DNA from: a bacterium
Lineage (GTDB): Bacteria > Patescibacteriota > Dojkabacteria > GCA-002793355
Direction of reading: 5' to 3'
DNA length: 64,000 nucleotides
Assembly: GCA_020853235.1 (NCBI GenBank)
Contig: JADYZG010000007.1
Coordinates: 1-64,000, forward strand
Shown here: positions 1 to 64,000 of the stretch, in pieces
Position numbering within the stretch: position 1 is the first letter of the stretch
How the letters are laid out: each line of letters begins with the position of its first letter
Notes under the pieces: generated by a model
Databases searched by the model: none
The model's input: only the letters and a program-made list of their open reading frames with translations
What the model was told of the DNA's origin: nothing
Position numbers and translations under genes: made by a program

Positions 1-1695
<1,695 letters not shown>

Positions 1696-1956
1696 CACAT
1701 ACCTATTCAGTAATTTTTTCAGGTTTTACCCGAAAGAATCACTGGAAGCAACGGAAGTTGCTATTCAATTATTAATAAACTAGAATTCCTGCATTAGCAG
1801 GAAAAGTTTCCATTTTTAATGAAATATAAGCTGGGGAATTCATATTTTATGAAAATAAAGCGAATGATTCTTTTTAGTTATCCAAAATTTACATTTACGA
1901 GTTCGTTTACCGACCCAATCGGTGGTTTTTGACGGCTATTAGAATATACTATTGAT

Positions 1957-2355
1957 ATGATCAATGCAGAAGTTCAGGAAAAACTAGTCGAGTTGAACAA
2001 ATAAGATCAAAAATATCGTCGGCAATGGGAGAGCGGTGGTTCTGAAGTGATAAAACTTCATAAGGAAGGTAGCGCAAATATTGATAGTAGACATTTGACA
2101 AATTGGATTGATGCTATGAATATGCAGAGAGGTATCCCACAAGTATATGGTCAATACTTTGTAAATCGTGGAAAAGGCTATGAAATTTACCAAATAGAGA
2201 ATCTCCAAGAGCTGGACGAAAGAAGAAAAGGTATGGGGCATGAGTCTTTTGATGAACGAATACGTAATGTATTGGATTGATATCCTTTGGAAGATCAAAG
2301 GACGATTCTTGAGTCATATAAGAGAATTTTTGGTAAAGAGTTCAGTGTGAAGTAA
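1957..2355 (+). pseudogene. Degraded gene (C-terminal part resembles DUF6624-type proteins), interrupted by two in-frame stops
   Basis: One frame from ATG 1957 reads MINAEVQEKLVELNK*DQKYRRQWESGGSEVIKLHKEG...DERIRNVLD*YPLEDQRTILESYKRIFGKEFSVK*. TAA at 2002-2004 and TGA at 2278-2280. Confidence 0.6.
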
Positions 2356-2408
2356 GAAATCCTATTATACGTGGTATAATTCTAAACATTTTATTAGTTT
2401 TCAATCGT

Positions 2409-4169
2409 ATGAAACGTTTCTTACAAGTATATTTAGAGTATTTCAAGTATACAAAACCCTATCGATTTCATTACATTATTTCTTGGCTTGGTGTTATCTT
2501 CCTGCTGGTGACATACAATATAAGCATTTTTGTTGTCGGTGATTTGGTAGATAAGATTGCAGCAGGCAATCAAAAGGTTTCCGAAGCAATCGTCTTGATT
2601 GGGATAACAATTTCGTTACCGTTACTCATTGAACCTTTTGCATTCTATATTAAATCTAGGATATTTTCCTCCATTTCACGAGATATCGTTAATACAGCAT
2701 ATAAGCGAATTATAACTTTGGATCATGCGTTCCATACCGCAAAGCAAACTGGAAAAGTCGCTTCTATGTTGATAACGGCACATAGTACTATTTTTATGTT
2801 TGTTTGGCAGACAGAATGGTTACTTGTTGAGAGTTTAGCGGGTTATGTCGTGCCTATTATCCTTGTCTATTTCATTAAACCGGAGCTTGGTATTGCTATG
2901 ACACTGATTCTTCTAATTTCGATGCCTGTACTTATTCAAATATTGAGGTGGAATATTCGGAGGAGAAGAAAGGTTAAAGACGCCGAATACAGTCGGACAG
3001 ATCTTATTCTTGATGGTATTAGCAATTACGAAACGATTCGTACTTTCAGCAGAGAATCAGAAGAGGTAGGACACGTTGAACGAAGCGTCGGTAAGTGGAA
3101 ATTCGCGGTGGATCGGTACGAGAATACTTTTAGAGCGATTGATTTCATTACTCGTCTTGTCGGAGTTAGCACATTTATTGCTGTTGCTTTTTTAGCTTAC
3201 CATTACTTCGAGTTAAGTGAACTTACGTTGGGTGCCTTTATTGTCGTTATTACGTATTTGATTCAACTTGTAGGAAGGCTAATTGGTGTTGTGTTTTCTT
3301 TGCGAGAAATAATTAAGAATCTTCCCATCGCAGATGACCTCTTTAGCCTTATCAACGAGAAGAATACAGTTAAAGAGGCGAGTAATCCAGTGAAGATCAA
3401 GATTCTAAAAGGGAAGGTACAATTTAAAAATGTTTTCTTTGGTTATGAGAAGAATAGAGGAATTCTTAGCAGACTTGATTTTTCAGTGAAATCTAAACAA
3501 AATATTGCTTTGGTTGGTCCGTCTGGTGGAGGAAAAAGTACTTGTGTGAAATTACTCATGAGATATTATGATGTAAAGAAAGGTACAATTTTGATTGATG
3601 ACATTGACATCAAGAAATATCCACTAGCTCATTTGAAAGAATCAATTGGTATTGTCCCTCAGGAGCCATCATTATTTAATAAAAGCATCCTTTACAATAT
3701 CGGGTACGCACTATGCTCCGATCCTGAAAAAACTGAGGGATACAAGCAGCAAATAATTGAAGCAAGCAAGCGAGCCTGCGTCTACGATTTTGTTATGAGT
3801 TTGCCGAACGGCTTTGATACTATCGTTGGCGAACGAGGAATCAAGCTTAGTGGTGGTCAGAAACAACGAATTGCAATAGCTCGAGTCCTCCTTAAAATGC
3901 CAAAAATTGTTATTTTCGATGAAGCAACAAGTATGCTCGATAGTGAAAGTGAGCAGGCGATAAAAATCGCATTTGCTGAACTTAGTAAAGATACCACGAC
4001 AATTGTTATTGCTCACAGACTTAGTACAATTATTAACTCTGACAAAATCCTGGTCATTGATAAGGGAAGGGTTCTTGAGAGGGGTACGCATAGGCAACTT
4101 ATTAAAAAGAAAGGTCTCTACTCGAGACTTTGGGACATTCAAAGTGGTGGATTTCAGAAGGCAAACTAA
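2409..4169 (+). CDS. ABC transporter, fused permease-ATPase (MsbA/ABCB type)
   Basis: N-terminal TM region; Walker A GPSGGGKST, signature LSGGQKQR, Walker B IVIFDEATS. Confidence 0.93.
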   Translation: MKRFLQVYLEYFKYTKPYRFHYIISWLGVIFLLVTYNISIFVVGDLVDKIAAGNQKVSEAIVLIGITISLPLLIEPFAFYIKSRIFSSISRDIVNTAYKRIITLDHAFHTAKQTGKVASMLITAHSTIFMFVWQTEWLLVESLAGYVVPIILVYFIKPELGIAMTLILLISMPVLIQILRWNIRRRRKVKDAEYSRTDLILDGISNYETIRTFSRESEEVGHVERSVGKWKFAVDRYENTFRAIDFITRLVGVSTFIAVAFLAYHYFELSELTLGAFIVVITYLIQLVGRLIGVVFSLREIIKNLPIADDLFSLINEKNTVKEASNPVKIKILKGKVQFKNVFFGYEKNRGILSRLDFSVKSKQNIALVGPSGGGKSTCVKLLMRYYDVKKGTILIDDIDIKKYPLAHLKESIGIVPQEPSLFNKSILYNIGYALCSDPEKTEGYKQQIIEASKRACVYDFVMSLPNGFDTIVGERGIKLSGGQKQRIAIARVLLKMPKIVIFDEATSMLDSESEQAIKIAFAELSKDTTTIVIAHRLSTIINSDKILVIDKGRVLERGTHRQLIKKKGLYSRLWDIQSGGFQKAN

Positions 4170-6037
4170 AGTCTCTCTCCACCAATTCTCCAATAACAAA
4201 CTCCCGTGATCCCGTATTTTTCGGCTAAATTAATACGGCTTTCAATAGATTGTTTATTGAGGTAATACATTATCCGTTCAACTCCGTTATACTTAAACTC
4301 TGCCCGCATCTCTTTTACCCATGGATCGTACTTTTCTCGATAGTAGCTGCTGTGTCTCTTTACGTAGTCAATGCTGTCATGTTGCAGAGATATGGTGTTT
4401 TTTAATTCTCCTGAAGAAAGTGACTTGTCGTTATTGCTGCCTGCAAGGTTAGAGGTTTTTGGTTTTGGCCACCCGTGTGAATACAAAGGTAATGCTAAAA
4501 CGATTTTCTCCCCAGGCATCTTGCTTAAAGCGTACTTGATAAGTGTCTCGTTCCATTGTACAGGAGAGAGTGGACCAGGTTGTAAGCTGCCTTGTCCTGT
4601 ATAATCATAGGCCATAATACGGAATTCATCTACAACTGCTCCAATTGCCTGCCAATCTTGTGCTTGGTGAGTTTGTGGTAAAAATGAATATATGCGTCGA
4701 TCATCAATTTTTGGAATAGCAGTAAACGAGAGAATTTTCCCATTTTTGTGCAACTTATCTGCTAATTTCGTAACAAAAGTGATTAGTAATTCTTTATCTG
4801 CTTCGTAGGTACTTTCATAATCGAGATCAATGCCATCATATTCGTAAGTATTCACTGTCTTCATAATTTCAGCGATGTGCTTGTCCATATTCTTGTTAAG
4901 CACTTCTTTAACAACATCCGCATCAAAAGTTGAAATTGTTGGAATGAGTTTGATTTTGTTGTCTTTTACAATCTTGAGTAACGCAGGAGAGTTGAGGGTT
5001 GCTCGTTTATCTAGTGTGCCATTTTTATTGAGAATAAACCAAACTGGAGAGACAGTATACCATTTCTTGGGATTCTTACGTAATGATTCTAATGCCTCAT
5101 TCATTCCCCAATCGGGTATCCAGGTCATTTGTTTTGTTTTTGTTGTAGTTGTTGGTGACTCGATTGAGGTTGGTGGAATATAACTAAATACTTTCTCGAC
5201 AATAAACGGATCAGCAAAGGTTGTTTTATCAATTTTGTACCAAAATCGTACTTTTGTTGTCAGTAATTGTTGTTTAACTTCACTAACTGGCATGTAGTAG
5301 CCACCATTTGTTGCTGCAGCAAGCTTTCCAGATGCGTAAATACGCTTTCTAGATGCGTTGAGCACCTCAATACTGTAATGAGAAATTCGTAATGGATACG
5401 GTGGAGTTTTCCATGTGAAAATATACGTTCCAAGTCGGTTCTCAATAATTACCTCAGGAAAAGTAAAAAGAGAGAGGAGCGGTGAGGCTGGGCTGTAGAT
5501 ATAGGACATTTCATCCTTCTGTCTAAGAAGATTGTTGAATGAATTCTGACAATTTTCAGTTTTTATATCACATTGCAGCCTCTCTATATTCTTTATTTTT
5601 TGTTCTTCTAAACACTCTTCTTTTGCGATATAATTGAGTTCTTTTAATGGCACACTCTCAATGTCTGATGTGTTTGCTAATTTAGAATTTTTGCAATATT
5701 TGTAACCAAAATAGATGTCTGTATCTGACAGTCGATCGTTTACTATAAGTTTCTGTTCTTCGGTTGCGTCCGGCATGATAATGCTGTTAACATCACTGTC
5801 CTTAATCTGGTTAATTTCTTCTGCATTTAAAGCGTATCCTGCAGGTATTATCAAGAAGATTGGTGTCGGTTCTGGAGGTTGTTCTGTTACGGTTGGAGTT
5901 ACTTCAGCGATATTAATATGCAATAATGACTCAATTTCGAGTGTTTTCTTATTGCTGTAGGTATACCAAAAAATTCCTGAAACCATCGCAATTATGAGCA
6001 CTCCCACGCCGAGTAGGAATATCTGCTTTTTAGTCAT
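4166..6037 (-). CDS. Membrane-anchored glycoside hydrolase family 18-like protein
   Basis: N-terminal TM segment; GH18 active-site motif YDGIDLDYES; C-terminal GVCYWRIGGE. Confidence 0.85.
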   Translation of the reverse strand: MTKKQIFLLGVGVLIIAMVSGIFWYTYSNKKTLEIESLLHINIAEVTPTVTEQPPEPTPIFLIIPAGYALNAEEINQIKDSDVNSIIMPDATEEQKLIVNDRLSDTDIYFGYKYCKNSKLANTSDIESVPLKELNYIAKEECLEEQKIKNIERLQCDIKTENCQNSFNNLLRQKDEMSYIYSPASPLLSLFTFPEVIIENRLGTYIFTWKTPPYPLRISHYSIEVLNASRKRIYASGKLAAATNGGYYMPVSEVKQQLLTTKVRFWYKIDKTTFADPFIVEKVFSYIPPTSIESPTTTTKTKQMTWIPDWGMNEALESLRKNPKKWYTVSPVWFILNKNGTLDKRATLNSPALLKIVKDNKIKLIPTISTFDADVVKEVLNKNMDKHIAEIMKTVNTYEYDGIDLDYESTYEADKELLITFVTKLADKLHKNGKILSFTAIPKIDDRRIYSFLPQTHQAQDWQAIGAVVDEFRIMAYDYTGQGSLQPGPLSPVQWNETLIKYALSKMPGEKIVLALPLYSHGWPKPKTSNLAGSNNDKSLSSGELKNTISLQHDSIDYVKRHSSYYREKYDPWVKEMRAEFKYNGVERIMYYLNKQSIESRINLAEKYGITGVCYWRIGGERL

Positions 6038-6071
6038 AACTTATTATACTCGAAGAGTGCCCCATATGATA

Positions 6072-6100
6072 TTGCCAAGCCATATTTGCCGTGTTATAAT
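6072..6100 (+). promoter_or_regulatory. Dedicated 5S rRNA promoter
   Basis: TTGCCA (6072-6077) - 17 nt - TATAAT (6095-6100), TG-extended; expected TSS coincides with the 5S 5' end. Confidence 0.75.
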
Positions 6101-6105
6101 CCTTT

Positions 6106-6221
6106 GCTTGGTGACTAGAGCGGAGTGGACCCACCCGATCCCTTTCCGAACTCGGAAGTGAAACACTCCAGCGCCGAAGATACTTGGATATTTCTCCTGG
6201 GAAAATAGGTCGTTGCCAAGC
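6106..6221 (+). rRNA. 5S ribosomal RNA
   Basis: Conserved core cacccgatccctttccgaactcggaagtgaaac; terminal stem GCTTGG...CCAAGC; followed by T-rich sequence. Confidence 0.95.
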
Positions 6222-6332
6222 TTTTTATTATCTTTTTGGTTTTCTCTCGTCCTACGAAAAAATACATAGTATTATTTTGGCACAGTTCTGAACTAAAAAT
6301 CAAAATGATAATGATAACTATTTTCAGAGCTA

Positions 6333-7430
6333 TTAATTGTTGAGGATATTTTCTGCGTTCTCTGGGTCTCGTGCCATACTATCAAAGGTCAGGAGTGCCA
6401 CGACAACATCATTTTTTCTTTTTAAAACCCGTTCGAAAGGAATATCGTGAATTTTTGTTGCAATCGTTTTTACTTTACCAAATTGACCTAATTCATCAGC
6501 CAGAAAGTTAATTGCAGGAGAAAGTTTTATTAGCTTTTCTGCAGCTTCTTTGGCCTCCGCCTCGGACTTCTTGTACTGACTGGTCAATAGTATTGTTAAT
6601 TTTTTTCTGAGTTCCTTATCGTGGAAATATTTGACCAATAATTGCTGTGAGGTAGAAACAATATTTTGTGCAATCATGTACACGGAAACTATAGTTGGAA
6701 GTGGCACCATGCTGAGAGTAATCATAATTGGCATAACAAAGAGTGTAGAAGCGTTCAGTGATGAAGTGAATGCTTCTTGCATTGCTTCAGTATCTGATTT
6801 TTCAGTTCCAGGCTTTTTGAGTTTAGGAACTTGTGTATTCATAATCTTGGTAGATACCCAGGTTGGGAGAATATTGGATAAGCCTAAGAGAATAAGGAGT
6901 ATGAGGTAAGGAAGTGTCGTTAGGGTGAAAATACCATGTGTAAATGAACTTCCGGGTGTTGTTAAGAGGTGAAGTCCGAGTAAATCAGTGGAGAATGCTG
7001 TTTGTCCGGTAGCTTGTAATTGCTGCGCAACGTAAGGATAGAGACCAGGCATGTTTGCAGGTGTTACTCCTGATTTGGTGAATGCTAATACTGATTGATA
7101 GAGTGCGATAAGTATCGGGATTTGAATCAAGAAGTTGGTAAAACAACCAAGTGGATTATAGTTTATTTCTTTGTAAATTTCTTGTTGCGCTTTTGCCATT
7201 CCTGTCGGATCATTCTTGAATTTTTCTTTTAGTTCGTCGAGTCTTGGTTGAATTGCGCGAACCTTTTTGGTGTCTCGGTACTGCTTCGCAACCATTGGCC
7301 ACATAAGGATGCGAATTATGACGATTAGAGTAAATGTGCTTAATCCTAAACTTCCTGATAATACATACAAGTAAGTCAGTAAGTTGTGAATAGGGCCGTA
7401 GATTAAAAGATTCCAAATGTTGCTGATCAT
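6333..7430 (-). CDS. yidC: Membrane protein insertase YidC/Oxa1 family
   Basis: YidC/Oxa1 core (ILMWPMVAKQYRDTKKVRAIQPRLDELKEKFKNDP...NPLGCFTNFLIQIPILIALYQ). Start moved from 7466 to ATG 7430, since a TACAAT lies 7 nt upstream of it. Confidence 0.9.
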   Translation of the reverse strand: MISNIWNLLIYGPIHNLLTYLYVLSGSLGLSTFTLIVIIRILMWPMVAKQYRDTKKVRAIQPRLDELKEKFKNDPTGMAKAQQEIYKEINYNPLGCFTNFLIQIPILIALYQSVLAFTKSGVTPANMPGLYPYVAQQLQATGQTAFSTDLLGLHLLTTPGSSFTHGIFTLTTLPYLILLILLGLSNILPTWVSTKIMNTQVPKLKKPGTEKSDTEAMQEAFTSSLNASTLFVMPIMITLSMVPLPTIVSVYMIAQNIVSTSQQLLVKYFHDKELRKKLTILLTSQYKKSEAEAKEAAEKLIKLSPAINFLADELGQFGKVKTIATKIHDIPFERVLKRKNDVVVALLTFDSMARDPENAENILNN

Positions 7431-7573
7431 AGTCGTTATTGTAGGGTGTTTCTGTTGCTTTCGCAAGTATAAGAGGATAGTAGTATCAAACTTGTACTTG
7501 ACAGCAACTTCACTTGTGTTAGTATGACTCTATTCGGCACTGCCCCGCTGAATATTTTTAATGTTTCATGATT

Positions 7574-7798
7574 CTATGGTACCTTGTCTATTTTTCCTGA
7601 CTTGGTCATGAACGGATTACATCGAAAGATCCGCCAAATTGTTAACGTTACCCCATATAACCCGTGTTTTTCGATCGCTTCTTTTCCATATTCTGAGCAG
7701 GTAGGAATAAACCTGCAGGTGGCTCGATGGTTAGGACCATGGTCCGGCGAGAGGGTTTTTTGGTATACACTAATTACCCAAGAAAAAAAATGTTTCAT
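7574..7798 (-). CDS. yidD: Membrane protein insertion efficiency factor YidD
   Basis: [38 protein letters not shown]: YidD Cys-containing signature. Confidence 0.92.
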
Positions 7799-8124
7799 GT
7801 CGTGAGTGTCATGAGGGCGTTTTGTAATTGCTCTTTTAGCTCCACAGTTACTGTGCGTTCTTTACAAATCCACATCCAGTTATAACTTGTCAAAACATCC
7901 TTTTTTAAGGTATCTCGTAACAATTGTCGAAGAATGCGCTTGTTGTAGTTACGTGCAACAGCTGTAGGGGAAATTTTTTTAGAAACGCTAACGATAATAC
8001 AGGGTTTTTTTACGTTATCGCTACTTTCCCTAGGTGTATACATGAGTGTTATGTTATCAACTTTAATCTTCTTATGATGGGATAGAATCTTCTGTCCAAT
8101 AATCTGTTTGGGTGATAGCTTCAT
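7795..8124 (-). CDS. rnpA: Ribonuclease P protein component
   Basis: Size, position next to yidD/yidC, and basic motif [16 protein letters not shown]. Confidence 0.85.
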
Positions 8125-8163
8125 AGTGTTTGTATTCTATCATGTTTCTGCTACAATGCTCAT

Positions 8164-8466
8164 ATGTTCGGATTAGAAAAATTCGGTAAAATGGCTGAAA
8201 CCGTAAAGCAAGCCAAACAACAACAAGCAAAGATGAAAGTGATTCAAGCAATTGGTGAATCGAAAAATCATCTTGTTAAAGTTCATCTTAATGGATTACA
8301 AGAGTTAGTAAATATTACGATTGACGAATCGTTACTTTCTCCGGCAAAGGCAAAAGAATTAAAAAATTCTATTACAGAAGCCTACAAAGACGCACAGCAA
8401 AAACTCCAGAAAGAACTGATGAAGGGCATGGACATGGAACAAATGAAGAAACTTCTCGGAATGTAA
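8164..8466 (+). CDS. YbaB/EbfC family nucleoid-associated protein
   Basis: About 100 aa, YbaB pattern, directly upstream of recR. Confidence 0.88.
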   Translation: MFGLEKFGKMAETVKQAKQQQAKMKVIQAIGESKNHLVKVHLNGLQELVNITIDESLLSPAKAKELKNSITEAYKDAQQKLQKELMKGMDMEQMKKLLGM

Positions 8467-8486
8467 GATAGCATCCCCTATGCAAC

Positions 8487-9116
8487 ATGGGCGTTATTCC
8501 TAAATCTCTCAAAACTTTAACGCTTGAATTGCAACGACTGCCGGGTATCGGGTCAAAATCGGCGAGAAGAATAGCATATTTTTTGTTTTCATTGCCTGAA
8601 GAAAGACTAAGTTTCCTTGGTGATTCGCTTAAGGGTCTGAAACATAGCGTGACGATGTGTTCATTTTGCCGTATCCTTGCAGATACAAACCCATGTGATA
8701 TTTGTGGAGATGTTACTAGAGAAGTAAGTTCAATCTGTATCGTTGCCGATCATATGGACGTCTATGCAATAGAGCGCACAGCGGGCTATAAAGGGATGTA
8801 TTACGTTCTTGGTGGTTTGCTTTCGCCGATTAAAGGTCATGGACCTGAAGACATAGCAGTTGAAGGATTACTGAAAAGGGTTCATCAACTCAAGAAAATT
8901 CAGAGGCAGGGTGTAAAACTCGAGTTGATTTTTGCCCTTAGTCCAACTACAGAAGGGCAGACGACAGCACTGTATCTTAAGGAAGAGATTATGAACGAAT
9001 TTGGTGATGATGTTTTATTATCACGTGTGGCAGTCGGCATTTCCGTAGGTACTGACATTGATTATGTTGATACGTATACTCTTCAAGAATCACTAAAGGG
9101 GAGATCGTCACTCTAA
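8487..9116 (+). CDS. recR: Recombination protein RecR
   Basis: HhH LPGIGSKSARRIAYFL, zinc-binding Cys residues CSFC...CDIC, Toprim region. Confidence 0.95.
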   Translation: MGVIPKSLKTLTLELQRLPGIGSKSARRIAYFLFSLPEERLSFLGDSLKGLKHSVTMCSFCRILADTNPCDICGDVTREVSSICIVADHMDVYAIERTAGYKGMYYVLGGLLSPIKGHGPEDIAVEGLLKRVHQLKKIQRQGVKLELIFALSPTTEGQTTALYLKEEIMNEFGDDVLLSRVAVGISVGTDIDYVDTYTLQESLKGRSSL

Positions 9117-9279
9117 TCTTGGATGTAGACTAATTAGCAGATATATGAGTTATTGCTTTTCGGTAAGAGAGGCGCTCGTTTATTGGGATACGGCGCAATC
9201 ATTTGCCGTTTGTAATTTTCTAAATTCTTATCAAATTCTCGTTGTTGGATAGGTTTAGCAAAGAATAAGAAGCATATGA

Positions 9280-9309
9280 TTGTTAAATCAAGTCCAAATT
9301 GTGTATAAT
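9280..9309 (+). promoter_or_regulatory. tRNA-Lys promoter
   Basis: TTGTTA (9280-9285) - 18 nt - TATAAT (9304-9309), just upstream of the tRNA. Confidence 0.6.
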
Positions 9310-9317
9310 TCACTTGT

Positions 9318-9389
9318 GGACCGTTAGCTCAGTGGTAGAGCAGGCGACTCTTAATCGCTCGGTCGGGGGTTCGAATCTCTCACGGTCCA
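9318..9389 (+). tRNA. tRNA-Lys (anticodon CUU); CCA not encoded
   Basis: Cloverleaf: acceptor GGACCGT/ACGGTCC, D-stem GCTC/GAGC, anticodon stem GGCGA/TCGCT with loop CTCTTAA, T-loop TTCGAAT. Confidence 0.95.
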
Positions 9390-9684
9390 TTTTTCTTTTC
9401 CTCTCACTCCCTATTAGAAACAAACAAGTTGTTTCTCATGACGGTCATGAACCGGAAAATCAAAATGAACATGTCAGAGAGCAGAAAAGAGAAGTATATT
9501 TGGAAGATGAAGAAACTTAAGTGAAATGTAACCAGTTATTACAATTTATGCAGAGCCAGGTCGGGTAAACCCTCTGAGAAAAATTATTCATCTTCGAGGT
9601 GTGCATAGTAAGTCCGAAAGTATTCGAGCGACTGAATCGCGTGAGTAAAGGTATTATCGGTTTTTTGCATTCTTTGCCTTTTTT

Positions 9685-10269
9685 TTGTACGCTTATCTCA
9701 TGTTGTGGCTTGTAATTATTCCGATTTCGATCATCTGGGTACTTGGATTGCTGTATCTCCTTCTGGTGGTGTACTACCGATTATCACGGAAAGAAATCTT
9801 TGTACCATTTATCCCAGCGGACAAAAGAGGTATCGATATGATGTGTGAAGCAGTAGGATTGCAAGGAACAGAATCTGTAGTTGATGTCGGTTCAGGATGG
9901 GGAAGTATTGTTTTTCACTTACTAGATACATACCCCAGGCTTGCTGTTACAGGGATAGAGTTAAACCCACTTTTATACTTACTGAGCATGTTACGGAAGA
10001 CTATTTTTTACCCTAATCGGAATATAAAGTTGTGCAGAGGTGATGCAGAAAAATTTTCATACAAGAACTTTGATGTCGTATTCCTTTTTATGCTATCTCC
10101 ATTTGTTAATAAGGTACTTGCTCCAAAACTTGAAACAGAATTGCGTATTGGCGCACAAGTTGTTTCATATGTTTTTAGGATGAAATCAAACAAGTTTAAA
10201 GAAACGAGAGTTAAACTTCTCGAACATGGGTGGAAAAGCGCTGTGTATGTTTACGAAAAGATTGTCTAA
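9685..10269 (+). CDS. Membrane-anchored class I SAM-dependent methyltransferase-like protein
   Basis: N-terminal TM helix; SAM motif VVDVGSGWGSIVFHL; acidic GIELNP. Confidence 0.75.
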   Translation: MYAYLMLWLVIIPISIIWVLGLLYLLLVVYYRLSRKEIFVPFIPADKRGIDMMCEAVGLQGTESVVDVGSGWGSIVFHLLDTYPRLAVTGIELNPLLYLLSMLRKTIFYPNRNIKLCRGDAEKFSYKNFDVVFLFMLSPFVNKVLAPKLETELRIGAQVVSYVFRMKSNKFKETRVKLLEHGWKSAVYVYEKIV

Positions 10270-10279
10270 CTATCTACCT

Positions 10280-11350
10280 TTAGTTTCCAGAAAGCGGGAC
10301 ATATGGATAACCACGTTTGGTCATCAGGGCTCTCTGATAAAAGACTGCTGCGAGGTACTGTGGCGCACGAATTGGTACGTCGAGTGCAGGTAAGTATTCT
10401 ACTAGTGTTGCACCGAAACCTTGCTTGAATTCATCCATCGCTTTCCATGGATGAGGCAGACCTTTTTCTCTAATTTCTGTTGAAACTGAGCCACCCCAGA
10501 GGTCTAAAACAATAACATTACGTTTCTTAAGTTCTGTAATTGTTTCAGCTAACATCATGACATCAGCTCCAATATCCAGACCTTGATCTGCAGTAGCAGC
10601 CCAGTAGTACCATGCAGTATCTCCTTGGATGACAATTGATGCAGCAGCGTAAAGTGTCTCTTTTTCGTCACGAACTGAGGCAATCATAAGTTGATTGTGT
10701 TCCGCATACGTTTTCAATTCGTCTTTTAGGTAATCTACGGGGACAAAATCGATTTGTTTTTTTGCTGCAAGTGTTCGGTAAATAGAAACGAAATCCTCTA
10801 GAGCTATCGTATCGCTGGAGAACGTTGTTCTTAAGTTTCTTTTTTGTGCACGTTCTAGCATTTCGGAAAGGTCGGGTCTTAAGTTCTCTATTGAAAATTG
10901 TTGCATTGAGATTGTTCTTGTAACACAAGCATCGAGTTCTTGCACTGGAGCTCGTTTGTACCCTGCCATTAAAATATCAGTAACTATTTGTTTTTTGTTT
11001 GGGACTCTTGGGGTAATACGTACGTAAATCGCTTGTTCTTTTTGACCAATGTATTGTGTGAACTGTTTTAATTCTTGCCAGAACACTAAATCTTCTGCAA
11101 CTCGTGGGTCAATGAATATTGGAGAATGTTGGAAGTAAACAAATGTGCCACTTCGTGCTGGAATAACCTGATAAGAAACGACTGCAACAGGAGTCTCATC
11201 TACAGACACCTTGAACTGTCCTGTTTTTCTGTTACGTTTCTTAATAAATTTCATTCGTTCAGGAGAGTTATAAAAGGTAATGTAAGAAGCTTTTTTGTGA
11301 AGCGAAGCATATTCGTTGTCGGAAACGGGGGTGTATTTGTATTTTGGCAT
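10280..11350 (-). CDS. FemAB/FemX-like aminoacyltransferase (GNAT fold)
   Basis: C-terminal DLWGG...GLPHPWKAMDEFKQGFGATLVEYLPALDVPI, typical of Fem family. Confidence 0.85.
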   Translation of the reverse strand: MPKYKYTPVSDNEYASLHKKASYITFYNSPERMKFIKKRNRKTGQFKVSVDETPVAVVSYQVIPARSGTFVYFQHSPIFIDPRVAEDLVFWQELKQFTQYIGQKEQAIYVRITPRVPNKKQIVTDILMAGYKRAPVQELDACVTRTISMQQFSIENLRPDLSEMLERAQKRNLRTTFSSDTIALEDFVSIYRTLAAKKQIDFVPVDYLKDELKTYAEHNQLMIASVRDEKETLYAAASIVIQGDTAWYYWAATADQGLDIGADVMMLAETITELKKRNVIVLDLWGGSVSTEIREKGLPHPWKAMDEFKQGFGATLVEYLPALDVPIRAPQYLAAVFYQRALMTKRGYPYVPLSGN

Positions 11351-11480
11351 AGTAATCTACTGTGAACTTAAGTTGCATTGCCTAGTATTATTTTACCATG
11401 ACATTGATGAGAGAGAGAATTGGCAAAAAACAATAAACACTACAGGCGATAATCATTTGAAATTATTAATCTGTTGGGAC

Positions 11481-13097
11481 TTATCTGAGTACACTAAACC
11501 ATAGTTTCGATGAATCGTCGGTAAAGAGGATAGCAATATCATTAGGTCCAACGCTAAAGGTTTTAATATTCGATTGAATAATCATGGAGTTTTCTCCTGT
11601 CGTATCAGTAACTCTAAGAGTTGCTTCCTGTTTTGTTGCAACGTAGGCACTATCAGCTAACGAAGTTGGTGCTTCCAAAGCATGATCGCTTATATAAATC
11701 TGTTTACGACCAAGAAGTGTTAGATGATCTGCGATTCGTTTATTATAGTAGAAAACAATGAGATTTTGATTCTTATTTTCCGTAAAGGAAAAGAGATTCT
11801 TTTCCTCAGAATACATCGGTTTTAGGAGAATTTCCTCAGATGAAATTTTAACCCGAGAAAAATCTTCCCCAAAATGCTCGATGGCAATGTCGGCAATTTT
11901 TTCGTTTGTCAGTGTAATTTCCATGTCGCTTGATTTTGCATCATATAATTTTCCAAGAAGATAGGTTCCTGTATTGGTTGCAATGATGAACCTAGGTGTG
12001 TCTGAGGTCGAATAACTCCAGATTCTTGTTGGAGCACTATCAATCGTAACGGTAGGAAGTTGTGCTGAGAGTGGATTTCCATTGTAACTAATGTCGACAA
12101 TTTCATACGTATTTGTGCTAGTTCCTTGAGTTCTTTTGATTACAACAATCCCTGTGTCAGTCAGATTCCAAATAAGTTGAGTATTTTGTGTTTCGCTTTT
12201 CTCCATAAGGATGACGCGAGTTCCCGCTTTAACATTGTACGAGATGATTTGTGTGTCAGTTTCGACGATAAGATAATCGCCATCTTTACTCCAGGAAAAT
12301 TTGGTTGACTTATCTTTCGCATAGTTTGTTAACGATCGAGCATCGGTAAGGTTTGCATTTACCGTAGTATTTCGTTTGAATGGAATCAAAGAAATTGATT
12401 TATTACCAGATTTATCTGTTAAAGTGACATAAAGAATTTTTCCTGTAGGTGAAACTGAAATAGCTGATATTGGTGTTGCGGAGAGTGCAGTAATGGTCAT
12501 CTTCTCGTCAAGTACCGGGTGTGGATCATCAAAAAGTGGTTTGGTAACATAAATCTTTGAGAGTGTATAGGTGGCTGTTCCTCGTGTCGTATTTTTGGCT
12601 GGCGTTGGGGACTCTTCTATGGTTGTCGGGCCATTTGTTGCATCAGAAAGTATGTAGTATCCAGTGCTATTTGAATCTAAAATTGAGGTTTTATGAAGCT
12701 GTAAAATTTCTTTTTTGTTGTTTGTCCGAAGTAGCGGTACGATGAGAGGACTGGCTAAACCGTGCTGTATCTCAATACGTTTTTTATAAGGGAAATACCC
12801 CTCTTTCGTTAGCTTCACCTCGTAAAACCCAATTTTTAAGTTAGGTACTGCGCGGTTGCTTTTACCATAATATTCTCCATTGATAGAAATATCGGCGTCG
12901 TTGGGGTTTGTTTCAACATTAAGCACTCCAGTTTTAATAACCTCGCGTCTGCTAATATCAATGGAATATCCGTTGATAATGACGATAATAATAGCCGTTG
13001 TGCCAACGATAAAGAATGTTGAAAAAATGGGAAGAACAAATGAAAGAATTTTTTTGAGGAATATACGTACCTTTGGTTTCTTTAAAAGATTTACCAC
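11481..13097 (-). CDS. Membrane-anchored PEGA-domain protein
   Basis: TM segment, then PEGA-like GVLNVETNPNDADISINGEYYGKS...GFYEVKLTKEGYFPYKKRIEI. GTG start at 13097 proposed (TACAAT 5 nt upstream); track start is 13112. Confidence 0.75.
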   Translation of the reverse strand: MVNLLKKPKVRIFLKKILSFVLPIFSTFFIVGTTAIIIVIINGYSIDISRREVIKTGVLNVETNPNDADISINGEYYGKSNRAVPNLKIGFYEVKLTKEGYFPYKKRIEIQHGLASPLIVPLLRTNNKKEILQLHKTSILDSNSTGYYILSDATNGPTTIEESPTPAKNTTRGTATYTLSKIYVTKPLFDDPHPVLDEKMTITALSATPISAISVSPTGKILYVTLTDKSGNKSISLIPFKRNTTVNANLTDARSLTNYAKDKSTKFSWSKDGDYLIVETDTQIISYNVKAGTRVILMEKSETQNTQLIWNLTDTGIVVIKRTQGTSTNTYEIVDISYNGNPLSAQLPTVTIDSAPTRIWSYSTSDTPRFIIATNTGTYLLGKLYDAKSSDMEITLTNEKIADIAIEHFGEDFSRVKISSEEILLKPMYSEEKNLFSFTENKNQNLIVFYYNKRIADHLTLLGRKQIYISDHALEAPTSLADSAYVATKQEATLRVTDTTGENSMIIQSNIKTFSVGPNDIAILFTDDSSKLWFSVLR

Positions 13098-13143
13098 GCG
13101 ACATTGTAGCATATTTCCCTACATCGATGAGGTATAATGAGTT

Positions 13144-14163
13144 ATGGCAGTATCTTTAAGACCAGCGCGATTGGGTATCGATCTAGGAACCGCGAACTCA
13201 GTCGTTTTTGTGCAGGGAAAGGGTGTTGTAATAGAAGAGCCTACGGTCGTTGCAATTGACACGTCAGATTTATCAATTATTGCAATTGGTCAAGAAGCCA
13301 AAATCATGGTTGGAAAGACTCCTGAAAGTATCATGATTAAGCGTCCACTTCGAAATGGCGTCATTGCAAGTGCTCGGGTAACAGAAGAATTACTCAAATA
13401 CTTTATTAATAAAGCTATCGGGCGATTCAGAATTTTTCGGCCAGAAGTTATGATTTCTGCGCCAGTTGGCATTACTTCGGTAGAAAAGAGAGCTGTGATT
13501 AAAGCTGCAATTCATGCAGGAGCAGGAAAAGTGTATTTAATACCAGAGCCTCTGGCTGCTGCAATTGGGGCAAAGTTACCAATTCATTCTTCTTCTGGCA
13601 ATATGGTTGTAAATATGGGGGGAGGGACAACTGAAATTGCTGTTATTTCTTTAAATGGAATCGTTGTTGCTACTTCAGTTCGCGTTGCAGGTGACGAATT
13701 TAACAGTGCAATCGCAGCGTATGCGCGTCGTGAACGAGGATTGATTATCGGAGAACAGACTGCAGAAAAGATTAAAGTCACGATTGGTTCCGCAGTGCGA
13801 GTTGAGAAGCAAGAGCAGATGGAAGTAAGTGGTCGAGATATTGCAACGGGGTTACCGCGAGGTGATATTTTTACGACGAATGAGATTGCTGAAGCATTAA
13901 AAAATCCACTGGGGGAAATTTTGGCTTCCTTGAAGAAACTTCTTGAACGAACGCCACCTGAATTGTCTGCGGATATTATAGATAGAGGTGTTGTTATGAG
14001 CGGGGGAAGTTCTTTGTTAAAAAACTTGGACAGATTATTTTCAAAAGTACTTGGTGTTCCCGCATATTTGGCGGATGATCCAATACACTGTGTCGCACGA
14101 GGTACCGGGGTGGCATTGGACTATCTTGATGTATTGGAAAAAACAATCACCTCTATAGGTTAA
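13144..14163 (+). CDS. mreB: Rod shape-determining protein MreB
   Basis: LGIDLGTANSVVFVQGKGVVIEEPTVVAID, MVVNMGGGTTEIAVISL, GVVMSGGSSLLKNLD. Confidence 0.96.
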   Translation: MAVSLRPARLGIDLGTANSVVFVQGKGVVIEEPTVVAIDTSDLSIIAIGQEAKIMVGKTPESIMIKRPLRNGVIASARVTEELLKYFINKAIGRFRIFRPEVMISAPVGITSVEKRAVIKAAIHAGAGKVYLIPEPLAAAIGAKLPIHSSSGNMVVNMGGGTTEIAVISLNGIVVATSVRVAGDEFNSAIAAYARRERGLIIGEQTAEKIKVTIGSAVRVEKQEQMEVSGRDIATGLPRGDIFTTNEIAEALKNPLGEILASLKKLLERTPPELSADIIDRGVVMSGGSSLLKNLDRLFSKVLGVPAYLADDPIHCVARGTGVALDYLDVLEKTITSIG

Positions 14164-15326
14164 ATCGTTTTGTAAAATTCGAGTAGTTTCTTGGTTAGAA
14201 TTTTGTTATCGTATTGCTCTGCATAGGCTCGGGCGTTTGTCCCGAGGCGTTTTATTTCCTCTGGATTATTGAGAAGGTGAATTAAGTGCTTAGCACATTC
14301 TTTTTCGTCGCCCTCTTTGAATAGATACCCATTTTTTTTATTTTGTATAATGTTTACTGGCGCATTTACCGCTGCTGCAACAACAGGCAATCCCGAAAGC
14401 ATAGCCTCAATAAGAACTAACCCTTGAGTCTCGAATGGTGAAGCCGTAGTAAAAATATCGCAACTTCGGTAAGTTGCTGAGGTATCTTTTGGATCAATCA
14501 TACCAAGAAAAGTAATACTATTAGTAACCCCAAGTGATTTCGCAAGCAATTTCATTGCTGGTAAGGCTGGTCCACCGCCTGCGATTATTAATTCTGCATC
14601 GGGAACCTCTCTTTTTACCAACGAGAATGCTCTAATTACTGTGTCGACAGCCTTTTCAAATCCAATCCTTCCTAAATGTAAGATTTTTTTTCCTGGCTTG
14701 TTAGATTTTTTCATCGGAAACAGTTTAATTTCGATACCGTTTGGTAAAACCCTTATTTTAGGAGTAATACCTTGTTTTTTTATTGTTGTCCCAACGATTT
14801 TAGTCGGCACAATAACAGTATTCGATAAATTAAAAAAAATCACTTGCAATTTCCAAATGATGGCAGCCATAACGCCTTCATTAGAAGTGACATGGATATT
14901 TTGCCCAGGAATGAGTCTTTTTGGGGAAAGGTATGCAGTTCCCCCAGTAGAAAAAAGTGTGTGATATGTGTTAACGACTTTAACTCCAAAAATTTGTGCG
15001 AGAACAATGCCCATAACTCCAAGAACGAAAGGGGTATGGATGTGGACAATATCAGGCTTAAATTCTTTGAATAGAGTGTACAACTTGAGTAGATTAGGAA
15101 TCGCTGCATGAACTCCAGGGTAAATTGGAAATGGTATAGAACGAATTCCATACTTTGTAATATTTCTTCCTTCTATTTTGTAATTTGTAAGTTTGTACGA
15201 AGGGACAACAATGACGACCATATGTTCTTTACTTGACTCGTTGGCGATGTTATCGACTGCGACACTAACGCCATTAAGTTGTGGGAAATAAGTGTCTGAA
15301 AAATGAAGAATATTCATATTGTTGTG
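14160..15326 (-). CDS. GT4-type glycosyltransferase
   Basis: MNILHFSDTYFPQLNGVSVAV..., HIHTPFVLG, ILHLGRIGFEKAVDTVI, TASPFETQGLVLIEAMLSGLPVVA. Track start is 15368; ATG 15326 fits the family N-terminus. Confidence 0.9.
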   Translation of the reverse strand, partial: HNNMNILHFSDTYFPQLNGVSVAVDNIANESSKEHMVVIVVPSYKLTNYKIEGRNITKYGIRSIPFPIYPGVHAAIPNLLKLYTLFKEFKPDIVHIHTPFVLGVMGIVLAQIFGVKVVNTYHTLFSTGGTAYLSPKRLIPGQNIHVTSNEGVMAAIIWKLQVIFFNLSNTVIVPTKIVGTTIKKQGITPKIRVLPNGIEIKLFPMKKSNKPGKKILHLGRIGFEKAVDTVIRAFSLVKREVPDAELIIAGGGPALPAMKLLAKSLGVTNSITFLGMIDPKDTSATYRSCDIFTTASPFETQGLVLIEAMLSGLPVVAAAVNAPVNIIQNKKNGYLFKEGDEKECAKHLIHLLNNPEEIKRLGTNARAYAEQYDNKILTKKLLEFYKTI

Positions 15327-15352
15327 TTTATTGTAGCATGTTAGAATGTATT

Positions 15353-16147
15353 GTGAACCAAGAATCAAAAGTTACCCTTCCGATATCAATCGTGATTCCA
15401 ACGTATTCGGAGGAAAAAGTACTGCCAAAGGTCCTTGCAAGTATTAAGTCTCAGTTTGCCCAACCGACAGAGGTTATTATTGCCGACGCAAAATCCCCCG
15501 ATAAAACAAGAGAAATTGCTAAAAATTTTGGTTGCAAAGTTGTCGAGGGCGGACGTGTTTCTGTTGGTAGAAATCGCGGTGCTGATGCGTCGAAATGCGA
15601 TTACATTTTATTCCTTGATGCAGATACTTCTTTTTATTCAACCACGACACTGTTAGAAGCATTTACAGAGTTTTTGAAATCTGAAGTAGATATTGCTTCT
15701 GCGGGGTTAGTGGCAGACAGAGAGGGTTCGACAGAATTCAGTTATACTGCTGGAAAAGTTATGTTCAATGCTTGGAATGCATTACGAAGTATACAAAGTG
15801 TGTCGCAAAAGGTAGTCTCAGAGTCTGGTTCATTTATTTTAGTAAAGCGTTCGGTGTGTGAACACATAGGCGGTTTTAATGAAAAGATCTCGATTGGTGA
15901 AGACAGGGATTTCTTTGCCAGAGCAGTAAAACATGGGTACAAGTATAAACATTTATCGCAAAATGTAATTACTTCAACACGAAGATTTAGCGATCCAAAG
16001 AAAATTGTAAATATAGCCATTTCTGCTGGAGCTGGTAGTCTCGCAATTGCCGCTGGCTTCCTCGTAGGGTCTGAATTAGTTAAACGGTTACACTCACGGT
16101 ACGGCAGGCTCGGTGGTGGCGATGGAAGAGATCCAAATGATGAGTAA
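15353..16147 (+). CDS. GT2-type glycosyltransferase
   Basis: ISIVIPTYSEEKVLPKVLASI, FLDADT. GTG 15353 start proposed (TAGAAT 5 nt upstream); track start 15281 overlaps the divergent gene. Confidence 0.85.
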   Translation: MNQESKVTLPISIVIPTYSEEKVLPKVLASIKSQFAQPTEVIIADAKSPDKTREIAKNFGCKVVEGGRVSVGRNRGADASKCDYILFLDADTSFYSTTTLLEAFTEFLKSEVDIASAGLVADREGSTEFSYTAGKVMFNAWNALRSIQSVSQKVVSESGSFILVKRSVCEHIGGFNEKISIGEDRDFFARAVKHGYKYKHLSQNVITSTRRFSDPKKIVNIAISAGAGSLAIAAGFLVGSELVKRLHSRYGRLGGGDGRDPNDE

Positions 16148-16151
16148 ATGT

Positions 16152-16180
16152 TTGTAATACGTTATTCTCTAGTGTATAAT
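16152..16180 (+). promoter_or_regulatory. rplJL operon promoter
   Basis: TTGTAA (16152-16157) - 17 nt - TATAAT (16175-16180). Confidence 0.75.
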
Positions 16181-16186
16181 ACCCAA

Positions 16187-16255
16187 TCGATCAAAGACAG
16201 TCGGGATTAGGCAATAGCCTAAATTAAAGATCCGGCCGAGGTCAGACACATTTTT
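16187..16255 (+). promoter_or_regulatory. Ribosomal protein L10 leader (autoregulatory mRNA element)
   Basis: cgatcaaagacagtcgggattaggcaatagcctaaattaaagatccggccgaggtcagacac between promoter and rplJ; resembles bacterial L10 leaders. Confidence 0.75.
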
Positions 16256-16301
16256 TCTCTCCTCACGTCTTTTTTCGCAAGTAAATTGGTTTTGTATAAA
16301 A

Positions 16302-16871
16302 ATGCCAAAAAATAAGGCGCAAAAAGCAGAGTTATTGTCCGAGTATAAGAATGTTGTCTCAAAATCAAACTTCATTGTTATTGAAACAAATAAAGTTCCA
16401 GCACGAGCAATCACTACTCTTCGAAAACTTCTTTCTGAAGTCGATGCAAAATTGTACGTTATCAAAAATACTGTTTTTGCAAAAGCGGCAGAAGGTATTG
16501 AAAATATGGATGCATCACAATTCGTTGGACAGCTTGCTGTTATCGAAGGTGGCGCGGATGTCGTTACAGCAGTAAAGAAACTTGATGATGCAACTAAGGA
16601 AGCAAAAGCACAGCTTTCACTTGCTGGGGCAGACGACGATTCCGTAAAGAAATACTCCCCATTCACTTATAAGCTCGGATACGTTAGCGGTTCAGTCTTG
16701 AATGATAAAGATGTCGTTAGACTTTCACAATTACCAGACAAGAAGACCGTACTCGCACAGTTTGTCGGAACATTGGCAGCACCAATCTCTGGCTTACTCA
16801 ATGTTATGCAAGGTGTTCCTCGAGCATTCGTTTACACCTTAACTGATTTACAGAATAAGAAGGCCGAGTAG
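16302..16871 (+). CDS. rplJ: 50S ribosomal protein L10
   Basis: L10 family sequence directly upstream of rplL. Confidence 0.93.
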   Translation: MPKNKAQKAELLSEYKNVVSKSNFIVIETNKVPARAITTLRKLLSEVDAKLYVIKNTVFAKAAEGIENMDASQFVGQLAVIEGGADVVTAVKKLDDATKEAKAQLSLAGADDDSVKKYSPFTYKLGYVSGSVLNDKDVVRLSQLPDKKTVLAQFVGTLAAPISGLLNVMQGVPRAFVYTLTDLQNKKAE

Positions 16872-16919
16872 TCGAAACTACTAGGTTTTTTTAGAAAATA
16901 TAATATAAGTAAAAGAAAC

Positions 16920-17303
16920 ATGGCAGAACTCAACAAAAAGCAACAGGAAGTTCTCGACCTCGTTTCCGAGATGAGTGTTCTCGAACTTGCCGACCTTGTG
17001 AAGGCAATGGAAGAGAAATTCGGCGTCAGCGCAGCAGCTCCAGCAGTTGCAGTCGCAGCTCCAGCAGCAGCGGCAGCTCCAGCAGAGGAGAAGTCAACCT
17101 TTGACGTTGTTCTCGAAAATGCAGGATCAAACAAGATCGGAGTAATTAAGGTTATTAAAGACCTTACCGGACTTGGACTTACCGAAGCAAAAGACTTCGT
17201 TGAATCAGCACCAAAAGCTGTCAAAGAAGGCGTTGCTAAGGCAGAAGCAGATGACATTGCAGCAAAACTTAAAGAAGCAGGCGCAACTGTTACTGTTAAA
17301 TAA
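16920..17303 (+). CDS. rplL: 50S ribosomal protein L7/L12
   Basis: Ala-rich hinge and [49 protein letters not shown]. Confidence 0.98.
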
Positions 17304-17337
17304 AATACCTCGAGAATTTTTATTCTAAGGGTATTTT

Positions 17338-17365
17338 CTGCGGGGGAATTTACTTTGCCCCGCAG
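17338..17365 (+). other. Stable hairpin in the rplL 3' region
   Basis: CTGCGGGG (17338-17345) / CCCCGCAG (17358-17365). Confidence 0.6.
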
Positions 17366-17395
17366 TAGTTTTAAGCGAAACAAAATCGCGAAACT

Positions 17396-17431
17396 AAAAA
17401 AGAGAGGAGTCGCAAGGCTCCTCTCTTTTTT
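17396..17431. terminator. Strong bidirectional intrinsic terminator after rplL
   Basis: 14-bp stem AAAAAAGAGAGGAG / CTCCTCTCTTTTTT with loop TCGCAAGG. Confidence 0.9.
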
Positions 17432-17460
17432 ATATAGATGATGCCGTGTTAAAATCGTTT

Positions 17461-17850
17461 ATGTTTACTAAATACAAGTTTTTCATTTTTACAGAAGATC
17501 CTGATGAATTGGTCAAGTTTTATACAAATTCATTGGGGTGGGGAATCGTGAATAAACTCGAATATGAACTTGATTACGGGTATACCTTAGAAATATCTCC
17601 AGGTAATATGCAAGTGTGGTTAGCGAAACACTCTGAGGTTTCAGGATATAACAAAGAACCTTACAGACATATGATGAACTTATATACCGATAATGTTCAG
17701 GAAACATTTGAAAAGGTTAAAGGATACTCGGGTGTAAAAGTAATTGCCGAACCATTTTCGATGGGAACGATAATTCCTGGTGAAGAACGTTTTGCCTGTA
17801 CAATTCTCGACCCAGAAGGAAACTGTCTGCAGTTTATGGGAAAACTATAG
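17461..17850 (+). CDS. VOC (glyoxalase/bleomycin-resistance-like) protein
   Basis: FFIFTEDPDELVKFYTNSLGW...CTILDPEGNCLQFMG. ATG 17461 preferred over track start 17446 (TAAAAT 5 nt upstream). Confidence 0.8.
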   Translation: MFTKYKFFIFTEDPDELVKFYTNSLGWGIVNKLEYELDYGYTLEISPGNMQVWLAKHSEVSGYNKEPYRHMMNLYTDNVQETFEKVKGYSGVKVIAEPFSMGTIIPGEERFACTILDPEGNCLQFMGKL

Positions 17851-17942
17851 TATTTCTTTCCTTTCTTTCATAAAAAATTATAGTGATTTTCTTTAACTAC
17901 GTTTATTATTATCAAATAATTTTTGTATATCTATGCGAGTCT

Positions 17943-18078
17943 ACACAGTGTAATGAGCAGGTAAGCCAAAAAGAAGTTTTTGGCCCTGCGAATGGGATCT
18001 TTTGAAGTTAGTACGAGCATGGATAGGTAAAAATTTTGTGAAACAGTTGAACCTCCCGCCTCTGTGTCGTACACTGTG
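17943..18078 (+). other. Candidate structured RNA / leader upstream of dnaX
   Basis: Closing helix CACAGTGTA (17944-17952)/TACACTGTG (18070-18078); inner hairpin GCAGG-taa-GCCAAAAA-gaag-TTTTTGGC-CCTGC. Confidence 0.35.
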
Positions 18079-18081
18079 GTC

Positions 18082-19767
18082 ATGCCATCCCTTTACAGCA
18101 CACACAGACCTAAAGAATTTTCTCAACTGATAGGGCAATCTCATATTACAAAACTTTTAAAGGCCGAACTGACCAAAGGTTTGGTGGGCCACGCGTATCT
18201 TTTTATAGGTCCTCGAGGTACAGGAAAGACTACAACAGCACGTATTTTGGCGAAGGCATTGAATTGTAATTCACTTAAAAATGGTGAACCTTGCGGTAAA
18301 TGTAGTAATTGCATTGCATTCGATACGGGGAGATTCCTTGACTTGATAGAAATTGACGCTGCCTCAAACCGCGGGATTGATGAAATCCGTGAGATTAAAG
18401 AAAAAATCGAATACAACCCAACTATGGGTAAAAATAAGATCTACATTATCGACGAGGTCCATATGTTGACTAAGGAAGCATTTAACGCCCTCCTTAAAAC
18501 GCTCGAAGAGCCACCTTCATATGTGACATTCATCCTTGCAACTACTGAACCACACAAGATTCCAGCAACAATTATGTCACGTTGTGAAAAATATGAATTT
18601 CGTCTTGGAAACGCAAAAGAATTGGCACAGTCGTTAGTTTCAATTATGGAGACCGAGAACATTAAGGTAGACAAAAAGGGAGTTGAGCTTTTGATTGCTC
18701 ACGCAAGTGGAAGTTACAGAGACGCTGTGTCGTTATTAGATACAATTATCGCGGCAACTGGCGATAAAGAATTGACGTTCGATGAAGTTAGAAATTCCCT
18801 CGGGCTTCCAGATACAGAGCTAGTTAATTCATATGTTTTGGCAATTGCAGGAAATTCCTTACAATTGGCATTAGAAACCCTGGATGAAATTTTTACTCGT
18901 GGAACAAATATTGTCCAGTTTACAAAATCCGTCATCCTCCTTTTTCGAGACAGTATGCTTGAAAAAGGTAAGGCAGGAGAAATTGGGGCAGAATTGACAA
19001 GTCTCACGAGAGTACGTTTTTCAGAGATAATTAAAGTTTTGCTTGATGCATACACTGCCCAAAAATACGCTTTCGATCAGAGACTTCCTTTGCAACTTGC
19101 AACAATTCAACTTATCCCTGATGAAAAGATGGAAGAACCAATACCTGCGAGCGAGAAGAAGGTTACTCGAGAAGTCGTTGTGGAAGTAAAGAGTGAGAAA
19201 GGCTTGAAATCTAAAACAGCACCAGGTGTAGTAATTTCAGAAATGGCCAAGAGTAAAGAGATGGATGAAAAGCAAGTTGTTATGCCAAAGAGAAAACTTA
19301 GAAAGAAGAAAGGGAAAAAGAGAATTATGGGGAAACCCATTCCTTTTGATACTATTGTTGATTTATGGACAACATTTACACGAGCAGTTCAAAAAGAGGT
19401 AAAACATCTCTATACCTTTCTTGTCCCTGCAGTTCCAGCGGGTGTTCAATTTGACACTCAGTTACAGGTACAAAAGGTTGAGGTAAAAGTACCTTTCGAC
19501 TTCCACCGCAAGCAACTAGAAAATCCAAAACACCAAGCAGTTTTAGTCGCAGCAGCGTTAAAAACATACGGAACCCCAGTTCAATTCATTTGGATTATTA
19601 GTAAAGAGCAGATTGTATTCAAAAAAGATATTATTCACGATTCGTCGAAATCACCTCTAGATTCTGCAAACTTTACCCAACAACCCGTTGAAGCCCCAAT
19701 GGTAGAAACATCACTTGAGTCAGCCTTTGATTCAATCCTTGGTGCCGATGTTGAGACATTAGGATAA
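18082..19767 (+). CDS. dnaX: DNA polymerase III subunits gamma/tau
   Basis: MPSLYSTHRPKEFSQLIGQ, Walker A GPRGTGKTT, Cys residues CGKCSNC, DEVHMLTKEAFNALLKTLEEPP. ATG 18082 preferred over GTG 18064. Confidence 0.95.
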   Translation: MPSLYSTHRPKEFSQLIGQSHITKLLKAELTKGLVGHAYLFIGPRGTGKTTTARILAKALNCNSLKNGEPCGKCSNCIAFDTGRFLDLIEIDAASNRGIDEIREIKEKIEYNPTMGKNKIYIIDEVHMLTKEAFNALLKTLEEPPSYVTFILATTEPHKIPATIMSRCEKYEFRLGNAKELAQSLVSIMETENIKVDKKGVELLIAHASGSYRDAVSLLDTIIAATGDKELTFDEVRNSLGLPDTELVNSYVLAIAGNSLQLALETLDEIFTRGTNIVQFTKSVILLFRDSMLEKGKAGEIGAELTSLTRVRFSEIIKVLLDAYTAQKYAFDQRLPLQLATIQLIPDEKMEEPIPASEKKVTREVVVEVKSEKGLKSKTAPGVVISEMAKSKEMDEKQVVMPKRKLRKKKGKKRIMGKPIPFDTIVDLWTTFTRAVQKEVKHLYTFLVPAVPAGVQFDTQLQVQKVEVKVPFDFHRKQLENPKHQAVLVAAALKTYGTPVQFIWIISKEQIVFKKDIIHDSSKSPLDSANFTQQPVEAPMVETSLESAFDSILGADVETLG

Positions 19768-19822
19768 ACTATGCGGAATTTTTTACCAGCTAACTATCAA
19801 TTAGTAATTAATAATTAGTCTA

Positions 19823-22800
19823 ATGGCTGAAAAATCTTTTACACATCTTCATTTACATTCTGAATACTCGATGCTTGATGGTTTAGTGAAATTAAAAGAA
19901 CTTGGTGTAAAAGTTAAGGAGCTCGGCATGAAGAGTGTCGCAGTCACCGATCACGGAGTAATGCACGGTGTTGTTGAATTCGCAAAAGTTGCCAAGGAAA
20001 ATGACCTAAAACCAATTTTCGGTGTCGAAGCATATGTTTCAAAAGATCATAGAAGCAGAGAAGGAAGTATTCGAAAAAACGAAGATGAAGATAAGCTCTA
20101 CTACCACCTAACCTTGCTTGCAAAGAATTTTGCAGGTTATAAAAATTTACTCAAGTTAACTTCGATTGCGAACACAGATGGCTTTTACTACAAACCTCGA
20201 ATAGATCTTGAACTTCTAAAAAGTCATAGTGAGGGTTTAATTGCACTGAGTGGTTGCTATGGAGGCGAAGTCGCTGGAGCCTTTTGGTCTAATCGTGCTA
20301 ACCCCGAACTTGGAATGAAGAAAGCACTGAGTATTGTCGATACGTACAGTTCGATTTTTGGGGAGGATTATTATATTGAAATCCAACGCCAAACCTCTGA
20401 TAAGGCCAGTCAAGAGTACATGGATCCCTTATTGATTGATCTTGCCAGTCGAGTGAATCGGAAACTTGTCGCGACTGGTGACGTACACTATATGCTTCAT
20501 GAAGACGCAAAAATCCAGAATATTTTTTGGGCAATTCAGGAAGGGAGAACTATTTACGATCCGAAGCATATGCCAATGCATACCGATCAACTTTTTCTCA
20601 AAAGTCCAGAGCAAATGTACGAGATGTTTTCAGATATTCCGGATGCTCCTGCGAATACAAACGAAGTTGCAGAAAAAGTCGAAAAATACTCAATATATTT
20701 TGACCGAGTTCAGCCAAAATACCCAGATATTCCAGAAGGCAAAACCGCTGAAACCGTACTCCGAGATCTCGCATACAAAGGTGCGCATGATAGATACGGT
20801 TCAATTTCTGAAGATACAAAAACGCGTCTTGACTACGAGCTTTCAGTTATTCACGATAAAGGATACGATGATTATTTTTTGATAGTGGCTGATTACATTG
20901 CTTGGGCAAGGAGTCAAGGAATTATTGTTGGACCTGGTCGTGGTTCTGGCGCTGGAAGTGTTGTTGCGTACTCTACACGTATTACTGATATCGATCCCTT
21001 CTGGTGGGGGCTGCAATTTGAACGATTCCTTAATCCTATGCGTCCGTCACCTCCTGATTTTGATATTGATTTTCAGGATGATCGACGCGACGAAGTTATT
21101 CGGTACATAGAGCAAAAATACGGTCGCGATAATGTTTCTGCAATCTGTGCAATTGGTCGTATGGATACAAAGGCTGCTATTCGTGATGTTTCAAGGGCTT
21201 TGGCGATTCCACTTGATCAAGCAGATAAAGTGGCAAAAATGATTCCTGTGTTCCGTGGCAAACCGATGCCTATCTCGGAAGCCATGGAGAAAATCCCAGA
21301 GTTCAGAACGTATATTGAGGCTGATCCGAAACTAACCCAGATGGTTGACGCTGTAAAGAGGATTAAGAAGATTGCGCGAAATGTTTCGGTACACGCTTGT
21401 GGGTACGTGATAACGCCGACTGCCGTTTCTGATTACGTGCCACAAAGACGTGCTCCGCAGAATACAGAGTTAGTTATTACACAAGTTGAAGGTGCTTATC
21501 TAGAAGACGTTGGTCTCATGAAATATGACTTTCTTGGGCTTCGTACCTTGACTGTTTTAAAAAATGCAGAGAATGCAATTTATCGTCAACATGGAATCGT
21601 GATTGATTGGGATAATCTTGGAGTTGGAGACAGGAAGACCTATGTACTTTTTCAAAAAGCACTAACGGATGGTATTTTCCAATTTGAAAGTCAGGGTATG
21701 AAGAAGTATCTCATTGAACTTGTGCCAGAAACGATACAAGACATTTGTTTCATGTGTGCTGCGTATAGACCTGGTCCTATGGCATATATCCCTGATTATA
21801 TTGCTCGAAAACATAGAAAGCAGAAAATTGATTATCTTCACCCAGATATGGAAGTGTTATTGAAAGACACCATGGGGTTTGCTATATATCAAGAGCAAGT
21901 TATGGCAATTGCCGTAGAGATGGCAGGTTACACGATTGGCGAAGCAGACCTTTTGCGCCGTGCAATGGGTAAGAAGAAGAAAGAAATTCTTGATGCTGAG
22001 AAACCAACATTCATTGCAGGGATGGGAAAACAAGGGTATACGGAGGATTTGGCAGAGAAAGTCTTTTCATACTTGCTTCCGTTTGCAGATTATGGATTTA
22101 ATAAATCACATTCTGCGTGCTATGCAATCGTTGCGTACCGTACCGCGTATTTAAAAGCTAACCACCCAGTCGAGTTTATTGTTGGATTAATGCAGGCAGA
22201 TATGGGACACCCAGATAAATTAGAAAATGACCTTGCCCAAGCAGTATCACTTAACATTCAAGTATTGTCACCGCATATTAATCAGAGTAACCTAGAATTC
22301 TCAATTGAGTATCACGATGATGATTTAGAAACTCGTTGGCTAGACAACGGGTTTGCTGACGAACTTGAGAAGAAGAAGGCTGCAGGCGAGTACCATTATG
22401 TGGGTTCAATCCGTTATGGTCTTCGTGGAATTAAAGGAGCTAGTCAAAAAGCACTTGAGGCCATCATAGAAGAACGAGGTAAAAATGGTGAATTTAAACA
22501 TCTTGATCATTTAATTTCTCGTGTTGATTTAGATCGTGTTGATAAGAAAACACTGCTGATTCTTGCGCAAGCTGGGGCATTAAACGATTGGGGAGAGCAG
22601 AATGCACTGATAGCCTTGATTCCTGTGGTGTATGATCGTTACAAGGCTGATGGTAAGAAAGAAAATGCCGAGCAAATGAGTATGTTTACCTTTGGAATTC
22701 AGGAAAAGCAGGAGGAACTAATTCAACAGACTGCGTTACCTCAGGTGGATCCTGTTTCAATAATGCAAATACTTAAGTGGGAAAAAGATTTATTCGGAAT

Positions 22801-23395
22801 TTACCTCTCTTCGCACCCATTACATCAATATACGGATTATTTTATGTCTATCGGGGCCAAATCGTTAGATGAGGCAACGCAGGAATTACCCTCTGATGAA
22901 ATTTATGTTGGAGCTCAGGTATCTCGAATGAAAAAGTTGAATACAAAGAACGGCGATATGATGGCATTTCTCGATATTGAAGATACAACATCTCAGGTTA
23001 GCGCAGTACTCTTCCCGAGGACATATCAGCAGTTCGCAAAATTACTTCTAGACAAGCCCGAAGCGATTAACGAGGCCTTTGTCTTTAAGGGGAGGATCGA
23101 CAAGCGTTTAGACAAGGTAAGTTTTGTTATTTCAAATTTTGAATTGGTGACACTAGACACCATAAAAACTGAAAAAATTGTTACAACAATTAAGGTAAAG
23201 TTACAAAAAAATCTTTCAAAAGCAGATCTTGATTCACTTAAAAAGTTTATTGCGACTCACCCTGGCGAAGTTAAGTTAACCTTCGAAATTCCAACAGGCA
23301 ATTCAACAAAAGTAGTTGCCTATAAGGGTGGAATTGAATACAGTTTCGATATAAAAAAGACTCTCCGAAGATTCGGTGATGTTTTTGAGGGCTAA
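19823..23395 (+). CDS. dnaE: DNA polymerase III alpha subunit
   Basis: PHP FTHLHLHSEYSMLDG; PDFDIDFQDDRRDEVIRYIEQKYG; VGPGRGSGAGSVVAY. Confidence 0.98.
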   Translation: MAEKSFTHLHLHSEYSMLDGLVKLKELGVKVKELGMKSVAVTDHGVMHGVVEFAKVAKENDLKPIFGVEAYVSKDHRSREGSIRKNEDEDKLYYHLTLLAKNFAGYKNLLKLTSIANTDGFYYKPRIDLELLKSHSEGLIALSGCYGGEVAGAFWSNRANPELGMKKALSIVDTYSSIFGEDYYIEIQRQTSDKASQEYMDPLLIDLASRVNRKLVATGDVHYMLHEDAKIQNIFWAIQEGRTIYDPKHMPMHTDQLFLKSPEQMYEMFSDIPDAPANTNEVAEKVEKYSIYFDRVQPKYPDIPEGKTAETVLRDLAYKGAHDRYGSISEDTKTRLDYELSVIHDKGYDDYFLIVADYIAWARSQGIIVGPGRGSGAGSVVAYSTRITDIDPFWWGLQFERFLNPMRPSPPDFDIDFQDDRRDEVIRYIEQKYGRDNVSAICAIGRMDTKAAIRDVSRALAIPLDQADKVAKMIPVFRGKPMPISEAMEKIPEFRTYIEADPKLTQMVDAVKRIKKIARNVSVHACGYVITPTAVSDYVPQRRAPQNTELVITQVEGAYLEDVGLMKYDFLGLRTLTVLKNAENAIYRQHGIVIDWDNLGVGDRKTYVLFQKALTDGIFQFESQGMKKYLIELVPETIQDICFMCAAYRPGPMAYIPDYIARKHRKQKIDYLHPDMEVLLKDTMGFAIYQEQVMAIAVEMAGYTIGEADLLRRAMGKKKKEILDAEKPTFIAGMGKQGYTEDLAEKVFSYLLPFADYGFNKSHSACYAIVAYRTAYLKANHPVEFIVGLMQADMGHPDKLENDLAQAVSLNIQVLSPHINQSNLEFSIEYHDDDLETRWLDNGFADELEKKKAAGEYHYVGSIRYGLRGIKGASQKALEAIIEERGKNGEFKHLDHLISRVDLDRVDKKTLLILAQAGALNDWGEQNALIALIPVVYDRYKADGKKENAEQMSMFTFGIQEKQEELIQQTALPQVDPVSIMQILKWEKDLFGIYLSSHPLHQYTDYFMSIGAKSLDEATQELPSDEIYVGAQVSRMKKLNTKNGDMMAFLDIEDTTSQVSAVLFPRTYQQFAKLLLDKPEAINEAFVFKGRIDKRLDKVSFVISNFELVTLDTIKTEKIVTTIKVKLQKNLSKADLDSLKKFIATHPGEVKLTFEIPTGNSTKVVAYKGGIEYSFDIKKTLRRFGDVFEG

Positions 23396-23509
23396 CGTTC
23401 AAAGGTTAAACCGTAAAGCTTAAGATTAAGACACCGTTTTCATTATTTTTCGTGCACTACTACCCATATTGCTAATAGTAATAAAATAAAATCAATAGTA
23501 ATATAGGGT

Positions 23510-23528
23510 TGTGGACAACTTATCCACG
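23510..23528. promoter_or_regulatory. Inverted pair of DnaA boxes upstream of dnaA
   Basis: TGTGGACAA (23510-23518; reverse complement TTGTCCACA) and TTATCCACG (23520-23528). Confidence 0.7.
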
Positions 23529-23547
23529 GTGTGGTATTAAGTGGGGT

Positions 23548-24930
23548 ATGACGATTACTAATCAAGAAATGCAAAAATTGTGGGACCTTGTCAAATTTTC
23601 GTTATCGAAGAAATTTTCGCCTGAATCGTATAAAGCTTGGATTGAGCATTCGACCAAATTAACCGATGTTGCCGAAGGTAAAGTTATTGTTTCTGTTCGT
23701 AACAATCTCGCACTTCAATGGCTCGAAAAAAATGCAAAAGAGCAATTGACCATTATCTTTAGAGATGTTCTCGGTGAAGGAAATGTATCACTTGAAGTTA
23801 ATCAGGACGCTTTTGAGGCAAAATTGCCTATAAAAGATACCATCCCAAAGATAGGCAACTTGTTATCACAGGTCGAAGAAAAAGAAGGGAAAATGAAGAA
23901 AGCGCTAAAGGATGCTGGACTCAATGAAAAATACACATTCGAGACTTTTGTTGTTGGAAATAATAACCAAATTGCTCATGCTGCTGCTCAAGCGATAACT
24001 CAACATATTGGGCAAGAGTATAACCCACTATTTGTGTATGGTAGTGTCGGGGTTGGGAAAACTCACTTAATGCACGCTATTGGGCATGCTGTTCTTGACC
24101 ATGATATGAGTAAGAAAATTTTTTACTGCTCGAGTGAGACTTTTTTAAACGAATTAGTAGAATCGATTCGTAGTAAAAAGAATGCAGAATTTAGGGAAAA
24201 ATATAGGAAACTAGACATCCTTATGATTGACGATATTCAGTTTATCTCTAAATGGGAAGCAGCGCAGGAAGAGATTTTTCATACGTTCAACGTACTTTCC
24301 GGTGCAAATAAGCAAATTATTCTTGCTTCAGACCGGCCACCAACTCAGATTCAAAATCTCGCAGATAGGCTTCGTTCTCGATTCGAAGGCGGTATGATGA
24401 TTGATATTATTCCTCCAAATTATGAAACTCGCGTTGCGATTTTAGCTAACTACAATAAAGAACATAGTCCGCCATTGTCGTTAGAATGTTTAGAAACGAT
24501 TGCGGTCTTGGTAGAAGATAATGTCCGTCAATTGATCGGTGCTTATAACAAGGTATACACTTACGCAAAGATTACAAATACCCCAATGGACCGAGAAACT
24601 GTTGAGAAGATTATTGGTGTCGACCAAGAGGCTGCACGTCGGAAAGTCAGTGTTGAAGATATTTTGGAAAATGTGGCGGATGCTTTTGGTGTCACAATAG
24701 GACAAATGAAATCTGCCACCAGAACCGCTGAAGTCGCCATGCCTCGCCAAATCGCAATGTACTTGATTCGTGATATACTGAATTATCCGTTAGAAAGAGT
24801 TGCTCGTTCTTTAAAGAGGAACGATCATACGACAGTAATTCATGCTGTTGAAAAGGTCAATAAACTAATGACAAATGACCATCTTCTTCGCACGCAAATT
24901 GTCGGGATAAAAAACAGTATACTCAAATAG
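23548..24930 (+). CDS. dnaA: Chromosomal replication initiator DnaA
   Basis: AAA+ YGSVGVGKTHLMHAIGH, LMIDDIQF, C-terminal LKRNDHTTVIHAVEKV. ATG 23548 preferred; track start 23509 is a TTG overlapping the DnaA boxes. Confidence 0.97.
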   Translation: MTITNQEMQKLWDLVKFSLSKKFSPESYKAWIEHSTKLTDVAEGKVIVSVRNNLALQWLEKNAKEQLTIIFRDVLGEGNVSLEVNQDAFEAKLPIKDTIPKIGNLLSQVEEKEGKMKKALKDAGLNEKYTFETFVVGNNNQIAHAAAQAITQHIGQEYNPLFVYGSVGVGKTHLMHAIGHAVLDHDMSKKIFYCSSETFLNELVESIRSKKNAEFREKYRKLDILMIDDIQFISKWEAAQEEIFHTFNVLSGANKQIILASDRPPTQIQNLADRLRSRFEGGMMIDIIPPNYETRVAILANYNKEHSPPLSLECLETIAVLVEDNVRQLIGAYNKVYTYAKITNTPMDRETVEKIIGVDQEAARRKVSVEDILENVADAFGVTIGQMKSATRTAEVAMPRQIAMYLIRDILNYPLERVARSLKRNDHTTVIHAVEKVNKLMTNDHLLRTQIVGIKNSILK

Positions 24931-26772
24931 ATGAAGAAAACTGCCTTCACAAAAATTTTTTTCTTAGTTTTTGCTCTTCTTGGCTCATTTGTGTTAGTAA
25001 TGCTTGGTCAGTCGAGCGTTTCTGCTGCCTATCTTTTAAGCAAAAAAATATCGACAACCGTAGAGGTTCGTTCATCAGATGAAGTTAAGGTTACACAAGT
25101 ACATCGTTTATCATGGAATAAGCCGGGGTTTGTTTTCCCTGCTTCAAAAAACTATCTGTATGTTTATATATTTCCTGCGTATACAACGCAAGTACCCGAA
25201 TTGGAACAAAAAGTAAGTAACATTAAAGTTACTGGGAGATATTCACCAACAAGAGGGCTAACTTTTACACAGAAAGTCGAGGATGGTGCATTGCAAATCA
25301 AAGTTCCCTATTATGACACCTTAAGTTCTAATAATGATCTTGAATTTACCGTTACTTATACGACTTCTTTGTTTACGATCAAGCAAGGTGGTATTTTCGA
25401 AATTGCATATCCTGGCTTAGGTTCTGATTTTAAATCAAGTACGATACACGAGAAAGAAGGATATACTGATACAACGTCTTATGAAATAAAATTTATAATT
25501 CCATCGAACCTTGGACAATTATCTTTTACTTACCCAAACCCAAAAACTGAGAGTACTGCAACAAAAGGGAGTACGCTTGTTTATTCCGCAGATGAGCTTG
25601 TTGGCAAGTCGATAAGGATAGCACTCGGAAAGGAACGGCTTGTTAAGTTCGCTTTAACAGGCAAAACGTACGCTACTAACGAGAATACTCCCAATTTCGT
25701 TAAGGGATTGCTTGTAAACTATATTGACGTAGCACTTCCAAACGAACAAATTGGCACCGAATCTGGGCATCAAAGGATTTACTATTCGAGGATTGAACCA
25801 TTCCCAATTTCTTTGTCGACAGATAGCGATGGCAATTTGATAGCAAGAATCCCTATATCAGCAACAGATGAGGGAGAAATCATTATTGAGGGTTATGCAT
25901 CACTCAAAAATATTCCGTTGGACGAAATTAGTCAAAATGCTCTAATTTCGGATATTCCTAAATCAATGGCGCAATATCTTTCCCAAGAAGATAGGTATTG
26001 GCAAGTGAACTCTGCAGAGATACAAAGTATTTCTACCAAAACAGGTGAAGATACCGACAGAATTTATGAAAATATTCGTAAAACGTTGAAGTATGTTTCA
26101 CAAAACCTTGTTTATAATATCGACGTTAATGAACCAACATTACGTCGATTGGGAGCATTAGAGGCAATTAGAACAAAAACAGGTGTTTGTATGGAATACT
26201 CTGATCTGACACTAAGCATTTTAAGAGCTAAGGGGATTCCGACTCGTGCAGTTTTTGGTGATGGAGTTGGCGCAAGAGTGGATAGGACGCTTACGGGAAT
26301 TGGGCACCAATGGGTCGGTGTGTGGTTCCCAAATCAAGGTTGGGTGCCTGTTGACCCTACATGGAGTGATAGCGGTCGTGAGTATATTGGTCACGATTTT
26401 GACCATTTTGTTTGGTATGTTGCTTCGAAATCAGTTGATAATCCTAGTGGCTTTAATTGTCTTTCATGGGATTCGTCTTCACCTTGTCGTGAAGCTCTAC
26501 GTATAGAAACACATTCAGTTGAAAAGATTCCACCCGAGAATCTTTTCACAATCGCAGAGTTAAAGCAAAGAGTTACAGGGAGTGCAAACGATGAAAAGAG
26601 TTTCGTAGTAAAACTTTCGCAGTACTCAAGGAACTATTTTGGTGGATCTTCTTTAGGTAGAGCATTATTGAGTAAACAAGTGATGCTGTTTTTCTTTGCA
26701 ATAGTTCTTTATGGTTTCCTGTTGTTGGTTATCCGATTTGTAATGAAAATTCTGAGAAAAAAAGAAAAGTAA
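24931..26772 (+). CDS. Secreted/membrane transglutaminase-like protein
   Basis: Signal-like N-terminus; TGVCMEYSDLTLSILRAKGIPTRAVFG, HQWVGVWFPNQGWVPVDPTW (Cys/His/Asp pattern); C-terminal TM. Confidence 0.85.
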   Translation: MKKTAFTKIFFLVFALLGSFVLVMLGQSSVSAAYLLSKKISTTVEVRSSDEVKVTQVHRLSWNKPGFVFPASKNYLYVYIFPAYTTQVPELEQKVSNIKVTGRYSPTRGLTFTQKVEDGALQIKVPYYDTLSSNNDLEFTVTYTTSLFTIKQGGIFEIAYPGLGSDFKSSTIHEKEGYTDTTSYEIKFIIPSNLGQLSFTYPNPKTESTATKGSTLVYSADELVGKSIRIALGKERLVKFALTGKTYATNENTPNFVKGLLVNYIDVALPNEQIGTESGHQRIYYSRIEPFPISLSTDSDGNLIARIPISATDEGEIIIEGYASLKNIPLDEISQNALISDIPKSMAQYLSQEDRYWQVNSAEIQSISTKTGEDTDRIYENIRKTLKYVSQNLVYNIDVNEPTLRRLGALEAIRTKTGVCMEYSDLTLSILRAKGIPTRAVFGDGVGARVDRTLTGIGHQWVGVWFPNQGWVPVDPTWSDSGREYIGHDFDHFVWYVASKSVDNPSGFNCLSWDSSSPCREALRIETHSVEKIPPENLFTIAELKQRVTGSANDEKSFVVKLSQYSRNYFGGSSLGRALLSKQVMLFFFAIVLYGFLLLVIRFVMKILRKKEK

Positions 26773-28260
26773 TCAGGCATTTTTATTAATAAACTCCTTT
26801 GCTAGGTGGAGTAACTGCGTTTTGTCGTTTAAGTTGGGATCTTCTATTACTTGCTCAAGGAGATAGTTGAGTGCCTGCCCGATGATTGGATTTGGTTGTA
26901 AGGAAAATTCAATCATAACATCGTTTCCATTTATCGCAAGATCAGAGATTTTTAGTGCGTTGTCTTCTTCTAATACTTTTGAAATCCGTGCTTGCAGAGC
27001 GACAATTTCTTCTGGTGCCCACATACTGACTGGCTCACTAGTTGCGTCAGCAATGCGAAGTGCAAAAAGGTTTTCGATATTTTCGAGTCCAACTCGACGA
27101 ATAAATCGACGAACGGCTCCGTCTGACCAAAATTTGAGTTCTTTCCCTTCTTCTTCTATCTGTTGTGTTGGCTTTCCCGCTTCTTTTAGTTCAGCTTCAT
27201 TGTAGGGGTAATAGAACATATGCCAGCGAACTAAGTTCGAAACTTCTTTAATTTCTGCATTTGAGAATTTAAGTCGTCGCATGATTGTCTCCGTCATGTC
27301 TGCACCTTTTTGATCGTGACCATAGAAATGTCCGTCGTTTGTTGATGTTTTCGGTTTCGCAATATCGTGGAACAATGCAGCAAGTTTCACGTTGTCGGGA
27401 GCTAAATCAACAGTTCTTAACGAATGATCATAGACATCAAATGCGTGTCCAATACCTTGTTCTACACCAATTCCTTCAATAAGCTCGGGTAGAAAGAGCT
27501 GCAATAACCCCGAATCCTTCAGAAGGTTAAGACCAATCGAAGGTTTTGGCGACTTTAAGAGTAATTTCATAAACTCATCACGCACTCGTTCAACCGAAAC
27601 TAGAGATGAAACGTTTAAACATTTCTTAATTGCTTCAAATGTTTGCTGTTCAATGGAAAACCCAAGTTGACTCGCAAACCTGCATGCTCGGTAAGGGCGA
27701 AGTCCATCTTCGGTAAACCGTGTCACGGGGTTGCCAACTGTCCGAATAACTTTGTTTGCTAAATCATTTTGGCCGTTGTAGTAATCTAATAATGTAAATT
27801 CATAATGGTGCCTGTGTGTCATTGCGTATTCTGTATCGACCATGGAATGTTCAAGATAAGCGATTCCTTTTTCCGCAAAATCAATAGCTAAAGCGTTTAT
27901 TGTAAAATCTCTTCGTTGTAAATCTTCTTCAAGGTTTCGAACAAAATTGACCTTTGATGGCCAACGTCCTTGTAAATAATCCTCTTCGTTTCGTAATGTC
28001 GTTACTTCGACTTGAAAGTTTTCTCCGTGCGAGTCTTGTTGCACTGCAATAACAGTTCCAAATTGTGCGCCAACAGCAATCGATTTTGGAAAAAGGGCTA
28101 TCAACTGCTCGGGAAGCGCGTCTGTCGCAATGTCATAGTCGTGTGGTTCGATGCCTAGGAGCGTATCACGAATCGCCCCTGCTACTAGATATGCTTTAAA
28201 TCCTTCTTTAGCAAGAATTCTTGCAACGGAAACAACATAATGAGGTATTTCTATCTGCAT
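26773..28260 (-). CDS. CCA tRNA nucleotidyltransferase with HD domain
   Basis: YLVAGAIRDTLLGIEPHDYDIATDA; LRPYRACRFASQLGF; LFHDIAKPKT. Confidence 0.93.
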   Translation of the reverse strand: MQIEIPHYVVSVARILAKEGFKAYLVAGAIRDTLLGIEPHDYDIATDALPEQLIALFPKSIAVGAQFGTVIAVQQDSHGENFQVEVTTLRNEEDYLQGRWPSKVNFVRNLEEDLQRRDFTINALAIDFAEKGIAYLEHSMVDTEYAMTHRHHYEFTLLDYYNGQNDLANKVIRTVGNPVTRFTEDGLRPYRACRFASQLGFSIEQQTFEAIKKCLNVSSLVSVERVRDEFMKLLLKSPKPSIGLNLLKDSGLLQLFLPELIEGIGVEQGIGHAFDVYDHSLRTVDLAPDNVKLAALFHDIAKPKTSTNDGHFYGHDQKGADMTETIMRRLKFSNAEIKEVSNLVRWHMFYYPYNEAELKEAGKPTQQIEEEGKELKFWSDGAVRRFIRRVGLENIENLFALRIADATSEPVSMWAPEEIVALQARISKVLEEDNALKISDLAINGNDVMIEFSLQPNPIIGQALNYLLEQVIEDPNLNDKTQLLHLAKEFINKNA

Positions 28261-28278
28261 CAGTGAGTATAGCAGGCT

Positions 28279-28398
28279 CTATATAAAGAGGCGAGAGATG
28301 TCGACGCCAAAAAGGGCACTAATGACGAAAACTATCGCAGCAAGTAGGAGTAACCCGAGTGAAATAAATGTGGCTGTTTTTTGATATTCTGGTTTCAT
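28279..28398 (-). CDS. 39-aa single-TM microprotein, not in the ORF track
   Basis: MKPEYQKTATFISLGLLLLAAIVFVISALFGVDISRLFI*; possible TATCCT -10 six nt upstream. Confidence 0.5.
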   Translation of the reverse strand: MKPEYQKTATFISLGLLLLAAIVFVISALFGVDISRLFI

Positions 28399-28499
28399 TG
28401 GTATAGGATAAATGTTTAAAGCTAATGTGTAAAGCCTCCTCTCAAAATAAAATTTCTATTTAGTCTGTAAACTTTAACTAACTGTGCTATAATTCCACC

Positions 28500-28760
28500 A
28501 TGCCAAATTTGAAAAACGCAAAGAAAGCAGTCCGCAAAGCAGACGCACGAACAACTAAAAATAGACAAGTTAAAGATCGAATTGCTCGATGGTTGAAAAA
28601 AACCAACTTGACTATTGCAGCAAAAAACAAAGAAGAGTCAGTCAAATCTTTTACAATGTTGACTAAACTTCTTGATAAAGCAGTTAAAGAAAACGTGATT
28701 GAAGCAAACAAGGCCTCACGACAAAAATCTCGTGTACAAACAAAAATCAATGCTCTATAA
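28500..28760 (+). CDS. rpsT: 30S ribosomal protein S20
   Basis: MPNLKNAKKAVRKADARTTKNRQVKDRI...LLDKAVKENVIEANKASRQKSRVQ. Confidence 0.93.
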   Translation: MPNLKNAKKAVRKADARTTKNRQVKDRIARWLKKTNLTIAAKNKEESVKSFTMLTKLLDKAVKENVIEANKASRQKSRVQTKINAL

Positions 28761-28766
28761 TAGGGC

Positions 28767-30983
28767 ATGAGAGGAAGAAGAAGAGTCGCGGTAAAGGTTC
28801 TTGGTATTGGTATATTCGTTATCCTTTTGACTTTAGTATACTTTCAGAGAGACTCCATTTCAAAAATTAGCAGGCAGAGTAATTTTTTTGCTCAAAAAGA
28901 AGCCGCTCCAGTACTTGAAAAATCGAATGAACCACCAGTGGTCGTTTTTGATTCGACAACACAAGAAAGAAAGGCTTCGGGGCAAGTACTCGGATTGGGA
29001 AATATGTTCTGGAAAAGTGATTACTACGATTTGGATTGCATGTATAAAACTGCGGTAAATGGTTGTCGCAGGAATGCCGGAGGCAAAACAATTCTTATGA
29101 TAAATCTTCTTTTTACCAAGCAGCAACAGGGGTTACAGTTTTTTGACGGCACTTCAACGACAGTGAATCTAAAGGCAGAGAAATTTACAGGTGATTACAA
29201 TAAAAAAGGGAAACCGATTTATGAAGAAGTTGGATCAGAGGTGTATCGATATTGTACTGGTGAGAAGTATGAATCGTTGGCAATGATTAGTTTTGGTCCG
29301 ATTTCTTGGCCAACAACAATTATGGATCAAGAAATTAGTACCTATCGTGTTGTTGGTGAGAAAGGTGAGGAAGCACAATATGCGGTAATAGACCCGACAA
29401 ACAAGTTATTCCAAGATTTTAAACCTAGCGATATCATAAGATTTTGTAATGACAGCGATAAGGATGCAGCGTATGCTTTAAGAACAATTGATACCTATAA
29501 CTCGAAAACTCCAGGATATAATGCTGGTGATCAGATGGGGTACGGTATTCTTGCATTGTGTAAACTAGCCGGTGTTAGTGGTGAAGCAAGAGATAAGATG
29601 ATTAAAGAACTTTGGGAATCAGAAGATCAGAATGTATCAACGGTCACTGCGATGGTTGGTGTCGAAAACAATCTGGGTGTAGTCAAGAAAAAATTTCACG
29701 ATGAGATGCAAATAGAGGGTTTATTGAATGGAGTTGCCCCAACAGGAAAAGACTACATTAATATGTTTGCGTGGCAGACGAGAGGTGCAAAATTGGCTCG
29801 TTATATAAATACAACTGCTGCATCAAAATTGGTTAGTAACTTGTTCTTGCCTCCTGCTTTAACTATTGACCAGCCAGCTGAAAAAGAAAACCGTGATTTT
29901 CCTGATGAGTTGTCAAGAAGCTCGACGATTATTAACGGTACCGATAAAACGTTTTTGATGCAGTTTGAGAGTTCTAAGCCAACAATAGTTGGTGCATTGT
30001 CGGGAGGTGTTTATTATATGAGTGAAAAAGTATTAAATGGTGACAATTTGGCGATATTGTCATGGGATCCTACGAAACACGATGCAAAAACATTTTTTTG
30101 TAATATAGAAGGTAATTTAAAGAGATGCCCTGTCGTAAGGGCAATTGGTGGTTGTTCAAGTGCTGGATTTGCCCAAACTGATGTGCGTTTAAGACAATTA
30201 TCTCTATCTGCCGTGAACGATACGCAGCACTGGGCAACAACAACCGAAGACGATGGTGTTGCGAGAACGACCACAAGGACTGAGCATATACTTCAAGAAA
30301 AATTGCAACCGCCAGATGTTTTAATTGAACGGGCAACCGCTGACGAAATTATTGTTTCGACTGGTCGAGGAGCGGCCGCGTGTTTACCTCAGGTAAAGAA
30401 ACGAGTGGACGAACAATCATCAAAACTGTCGGAAAAAGAAATGGAGCTCTTGGCAAAACGGATGGAGAAGCCAACCTATAAAGATCAAGCAATTCTCGTC
30501 TCACCAGTAAGAACGCAATATAGAGCTTGGGCGTTATATGATGTGAACACAAAAGTTGTAAATGATTGTAAGGCTCAGTCCAATGCGTGGAAGCGACTAG
30601 GATATAAGGTTACTGGTAACTGTAAGGTTGATGTGGATTATAAAGGTGATGAGGATAACAACGGTTGGAATGCAAAAGTAGTAAAAAAATGGGACGAAAA
30701 TGGAGAGGACTATATTGTTAAACCAGCATTAATTAGCTTTAATATTGCATCATATTATCGTGGCCTTGAAGCAATGGCGCCAAACGACTTACGGTTGATT
30801 AATTTTAAAGAAGACTTACGCACTCAGTTGGCCTCGCATGAAATTTACGAGTACCCAGAAATTAAAGTTGATTGTAAAACCGATAATAATGGCGTCTTTA
30901 TATATTGGATCTGCACTGAATCTGATAATAGATTGCTTCCTAAATGTAGCGATGGTGTCGTTTCAGCGCCAACTTCTGATTAG
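28767..30983 (+). CDS. Uncharacterised Cys-rich exported protein (738 aa)
   Basis: N-terminal TM/signal anchor (VLGIGIFVILLTLVYF), many cysteines, no recognised catalytic motif. Confidence 0.75.
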   Translation: MRGRRRVAVKVLGIGIFVILLTLVYFQRDSISKISRQSNFFAQKEAAPVLEKSNEPPVVVFDSTTQERKASGQVLGLGNMFWKSDYYDLDCMYKTAVNGCRRNAGGKTILMINLLFTKQQQGLQFFDGTSTTVNLKAEKFTGDYNKKGKPIYEEVGSEVYRYCTGEKYESLAMISFGPISWPTTIMDQEISTYRVVGEKGEEAQYAVIDPTNKLFQDFKPSDIIRFCNDSDKDAAYALRTIDTYNSKTPGYNAGDQMGYGILALCKLAGVSGEARDKMIKELWESEDQNVSTVTAMVGVENNLGVVKKKFHDEMQIEGLLNGVAPTGKDYINMFAWQTRGAKLARYINTTAASKLVSNLFLPPALTIDQPAEKENRDFPDELSRSSTIINGTDKTFLMQFESSKPTIVGALSGGVYYMSEKVLNGDNLAILSWDPTKHDAKTFFCNIEGNLKRCPVVRAIGGCSSAGFAQTDVRLRQLSLSAVNDTQHWATTTEDDGVARTTTRTEHILQEKLQPPDVLIERATADEIIVSTGRGAAACLPQVKKRVDEQSSKLSEKEMELLAKRMEKPTYKDQAILVSPVRTQYRAWALYDVNTKVVNDCKAQSNAWKRLGYKVTGNCKVDVDYKGDEDNNGWNAKVVKKWDENGEDYIVKPALISFNIASYYRGLEAMAPNDLRLINFKEDLRTQLASHEIYEYPEIKVDCKTDNNGVFIYWICTESDNRLLPKCSDGVVSAPTSD

Positions 30984-30988
30984 TCATA

Positions 30989-32248
30989 TTAATACACCAG
31001 GTAGTGGTCAACACCACCGAGAATTATGAGCATAGCAAGAAGGGATAGTTTTTGCCAATTTTCAAATCCAAGTAGTAGTCGAGAGATATTGTTCTGAATC
31101 AGGTACAAAACGGCAATTGTCGCTGGAATTCCTAACTCAACAATGCTCAAAATCGCTACATTATGTGGTGGCTCAGCTAAAATTTGGTTTCCCCAGATGA
31201 TGCTCGTCTTTATTGTCGAAGCATGGGCGAGTAATGTTGGAATTGAGAGCGTGAAACCAGTACCTGTTAGCAAAAGCACTGGAAATTGTTGTAGTAACTC
31301 AAGGTACAAGAGGTGAATAGTAAATCGAGATTCAATAAATGTCGCGGTGATTCCTAGTTTTGGTATGTAATGAAAGAAGAATATCAACATCGCGTTTGTT
31401 ACGAGGAAGATTGGGATAAAGTATTTTTCGTGTATATATATTTTATTTCGAGTCGAGTAAATAAAGAGTAGGGCGATCAAGGCTAAAATACCTGCTTTAG
31501 AGAGAGTTGTCAGGATCAATAGCGTACTGAGTATCAGAAAAATAATTTTCTGAATTTCGGGTATTTTTAAAGACAACACGATTAGGTCGAAGAAGATAAG
31601 AATTGCGGCAAGTATGTTTGGGTGTGGTGTCGTTCCATAAACTCTAGAATATTCCCAGATTCCAAAGGAGGAGTTACTGGTAAATTCGATTGGTTGCCCA
31701 GTCCAAGAGAGTAGTGTAGGAAATAATGGTCCTCCCAAAAAATACTGTGTGATTCCTAAAAGAAATTGTAGAGCTACAGCTCCACTAATAGTTCGAAAAA
31801 TTAGCGAAGAATTGCTTTGCATATGAGCAAAAATTTCTTTTGTTGCGATATAAAATGTGACCACTGAAAAGAAAAACTCAACGAGATGAAAATAAGCGGA
31901 AAGGTACAAAAATAATTGATCGTTGGTTGGTAAAAGTTGGACAGAAAAAAGTGGTAAAAGTAACATTACTAAGAATAAAATGACCTTTTTTGCAGAAATA
32001 TTGAGTCGTGTTTTTTGTAAATAAAAAACGACAATAGTAATACTCAAAATTAAGTGAAGAGATACTCTGATATGAAGATAATTAATATATTTCCCGAAAA
32101 TATATGCGTGTGAATTTGCAAGTATCTCTCCGGAATAAATTGGTAAGAAAAACAACCACAAAAGCGAAATAACAAAGAGTCTGTTGGAAATAAAGAAGTT
32201 TTTAAGTTGCTGGAGTTTCTTTCGCATTGCCAGGATAAATGATGACAC
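30989..32248 (-). CDS. O-antigen ligase/polymerase-like polytopic membrane protein
   Basis: Many TM helices; SRVYGTTPHPNILAAILIF, HNVAILSIVELGIPATIAVL. Confidence 0.7.
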   Translation of the reverse strand: MSSFILAMRKKLQQLKNFFISNRLFVISLLWLFFLPIYSGEILANSHAYIFGKYINYLHIRVSLHLILSITIVVFYLQKTRLNISAKKVILFLVMLLLPLFSVQLLPTNDQLFLYLSAYFHLVEFFFSVVTFYIATKEIFAHMQSNSSLIFRTISGAVALQFLLGITQYFLGGPLFPTLLSWTGQPIEFTSNSSFGIWEYSRVYGTTPHPNILAAILIFFDLIVLSLKIPEIQKIIFLILSTLLILTTLSKAGILALIALLFIYSTRNKIYIHEKYFIPIFLVTNAMLIFFFHYIPKLGITATFIESRFTIHLLYLELLQQFPVLLLTGTGFTLSIPTLLAHASTIKTSIIWGNQILAEPPHNVAILSIVELGIPATIAVLYLIQNNISRLLLGFENWQKLSLLAMLIILGGVDHYLVY

Positions 32249-32699
32249 GTCTATCCATACCTTCGCCAGTACTTTCGGTTCTGACTTCGGTGTGCTTTTC
32301 TGCCTCTACGTGAACGATTCTTCGGAGGCGTGGTGGCATTGGTTTGAATTCGTATGGCTCGTCCAAAAGTTTAACTTCTTCGACTGCTTGGGCAACCATT
32401 TCGCGAACTTTTGTATTTTGTTTTTCAAAGTAATCTCCGATATCAAGGAAGAGTGAAACTCTTTTATCTGCTGGGAAAACTCGTTTTAAGTACGAAACGG
32501 TCAACTGGTGAAGTGCCTGAAGATTCTTTCCATGATAACCGATCAAGAGGTCCATTTCTGTTCCTTTGATCATAATCTGCATATTAGTTTTTTCTGTATC
32601 TTCCTCGCTGGTTACGTCGATAGACTCTGGAGTGTATCCGAGTTGAGTAACAATTTGAGAAATAAACTCCTTGACTTTGTTGTTATATTCTTCGTTCAT
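32202..32699 (-). CDS. Jag/KhpB-like RNA-binding protein (KH + R3H)
   Basis: DLLIGYHGKNLQALHQL (KH) and MPPRLRRIVHVEAEKHTEVRTESTGEGMDRRVIIYP (R3H). Confidence 0.88.
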   Translation of the reverse strand: MNEEYNNKVKEFISQIVTQLGYTPESIDVTSEEDTEKTNMQIMIKGTEMDLLIGYHGKNLQALHQLTVSYLKRVFPADKRVSLFLDIGDYFEKQNTKVREMVAQAVEEVKLLDEPYEFKPMPPRLRRIVHVEAEKHTEVRTESTGEGMDRRVIIYPGNAKETPAT

Positions 32700-32777
32700 A
32701 TTGCGGGTATTATAAGCGGAGACTGGGAGAAAGTAAAGGTAGGTTGCGTATCGAATTGAATGTGGTTATACTGGAAT

Positions 32778-33599
32778 ATGAATAATAAAACACTCATTTT
32801 ATTAATCGTTGTTGTGGCAGCAATTACAGTTATTGTCGTTTCCTGGAGAACACCATCAACATCAGAAACTCCGGCTCTTACCCCAACTCCTACCGCAACT
32901 GCGACGCCAACTGTGACAGATCCTTTTGCAGCAACGCCTTCAACGACAACTACTGCGACGCCAACTCCAACAGTAACCACAACTGCAACGGCTACCCCAA
33001 CACCGACACCAACAACCACTACGGCAACCGGTACATTTAACGATATTCGAGATATGGACTATATTTTTGGAGGTACAGAACAAACTGTTGGAAGTAGTGT
33101 TTACTTTATTGACGACGACGATGCAAAGATTATCCGAAAGGGTAGTTCAACTTCTGATGCTGGTGCACAAGCAATATTCACAAGCGATACCGCAGGTGAA
33201 GTGGCAAACTTTTATGTTAATGGAAACTATTTATATGTAGCTACAAAACGTGATGGTGCGATTGGTACGTCGAAATTACAACGTGTTGCACTGAGTAGCT
33301 CGTCAAAAGCTAAGTTATACGAATTTTCTTCGTCTAAATACGAGATTACCCAATTTGCAATCAATAAAAACAACGATGCAAAGGCAGGTTTTTATATAGG
33401 ACTTGGCGGAGTTAATAGTAATGCATCCCCAGCTGGAATGTACATTGAAAACTATTCGCAGAAGTGGATTAAGACCTTTACAGGAGTTGATAAAACAGCA
33501 CTTATACTGAAACTCGCACCAACGACAGACGAAACACAACTTGTAGGTGTTTTCTTGAAAGGTTCGGAGGAGTCGCAAGCTTATATTGATTTAGACTAA
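32778..33599 (+). CDS. Membrane-anchored protein with Thr/Pro-rich stalk and exported domain
   Basis: MNNKTLILLIVVVAAITVIVV anchor, TPTPTATATP linker. ATG 32778 preferred over track start 32760 (TATACT 5 nt upstream). Confidence 0.7.
   Translation: MNNKTLILLIVVVAAITVIVVSWRTPSTSETPALTPTPTATATPTVTDPFAATPSTTTTATPTPTVTTTATATPTPTPTTTTATGTFNDIRDMDYIFGGTEQTVGSSVYFIDDDDAKIIRKGSSTSDAGAQAIFTSDTAGEVANFYVNGNYLYVATKRDGAIGTSKLQRVALSSSSKAKLYEFSSSKYEITQFAINKNNDAKAGFYIGLGGVNSNASPAGMYIENYSQKWIKTFTGVDKTALILKLAPTTDETQLVGVFLKGSEESQAYIDLD
32878..33030 (+). repeat. Low-complexity Thr/Pro/Ala-coding tract
   Basis: Repeated ACT/CCA/GCA/ACG codons encoding LTPTPTATATPTVTD...TTTTATG. Confidence 0.85.
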
Positions 33600-33603
33600 G
33601 CTG

Positions 33604-34203
33604 ATGCGTTACGAACTCGAAGCTGATTACTTACCGCTCTGGAAGGCTGCACAAACGTATCAGGATAAAAGAAATGATAAAGGTCATGCGTTTATAGTGA
33701 CTGCGTATGCCAGCTTTATTGCTGCGAGAGAAAATTGTGCTGCTACAGTGGTAATTCCTGCTGCAATCCTACATGATATTGGTTGGTCTGCTGTTTCGCT
33801 AGAAGATAGAATGTCAATATTTCGGTCTGATACTCCAAAAGAGCAAAAAATGCAGGCAAGGGTGGTACATCAAGAACAGGGTGTATTGTTAGCAAAAGAA
33901 TTACTCGAAAAGGTACAATACGATACAGCACTTATTCCAGTAATACTTGAAATTATCTCGCAACACGATTCTCGAAAAGGTTTTATCTCAAATAACGAAG
34001 GAGCAATGCGCGATGCTGACAAGCTGTGGCGATATGATGAGTATGGCTTTATGTCCGATTATCTCAACGGAACGGGTGCAATAGCTGACCAAATCAAAGT
34101 TCTTGAGCAGTATATCGACACTGAACATTTTTTTTGTTTTGAATCTTCGCGACAGTTAGCTAAAGATCTTTTGGTAAAACTTAAAGCAAAATACCTGCCG
34201 TAA
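33604..34203 (+). CDS. HD-domain phosphohydrolase-like protein
   Basis: HAFIVTAYASFIAA..., VIPAAILHDIGWSAV, ISQHDSRKG, RDADKLWRYD. Confidence 0.8.
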   Translation: MRYELEADYLPLWKAAQTYQDKRNDKGHAFIVTAYASFIAARENCAATVVIPAAILHDIGWSAVSLEDRMSIFRSDTPKEQKMQARVVHQEQGVLLAKELLEKVQYDTALIPVILEIISQHDSRKGFISNNEGAMRDADKLWRYDEYGFMSDYLNGTGAIADQIKVLEQYIDTEHFFCFESSRQLAKDLLVKLKAKYLP

Positions 34204-34239
34204 TCTTTCACTTGTTACATTGAACACGTATAATCAATT

Positions 34240-35670
34240 ATGCCAACATTACATTTTTACAATACCCTGACGAGGAAACTCGAAGTATTTGCCCCTATTA
34301 ATCCAGAACTCGTAACGTTGTATACCTGTGGACCAACTGTTTATGACTACGCACACATAGGAAACCTTCGTGCCTACACTTTTGCAGATACATTAAAGAG
34401 AACCTTGTTGTATCTCGGCTATAAGGTTCATCACACAATGAATACGACCGATGTTGGGCAAATGGATAGCGATGCGGATTTAGGGGAAGATAAGATTATG
34501 ATCGGAGTTCGCCGAGCGGCAGAGCGAGGCGAGCAGGTGACTGCAATGGATATTGCAAAACTTTATACTGAAAAATTTATTCACGACCGTGATAGTATGA
34601 ATATTCTGCCGCCAGACGAATTAACGCCTGCAACAGAGCATATCGATGCAATGATTGAGTTAATAAAAATACTCAAAGAGAAAGGGTTTGCATATAAGAC
34701 TTCTCGAGCTGTTTATTTTGATGTTTCAAAATTCCCAACATACACACAACTCTCTGGGCAAAAGTTAGAGGAGCAGCTCGAGGGTGTTCGTGAAGAAGTT
34801 GTTGTTGATCCAGAAAAAAGACACCCAGCAGATTTTCGTTTATGGCAATTAGACCAACCAAATCACTCTATGTTGTGGGACTCACCTTGGGGCAAAGGTT
34901 TTCCAGGTTGGCACATTGAATGTTCCGCAATGGCGATGGAATACCTCGGCGAAACAATTGATATCCACACGGGTGGCGTAGATCATATTCCCGTCCACCA
35001 TACAAATGAGATTGCACAATCAGAAGCAGCAACTGGTAAGAAATTTGTAAACTATTGGTTACATAATGAGTTTATTCGTGTCAATAACGTCAAGATGTCG
35101 AAGAGTAAGAATAATTTTTACTCAATGAAAGACATTATTGATCATAACTTCAGTCCAATGGATTTACGCTACCTTTATCTCGAAGCGCATTATCGTTTTC
35201 CTCAAAATTTCACGTGGGAAGCATTGCAAGGAGCACGCTCAGCGAGATTAAATGTTACTGAGCAAGTTGCAATATTGCTGACGGTGCATCACGATCAAGA
35301 ATTAGAAAACATTGAGAATCATGAATTGCGTAATAAGTTTGCAAATTATATTGCAGACGATTTAAATATACCTGGTGCCTTATCTGTGATGTGGGAGGTC
35401 GTTCGTAGTAAAGAGTTACCTGGAAGTACAAAACTCGCATTATTATTAGATTTCGACAACGTACTTGGATTAGAGCTCGAAAAAATTCCAACAATTTACA
35501 CAAAATTTTCACTAGACGAAATTGCCGAGATTCAAAAATTATTGGATGACCGAGAAAACGCCAAAAAATCAAAGGATTGGAGTAGTGCAGACGAACTGCG
35601 AAATCACTTGACACAGAAAAATGTCCGAATTATCGACACGTCGGAAGGCCCAGTTGCGTTGCTTGGCTAA
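34240..35670 (+). CDS. cysS: Cysteinyl-tRNA synthetase
   Basis: [71 protein letters not shown]. Confidence 0.97.
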
Positions 35671-35764
35671 AAACTATGGTACTTATGAGTGTCCCGTAAT
35701 ATTCACGTGTCTACCTTTTGTGTGATATAATTGCGCAAACAAAAACACAAAGGAGATTTTTTCT

Positions 35765-36928
35765 ATGTCAGGTACAAAGAAAATTGCAGCGGACAAGTCA
35801 GCTCAGACATCGGTTGCAACCAATTTTGATGAGCAAATCTCAACAGTTGTCCGATCCTACAAGCAATTGAAGACGGGTGATATTGTTGAAGGTATCGTTA
35901 TTAACAAAGACCCAGGTGTCCTGGTCGTCGATGTTGGCGGACGAAGCGAAGGGCTTATTGCCGGTCGCGAACTAAAAAGCAAGGTTGTTGATGTCGAATC
36001 TATTAAGGTCGGCGATCCAATTCTTGTCTATGTCGTTTATCCAGAAAGTAAAGATGGTAGTTTGGTTCTTTCATTGAAACGAACTGAAGAAGTCCGAATC
36101 TGGTTCGACTTAGAAAAAGCATCACGAAATGGAGATGTTCTCGATGCAACAGTCGTAGAAGTCAACACAGGTGGTGTTATCTGTGAACTTTACGAAGGAA
36201 TCCGAGGCTTTATCCCAACCTCACAGTTGGATCCAGCACGAATCTTCGAAAGCGGTAAGAAAATGTACGGTAAAGATGTTACTTCAGTCGTTCAACAACG
36301 ATTGACTCAACTTCTTGGCGAACAAATCAAGGTCAAAATTATTGAACTCGATCGTGAACGCAGCCGAATTATTCTTTCCGAAAAGCAAGTTACTTTTGGT
36401 TCAGATATGGCCGCAAAAGTGAAGTTACTCAAGAAAATTAAGGAAGGAGATATTCTTGACGGTAAAGTTACCGCAATTACTCCATACGGTATTTTCGTGA
36501 ATACTTCAGGCTTGGAAGGTTTGGTCCACTTGTCAGAACTTTCATGGGATAAGGTTACCGATGTCGGTCGACTTTATAACGTCGGAGATGATGTCAAGGT
36601 TATGGTTCTCGAAATCAAAGAAGGTGGTCGCAGAATCGCATATAGCGTTAAGCGCCTTATCGATGATCCTTGGAAGAATCGAATCAAGAAGTACAAAATT
36701 GGTGAAGTTGTTGACGGTGTTGTTGAAGGTGTTGTTGAATATGGAGCATTCGTTCGTATCGATGATGGTATTAACGGGTTGATTCACATTTCGGAACTTT
36801 CCGACAAATTGGTCAGAAACCCATCTGATATTGTCTCTCCAGGTCAAGAAGTTAAAGTTTCAATCCTCTCAATTTCTGAGACAGAGCGACACTTAAGCTT
36901 GAGCTTGAAGCGAGTCAAAGCAAAATAA
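35765..36928 (+). CDS. rpsA: Ribosomal protein S1-like, multiple S1 domains
   Basis: Repeated S1 motifs; SD-like aaaggag upstream. Confidence 0.9.
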   Translation: MSGTKKIAADKSAQTSVATNFDEQISTVVRSYKQLKTGDIVEGIVINKDPGVLVVDVGGRSEGLIAGRELKSKVVDVESIKVGDPILVYVVYPESKDGSLVLSLKRTEEVRIWFDLEKASRNGDVLDATVVEVNTGGVICELYEGIRGFIPTSQLDPARIFESGKKMYGKDVTSVVQQRLTQLLGEQIKVKIIELDRERSRIILSEKQVTFGSDMAAKVKLLKKIKEGDILDGKVTAITPYGIFVNTSGLEGLVHLSELSWDKVTDVGRLYNVGDDVKVMVLEIKEGGRRIAYSVKRLIDDPWKNRIKKYKIGEVVDGVVEGVVEYGAFVRIDDGINGLIHISELSDKLVRNPSDIVSPGQEVKVSILSISETERHLSLSLKRVKAK

Positions 36929-36961
36929 ACTTTCCCAAAAGGGAAGCATAAGGCGAAAAAG

Positions 36962-36983
36962 CGGGAGGAGACTCCCGTTTTTT
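36962..36983 (+). terminator. Intrinsic terminator after rpsA
   Basis: CGGGAG-gaga-CTCCCG followed by TTTTTTC. Confidence 0.9.
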
Positions 36984-37039
36984 CGTTGGATACGTCTAAA
37001 AAGTTTGCAGTTTAGCAATCACCTGCTATAATTGCTAAT

Positions 37040-39589
37040 ATGAAAGGAAAGCAAGAAAAAAAGTTACAGACCGTCCAACTCTCCAGATTCTCGGAACCAT
37101 TCAATCTCATGATCGAAAATGCATTTCGTATTGCAAAAAAGACGAAGTCAGAAAATGTCGAGCCAAAGCATCTTTTTGCGGCAATTCTTTTGGATAAAGA
37201 ATCGCTCGGATATTTCCTTCTGGAAAAATTTGGCTTAGATGCAGGTGAAACTATGAAGCGATTGACTGGCTTACAGCCAGAAGAATTCAAAAAAACGGTG
37301 CGAAAAGGGAAGATCGAATTAACTCTTCATCAATCATCAAATGAACTTCTCTTCGAGGCAGCGAGAATTTCTCGAGAAGGAAATGGCTATTATGTCGGGA
37401 CTGAACATGTTTTACTTGCCTTGTTTAGTGGCAATACCAAGGATTTATCATTTGTTAAAGAGTTACTCACGCATATCACGTCATTACCAAATTTTGTTAA
37501 TGATGTGTTAAGAGCGACGGCACTACCGTTTGAAATTTTGCGCCAAGCAGAAGATGTTCCATTGCCAATGTCTAAACCGTTACCGACACTACCACAAGAA
37601 GGAGGTGACGCAGCAATATCACTCTTTACGGAGCATTTAACGAATAAGCATAGGAAATTCGATCCTGTTGTTGCGAAAGATCAGCGCAAGGAGTATACCG
37701 ATCAAATTTTAACCATACTACTACGAGCCAGAAATCGAAATATTCTTTTAGTTGGACCAAGTGGCGTAGGTAAGACACATATTATTGATGAACTTTCATA
37801 TAGACTTGTTGATGGTGATGTCCCAATTTCTGTAACGGCAAAAAAATTGTTACGGCTAAACCTACCTGCAATTATTGCCACTGCCAAGTTTCCTCCAGAT
37901 GTCGAAAAGCAGGTAATGTCAGTACTTAACGATGCCTATGGCTCCGAAGAAATTGTACTGTACATTGACGATTTTGGCTCGTTACTTAACTCTCCAATGC
38001 GCGGCGGAATGAATATGGGGGCAACGTTCAAGGCATTTTTGGAGCGCAATGGCATGAACATTATCGCTTCAGTTACGCCAGAAGAAATGAATTACCTTTA
38101 CGAGAATAATCGTGCACTTTTAAGATTTTTCTCGGTAATTGAAGTTGAAGAGCCCGATACAGAGGAGTCATCGCAGTTATTGAAAGATGCAGTAAACCAA
38201 CTTGAGCAAGGCCACGGTATTACCTACGACCCTGCAGCAATAGAAGCAGCGGTTCGACTAACAACTCAATATATCCCCGACCGGGTTCTTCCAGAAAAAG
38301 CAATTGAAATTCTTGACCTCGCTGCGAGTAAAAAGAAATTTACTCGTGAATACAAGTATCGTGGTTTAGGAGAGTTGTTGAAGCTCAGAAAAGAGTTACA
38401 AGATAAAAAGGATCGCTTAGTAAGTCTTGGAGAATACGTAGCAGCAGAGGATATGCAACGTGAAGTTTTAGCAACTTCAAAGAAGATTAAAGAATTGCAA
38501 GATAAGCATAGACGAGATGTTCAAGGGTCTAAAATTGTTGTTACTGACGGTGATGTCAGGGATGTAGTTTCGATGTGGACAAAACTCCCAATTACAACGG
38601 TAAGTGCAGATGAAACCTCAATGTTACTTCAACTCGAGGGTAAGATTAAAGAGTCAATCATTAGTCAAGAAGATGCAATTAAACAAGTTTCAAATGCAGT
38701 AAAGCGTGGGCGTGTCGGGATTAGTAGTAAGCGTAGACCTTGGGCAAGTTTGTTATTTTTAGGACCTACTGGTGTCGGAAAAACGGAGTTGGCAAAAGTA
38801 CTTGCAAAGAATCTTTTTGGAGACAACGATGACAGATTGATTCAAATCGACATGTCTGAATATATGGAACAACATAGTGTTTCGAAGTTAATTGGTTCTC
38901 CTCCAGGGTATGTGGGTTTTGAGCAAGGCGGTTGGTTAACTGAAAAGATTTCTGAAAATCCACACAGTGTCGTTCTCTTTGATGAAATTGAAAAAGCGCA
39001 CGCAGATGTGTTGAACATTTTGCTGCAAATCTTAGAAGACGGACATTTAATGGATGCAAAAGGGAATCGTGTTAGTTTCCAGAACACTATTATTATTCTG
39101 ACTTCGAATATTGGAGCAGAGCAGATTGCAGAAGACAAAGTTCTCGGATTTTATCGTGAACAAAAACAACGAAACTTAGTCGAATTGAGTACAGAAGCAT
39201 ACGAAGAAATGAAGGAAAAGTTAATGAAAGAGCTTCGTAAAAAACTTCGACCAGAGCTTCTTAACCGACTTGACGATGTCATTATTTTCAAGGGATTGAG
39301 CAAAACTGATGCTGCAAAAGTTCTTGAAATTTTGATTATTGAATTGAATAAACGACTTGGTGAAATGAACATTTCGACAAAAATTGGCGACAAAGCAAAA
39401 AAGTATATTATTGAAAAGGGCTTTAGTGCCGAATATGGCGCACGTCCATTGCGTAGAGTGCTTCAACACGAAGTAGAAAACCTTGTTGCTGATTACGTTT
39501 TGGAACACAATTTGCTTGACGCAGCAATGCGAAAAGATAAACTTGGATTGGAAATTGGTGTGAAGAGTAAGAAGTTGGCAATTGTTTAG
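37040..39589 (+). CDS. ClpC/ClpA-type AAA+ ATPase with two AAA modules
   Basis: Clp N-domain, D1 Walker A GPSGVGKTH, D2 GPTGVGKTE, VVLFDEIEKAH, SAEYGARPLRRVLQ. Confidence 0.93.
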   Translation: MKGKQEKKLQTVQLSRFSEPFNLMIENAFRIAKKTKSENVEPKHLFAAILLDKESLGYFLLEKFGLDAGETMKRLTGLQPEEFKKTVRKGKIELTLHQSSNELLFEAARISREGNGYYVGTEHVLLALFSGNTKDLSFVKELLTHITSLPNFVNDVLRATALPFEILRQAEDVPLPMSKPLPTLPQEGGDAAISLFTEHLTNKHRKFDPVVAKDQRKEYTDQILTILLRARNRNILLVGPSGVGKTHIIDELSYRLVDGDVPISVTAKKLLRLNLPAIIATAKFPPDVEKQVMSVLNDAYGSEEIVLYIDDFGSLLNSPMRGGMNMGATFKAFLERNGMNIIASVTPEEMNYLYENNRALLRFFSVIEVEEPDTEESSQLLKDAVNQLEQGHGITYDPAAIEAAVRLTTQYIPDRVLPEKAIEILDLAASKKKFTREYKYRGLGELLKLRKELQDKKDRLVSLGEYVAAEDMQREVLATSKKIKELQDKHRRDVQGSKIVVTDGDVRDVVSMWTKLPITTVSADETSMLLQLEGKIKESIISQEDAIKQVSNAVKRGRVGISSKRRPWASLLFLGPTGVGKTELAKVLAKNLFGDNDDRLIQIDMSEYMEQHSVSKLIGSPPGYVGFEQGGWLTEKISENPHSVVLFDEIEKAHADVLNILLQILEDGHLMDAKGNRVSFQNTIIILTSNIGAEQIAEDKVLGFYREQKQRNLVELSTEAYEEMKEKLMKELRKKLRPELLNRLDDVIIFKGLSKTDAAKVLEILIIELNKRLGEMNISTKIGDKAKKYIIEKGFSAEYGARPLRRVLQHEVENLVADYVLEHNLLDAAMRKDKLGLEIGVKSKKLAIV

Positions 39590-39669
39590 TCAGATTTTTT
39601 ATATCTTATTCGATAAATAGGGCGTTTTAGAAATCGTTTCAGATAACAATTTTCGTTGCATACTTTTTC

Positions 39670-40062
39670 ATGGAAAAATCAATTTTACAAAGCAAGTCGT
39701 TTGGCTTGTCGGTCTCGGTATACCAAAAAGTTACCGAACTGCAGAAGAAGCAGAAGGAGTTTTTACTGACACAGTGGTGGGCAGAAAGTGTCACGTCTAT
39801 CGCTCTAAATATGTATCTTGCCTCTGAATTGCATGTAAAACGAGGTTTGGCGATGTATTTCTACACAGCGCGCAAAGCGACGCATAAATCAATTTTTTGG
39901 ACTAAATTATTATTGGAAGCAGGCTATCTTGATAAAACTGAAGGGGAAATGATTCAACAATCCTTAATAGAATTAATTAAAATGATTCAAGCATCGATTA
40001 CGACGGTCGTTGCAAATCGAGGGAAAAAGCAAAAGGCAGAGAATGGAACTACAATTTCCTAG
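39670..40062 (+). CDS. Four-helix-bundle (S23/IVP-like) protein
   Basis: About 130 aa helical; pattern SKSFGLSVSVYQKVTEL...AARKATHKSIFWTKLLLEAGYL. Confidence 0.45.
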   Translation: MEKSILQSKSFGLSVSVYQKVTELQKKQKEFLLTQWWAESVTSIALNMYLASELHVKRGLAMYFYTARKATHKSIFWTKLLLEAGYLDKTEGEMIQQSLIELIKMIQASITTVVANRGKKQKAENGTTIS

Positions 40063-40080
40063 ATAGCATATAATCTAAGT

Positions 40081-41379
40081 ATGTATGTTTGTAATAATTG
40101 TGGTTCAACTCAGTCTAAGTGGCTTGGAAAATGCCCTCAATGCGAATCGTGGGGATCGTTTGAGGAAGCTCCAGATACACTAAAGAAATCAAAGAATAAA
40201 TTAGGTATTACAAATCAATTCGCAACATCATTTGTGCAAGCGAGTAAAGTTGATAGAAAACCCTTGAAGAGATTAGTTACTGGCTTTGACGAGGTTGATA
40301 GAGTTCTCGGTGGTGGCATTGCCGAAGGTACGGTAGCTCTTGTCGGAGGTGATCCGGGTATTGGGAAGTCGACATTACTGTTGCAGGTTTTGGCAAATTT
40401 TGCGCAAGCAGGCAAAACTGTGGCGTACATTTCTGGAGAAGAGTCTATCGACCAAGTTTCTGAGCGACTGGAACGTGTCATGAATAATGTACCCGAGACA
40501 CTTTTTCTGTTGTCTGATCAAGATCTAGGTAATATTATGGATGGACTCACGGCACAACAGTTCGATGCAATTGTGATTGATTCGATTCACTCTCTGCAAC
40601 ATAACGATCTTGATGGACAGTCAGGAGGAATGAGCCAGTTAAAAGCGGTAACAACAGCCTTAACAACATGGGCAAAGAAGACAAGAACTGTAGTTTTTTT
40701 AATCGCACAGGTGACAAAAGAAGGGTATGTCGCAGGTCCAAAAACGGTGGAGCATATTGTTGATGTGGTTGTGTACCTTGAAAAAGTTGGTTCAGAAAAT
40801 ACGCGCATGATCAGAACGATAAAGAATCGTTACGGAGATACAGGCGAAGTCGGATTTTTGGATATGAAAGTAACTGGAATGGGCGATAAAACTGATTTCG
40901 CAACAATGCTTGTATCTTCACTTTCGTCTGAAGAACCTGGCAGTGCACTTGGAATTACGCTACAGGGATCTCGTCCAATGATTGTACAAATTCAGGCACT
41001 TGTTAATGATTCACCGTTTGCCGTTCCGCGGCGAGTCGTTGAGGGTGTTTCGAAAAATAGGGTAGAAGTGTTGGCAGCAGTTATCGCAAAAAAGATTCCA
41101 AAACTTCATTTAGATCATAAGGACATCTTTATAAAAGTGAATGGAGGCATAACATTGAAGGACTCTGGCACAGATTTAGCCCTCGTTGCAGCGATGGTTT
41201 CTTCTTTAACAGGTAAGCCATGGAAAGAGACTTTATTTATCGGCGAAGTTGGTCTACTTGGAGAAGTTAAACCTGGTCTTGCCTTTGATCAACGTTACAG
41301 AGAGGCAAAGAAGTTGAGTTTTAAAGAAATTTTTGCACAAAAAAGTGTACCAAATATTGCAAAATTAGTGAGTTTCTAG
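40081..41379 (+). CDS. radA: DNA repair protein RadA
   Basis: Zinc finger CNNCGSTQSKWLGKCPQC, Walker A GGDPGIGKST, KNRYGDTGEVGFLDM, Lon-like C-terminus. Confidence 0.96.
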   Translation: MYVCNNCGSTQSKWLGKCPQCESWGSFEEAPDTLKKSKNKLGITNQFATSFVQASKVDRKPLKRLVTGFDEVDRVLGGGIAEGTVALVGGDPGIGKSTLLLQVLANFAQAGKTVAYISGEESIDQVSERLERVMNNVPETLFLLSDQDLGNIMDGLTAQQFDAIVIDSIHSLQHNDLDGQSGGMSQLKAVTTALTTWAKKTRTVVFLIAQVTKEGYVAGPKTVEHIVDVVVYLEKVGSENTRMIRTIKNRYGDTGEVGFLDMKVTGMGDKTDFATMLVSSLSSEEPGSALGITLQGSRPMIVQIQALVNDSPFAVPRRVVEGVSKNRVEVLAAVIAKKIPKLHLDHKDIFIKVNGGITLKDSGTDLALVAAMVSSLTGKPWKETLFIGEVGLLGEVKPGLAFDQRYREAKKLSFKEIFAQKSVPNIAKLVSF

Positions 41380-41495
41380 GGCTGTTCTTCTTTTGTTCTA
41401 TATTTTAACCTTTTGTTTGTTTTATTACAGAATTCATGGCTAAAACGTAATGGCTTGGCCGCTAAAAATACTATTTCTATGCGGATTTAATACTA

Positions 41496-41524
41496 TTGAC
41501 ATTCCAAGTGTCCTAGAATATAAT
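41496..41524 (+). promoter_or_regulatory. Perfect consensus sigma70-type promoter
   Basis: TTGACA (41496-41501) - 17 nt - TATAAT (41519-41524). Confidence 0.85.
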
Positions 41525-41530
41525 TCTTGT

Positions 41531-41683
41531 ATAAAGGTATCCTTATCCCTTGGTTCGGAAGTTCTGAGCCAAAGGATTAGGAGATCTAAAGCACTCCTCA
41601 TATCTCTCGAGAAAAACTCGCTAAAGTGGGCTTTTCTCGGGATCGGTTTGGGGCAGTGCCGATCCCCCAATTTTCTTTTTCCC
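41531..41683 (+). ncRNA. Candidate structured small RNA between radA and rho
   Basis: Promoter, three consecutive hairpins (41541-41581, 41581-41606, 41608-41639) and terminator hairpin 41639-41666; no convincing ORF. Confidence 0.65.
41639..41680 (+). terminator. Intrinsic terminator of the candidate sRNA
   Basis: GGGATCGG (41639-41646) / CCGATCCC (41659-41666), then CCAATTTTCTTTTT. Confidence 0.8.
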
Positions 41684-41899
41684 AACTATAAAAGACAAGG
41701 AATTTAAAAGAAAACATTTTTTTACTTCAAAGCTCAAGTAAATTAATTGCGAAGAATATAATACCCGCAGTTTAAAATACTGCATACAATGAAGTTGTGA
41801 GTGCACTTGCGCAGGGTAGGCTATATTGTGATAGAATAAGCATAAACAATCCTCTTGCATTAATTCACGGGCAGAGATCCTAATATAATCATCTTTTTT

Positions 41900-43162
41900 A
41901 TGTTAACAGTTCAAAAACTCCAAGAAGAGACACTCGTTTCACTTAAGAAAATGGCAGTCGAGCAAGGCGTTACAAACGCAGACGACTTTACCGCTAAAGA
42001 TAAAGATAAACTCATTTACGAAATTCTAAAGACATCCTCAATTAAGGGTGGTTTCGAATACGCATCTGGAATGCTCGAAGTCGTTAATAATGGAGCACAT
42101 GGATTTGCTCGAGTAGAAGGCGTTTTACCAAGCAACAGAGATATTTATGTTTCTAGCACCCAAATTCAAAAGTTTGGTCTACGAACTGGAGATATTATTG
42201 AAGGTGTTGTTCGTCCATTAAAAGATGGAGAGAAATATCGAAATATGCTTAAAGTTGATTATGTTGGTGGAATGGGAGCTGCTGAAAATATGAAGCGCCT
42301 TCCCTTTGAAAAAAGAACCGTAATTTTCCCAAATAAGCAGTTACACCTTGAAACAAACTCAGAGGTACTTTCGACCAGAATTATCGATTTACTTTCTCCA
42401 ATTGGTTATGGACAGCGATCGATGATTGTTTCCCAGCCGAAGTCCGGTAAAACGACAATTATGAAAGAAATTGCGCAGGGTATTACCGAGAATCATCCAG
42501 ATGTCCAAATTATTGTAGTTCTTGTTGGTGAACGTCCAGAAGAAGTTACGGATATGCAGCGCTCGATCAAAGGTGAAGTATACGCATCGAACTTCGATGA
42601 ACATCCATCAGTAAACGTTGCAACCGCAGAAATGGCATTGGAACGTGCGAAGCGTTTGGTAGAGTGGAATAAGGATGTTGTTATCTTAATGGATAGTATT
42701 ACCCGATTGGCTCGTGCGTATAACTTGGTTATCCCAAGTTCAGGCCGAACGTTGTCAGGTGGTTTTGATCCAGCTGCGTTGTATCCTCCAAAGAGATTCT
42801 TTGGTGCAGCACGAAACTTTGAAGAAGGGGGAAGTTTGACCATTATTGCGACCGCATTGGTAAATACTGGAAGTAAGATGGACGATCTTATCTATGAAGA
42901 ATTCAAGGGTACCGGTAACATGGAACTCCACTTAGATCGAACTCTTGGTGAAAAGAGAATCTACCCAGCAATCGATGTTATCCGTTCAGGAACACGACGA
43001 GAAGACTTGCTGTTAGGTCAGGAAAAACTCCAAATGTCGTGGTTAATTAGAAGAATGTTAGACAATATTGACAAAAATGGAGAGAACGCATCAGAAGTTT
43101 TAATCGAACGAATGAAGACGAGTAAAAGCAATGCAGAATTCTTAAAGAATTTGAGAGAATAA
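41900..43162 (+). CDS. rho: Transcription termination factor Rho
   Basis: QPKSGKTTIMKEIA, VLVGERPEEVTDMQRS, LMDSITRLARAYN, GTGNMELHLDR. Confidence 0.97.
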   Translation: MLTVQKLQEETLVSLKKMAVEQGVTNADDFTAKDKDKLIYEILKTSSIKGGFEYASGMLEVVNNGAHGFARVEGVLPSNRDIYVSSTQIQKFGLRTGDIIEGVVRPLKDGEKYRNMLKVDYVGGMGAAENMKRLPFEKRTVIFPNKQLHLETNSEVLSTRIIDLLSPIGYGQRSMIVSQPKSGKTTIMKEIAQGITENHPDVQIIVVLVGERPEEVTDMQRSIKGEVYASNFDEHPSVNVATAEMALERAKRLVEWNKDVVILMDSITRLARAYNLVIPSSGRTLSGGFDPAALYPPKRFFGAARNFEEGGSLTIIATALVNTGSKMDDLIYEEFKGTGNMELHLDRTLGEKRIYPAIDVIRSGTRREDLLLGQEKLQMSWLIRRMLDNIDKNGENASEVLIERMKTSKSNAEFLKNLRE

Positions 43163-43167
43163 AATGA

Positions 43168-44379
43168 GTGTTATGTGCCATGTATCTACCTGCAAAACCT
43201 GAGATTGTATATATACGACCGTCACTTTCCACAGGAGGAGTTTTATTTTCTGATATTGAATTTCTAAAGGTATTAGGTGATCTGGGTTATAGAATAAAAA
43301 TTATTACTGGACGAGTTTTTGATCAATCAGCACTCAAGTTTATTTTAGAGCAAAGATACGAGCTCATTGAAGATCAACATTTTGATAAATTGTATCTTGA
43401 TAAGACGAAGGATGAGCAAAGACACATAAAGATAAGTGAATGTTTAAGAAAGTTAATTGATAATCCTCAGGCTATTTTGTTTTTCTCCAATCAATTTGTT
43501 GGTTCTCACATACAGTTTTCAAGAGCAAGTTGTATCCTAGCAGAAGAATACAAGGCGATTTTTAGAAATTATGACCCAGCAGATATTGACTTGACTATGT
43601 TACTAGAATTTTCACAGAAAAAAATTCGATTTTCACCGATTAGCAAATTGTTGGCATTACAGTTGGAAAAATATGTGCAAGATAAATCGAAAATTTCAGT
43701 AGCTCCTTTTTTTATGGATTCTGAGAGGTATAAATATGCCAGGCAAAATCGTGAAATATTGCGTAAACTATACGGATATACTTCAGACAGTATTTTAGTT
43801 TTTCAACCAACAAGAGTAGCACCAGTAAAGAGATGTGATAAAGCTCTAATTCTTGCACATGGGCTACAGAAGCATTACGGTAATTCAAAAACTATTAGCT
43901 TGGTGATATCTGGCGGAAGTGAAAATTTGCAAGGTGGTTTCGATGAAACTCGAAAAATACAAAACATTGCAAAAGAACTCGGAGTGGCAAACTTCTTTTT
44001 AAAGCGAGGTTTAGGGTACTTTGTAGAAACAGCTATTTATTATGCAATGGCAGACGTTGTTACATATATGAGTGATATTGAAGGCTTTGGGACCATTCCA
44101 GCAGAAGCGGCAAACTCTGGGGTCCCGCTTGTGACTACATATTACAAAAATATCCTGGGAGATAATGTGTTCGAAGAAGCATACCCCGAATATGATGCTA
44201 TTATAACTGAGACAGGTAATACTGACCTTGTATTGACTGATGTTGTTAAGAAAGTTGTAGATGAATTAGAAAACTCTACAATTGATTTCGAAAAAAACCG
44301 AAAAGTAAGCAATGGGGCGTGTTTTGATGTATCGAATCATATTTCTGAAATAAAAAATTTCATAAAAATACTTTTATGA
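43168..44379 (+). CDS. GT4-type glycosyltransferase
   Basis: VFQPTRVAPVKRCDKAL..., MSDIEGFGTIPAEAANSGVPLVTT; exact start uncertain. Confidence 0.75.
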   Translation: MLCAMYLPAKPEIVYIRPSLSTGGVLFSDIEFLKVLGDLGYRIKIITGRVFDQSALKFILEQRYELIEDQHFDKLYLDKTKDEQRHIKISECLRKLIDNPQAILFFSNQFVGSHIQFSRASCILAEEYKAIFRNYDPADIDLTMLLEFSQKKIRFSPISKLLALQLEKYVQDKSKISVAPFFMDSERYKYARQNREILRKLYGYTSDSILVFQPTRVAPVKRCDKALILAHGLQKHYGNSKTISLVISGGSENLQGGFDETRKIQNIAKELGVANFFLKRGLGYFVETAIYYAMADVVTYMSDIEGFGTIPAEAANSGVPLVTTYYKNILGDNVFEEAYPEYDAIITETGNTDLVLTDVVKKVVDELENSTIDFEKNRKVSNGACFDVSNHISEIKNFIKILL

Positions 44380-44416
44380 GATTTTGCTTTTCCGTTGGAA
44401 TGCTTTATACTGACAA

Positions 44417-45919
44417 ATGGTTTATCTTCGCCCCAAGAAACTAGACATTTTAGGCGATAATGCGTCCCTAGAAGTGTATATTAATCGTTTTACTGCAGAT
44501 CAATATGGTATCAAAGATGGTGACTTGCTCGATCTTTTCTTTGTAGGTCATGAAACAGGTGCGACAGCGATTATTACGGATACAATAGTTGATGATGGGC
44601 ACATCGGAATACCTGCATCAGTATGGAATAGATTTCCAGTTTCAGAGTTAGACCGTGTCGCAATGGAAATTCAAGGACAGGCGAAGTCAATCAAATCAAT
44701 TAGGAAGAAAATCAAAGGCGAAAAACTTTCGTACGACGAAATACGCGAAATTATGTACGATATTGCCAAACGGAGACTTTCCCCAATCGAGATGACCTAT
44801 TTTGCCTCAACCTCATATAACCCTGGTTTTGACGAAGAAGAAATGTTCAACCTCACCAAAGCGATGGCTGATACGGGTATTATTCTTGATTTCTCACAGA
44901 AAGGTGGCATGGTGGTCGATAAGCACTCAATTGGCGGACTTCCGTCAAAAGGTGTCACTCCAGTTATTGTTGCGTTACTATCGTCGCTAGGGTTTGTTGT
45001 TCCAAATACGAGTACTCGAGCAATTACAGCGCCAGCAGGTACAACAGATGTTCTAGAGACACTAATGCCTGTCGCTCTGAGTGAGGAAGAAATCAAAAGA
45101 GTTGTTAATGAGGTAAATGGCTGTTTGGTTTGGGGTGGTGGATTAGATCTAGCGCCAGCTGATGATATTTTAATTCAAATTGAAAAACCATTACACATCG
45201 AATCCTACGATAAATTCGTGGTCAGTATTATTGCGAAAAAGCTGGCCGCCGGGTGTAAATATGTTTTACTTGATCTTCCGTACGGTGAAACTGCAAAAGT
45301 ACCAGATAAAGATGTTGCGAGAGTCGCAAAGATGTTTGAAGATTTATTTGTGAAGTTTAACATTAGGGTCTTTGTCTATAAGCGAAAGGCACTTGGACCA
45401 GATGGAAATGGGATTGGTCCAATACTCGAAGCAAGAGATGTGCTTTGGATTTTAGAACGTGATAAACGACGTCCAATTGGTATGGAAAATCTTGCATTAG
45501 ATATGGCTGCGCAACTGATTGCATTAACGGGGAAATATACTTACCAAGGTGCACACGAGATTCTTCGAGAAACATTAGAAAATGGCGAAGCAAATAAACA
45601 GTTTTGGAAGATTGCAAAAGCCCAGGGAGCTCAAGAGATTAAGAAAAGTAATGAATTACTAGCTGGTCACTATACATATGATATTAAATCGACTAAAAGC
45701 GGTATTATAAGAAGTTTTGATAATCATCTTATCGTCCAAGTTACTCGAGCATTGGGAGCTCCTTATGCAAAGGGGGCGGGAATTTATCTCCATCGTCAAA
45801 TCGGTGACCGCATTGCAGAGGGTGAGGCAATCGCGACACTTTATGCTGAAGCACAAAGTAGAATTGATCTTGCTGTGAGAAACTTGGATGGAACACAGGA
45901 TTCTTGGATACTTACCTAA
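44417..45919 (+). CDS. AMP phosphorylase / thymidine phosphorylase family (long, archaeal-type form)
   Basis: About 500 aa with N-terminal extension; KGGMVVDKHSIGGLPSKGVTPVIVALLSSLG, TRAITAPAGTTDVLETLMPV, GGGLDLAPADDILIQIE. Confidence 0.88.
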   Translation: MVYLRPKKLDILGDNASLEVYINRFTADQYGIKDGDLLDLFFVGHETGATAIITDTIVDDGHIGIPASVWNRFPVSELDRVAMEIQGQAKSIKSIRKKIKGEKLSYDEIREIMYDIAKRRLSPIEMTYFASTSYNPGFDEEEMFNLTKAMADTGIILDFSQKGGMVVDKHSIGGLPSKGVTPVIVALLSSLGFVVPNTSTRAITAPAGTTDVLETLMPVALSEEEIKRVVNEVNGCLVWGGGLDLAPADDILIQIEKPLHIESYDKFVVSIIAKKLAAGCKYVLLDLPYGETAKVPDKDVARVAKMFEDLFVKFNIRVFVYKRKALGPDGNGIGPILEARDVLWILERDKRRPIGMENLALDMAAQLIALTGKYTYQGAHEILRETLENGEANKQFWKIAKAQGAQEIKKSNELLAGHYTYDIKSTKSGIIRSFDNHLIVQVTRALGAPYAKGAGIYLHRQIGDRIAEGEAIATLYAEAQSRIDLAVRNLDGTQDSWILT

Positions 45920-45938
45920 ATTAAGAGTACTATAAAAA

Positions 45939-47369
45939 ATGAAAATCAAATTCATGGGAGCAACAGGAGGGATTGTTACTGGATCTTCGTATCTATTACA
46001 GTTTGCTAATACAACAATTCTCGTAGATTGTGGTATGTACCAAGGAGAAGAACATGTAGAGCGGTTAAATGCTGAACCTTTTCCTTATGATCCAGCAAAA
46101 GTTGATTACCTTTTTCTGACACATGCTCACTTAGATCATGTTGGATTGGTTCCAAAATTAGTTAAACACGGATTTACTGGAAAAATTATTTCCACTGATG
46201 CGACAAAAAGCCTTGCTGAAATTATCATGATGGACGCGGCAAAGATTCAAGAAGAAGACGCCTATTACCGTAGTGATGAACGAAGGAGTAATCATAGTAA
46301 TGAACACGATGATGGTGGTGGACAACAGGCGCAAGTAGGAGGTGCGTTGTATACCCGGGCTGATATACCTGCCGTCATGGAAAAATTTGAGACACATCCA
46401 ATCGGCCAACAAATAAAGGTTACTTCTGATGTCACCTTTCGTATGCGCGAAGCAGGGCATATCCTTGGAGCTGTATCATTCGAAATTTGGTACACAAGTT
46501 CCCAGGGGAGAGAACGAAAGATTGTTATGTCCGGTGATTTGGGGCAAACGGGAGCTCGTATTATTAAGGATCCTGATTTTATTCGTGAAGCAGATTATGT
46601 TGTGATAGAGAGTACTTACGGTGGTCGAAACCATAAAGATAAGAACTCGACATTACTGGAATTTTTGGCAATTTTACAAGATGCCGCAAAAGAGAAAAGT
46701 CGCGTGATCATCCCTACGTTTGCGGTTGAACGTGCACAAGAACTCTTGTACGAAATAAACTTATTTGTGGAACGCGGACTTGTTAAAGGCCTTAAGTATT
46801 TTGTTGATAGCCCACTTGCAATTAAAGCAACTGAGATTTTTAGAATGTATAAAAATTACTATGATGAGGACGCAGTTTCGATGCTTAATGCGGGTGATGA
46901 TCCATTTATGTTTCGTGGGTTAGAATACACAGAAAGTGTCCACGATTCAAGACGTATTGCAGGCGAACGAGGTGCAGTAATTATGGCGGGTAGCGGTATG
47001 TGTACAGGTGGACGTGTTCTTCATCACTTGATGAATGCATTGCCACATAAAGACGCTCATATTGTCTTCGTTGGATTTCAAGTTCCAGGGACACTCGGCC
47101 GCCGGCTTGTGGATGGAGCGACTATGGTAAGAATACATGGTGTCGACATTCCTGTTCGAGCTCAAATGCATACACTGAACGGTTTTTCTGCTCATGCAGA
47201 TCAACATGATTTACTGTATTGGTTGCGAAGTTTTGGACATTCTCCACGAGAAGTTTTTATTACTCATGGAGATCAAACGAATAGGACTATATTAGCCCAA
47301 TTAGTACGGGACGATCTTCAGCTTAATGCGGTAACTCCAGAACCAGGTCAAGAATACGAATTAGACTAA
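45939..47369 (+). CDS. Beta-CASP metallo-beta-lactamase-fold RNA-processing exonuclease-like protein
   Basis: FLTHAHLDHVGLVPKL, GHILGAVSFEI, VMSGDLGQ, MAGSGMCTGGRVLHHL, FSAHADQHDLL. Confidence 0.92.
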   Translation: MKIKFMGATGGIVTGSSYLLQFANTTILVDCGMYQGEEHVERLNAEPFPYDPAKVDYLFLTHAHLDHVGLVPKLVKHGFTGKIISTDATKSLAEIIMMDAAKIQEEDAYYRSDERRSNHSNEHDDGGGQQAQVGGALYTRADIPAVMEKFETHPIGQQIKVTSDVTFRMREAGHILGAVSFEIWYTSSQGRERKIVMSGDLGQTGARIIKDPDFIREADYVVIESTYGGRNHKDKNSTLLEFLAILQDAAKEKSRVIIPTFAVERAQELLYEINLFVERGLVKGLKYFVDSPLAIKATEIFRMYKNYYDEDAVSMLNAGDDPFMFRGLEYTESVHDSRRIAGERGAVIMAGSGMCTGGRVLHHLMNALPHKDAHIVFVGFQVPGTLGRRLVDGATMVRIHGVDIPVRAQMHTLNGFSAHADQHDLLYWLRSFGHSPREVFITHGDQTNRTILAQLVRDDLQLNAVTPEPGQEYELD

Positions 47370-47504
47370 TGAAAGCGTAAAAATTAAAGGTTACACGCTA
47401 GATTTTAGTGTTTGTTTTTACACTTTAAATTTTAACCTTTACTGCGGAAAATGATATAATGTTTCTGGCTCAATCCTTATAGATTCACATAATGGGCATA
47501 ATTT

Positions 47505-48845
47505 TTGTATCAAACAACATTGGTAGAAGAGAAGCAGTTAGTTGGAACCGATATTAATGCGTTATTACTAGCGAAAAAACAAAGTAAATTTTTCTCTAAA
47601 TCTCAGAGTTCGTCGAATATTGGGTTAAGCCTATTTTTAGCACAGTTTTTTGGATGGATTACGTCTAAGTTACTTGGAGTTGTTTCGATACTTCTTGGTC
47701 AGTTTATTACTCTAGAGAAGTCCCTTATCAATCTTCGCGTGGATACGTTGCAACTTTTTTATTGGGGCAGGAGTAATGTTTTCGCCTTGTTCTTTCAGGC
47801 CGTTGCTCTATTTGTGCTTCTTGCTATTGGATTTACTTATGTTGTTGGACAAGGTATTCAGGCAAGGATTTTGGAGGAGTATGCAGTTGAAAAGCCAATA
47901 ATTGTCTATGCGTCGTCGGCAGATACAGTCGAAGAAGCAGGGTCATTGATTACCAGTATGCCTAAAGAATTAAAACGAATTGATACTATTGAATACATTG
48001 TTACCTACGACGATACCATTGGTGCAAAGGCACTTGATAACATAGCAGTCGACTTTGAAATTACCGCAGATAGTATTCGCTGGGCAAACAACTTTGCGAA
48101 AAATTATCAACCAAAACCTGGAACAAAAATTAAAATTCCCCCAGTTTCGGGAAGTCAATATACTGTCCAACCGAATGATACAGTTTCTGCGATTGCATCA
48201 CGATATAAGATTGACAAGTTAACACTTGTTGAGGTTAACTTCCTTGCTGGAGATCAAGAAAAATTAAAAACAGGACAGGTAATTTTCTTGCCTGGTGTTG
48301 CACCTCAGGCTCCAGTGCTTACCGCAACGAAGAAACGAGGGAGTAAAAGCTATCTTTTGTATGGATCTGGCGGTGGTAGTTTTACTGCACCAAAAGGACC
48401 ACGTTTTTTGACTTGGCCAGTAAGTGGTGGTGGTATATCGAGGTGTTATTCAGCGTACCATGACGGCATTGATATTCACCCTTTAGGTTCTGGATCATCG
48501 AATCCAAATATTACTGCTGCTGCTCCGGGTAGAGTAACCTATGCAGGGATTCATTGTACTCCAGGGTGGTGGGGTAGCCCTTGCGGGGGGTATGCATGGG
48601 TTGTTGAAATTGATCACGGTAATGGATTCTCGACAATTTACGGCCATTTACTGCCTAAATCTCTAACTGTTGGGGTAGGTGATGTGGTAGTTCGAGGGCA
48701 AAAAGTTGCGCGAATGGGTAACACAGGAACTTCGACAGGTACGCACGTACACTTCCAAGTAAATCATGGGGGGTTCCTGGGTAAGTCGAGACTAGTTGCA
48801 GTAAATCCAGCGCAATATTTGACAGATACAAATGGTTGTAGATAG
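47505..48845 (+). CDS. Membrane-anchored LysM + M23 peptidase
   Basis: TM segment; LysM YTVQPNDTVSAIASRYKIDKLTLVEVNFL; M23 HDGIDIHPLG...GTHVHFQVN. TTG start uncertain. Confidence 0.9.
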   Translation: MYQTTLVEEKQLVGTDINALLLAKKQSKFFSKSQSSSNIGLSLFLAQFFGWITSKLLGVVSILLGQFITLEKSLINLRVDTLQLFYWGRSNVFALFFQAVALFVLLAIGFTYVVGQGIQARILEEYAVEKPIIVYASSADTVEEAGSLITSMPKELKRIDTIEYIVTYDDTIGAKALDNIAVDFEITADSIRWANNFAKNYQPKPGTKIKIPPVSGSQYTVQPNDTVSAIASRYKIDKLTLVEVNFLAGDQEKLKTGQVIFLPGVAPQAPVLTATKKRGSKSYLLYGSGGGSFTAPKGPRFLTWPVSGGGISRCYSAYHDGIDIHPLGSGSSNPNITAAAPGRVTYAGIHCTPGWWGSPCGGYAWVVEIDHGNGFSTIYGHLLPKSLTVGVGDVVVRGQKVARMGNTGTSTGTHVHFQVNHGGFLGKSRLVAVNPAQYLTDTNGCR

Positions 48846-48897
48846 GGGAAAGTTTGTAATCCAACAGAATCCAATAACATAGAATAATCGACAAGGA

Positions 48898-49953
48898 TTA
48901 TTTACTTAGCTTCTTGAGCAAGTAATAGGGGTACCCCCACAATTTTCTTGTCTTTTCCATTAACCAAATGAACTTGTAGGCATTATCAATTGGGTAATCG
49001 TAAGCACCAACATATTCAATTGTTTTGCCACCAAATCCACGCTTAAATTCTGTTAAACCTGCCCATGGGTCGTATGGATCATTATCTTGTTTCGCTATAC
49101 CGTAGAGGTTGAATGCTTTAAGGCCACGTGCCTTTGCATGTTTCATCAACTCCCAAACTTGCACCTTTGATGCGTGTTTTGTTACTGGACTGTTTGAGTA
49201 AGCACGGCCAGTATGAAGATAGTAGGCAGTAGTTCTGTCGTAGGTAATTAATGATGCAGTTTGTGGCACGTTGTTTACCGAGGCAATACAAATTTCGTAG
49301 GTGCCGTACTGTTTCAGAACCTCAAGTTGTGAGTGATAATATCTTCTCGAGTAGGATACAAAATGTTTAAGGCTAACAGTATTCTGGTACATTTTCCAAA
49401 ATATGTCGAAATCTTCATCTGAGGTAGAGTAGCGAACAGTGACACCATCTTTAATTCCACGTTTGACCCCATTTCTTTGTGATGGACTCATTCCCATCAA
49501 TATATCATCTTCCGCTGGCGTAAGATCAACAATGATTGTTTTTTCAGGCTGTACGTAGGTTGGTGCCTTTTTAAGTCCCGTTAATAGTAATTCTTCTTCT
49601 ATCTCTGTTGAGTTTTCTAAGATAGGATCGAAGCGTATAAAATGCACTGAGAGATTATTGGCAAGCTGTTTTAGGTGTGGTAATAGTGTTTCAAGGACAG
49701 TTGGAATCGAAAGGTCTGGACGCTTAGTAATAACGAATGGTCCATTGGCCACGTAGAGGTGAGACCGAAGTCGAGAGGTTACAAGGATAATTGATGCTCC
49801 TCCAACGAAAGTACCACGATCAAATATTCCAATTCTCCACAGTTTGTGGCCGATTTTCTTTTGGAACTCTCCCCAGCCCCAGGATTGTAATAAAACATTT
49901 CCAGCTAACGAATCCCAGGTTTCTTGGCTTGTTACCTCAGCTATCGTATACAT
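48898..49953 (-). CDS. FemAB/FemX-like aminoacyltransferase (second copy)
   Basis: QSWGWGEFQKKIGHKLWRIGIF, AFNLYGIAKQDNDPYDPWAGLTEFKRGFGGKTIEYVGAYDYPI. Confidence 0.92.
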   Translation of the reverse strand: MYTIAEVTSQETWDSLAGNVLLQSWGWGEFQKKIGHKLWRIGIFDRGTFVGGASIILVTSRLRSHLYVANGPFVITKRPDLSIPTVLETLLPHLKQLANNLSVHFIRFDPILENSTEIEEELLLTGLKKAPTYVQPEKTIIVDLTPAEDDILMGMSPSQRNGVKRGIKDGVTVRYSTSDEDFDIFWKMYQNTVSLKHFVSYSRRYYHSQLEVLKQYGTYEICIASVNNVPQTASLITYDRTTAYYLHTGRAYSNSPVTKHASKVQVWELMKHAKARGLKAFNLYGIAKQDNDPYDPWAGLTEFKRGFGGKTIEYVGAYDYPIDNAYKFIWLMEKTRKLWGYPYYLLKKLSK

Positions 49954-50063
49954 CACCGAATTTTAGCATTTTCACTTGCACGGCGCTATATGCATATAGT
50001 TTTTTGATATTGCTAATCTGCGGAGAATGAATATAATGTAAGTATAAATTTTCTAGACTGCCC

Positions 50064-51008
50064 ATGTCTGAATCTGTCCCACAAGGTATTCAAAAGACGA
50101 TAGATGATATTGTCGCAATTAAAATCCAAGGTGCAACCAATGTCGCGCTAGCAACATTTATCACCATTGGAGAATGGGCCAAAGAAACAGATATAACTGA
50201 CGTTGTCGAATTTAAAGACAAGTTGGGTCAGTACTTATCTATGCTGGCAAATGCTCGACCAAATGAGCCTTTGGCAAAGAATGGAGTTAGATACATTCAA
50301 AATCAACTCGTCTTGCAATACCCGGGTGCTAAAGAGATAAAAAGCATTGCGAACGCTGTAGTTACTTTGGCAGATGCATATGTAAGAATACTTGAGAATG
50401 CAAAAAGTAAGATTGTTACACACGGGGTGGAGTTGTGCAAATTAGCAGACGTTGTTTTTACCCATTGCCACTCGAGCACCGCAGAAGCAATAATTGCAGG
50501 TATCAACAAAGATCACAAAATTAAAGCAATTAATACCGAAACTAGGCCGTTGTATCAAGGGAGGATTACCTCGAAAAACCTTTTAAAGGCAGGCGTTGAA
50601 ACTGCAATGGTTGTTGACTCTGCAGCATCGTATTTTATTACCGATGATAGTTTTTTGCCGGTAAATGTTGTGTTCTTGGGGGCCGATCAGATTTCTGTAA
50701 ACGGCGATGCGCTGAACAAAATTGGAAGTTTTAGTATGGGACTTGCCGCATATTTCGCAAGCAAACCTCTATATATTGTCACACCGAGTTTAAAGTTAGA
50801 TCTTACAACAATCTATAATCCAATTAAAATTGAACTGCGTAAAGACGAGGAAATTTGGCCAGAAGCTCCAGAAGGGCTAGATATTATCAATCCAGCATTT
50901 GACTTGGTTCCACACCAATTTATCACAGGATTTATTACGGAATTTGGGCTTATTAAACCTGAGGAATTAGAAGATCGAGTTCGTCGTGAATATGAATGGA
51001 TTTCCTAA
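50064..51008 (+). CDS. Ribose-1,5-bisphosphate isomerase-like (eIF2B/MtnA superfamily)
   Basis: DVVFTHCHSSTAEAIIAG, INTETRPLYQGRITSKNLLKAG, VVFLGADQISVNGDALNKIGSFSMGLAA. Confidence 0.88.
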   Translation: MSESVPQGIQKTIDDIVAIKIQGATNVALATFITIGEWAKETDITDVVEFKDKLGQYLSMLANARPNEPLAKNGVRYIQNQLVLQYPGAKEIKSIANAVVTLADAYVRILENAKSKIVTHGVELCKLADVVFTHCHSSTAEAIIAGINKDHKIKAINTETRPLYQGRITSKNLLKAGVETAMVVDSAASYFITDDSFLPVNVVFLGADQISVNGDALNKIGSFSMGLAAYFASKPLYIVTPSLKLDLTTIYNPIKIELRKDEEIWPEAPEGLDIINPAFDLVPHQFITGFITEFGLIKPEELEDRVRREYEWIS

Positions 51009-51100
51009 TGTAGCTCTATGGTAAAGTAGTCGTCAGTTCAGTAGCTTGTATTTAAGAATACTACCCAACTACTTAACTATACAACATGCTATAATTCGTT

Positions 51101-52240
51101 ATGAAATCAATCGGGATTGTGGGGCTTCCTAACGTTGGCAAATCAACGCTATTCAATGTTATTACTAAGTTAGCTGTTCCTGCAGAAAATTTTCCATTTA
51201 CGACAATCGATAAAAATGTTGGTGTCATTGAATATCACGATGAACGTATTACAAAGCTCGCAGCACTTTTTGGTTCCAACGAAGTTTTTCCTGCAACAAT
51301 TCAATTCGTTGATATTGCAGGTTTGATTAAAGGTGCATCAAAAGGTGAAGGTCTCGGAAACCAATTTCTTTCGCATATTCGAGAAGTTGACCTTGTTATG
51401 TATTTACTTCGCGCTTTTCCAGATAAACAGGTAACTCACGTTTACGATAGAATCGATCCGAAAAAAGATTTCGAAGACGTTTTAATCGAGCTGGTTTTGA
51501 AAGATGTTGAGACAGTAGAAAAGAAAATTGTCTCAATGGGCAAAGAGGTTCGTACAGGTAAGGATGACAAGATAAAAGTACAGCACGATGCGCTCCAAAA
51601 ATTACACGCACAATTGCTTGAAGGTCGTACGGCTTACAGATTTATCAACGAACCAGCAAACAAGTCAAATGAAGCAATTCAAGAGATTGTGCATGATATA
51701 TTTTTGCTTAGTGCAAAACCATTCTTGGTTGTTCTTAATATTTCATACATTGACATGAGTGAGCCTGCCTACGTTGAACGAGTAGAGCAGTGGAAAAAGG
51801 AAGTAACAGAGTTTGCAGATTTTGCATTTGGATCAGGAGTCATCGGAAATATTGCATTGATCGATTCCAAGTTCCTTGCAGATATTCAGTCGTTTTCTGT
51901 TGAAGAGTTGGAAGAAATGAAGAAAGAACTATCTTACTTCTGTGATGTTCAAACACTAGTCGAAATTGCAAAACAAAAATTACACTTTATTAACTTTTAT
52001 GTCGGTAATGAAAAAGATTCGCGTAGCTGGTTTATTACCGAAGGTCAGACTGCTGTTGATGCAGCGGCATGTATTCATACCGGTATTGCAGAAAAATTCG
52101 TTCGAGCACAGATTGCACGAGCCGAAGATATTTTAGAGCTTGGCGGTTTTAATGAAGTAAAAGCAGCGGGTAAATTACAGACAGTTGGTAAAACGTATGT
52201 GATGCAAGACGGCGACTATATCAATGTTTTAACGAGTTAG
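51101..52240 (+). CDS. ychF: Redox-regulated ATPase/GTPase YchF (OLA1)
   Basis: MKSIGIVGLPNVGKSTLFNVITK, FVDIAGLIKGASKGEGLGNQFLSHIREVD; C-terminal TGS-like domain. Confidence 0.97.
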   Translation: MKSIGIVGLPNVGKSTLFNVITKLAVPAENFPFTTIDKNVGVIEYHDERITKLAALFGSNEVFPATIQFVDIAGLIKGASKGEGLGNQFLSHIREVDLVMYLLRAFPDKQVTHVYDRIDPKKDFEDVLIELVLKDVETVEKKIVSMGKEVRTGKDDKIKVQHDALQKLHAQLLEGRTAYRFINEPANKSNEAIQEIVHDIFLLSAKPFLVVLNISYIDMSEPAYVERVEQWKKEVTEFADFAFGSGVIGNIALIDSKFLADIQSFSVEELEEMKKELSYFCDVQTLVEIAKQKLHFINFYVGNEKDSRSWFITEGQTAVDAAACIHTGIAEKFVRAQIARAEDILELGGFNEVKAAGKLQTVGKTYVMQDGDYINVLTS

Positions 52241-52258
52241 GATATAATCTTCAATTCT

Positions 52259-53020
52259 ATGAAAAAACTCTGTTTTGTTGCGGATGATTTCGGATTAACA
52301 AAAAGCGTCAATCAGGCGATTTTAGATGCCTATCTTGCCGGCAACATTCAAGGTATTGCCTTGATAGTTATGGCGGACGAAACCGAAGAAGCAGTTCGTA
52401 TGATTAAAGAACACAATATCAATAATGTAGGAATTCATACATCGCTTTTTTCATTTCGAAAAGCAGACAGAAAGCAACGTGCGGATTTCATAGAGTTTTT
52501 CAGAACAGCATCAGATGAAGAAGTAAAAAAAGCTGTCTATGACGAGTTCGCGTTATACGAATCGCTTATTGGAAAAAAGCCAGAGTTCATTGCCCCACAG
52601 TGGAATATGCATGGAAATCTAAGAGTATTACGGTATGTTTCTGAATACGCTTTGCAACATAATATCCCTGTAAGAATTCCTCGAGCAGTATTGGTGGTCG
52701 AAGAAGTTAACGATAGAAATTACTCTGCTGAAATTTACCTCAAGAGAGCAAAAGTAAGGATGCCAACACATCTATTTGCACACATTTTAGGCAGTGATGC
52801 GACCGCAATTAAGGAAGCTTTCTTGTCAGAATTGTCAGAAGTAAAGGATGGTGAGTCTGTAGAGTGCATTGTTCATCCTGGTTATATGGATCAAGATATT
52901 CTGGAGTTATCATCGATGAACTATGAGCGACTGCGTGATATGGAGATTATTTCTGATGAAAACTTCAAGCAAAAGATAAAAGGTCTCGGTTTTGAATTTA
53001 CGTCATACTCAGAATTATGA
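52259..53020 (+). CDS. YdjC/ChbG-like polysaccharide deacetylase family protein (paralog 1)
   Basis: CFVADDFGLTKSVNQAILDAYLAGNIQGIALI; conserved His residues; ECIVHPGYMD. Confidence 0.85.
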   Translation: MKKLCFVADDFGLTKSVNQAILDAYLAGNIQGIALIVMADETEEAVRMIKEHNINNVGIHTSLFSFRKADRKQRADFIEFFRTASDEEVKKAVYDEFALYESLIGKKPEFIAPQWNMHGNLRVLRYVSEYALQHNIPVRIPRAVLVVEEVNDRNYSAEIYLKRAKVRMPTHLFAHILGSDATAIKEAFLSELSEVKDGESVECIVHPGYMDQDILELSSMNYERLRDMEIISDENFKQKIKGLGFEFTSYSEL

Positions 53021-53826
53021 AAAACAAGTTAATTATTACTGGTCATGATTTAGGTTTTTACAAGACAATTAATGAAGGGTTTGCCTATTTGCTAACTAAA
53101 CTTCCAAAAACACTTTCAGAAATCTCACTACTACCAAACGGATTGGCAAGCGAAGATGCAATCGCATTAGTGAGAAAACAAGATATTCCTGTGAACCTTT
53201 CCTTCTGTTTGACAAACTCTAAATTTAAAGCACTTTCTGGGGTTAGTTCACTTACTGATGCACAAGGTAATCTGAGAAATGCCGATACAAAAACATGGAA
53301 TTTTTCTGTTGTTGAAAGTTTCAACTCAGCGGATATTGAGAGAGAATTGGGTGCACAATACGAATGGTTTGTAGATAGAATGGGAAGAAAACCAAGTGCA
53401 CTCGTTGCGCAAAAAGGTGAATACGGTGACCCTAAAATTTTAGAACCTTTTGTAAAATTAGCAAAGCAAGAAAATCTTCCTGCTCGAGCACCATTATGGA
53501 ATTGGAAAGCGAATTATGGAGCACAATCCTTCGTTGAAGCTGAAGGTATTAAGACCACACAATCTATCTTTATGGGTATGCGGGATTGGCGAGGAGAGTT
53601 TGGTTATGATCTCGAGACTGAACTCGATAAGTTAATTGTCGATATCAAAAAGACAACTGGTGTTGCAGAATTGCTTCTTTTTATTGGATTTAGTGATGCA
53701 GCAATGTTTAACATGTCGAGTATTTCTTGGCAGAGGGGACAAATTCTTAATATTGTAAAACGAAAGTATAGTATTATCGAAAGATTATATGAAGAATTTG
53801 ATATTGTTGGCTACAAAGATATTTAG
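53017..53826 (+). CDS. YdjC/ChbG-like family protein (diverged paralog 2)
   Basis: LIITGHDLGFYKTINEGFAYLL, parallel to the preceding gene; overlaps it by ATGA. Confidence 0.65.
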   Translation: MKNKLIITGHDLGFYKTINEGFAYLLTKLPKTLSEISLLPNGLASEDAIALVRKQDIPVNLSFCLTNSKFKALSGVSSLTDAQGNLRNADTKTWNFSVVESFNSADIERELGAQYEWFVDRMGRKPSALVAQKGEYGDPKILEPFVKLAKQENLPARAPLWNWKANYGAQSFVEAEGIKTTQSIFMGMRDWRGEFGYDLETELDKLIVDIKKTTGVAELLLFIGFSDAAMFNMSSISWQRGQILNIVKRKYSIIERLYEEFDIVGYKDI

Positions 53827-54305
53827 TTTTCTACAATTGTGATTAGAAAATCCACCAATTTCCTCCTAAAAGAAGGAAATATTCTACCAGGATTATAGTT
53901 TTTTATCGCTTCCGTAAAATCTTTGTAGGTATAAACGATAGGAATTTTGAGTTCTTTTTCTGCAGTTTTACAGAAATCAATTTGATGCCCATCAGAATGT
54001 TCTCCGCGCATTGGATCACGAGGAATTACGATTGGAACACGACTCAAATCAACAAGATCTAACACATTTCCAATGCCTGCATGAATAATACTGATTCTAG
54101 AATTCTTAAATTCCTCCATTTGTTGTTGATAGGGCACAAACGGCGTCAGAGTTATGTTATTGTGACGAGGTACGTAGTGTGTATTACCAGATTGTACGAG
54201 AATTTTTTCTTCCTTGGAAATAATTCCTTCGTCGATAGCTTGTTCTAACCACTCGAGTACTCGGATAAAAGGGAATTTTTCTTGTCCAAGCGCAATTTTG
54301 ATCAT
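53823..54305 (-). CDS. PssE/Alg13-like glycosyltransferase catalytic half
   Basis: GT28 C-terminal pattern SIIHAGIGNVLDLVDLSRVPIVIPRDPMRGEHSDGHQ; adjacent PssD/Alg14 half. Confidence 0.85.
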   Translation of the reverse strand: MIKIALGQEKFPFIRVLEWLEQAIDEGIISKEEKILVQSGNTHYVPRHNNITLTPFVPYQQQMEEFKNSRISIIHAGIGNVLDLVDLSRVPIVIPRDPMRGEHSDGHQIDFCKTAEKELKIPIVYTYKDFTEAIKNYNPGRIFPSFRRKLVDFLITIVEN

Positions 54306-54787
54306 AAGACTTTTCCTTTATAAAGTAAGCGGGTATATTTTCTGGTATTTTCTGGCCATTGCGTTAAGCGAATGTGCGAAAAAAAGTAAACGAGTTTCAT
54401 CGAGAAAGAAATACCGCTTGTTCTTGTTAAGGAATCAATGAAGATAGTTTTTGTTTTCAGAAATGGAGAGAGTAACCACCCCAGCCAAATATAGGGAACT
54501 CCTACCCCTGCACCAGTGCTAATGACGTGTGTGTATTTTCCCGAAAGGAGCATTTTTAGTGCTAAAAATGTATTTTTAACATTGTTCGGTAGGTTTGGAA
54601 AATTGGTTGGATAGTTCGCCCAGACTACTTGCTTTTCATCTTTAAGCAGGCTCGAACCGTTGGCTATGTTAAAAGTTACCCAAGTTCGTTCATACCTTTC
54701 CCAAAAATTTTTTAATTCGTAGAGTTGTTTAAGATGTCCTCCAGTTGATGAGACAAGGAGTAAGTGAATTGGACGTTTAAAAGACAT
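54302..54787 (-). CDS. PssD/Alg14-like glycosyltransferase membrane-anchor half
   Basis: LLLVSSTGGHLKQLYELKNFWE...THVISTGAGVGVPYIWLGWLL. ATG 54787 preferred over track start 54808 (TATACT 5 nt upstream). Confidence 0.88.
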   Translation of the reverse strand: MSFKRPIHLLLVSSTGGHLKQLYELKNFWERYERTWVTFNIANGSSLLKDEKQVVWANYPTNFPNLPNNVKNTFLALKMLLSGKYTHVISTGAGVGVPYIWLGWLLSPFLKTKTIFIDSLTRTSGISFSMKLVYFFSHIRLTQWPENTRKYTRLLYKGKVL

Positions 54788-54839
54788 AAGAGAGTATAGC
54801 AGAACCAAGCTGGTAGCGAGTAGCTAACAGTAGGAGCAG

Positions 54840-57128
54840 TTATGCGTTTCTGTATAAGGCAAATAGTTGCTCAACGTGTTCTTTATAGTCGTACTGATTC
54901 ACTGCAATGAGAGAATTTTTCGACATGGTTTCAAGAAGTTTTGGAGTCGTTGCTATAGTAATAATCGCATCTGCAAACGCTTGTGGGTTATCAAGTTGGC
55001 AACGAATGCCCGTTTTTCCGTTCTCCACGATATCAATGAGCCCACCAATATTACTAGTAACCGCAGGAAGTCCGTGAACATATCCTTCGAGGATTACTAA
55101 TCCGAAGCTTTCGTAGTTCGATGGTAGAAGAAATAGATGAGATTTCTTATAAAATGGCTCAAGTTTATTATGTGAAAGTTCTCCGAGTAATTTTACTTCG
55201 GTAGTTACTTTTTCTTGGATAATAGCTGCTTGGATAGCACTTTTTTCTGGTCCGTCACCGGCAATAAGTATTTCGAAATTTAGATCTTTTTCTACAAGTA
55301 GACGCGCAATTTTTGGAACTATAGTAAGATTCTTAACTGCATTAAGGCGAGAGACTATCAATATAGTGAGTTTTTCTTTTGTAGAAAATTTCTTTGACTT
55401 TGGAAGATTTGAAGGCACATCAATTGCATTCTGGAGAAGGTACCACTTACTTCTATCATAATTCATTCCAGATTGCTCGAGAAAAAGTTTCATACCTGTT
55501 GCTAATGTTTGTGAGACAGTAATCATTCCGTCTGGTAATGCGAAAGTTAGCCTTAAAAATGCGTGCCCAAGTGGTAAGGATTCTATTTTTTTGAGAAAGA
55601 CTGTTGTCTTGCCACTATGAAAGTGTAAGAAGGTTTTATCTGCAAACCATGAGAGTGTATAGAGTAAAATAAGTTTTCGTACAAAGCTGCCTCCAGTTGC
55701 CATGTGTAAGTGAAGGATTGATCTTTGTCCTTGTACAACGCGCGAAAGTAGTTTGAACAATAAATCAAAATAATTCTTTGTAAACAACAAAAGGGTGTTG
55801 TAGATTGGACCAGAGGTGTGTGATGAGATTACTTCAATATCCAATTTCTTTGCATGTTTCGCTGTTTCTCTCATGTACGTTGAAATTCCACCAGTTTCGA
55901 TACTCCCAACAAAGAAAACTCTCGTTTTTGACGTTGATCTCCCAAATGCATTAAGCATTGCCCAATAGGTAATAAAGAATGTCGAGTACACAGCATGTCC
56001 GGTCAAGAGACTTAAACTCATAAGCAAGATATTAATAAGCACGACAAAATGACTTCCCAAATTAGGTTGTTTCGCGTGATGAATAATGAAAGTAATCCAC
56101 AGCCAGTAGTAGAGAAGTGTGACAAATCCAAAAGTGAAAAGAAGATCGAAGAAATCCATCTCAATAGTTTTTGTAGTTCGACGATACAGTAACATGTTCT
56201 CTTGCGCTTGACGTTCCCCGACACCAAACAGTTTTTGCGGAAGAGTATTATGCTCGGTATAAATTTTCCAACCAATTTCAAGGTATTTATCTCGTTCGCT
56301 TAAAACAGCACTCACAAAGCCACTTCGCTTATAAATTTCACCGAATCTGATAAAAAATTGCGGGGAAATCATGTAGAGGATTCCTACTGCGGCAACCACT
56401 ATGCCAATAACACCAACAATCGCCCACTGTTTCTTTTTCTTGCTAAATTCCTGAATATGCTCAATAATTCTTTTGCCGTATAAAAGAAGCGGAGTAGCAA
56501 TTGCAACAAACGGTAAACCTAGGAGTAAGGTTTTCATCCCTTGAACCGGTCCGAGGAATAAGAGTACAACGCTAAAAGCAACTGCCAGTGTTATTTTCTT
56601 TTGCTCATACAGAACATAAAGAAGAATTGCTGAAGTCGCAATCAATGCGAGTGCCATCTCATTTCCCGAGAAAAAGAAGCCTTTATACCCATAATTAACT
56701 GCATATTGGGTATATCCATAACCTAGGAGCCCAAGAACGATATTAGTCATGATGGTTACCCAAGCAACACTTGAGGCGACAATCAGAAATCGTTTCGATG
56801 CTGCAGCGAAAAGAAAGGCGAGTGGAATAATGTAGGTAATCTTAACAACAAAAATAATATCATTAACAAAATTTGTAAATGGTTGACCTCCCTGGATAAG
56901 TAAATGAAGTAGTGAGAGTACACCACCAAGTCCTAATGCTGCTAGATAAACATTTTTTTGCTTCTTGTTGAGCAGTAAAAACCCGAGAATTGCGATTATA
57001 CCCTTGGTAATTTGACCAATACTTCCTAAATTAATGCCACCTCGAACTACAGTTGCATTAAGCAAGTCGATAAACGGAGTAACCAAAATTAAAAGGAGAA
57101 AGGCTTTTCTTATCTGGCTTGTGTTCAT
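54840..57128 (-). CDS. Fusion of polytopic O-antigen ligase/polymerase-like domain with GT4 glycosyltransferase
   Basis: N-terminal ~390 aa multi-TM; C-terminal RVFFVGSIETGGISTYMRETAKHAKKL, LTILIVSRLNAVKNLTI, LLPSNYESFGLVILEGYVHGLPAVTSNIGG. Confidence 0.85.
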   Translation of the reverse strand: MNTSQIRKAFLLLILVTPFIDLLNATVVRGGINLGSIGQITKGIIAILGFLLLNKKQKNVYLAALGLGGVLSLLHLLIQGGQPFTNFVNDIIFVVKITYIIPLAFLFAAASKRFLIVASSVAWVTIMTNIVLGLLGYGYTQYAVNYGYKGFFFSGNEMALALIATSAILLYVLYEQKKITLAVAFSVVLLFLGPVQGMKTLLLGLPFVAIATPLLLYGKRIIEHIQEFSKKKKQWAIVGVIGIVVAAVGILYMISPQFFIRFGEIYKRSGFVSAVLSERDKYLEIGWKIYTEHNTLPQKLFGVGERQAQENMLLYRRTTKTIEMDFFDLLFTFGFVTLLYYWLWITFIIHHAKQPNLGSHFVVLINILLMSLSLLTGHAVYSTFFITYWAMLNAFGRSTSKTRVFFVGSIETGGISTYMRETAKHAKKLDIEVISSHTSGPIYNTLLLFTKNYFDLLFKLLSRVVQGQRSILHLHMATGGSFVRKLILLYTLSWFADKTFLHFHSGKTTVFLKKIESLPLGHAFLRLTFALPDGMITVSQTLATGMKLFLEQSGMNYDRSKWYLLQNAIDVPSNLPKSKKFSTKEKLTILIVSRLNAVKNLTIVPKIARLLVEKDLNFEILIAGDGPEKSAIQAAIIQEKVTTEVKLLGELSHNKLEPFYKKSHLFLLPSNYESFGLVILEGYVHGLPAVTSNIGGLIDIVENGKTGIRCQLDNPQAFADAIITIATTPKLLETMSKNSLIAVNQYDYKEHVEQLFALYRNA

Positions 57129-57925
57129 TTTTCTGTGATTATTTCTCGTAACTGAAATATTTTTTTAACAATTGATTTGGGAAGAATATTTCTTATTCTT
57201 AGGTTGATATCACTTTTGAGTACGTATACGGAGTGGAGTAGGTGATGCAACATATTCTTGTCGTATTTTTGCTTGATTTTTCCTACTTGTTTGAGTCCAA
57301 GAATTCTCTTTGTATCCGACATACCACCAGCAGAAAGTTTTGAAACCATAACGGGCATAACCTCGAATTTGTATCCAAGTGAGTAAAGTTTATAGACTTG
57401 ATCGTAGTCCGCTGCAGGAAGTAGCGAGAGGTCAAATGGATATTGCTTCGCGACTTTAGTTCTCAAGAACATTGCTTGATGACAAAAGGGCATATGATTC
57501 CACATTGTATTCACAGGATTGGCTAGTAGTGTTTTTGTGACGCCCCACTCAAATTCTAAAAGAGCCGTTCCGTAAACGACATCTGCCGTTGTCTTTTTCA
57601 AATGGGGGGCAACTTGTTCCAAAACATTTTCTGCGAACAACATGTCATCGCTTTGAATATAACAAACCCATTCGCCAGTTGCGTGCTGTGTTGCGATATT
57701 CATTGCGTCGTAGAGATTTTTATCAGGAGAAGTTTCAAAATAGGCTAGTCGATTAGTAAATCTCGATATAATTTCGACTGTTTTATCTGTAGAATTACCA
57801 TCTTTAATAAGGTATTCAAAATTTTTATAACTTTGAGAAAGAATACTTCGTATACAGCGCTCGATAACTAGTTCTCGATTTCGTACGACGGTGATTATTG
57901 AGACGAGGGGTTTACTCATAATCAT
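57125..57925 (-). CDS. GT2-type glycosyltransferase
   Basis: VSIITVVRNRELVIERCIRSILSQSYKNFEYLIKDGNSTDKTVEII, YIQSDDM. Confidence 0.93.
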   Translation of the reverse strand: MIMSKPLVSIITVVRNRELVIERCIRSILSQSYKNFEYLIKDGNSTDKTVEIISRFTNRLAYFETSPDKNLYDAMNIATQHATGEWVCYIQSDDMLFAENVLEQVAPHLKKTTADVVYGTALLEFEWGVTKTLLANPVNTMWNHMPFCHQAMFLRTKVAKQYPFDLSLLPAADYDQVYKLYSLGYKFEVMPVMVSKLSAGGMSDTKRILGLKQVGKIKQKYDKNMLHHLLHSVYVLKSDINLRIRNILPKSIVKKIFQLREIITEK

Positions 57926-59174
57926 TTTTTAAATTGAGAATATCAGCCAACGCAGTTTTTAGATCTTTACAGAAAATATTTTCAGTATGGTGTGTTGAAA
58001 AGTAGTGATGTGATTGAATGCTGAGTTTCTCGAGTTCTTTGCTAGGCAGTTTTTGTGCTGTGAAAATTGACTTTTCTAGTGACTCGACCGAGAGTTCTTT
58101 AATTGGTCTAATGTACGCTTCACTCTCTAGCCCACTCTCTTTATTAGCGATTATCAGTAGTTTTCCATTTGTTGCAGCATTAATAACGGTTGTCGGACAA
58201 CCTTCTGATGCTGAGGGAGAAATATAGAATCCTGCCTGATCAAGGATGGCGAGGTATAAATCACTCGAAATATCTAGAAAGCCATAATGATGAATGTTTG
58301 GGAGCTTTAAAGTTTCTTCATAAAAATCGAAAAAGCGTTTTTCGTTCAATACTGGCGCACCGATATGCAATTCCCACTCTGGGTGTTTGGTAAAAAGTTC
58401 AAGCATGAGGTCAAGTCCTTTGTGAATTGCACCTGCTCCAACAACGGTGACGAAGGTATTCCTAGCAGTATTCCAATTTTTCTGTACAGTTAAAACATCC
58501 GAACTCTTTCTGGTGACAAATCCAATATTGTGAATATGATGCATTGGTCCAGGGAAAGTTTGACGAAACGTTTCAGCGACGAAATCGTTACCAAAGTAGG
58601 TTAGCCCGTCTATTGCCTGAGTTTGTAATCCAGATGCTTGATTGATAATTCGGCCAGATTCAATAAGCCAAAGCTTGTGCCTTTTGTAAAATTCCTCAAG
58701 TCTTCTGATTGAAAGCACATTTTGCATATGTGGTGCAACCGAGGTGCCATAGTAAATTCTTTTTGCGTGAGTATTGTTCGAATAACTATTCAAGAATGGA
58801 TTACCGAATCCAAGGATGACATCGTATTTACTAAAATCATAGTTTTTTTTGTCAGTAAAGTTCATAACATCGACGTTGTAACCCAACTCACTAAGAACCT
58901 GTGGTAGGAGCAGTGCATCAAGAGTGTTGTTATGTTTTGATGGTGAAGATCCTGTTTTAAATGGCGCGGTGAGATAAGAAACGAGCGCGTGCTTTTTAAA
59001 ATTAGTTTTCATGACATTACGAAGAGGGGCTTCGGTTTTCAAAAAGATTCGCTGCAATTTTGCAACACCTTTTCGATATTTTTCTTTAATCACTGCTGGT
59101 GTGATTTTCATTATTTCTCGAAAATTAATGTAATATTTTTTGGCGTTGGAAGAACACTTTGGAGTTCCATCCAA
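57912..59174 (-). CDS. Glycosyltransferase (GT4-like)
   Basis: FVTVVGAGAIHKGLDLMLELF, GFYISPSASEGCPTTVINAATNGKLLIIAN; start may be internal, e.g. MKITPAVIKEKY. Confidence 0.75.
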   Translation of the reverse strand: MDGTPKCSSNAKKYYINFREIMKITPAVIKEKYRKGVAKLQRIFLKTEAPLRNVMKTNFKKHALVSYLTAPFKTGSSPSKHNNTLDALLLPQVLSELGYNVDVMNFTDKKNYDFSKYDVILGFGNPFLNSYSNNTHAKRIYYGTSVAPHMQNVLSIRRLEEFYKRHKLWLIESGRIINQASGLQTQAIDGLTYFGNDFVAETFRQTFPGPMHHIHNIGFVTRKSSDVLTVQKNWNTARNTFVTVVGAGAIHKGLDLMLELFTKHPEWELHIGAPVLNEKRFFDFYEETLKLPNIHHYGFLDISSDLYLAILDQAGFYISPSASEGCPTTVINAATNGKLLIIANKESGLESEAYIRPIKELSVESLEKSIFTAQKLPSKELEKLSIQSHHYFSTHHTENIFCKDLKTALADILNLKNDYE

Positions 59175-60448
59175 AATATTTCACGAGTTCGTTTATCGAT
59201 GAGATTTGCAAAGAAGCTTGGATATGTATACGAAATAAGTGTTGCGGTTGCAGCACCAACAGCACCGTATCTTGGTACAAGAATAATATTGAGCGTAATG
59301 TTGAGTGCCGCCGTAATGAACGTTCTCGCAACTTGGATTTTTTGCAATCGTTGATTCAACAACCAAATATCAACAACAAGTCCCATTGAGAAAATTGGTA
59401 ATGACCAAATGTGAATGAGCAAAGGAGAAGTTGCTGCGAGGTATTGTTCTCCATAAATAAAATAGATTGCATAGTAGCCAGTTACAGTTGTCAACAACGC
59501 AATTCCAAGAGTGACAAGATTGATAATGATAAAACTTTTTCGAATTCTTTTTTCATAGATTTCAGGACTTTTTGTCTTTGCCTCTGCAATAAGTGGCGAG
59601 AATACCGTATTAATTGAAAATGGAATGAAGTACCATAATTCAGAAAGTCTCGTTGCCGCTGAGTAAATACCGATGACATACGCTGAGGTTAACCAGGGCA
59701 TAATGACTTTATCAATCTTTGTATAGAGCGTTGATCCAAATCCAGAAAAGATTAGCGGTAGTGTTTCACTGAACATTTCTTTCGTGAATTTTTTGTCAAA
59801 TACGACTTGTGTAAATCTAAAGTTTAAGTATTTTCTTGCATAGAAGTAGACCAGAATACCTCCAAAGATAGAATCAAAGGTGTAAGTGAGAAGAATTGCA
59901 GGTAGCCCCATATCGAAAAGAACAAATAGGACTCGCAGTGCAGATGTTGCAATAAAACTTATTTGTCCAGCGACAACAGGTTTCTTTTGATCATGCTTTG
60001 CCAAGAACCAGGTTTCGAGAGTCTCGACAAAATAAAAAAGGAAATGGAATGAGGCGAAAATGACCAACAATGGTTGGTATTGTTGTTGTCCAGAAAATAG
60101 TGCGATTGAGAGTGCTAGAAGAAATGCGGTTGTTCCTCCAATAAGCTTGAGGATAATTGCCCCATTGACAATTTTTCTCTCTTTCTCAGGGTGTGCAGCA
60201 ATGTCTCGTAATATAATTGAGTTGACTCCAATGTTTGCAATTGGACCAAAAAGGGCAACGAAGGCAGTTAGTGAATTGAGCATCCCGTATTTTTGAGGTT
60301 CGAGATACCGAGCGACCAAAGCACCGGTAAACATACTGAGTGCAAGCCTAAAAATTTTGTCACCGGCAAGCCAGGTGACTCCTTTGAGTGCGACTTTTTT
60401 TGTGCTTGAGGTTGGGATGAGAGATTTTAGTTTCTCAAAAAAGTTCAT
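59111..60448 (-). CDS. Wzx-type oligosaccharide flippase
   Basis: Polytopic; ALSMFTGALVARYLEPQKYGMLNSLTAFVALFGPIANIGVNSIILRDIA. Confidence 0.9.
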   Translation of the reverse strand: MNFFEKLKSLIPTSSTKKVALKGVTWLAGDKIFRLALSMFTGALVARYLEPQKYGMLNSLTAFVALFGPIANIGVNSIILRDIAAHPEKERKIVNGAIILKLIGGTTAFLLALSIALFSGQQQYQPLLVIFASFHFLFYFVETLETWFLAKHDQKKPVVAGQISFIATSALRVLFVLFDMGLPAILLTYTFDSIFGGILVYFYARKYLNFRFTQVVFDKKFTKEMFSETLPLIFSGFGSTLYTKIDKVIMPWLTSAYVIGIYSAATRLSELWYFIPFSINTVFSPLIAEAKTKSPEIYEKRIRKSFIIINLVTLGIALLTTVTGYYAIYFIYGEQYLAATSPLLIHIWSLPIFSMGLVVDIWLLNQRLQKIQVARTFITAALNITLNIILVPRYGAVGAATATLISYTYPSFFANLIDKRTREIFWMELQSVLPTPKNITLIFEK

Positions 60449-60454
60449 TGTTGA

Positions 60455-61807
60455 TTATACGGTATTTTTTGGCGAGCGCGAGAGGATAGCAAGAAAGAAG
60501 ATACTTGGGAGCAATTGTAATAGTAATCTACTAAATGATGTTGCAATATGCCATTTCAGATCATGTGGGGTAATGAGGTAAATCATGATATAAAGCATCC
60601 CTTGACCCAGCACAACAAATCCAAAGATTTTTGATTCTTTTCGTCTTCGAATTGTAGAAGGTATGAAGATTGCAAAGAGTGCTGGAATAAAAAGGATTCC
60701 AAATCGGTAACCATCAAATAATCTTGGCGTAATTTCCGAGAAGAGTACGGGTATCCTAGAGATAATGTCTTTGAAGTTCGGTGCAGAGAGTAAATCGTTT
60801 TCAATAGCATAAGTATTTGTAAAATACTTCCAGATTACGAGAGGAATAAGTGGGAGAGCAAAGTAAAATGTAGAGAGGAATCGTTTTTCTTTTACAATTT
60901 TTGTAAATGTGACAATGGTGATAGCCAAAAGCGTTAGTACTAAAAATGGTTGTCCTTCGTTTTTTATTGTTGCAGCTAATCCTGCAAATACTGTTACTGG
61001 TAGAAAGGAATAAATTGGAGAGGTAGTATTTCTAAACAAAAATGCCAATCCAGTTCCCAAGATGACGAGTGATAATGGGACATCGGAAAGCCCAGACCAC
61101 CCTTGTCTGGCATACTCGGGGGTAAAAAAAATGACTGCGATAATAAGAAAGGCAACGGGGATTGATACTCTAGTATAGTGTCGCAAGGCTCCGTAGAGTG
61201 CAATAAGCAAGAAAAAGAAAAAAGTAAACGAGAAAATTCCAATCGTGGGTTCCCAAAAGTGCCCAAGCGGTTTCAAAAGGTCCGTGTAAAGAAGTGGCAT
61301 CGTGATAGGGTAGTCAGTGTGCGAGTAACTATAGTGAGGGTTGTTAAGATACTCAATAAATGCTGTTACACCTCCTTCGTAGAGAGCCTTTGCTTTTAAG
61401 AGCCAGATGCCTCTGGCATCGTTAGACATAACGGGTTGTAGTGAAAGTATAAGCGATTGAACAAAAAATCCTGCAATGAAAATTGCTTTTGATATCCAAT
61501 TATCTTTCTTGGGAATAAATTTTTCAAAATATTTTCTTTCTTGAAAAAGGTAGAGTAATGAGATTATGAGTGCTATCCAAACAACCATATGACCAATGGG
61601 GAGTGCGTTTGTAAGGAGTGCAATATGGAGAATTAATGTTGTTGCTGCAATCCCAAAAAGGAATGAAAAAACAAGAAAGGAAGACTGAGGTAGTTCTCTC
61701 TTTATTAATGAGTATTTTCTGAATAAAAGAACTATACTCGATCCGATAACGAGATATTTGAGAATACCGACAAAAGTAAGAAGTAGTTCCATATTATTTT
61801 GTTGCAA
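60455..61807 (-). CDS. Polytopic membrane glycosyltransferase-like protein (PMT/GT39-like)
   Basis: Many TM helices; SNDARGIWLLKAKALYEGG, YSHTDYPITMPLLYT loop. Confidence 0.6.
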   Translation of the reverse strand: MQQNNMELLLTFVGILKYLVIGSSIVLLFRKYSLIKRELPQSSFLVFSFLFGIAATTLILHIALLTNALPIGHMVVWIALIISLLYLFQERKYFEKFIPKKDNWISKAIFIAGFFVQSLILSLQPVMSNDARGIWLLKAKALYEGGVTAFIEYLNNPHYSYSHTDYPITMPLLYTDLLKPLGHFWEPTIGIFSFTFFFFLLIALYGALRHYTRVSIPVAFLIIAVIFFTPEYARQGWSGLSDVPLSLVILGTGLAFLFRNTTSPIYSFLPVTVFAGLAATIKNEGQPFLVLTLLAITIVTFTKIVKEKRFLSTFYFALPLIPLVIWKYFTNTYAIENDLLSAPNFKDIISRIPVLFSEITPRLFDGYRFGILFIPALFAIFIPSTIRRRKESKIFGFVVLGQGMLYIMIYLITPHDLKWHIATSFSRLLLQLLPSIFFLAILSRSPKNTV

Positions 61808-62246
61808 AAAGATAAATATAGTATTCGCTGTGTGGATGTAACTCTCTTGCTTGGTCGAAAAGGGTACCTTGCTTAAAAGGAGTGATTACAATTGCGTTAG
61901 TGTTACCTAAATTTCGGATGACTACGTTGTCTGGTCCAAAGGTAATAATTTTTGGAATTTTTGGGTAAAGTAGATAACTTGTTTGAATAAGTTGCCAAGT
62001 TGTAGCGGTTTCTGCTGGATTGATAGAATTTGCAAGAAAATATAGCGAAGCGTCTGGGTATTGTTCTGCAAGATCGACAATAGGTTGGTATCTATCATTT
62101 TTCATGTATGTCGCAGAGTGGGCTTTTTGTTGGTAGTAGAATTGTGAAGTTTTTACTATTGCAGTAAGTCTTCCATACGTGAACGCAAGAGTTGATAAAA
62201 GAAGTAGTACGGCAAGTCCACTGTACGAAAGAATCTTTTTCACCAT
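61794..62246 (-). CDS. Membrane-anchored protein of unknown function
   Basis: N-terminal TM helix ILSYSGLAVLLLLSTLAFTY; in the polysaccharide locus. Confidence 0.55.
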   Translation of the reverse strand: MVKKILSYSGLAVLLLLSTLAFTYGRLTAIVKTSQFYYQQKAHSATYMKNDRYQPIVDLAEQYPDASLYFLANSINPAETATTWQLIQTSYLLYPKIPKIITFGPDNVVIRNLGNTNAIVITPFKQGTLFDQARELHPHSEYYIYLFATK

Positions 62247-62307
62247 TACTTATGGTATACCAAAAGCTTATAGACATGAAGTCAGAACATTGCTACTATA
62301 CGAAAGT

Positions 62308-63024
62308 ATGAAATTATCATTGATTATGCCCGCGTATAACAAGCAAAATACGTTGCGTGAAATTGTAGAAAAAGTTGTTACAATTTTAGAAGGAATCGAT
62401 TATGAACTTATTATGGTTGATGATAAATCAGTCGATAATACGCTGGAGTTGATGAAAGAAATGGTTCGGAAGTTCGGGAGCAGATTGAGAATTGTAGAAA
62501 AAGAGCACTCAGGAAAATCACAAACGGTTAAGGCAGGAATACTGGCATCAAAAGGAGAGTACGTTGTTATTCAAGATGCCGATATGGAGTATGACCCAAA
62601 AGACCTGCTAATAATGTTAGATAAAATTCAATCTGAAAACCTTGATGTCGTGTATGGGAATCGATTCGGGAAACAAAATGAAGTTGTTTATTTACAAAAT
62701 TGGATAGGAAATTCCGTTCTTAGTATGATTTCAGCAGTTATTACGTGGCTTCGGGCTAATATGTGGCCACGAGATATGGAAGTATGCTACAAAATGGCGA
62801 AAGGAGATTTATATCGAGAGTTAGCCGAAGGATTAAAATCGAAAACGAATTTTGGATTTGAGCCAGAAATCACAGCAAAATTTTCGAAAGTCAGGGGTAT
62901 GAAATTTGCGCAGGTTCCAATTAGCTATTATCCAAGAACTGTTGCTGAAGGGAAAAAGATGAGTGCTTTTAAGCATGGAGTAGAAGCACTAAAAGAGATT
63001 TTTATGTATAATTTTTTTGAATAA
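62308..63024 (+). CDS. GT2-type glycosyltransferase (DPM1-like)
   Basis: MKLSLIMPAYNKQNTLREIVEKVV, IMVDDKSVDNTLELM, VIQDADMEYDPKDL. ATG 62308 preferred over track start 62179. Confidence 0.9.
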   Translation: MKLSLIMPAYNKQNTLREIVEKVVTILEGIDYELIMVDDKSVDNTLELMKEMVRKFGSRLRIVEKEHSGKSQTVKAGILASKGEYVVIQDADMEYDPKDLLIMLDKIQSENLDVVYGNRFGKQNEVVYLQNWIGNSVLSMISAVITWLRANMWPRDMEVCYKMAKGDLYRELAEGLKSKTNFGFEPEITAKFSKVRGMKFAQVPISYYPRTVAEGKKMSAFKHGVEALKEIFMYNFFE

Positions 63025-63026
63025 TT

Positions 63027-63482
63027 ATGAGTTTTTTTTTGCGATCCAAGCGGTTAGTTATTTCTAAAAAATCGTTCATTAAATATATTCTTATTGGGTT
63101 CACTGGTTTAGCCCTTGATTTACTAACGTTCATTTTTATGGTCAGGGTTCTGGGGTTGAACGAGTTATTCGCAAACCCAATTTCAATGACTGTTGGAATT
63201 GTTAATAACTTTTTTTGGAATGCATTCCTGAATTTCAAACGAACTGATAATCTTTTTCGTCGTTTTCTTACGTTTTACTCGGTTGGATTGTTTGGAATCT
63301 TCTTTGGTAACACTTTCTTATGGTTCTTTCATACAGTAATCGGTGATTATGTTAATGGTATTTTGCTGTTCGCTTCTCCGCTTGCCGCCCATTATCAGCT
63401 CGAACTTATCAAAGCAACATCAATCGTAATTATCGCAATTATGCAGTATTTCCTTAATAAGCGATTTTCTTTTCGGCCTTAA
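63027..63482 (+). CDS. GtrA-like membrane protein
   Basis: FIKYILIGFTGLALDLLTFIFMVRVLGLNELFANPISMTVGIVNNFFWNAFLNFK. Confidence 0.9.
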   Translation: MSFFLRSKRLVISKKSFIKYILIGFTGLALDLLTFIFMVRVLGLNELFANPISMTVGIVNNFFWNAFLNFKRTDNLFRRFLTFYSVGLFGIFFGNTFLWFFHTVIGDYVNGILLFASPLAAHYQLELIKATSIVIIAIMQYFLNKRFSFRP

Positions 63483-63500
63483 TATGATATCTTTCTTCTG

Positions 63501-64000
63501 ATGTCAAACGCAATCGAGGTCTCCCATCTAACAAAAAAGTACGCAAAATCGACTGTTAATGCTGTTGATAATATTTCATTTTCAGTTAAAGAAGGTGAAT
63601 TTTTTGCTTTTCTTGGTCCAAATGGAGCAGGTAAAACAACTGCAATTTCAGTTTTGACCACGACACTTTCTAAAAGTTCTGGCGATGTAAGGGTTGCAGG
63701 ATTTGATGTTTCAAAAGAGGCGTCTAGAGTACGACAGAATATTGGGATTATTTTTCAAAATCCAAGCCTTGATCAAAATTTAACAGCGGAAGAAAACATT
63801 CGATTCCATGCAGTCTTATACGGTCTTTATCCATTTCGCCCCTTTTTTTCGTGGATGCCCGAAGATTACAAATCAAAAGTACGAGAATTGACCGAATTGA
63901 TTGGGCTTGGTGACTCACTGAAGAAGCCAGTAAAAACTTTCTCTGGCGGGATGAAAAGAAAATTGGAAATTATCAGAAGCCTTATTCATAATCCACGTGT
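63501..64000 (+). CDS. ABC transporter ATPase (drug/ABC-2 export type), truncated by window end
   Basis: ATG 63501 MSNAIEVSHLTKKYAKSTVNAVDNISFSVKEGEFFAFLGPNGAGKTTAIS...KTFSGGMKRKLEIIRSLIHNPR; open to window end, absent from the ORF track. Confidence 0.93.
   Translation, partial: MSNAIEVSHLTKKYAKSTVNAVDNISFSVKEGEFFAFLGPNGAGKTTAISVLTTTLSKSSGDVRVAGFDVSKEASRVRQNIGIIFQNPSLDQNLTAEENIRFHAVLYGLYPFRPFFSWMPEDYKSKVRELTELIGLGDSLKKPVKTFSGGMKRKLEIIRSLIHNPR

Follow-up and report, generated by a model that had tools for sequence, protein, structure and literature searches.

A candidate small RNA gene with a recurrent core hairpin between radA and rho in Dojkabacteria

What is encoded between radA and rho in this Dojkabacteria genome, where a perfect promoter precedes about 150 nt of sequence that appears able to fold? 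A preliminary description, made from the sequence alone, had proposed an unannotated structured small RNA at 41496-41683, and had named an Rfam search, covariation in relatives and a transcript as checks. The window analysed here is the whole stretch of 64,000 nt. The promoter TTGACA-N17-TATAAT lies on the forward strand at 41496-41524 (TTGACA at 41496-41501 and TATAAT at 41519-41524, both exact), and it is the single perfect match in the 64 kb, with 0.03 matches expected. The upstream neighbour is radA (ORF at 40081-41379) and the downstream neighbour is rho (ORF at 41900-43162), both on the same strand; rho was located in relatives by tblastn, and the order radA-RNA-rho is found in most of them. 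When the sequence 41525-41683 was folded, the predicted energy was -63.3 kcal/mol versus -41.4 +/- 3.9 kcal/mol for shuffled sequences (z -5.57; none of 200 shuffles equalled it). We place the RNA gene, as a predicted transcript, at 41531-41683 on the forward strand, the same place where blastn finds its same-genus homologs. Its start is inferred at approximately 7 nt past the -10 hexamer and its end is inferred from the terminator.

Three hairpins make up the element, all on the forward strand. The core hairpin H1 (41539-41583) scores 42.6 bits with our covariance model R1 and shows covariation in relatives; in this genome its invariant unpaired C at 41549 faces A 41573, CC 41547-41548 pairs with GG 41574-41575, and a G.U and a G-C pair adjoin the apical loop. 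H2, formed by CGAGAAAA/TTTTCTCG (41608-41639), is variable and is compensated between same-genus members. H3, formed by GGGATCGG/CCGATCCC with the conserved loop GGGGCAGU (41639-41666), is an intrinsic terminator stem followed by a T-rich tail evident in the sequence (41667-41683), and it is conserved through much of the class, with altered stems and an identical loop. Between H1 and H2 lies the segment GCACTCCTC (41591-41599), which in this genus is an alternative partner of the H3 loop and 3' arm. In three same-genus members this pairing is better by about 8-10 kcal/mol when the minimum-energy fold is compared with a fold in which H3 is forced. Much of the preliminary description held: the promoter is the only fully consensus one in the window, the first hairpin (given there as 41541-41581) is present, and so are the CGAGAAAA/TTTTCTCG hairpin, the GGGATCGG/CCGATCCC terminator hairpin and the T-rich tail. 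Its view that ORF 41450-41707 looks spurious was also upheld, with no Pfam match and no frame kept open across relatives. The list of hairpins held only in part: not every one is in the best fold, the GCACTCCTC pairing competes with H3, and the GAGAT/ATCTC hairpin can be read but lies outside the minimum-energy fold and was not seen as conserved.

No Rfam family was matched by the window, by the element at relaxed thresholds (E up to 10) or by the homologous loci of relatives. The models for tmRNA, RNase P RNA, SRP RNA and 6S RNA (RF00013) were unmatched at the element both at the gathering threshold and at E up to 10, in agreement with the earlier statement that it does not show their familiar hallmarks. 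An RNase P RNA candidate sits on another contig (94.5 bits, just below the 100-bit cut-off), in f8 relatives tmRNA has its own gene next to the RNA, and canonical 6S RNA is present as a separate gene in two of 29 genomes searched (G015 and G021). These two Dojkabacteria genomes have a true 6S RNA (L021 1501-1660; L022), and the search gave none in the remaining 27 relatives. The possibility that H1 is a 16S rRNA look-alike was rejected, there being no R1 match in 16 rRNA loci. A literature search returned nothing on the Dojkabacteria RNA, with most subscription journals outside its coverage, and we found no report of regulatory RNAs of such kind in the Candidate Phyla Radiation.

By blastn, two same-genus homologs were aligned along most of the element, and in many other families the match was to the 3' hairpin. 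Where a genome gave no good blast hit, the interval ahead of rho was read directly and revealed a common first hairpin. The covariance model detects the RNA family in 77 of 86 genomes of the class; some genomes scored negative do carry the RNA (L004, L049, L050). In one other class of the phylum it is present in five of eight genomes, and it was not found in the other families sampled in the phylum outside those two classes in a fuller search of 39 genomes. That fuller search repeated an initial phylum-wide one that scored just 12 candidates per genome and missed known members. For an exact-pattern scan we estimated about one chance match, more with GC-rich genomes, and hits outside Patescibacteria were left aside.

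The first 49 H1 copies were aligned without trouble. In this 49-copy alignment (A1), changes on both sides are seen at 15 of 19 pairs, and 95.7% of cells pair; the figure is 71.2% for shuffles and does not exceed 54% when the partners are slid. A 96-copy alignment (A2) repeats covariation at 15 of 19 pairs; A2 and model R1 both descend from A1, and the A2 result leans on the model. To pass the A1 filter, a copy had to have CC/GG with the third position unpaired, carry a GG-type motif in its 5' arm and a CTG in its 3' arm, and reach a minimum pair count. The invariance of the filtered positions, and part of the pairing percentage, therefore arise by construction. The filter did not impose that the unpaired base be C, nor which bases compensate. 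Compensated changes in H1 and H2 are also seen in the same-genus members that blastn alone had retrieved. Comparison shows the gene, the structure and the family of this RNA. The first two of the named checks came out with no Rfam match at the element or homologous loci and with strong covariation in relatives; the proposal of an unannotated structured small RNA is supported. We consider it very likely that this is a real RNA gene of a new family, its transcription being inferred because of the promoter and terminator.

Across relatives H1 is a hairpin of about 19 bp, in which an outer stem and two C-G pairs are followed by an unpaired C opposite A, U or C, and then by nine pairs ending U.G, G.U, G-C; in this genome the first of the three is C-G. 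The third base, unpaired, was C in 49 of 49 copies and then in 96 of 96, with a non-G opposite in 94 of 96; the tandem is U.G in 87 and G.U in 91 of the 96. Elsewhere in the stem most pairs change in a compensated manner; the apical part differs among copies in both sequence and length, and is UUCGCGUACA/ACUUA in one large group. One to three H1 copies occur per RNA, with duplication or triplication in several genomes, and the hairpin forms with a probability of at least 0.9 in 42 of 43 predicted transcripts. That the first hairpin is the universal core, duplicated in relatives, had escaped the preliminary description. H2 is variable among relatives. The loop GGGCAGU of the 3' terminator hairpin H3 is kept on wholly changed stems (L029, L090, L099) and can occur on two adjacent hairpins of one RNA (L013/L029). 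No H3 was detected in either family f10 or the second class; both retain H1, which in some members is itself followed by T-rich DNA. H3 forms in 23 of 43 predicted ensembles and is otherwise sequestered, in this genus by GCACTCCTC; a terminator/antiterminator switch, with the alternative fold set against H3, is favoured in only about half of the members.

The usual order is radA-RNA-rho, and other neighbourhoods occur. Family f4 has clpC-RNA-rplJ-rplL and carries rho at another site, tmRNA adjoins the RNA gene in family f8, and in the second class the RNA gene lies downstream of lon, followed in the genomes examined by a convergent gene or a tRNA gene. Between the RNA and rho there is a further TTGACA promoter at five loci (L051, L052, L057, L059, L060), and the distance from H1 to rho ranges from 159 to more than 1000 nt. 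Because the promoter-hairpin architecture is kept in different neighbourhoods, the RNA is a stand-alone gene and not a feature of the radA-rho interval. Two further observations concern the surroundings: the RNA gene is divergent to the tmRNA gene in family f8 (L013/L137, L126), and a second H1 copy in G021 (L127 2919-2973) lies close to a copper-ATPase gene, has a weak promoter and lacks H3.

The 60 homologous promoters score 10-12 of 12, and 28 are perfect. Two features of relatives in this region had been missed before, namely DnaA boxes and a boxA-like 5' end. The exact DnaA box TTATCCACA is present in 18 of 62 promoter regions versus 0.27 expected; the boxes recur at -103/-74, -20 and +50 relative to the -35 hexamer, and the exact box is also found near dnaA in eight of 11 genomes. 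In this genus it is missing both at the RNA promoter and near dnaA, and the DnaA box itself may possibly have changed here. No exact TTATCCACA was seen in the whole window, which has a dnaA domain near 23920-24405, or around dnaA at L173 (G002). A replication origin adjoining dnaA was rejected as the cause of the boxes: on shared contigs the RNA is about 17-157 kb from dnaA, and the boxes move with the RNA. At the transcript start, a boxA-like TCNTTNANA occurs in 19 of 54 relatives outside this genome's own family versus 0.7 in control windows; it resembles the boxA-like sequences of those genomes' rRNA leaders, is short, and does not occur in this genome's family (0 of 6). TATRGG-type repeats are located just upstream of the -35 hexamer in 36 of 60 promoters and of the -10 hexamer in 28 of 60 (0.5 in control windows). 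They can be seen as direct repeats about 23 bp apart before the -35 and -10 (e.g., L079, L098, L114); they were not seen in rRNA promoters read by eye and are possibly a regulator site. Some of the sequences behind these motif counts are related, and the counts do not represent independent events.

We propose, with a probability of about 0.5, that the element encodes a trans-acting RNA that titrates or scaffolds an RNA-binding protein; the partner is unidentified. In this view the strong sigma70-type promoter would make an RNA of about 135-150 nt ended by H3, and H1 would be the module that binds protein, recognised by its unpaired C and its U.G/G.U tandem, which lie about one helical turn apart in the long stem. 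The RNA would hold one cellular RNA-binding protein, with its capacity set by the H1 copy number (1 to 3). Protein binding at H1 is inferred because some positions are fixed when others merely compensate, and because the copy number varies. In many relatives, DnaA binding at the promoter may tie the RNA level to replication or growth, an inference without binding data; in this genome's family such control would be absent or would act through another site. Against the proposal stand the lack of a known transcript, partner or phenotype, the invariance that is partly by construction, the possibility that the conserved H3 loop means base-pairing to targets instead, and the lack of DnaA boxes and boxA-like start in this genome's own family.

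Comparisons with known systems are of similarity only. Like 6S RNA (RF00013), this small RNA has its own gene and a strong promoter and is shared by most members of a lineage; unlike 6S RNA, its H1 stem has only a 1x1 mismatch in this genome and no large central bubble. CsrB/RsmY-type sRNAs titrate a protein via short hairpins whose number varies between species. The Dojkabacteria RNA may work in a similar way, with a varying number of hairpins, but we claim no membership: the H1 loops share no common GGA and there are one to three copies only. BoxA RNAs bound by NusB/S10 are known from rRNA leaders and from E. coli Nus-factor targets such as suhB (PMC5725501). Many relatives have a boxA-like sequence at the transcript start, from which NusB/S10 binding is only inferred; in contrast to those RNAs, ours is short and stand-alone with its own terminator, and the motif is missing in its own family. 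DnaA-controlled genes carry DnaA boxes in their promoters. The TTATCCACA boxes at repeated promoter distances in relatives, as near dnaA, are similar to this arrangement in the absence of binding data, but here the gene is a small RNA and the boxes are absent in this genome.

A bolder and only tentative reading is that replication-coupled RNA regulators form a new class in the Candidate Phyla Radiation, of which this RNA would be the first member. Under DnaA control and with modular hairpins that bind protein, it might conceivably pass the replication state to a global transcription or translation factor. Almost all sampled members of the class, whose genomes are very small, retain the family. 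H1 gives a defined RNA bait whose two recognition marks can be tested, and the locus is a candidate for connecting replication control with an RNA regulator in hard-to-grow bacteria.

Among the rival explanations, a base-pairing regulatory RNA survives best and remains possible: the H3 loop GGGCAGU would be the mRNA seed and H1 a stabilising or chaperone-binding hairpin. In its favour, the loop is kept while the surrounding stem changes entirely, and it is doubled on neighbouring hairpins (L013/L029). Against it, H3 is not found in f10 or the second class where H1 is still there, its complements ACTGCCC/CTGCCCC show no excess in the window (seven sites versus about seven expected by our base-composition estimate), and loop complements are not consistently present in 16S rRNA.

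We regard as unlikely a housekeeping RNA that binds RNA polymerase or Nus factors, either as a 6S-like regulator or as a boxA decoy. The strong promoter, the near-universal presence in the class, the scarcity of canonical 6S (2 of 29 genomes) and the boxA-like TCNTTNANA start in 19 of 54 relatives versus 0.7 in controls would fit such a role. However, two genomes carry a true 6S gene plus the RNA, H1 is a closed stem without a central open bubble and has no 6S match at E up to 10, and the short boxA-like motif is absent in the own family (0 of 6).

A cis-acting rho leader or attenuator, with the H3 terminator governed by alternative pairing, is very improbable. The usual site just upstream of rho and the mutual exclusion of H3 and the alternative fold in about half of the members speak for it. 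Against it, the gene that follows is a different or convergent one, not rho, in family f4, in family f8, in the second class and at the second G021 copy; independent promoters lie between the RNA and rho in several genomes; and H1 may be as near to rho as 159 nt or more than 1000 nt away. That ORF 41450-41707 is a small protein gene, or the structure a product of chance, can be all but dismissed: an open frame of 85 codons exists, but it starts upstream of the promoter, lacks a Pfam match and is not kept in relatives, and the covariation is far beyond that of shuffles.

Farther upstream of radA lie clpC and a gene for a protein of the 23S-rRNA-intervening-sequence type; the latter, the ORF at 39670-40062 between clpC and radA, encodes a four-helix protein of that type (PF05635).
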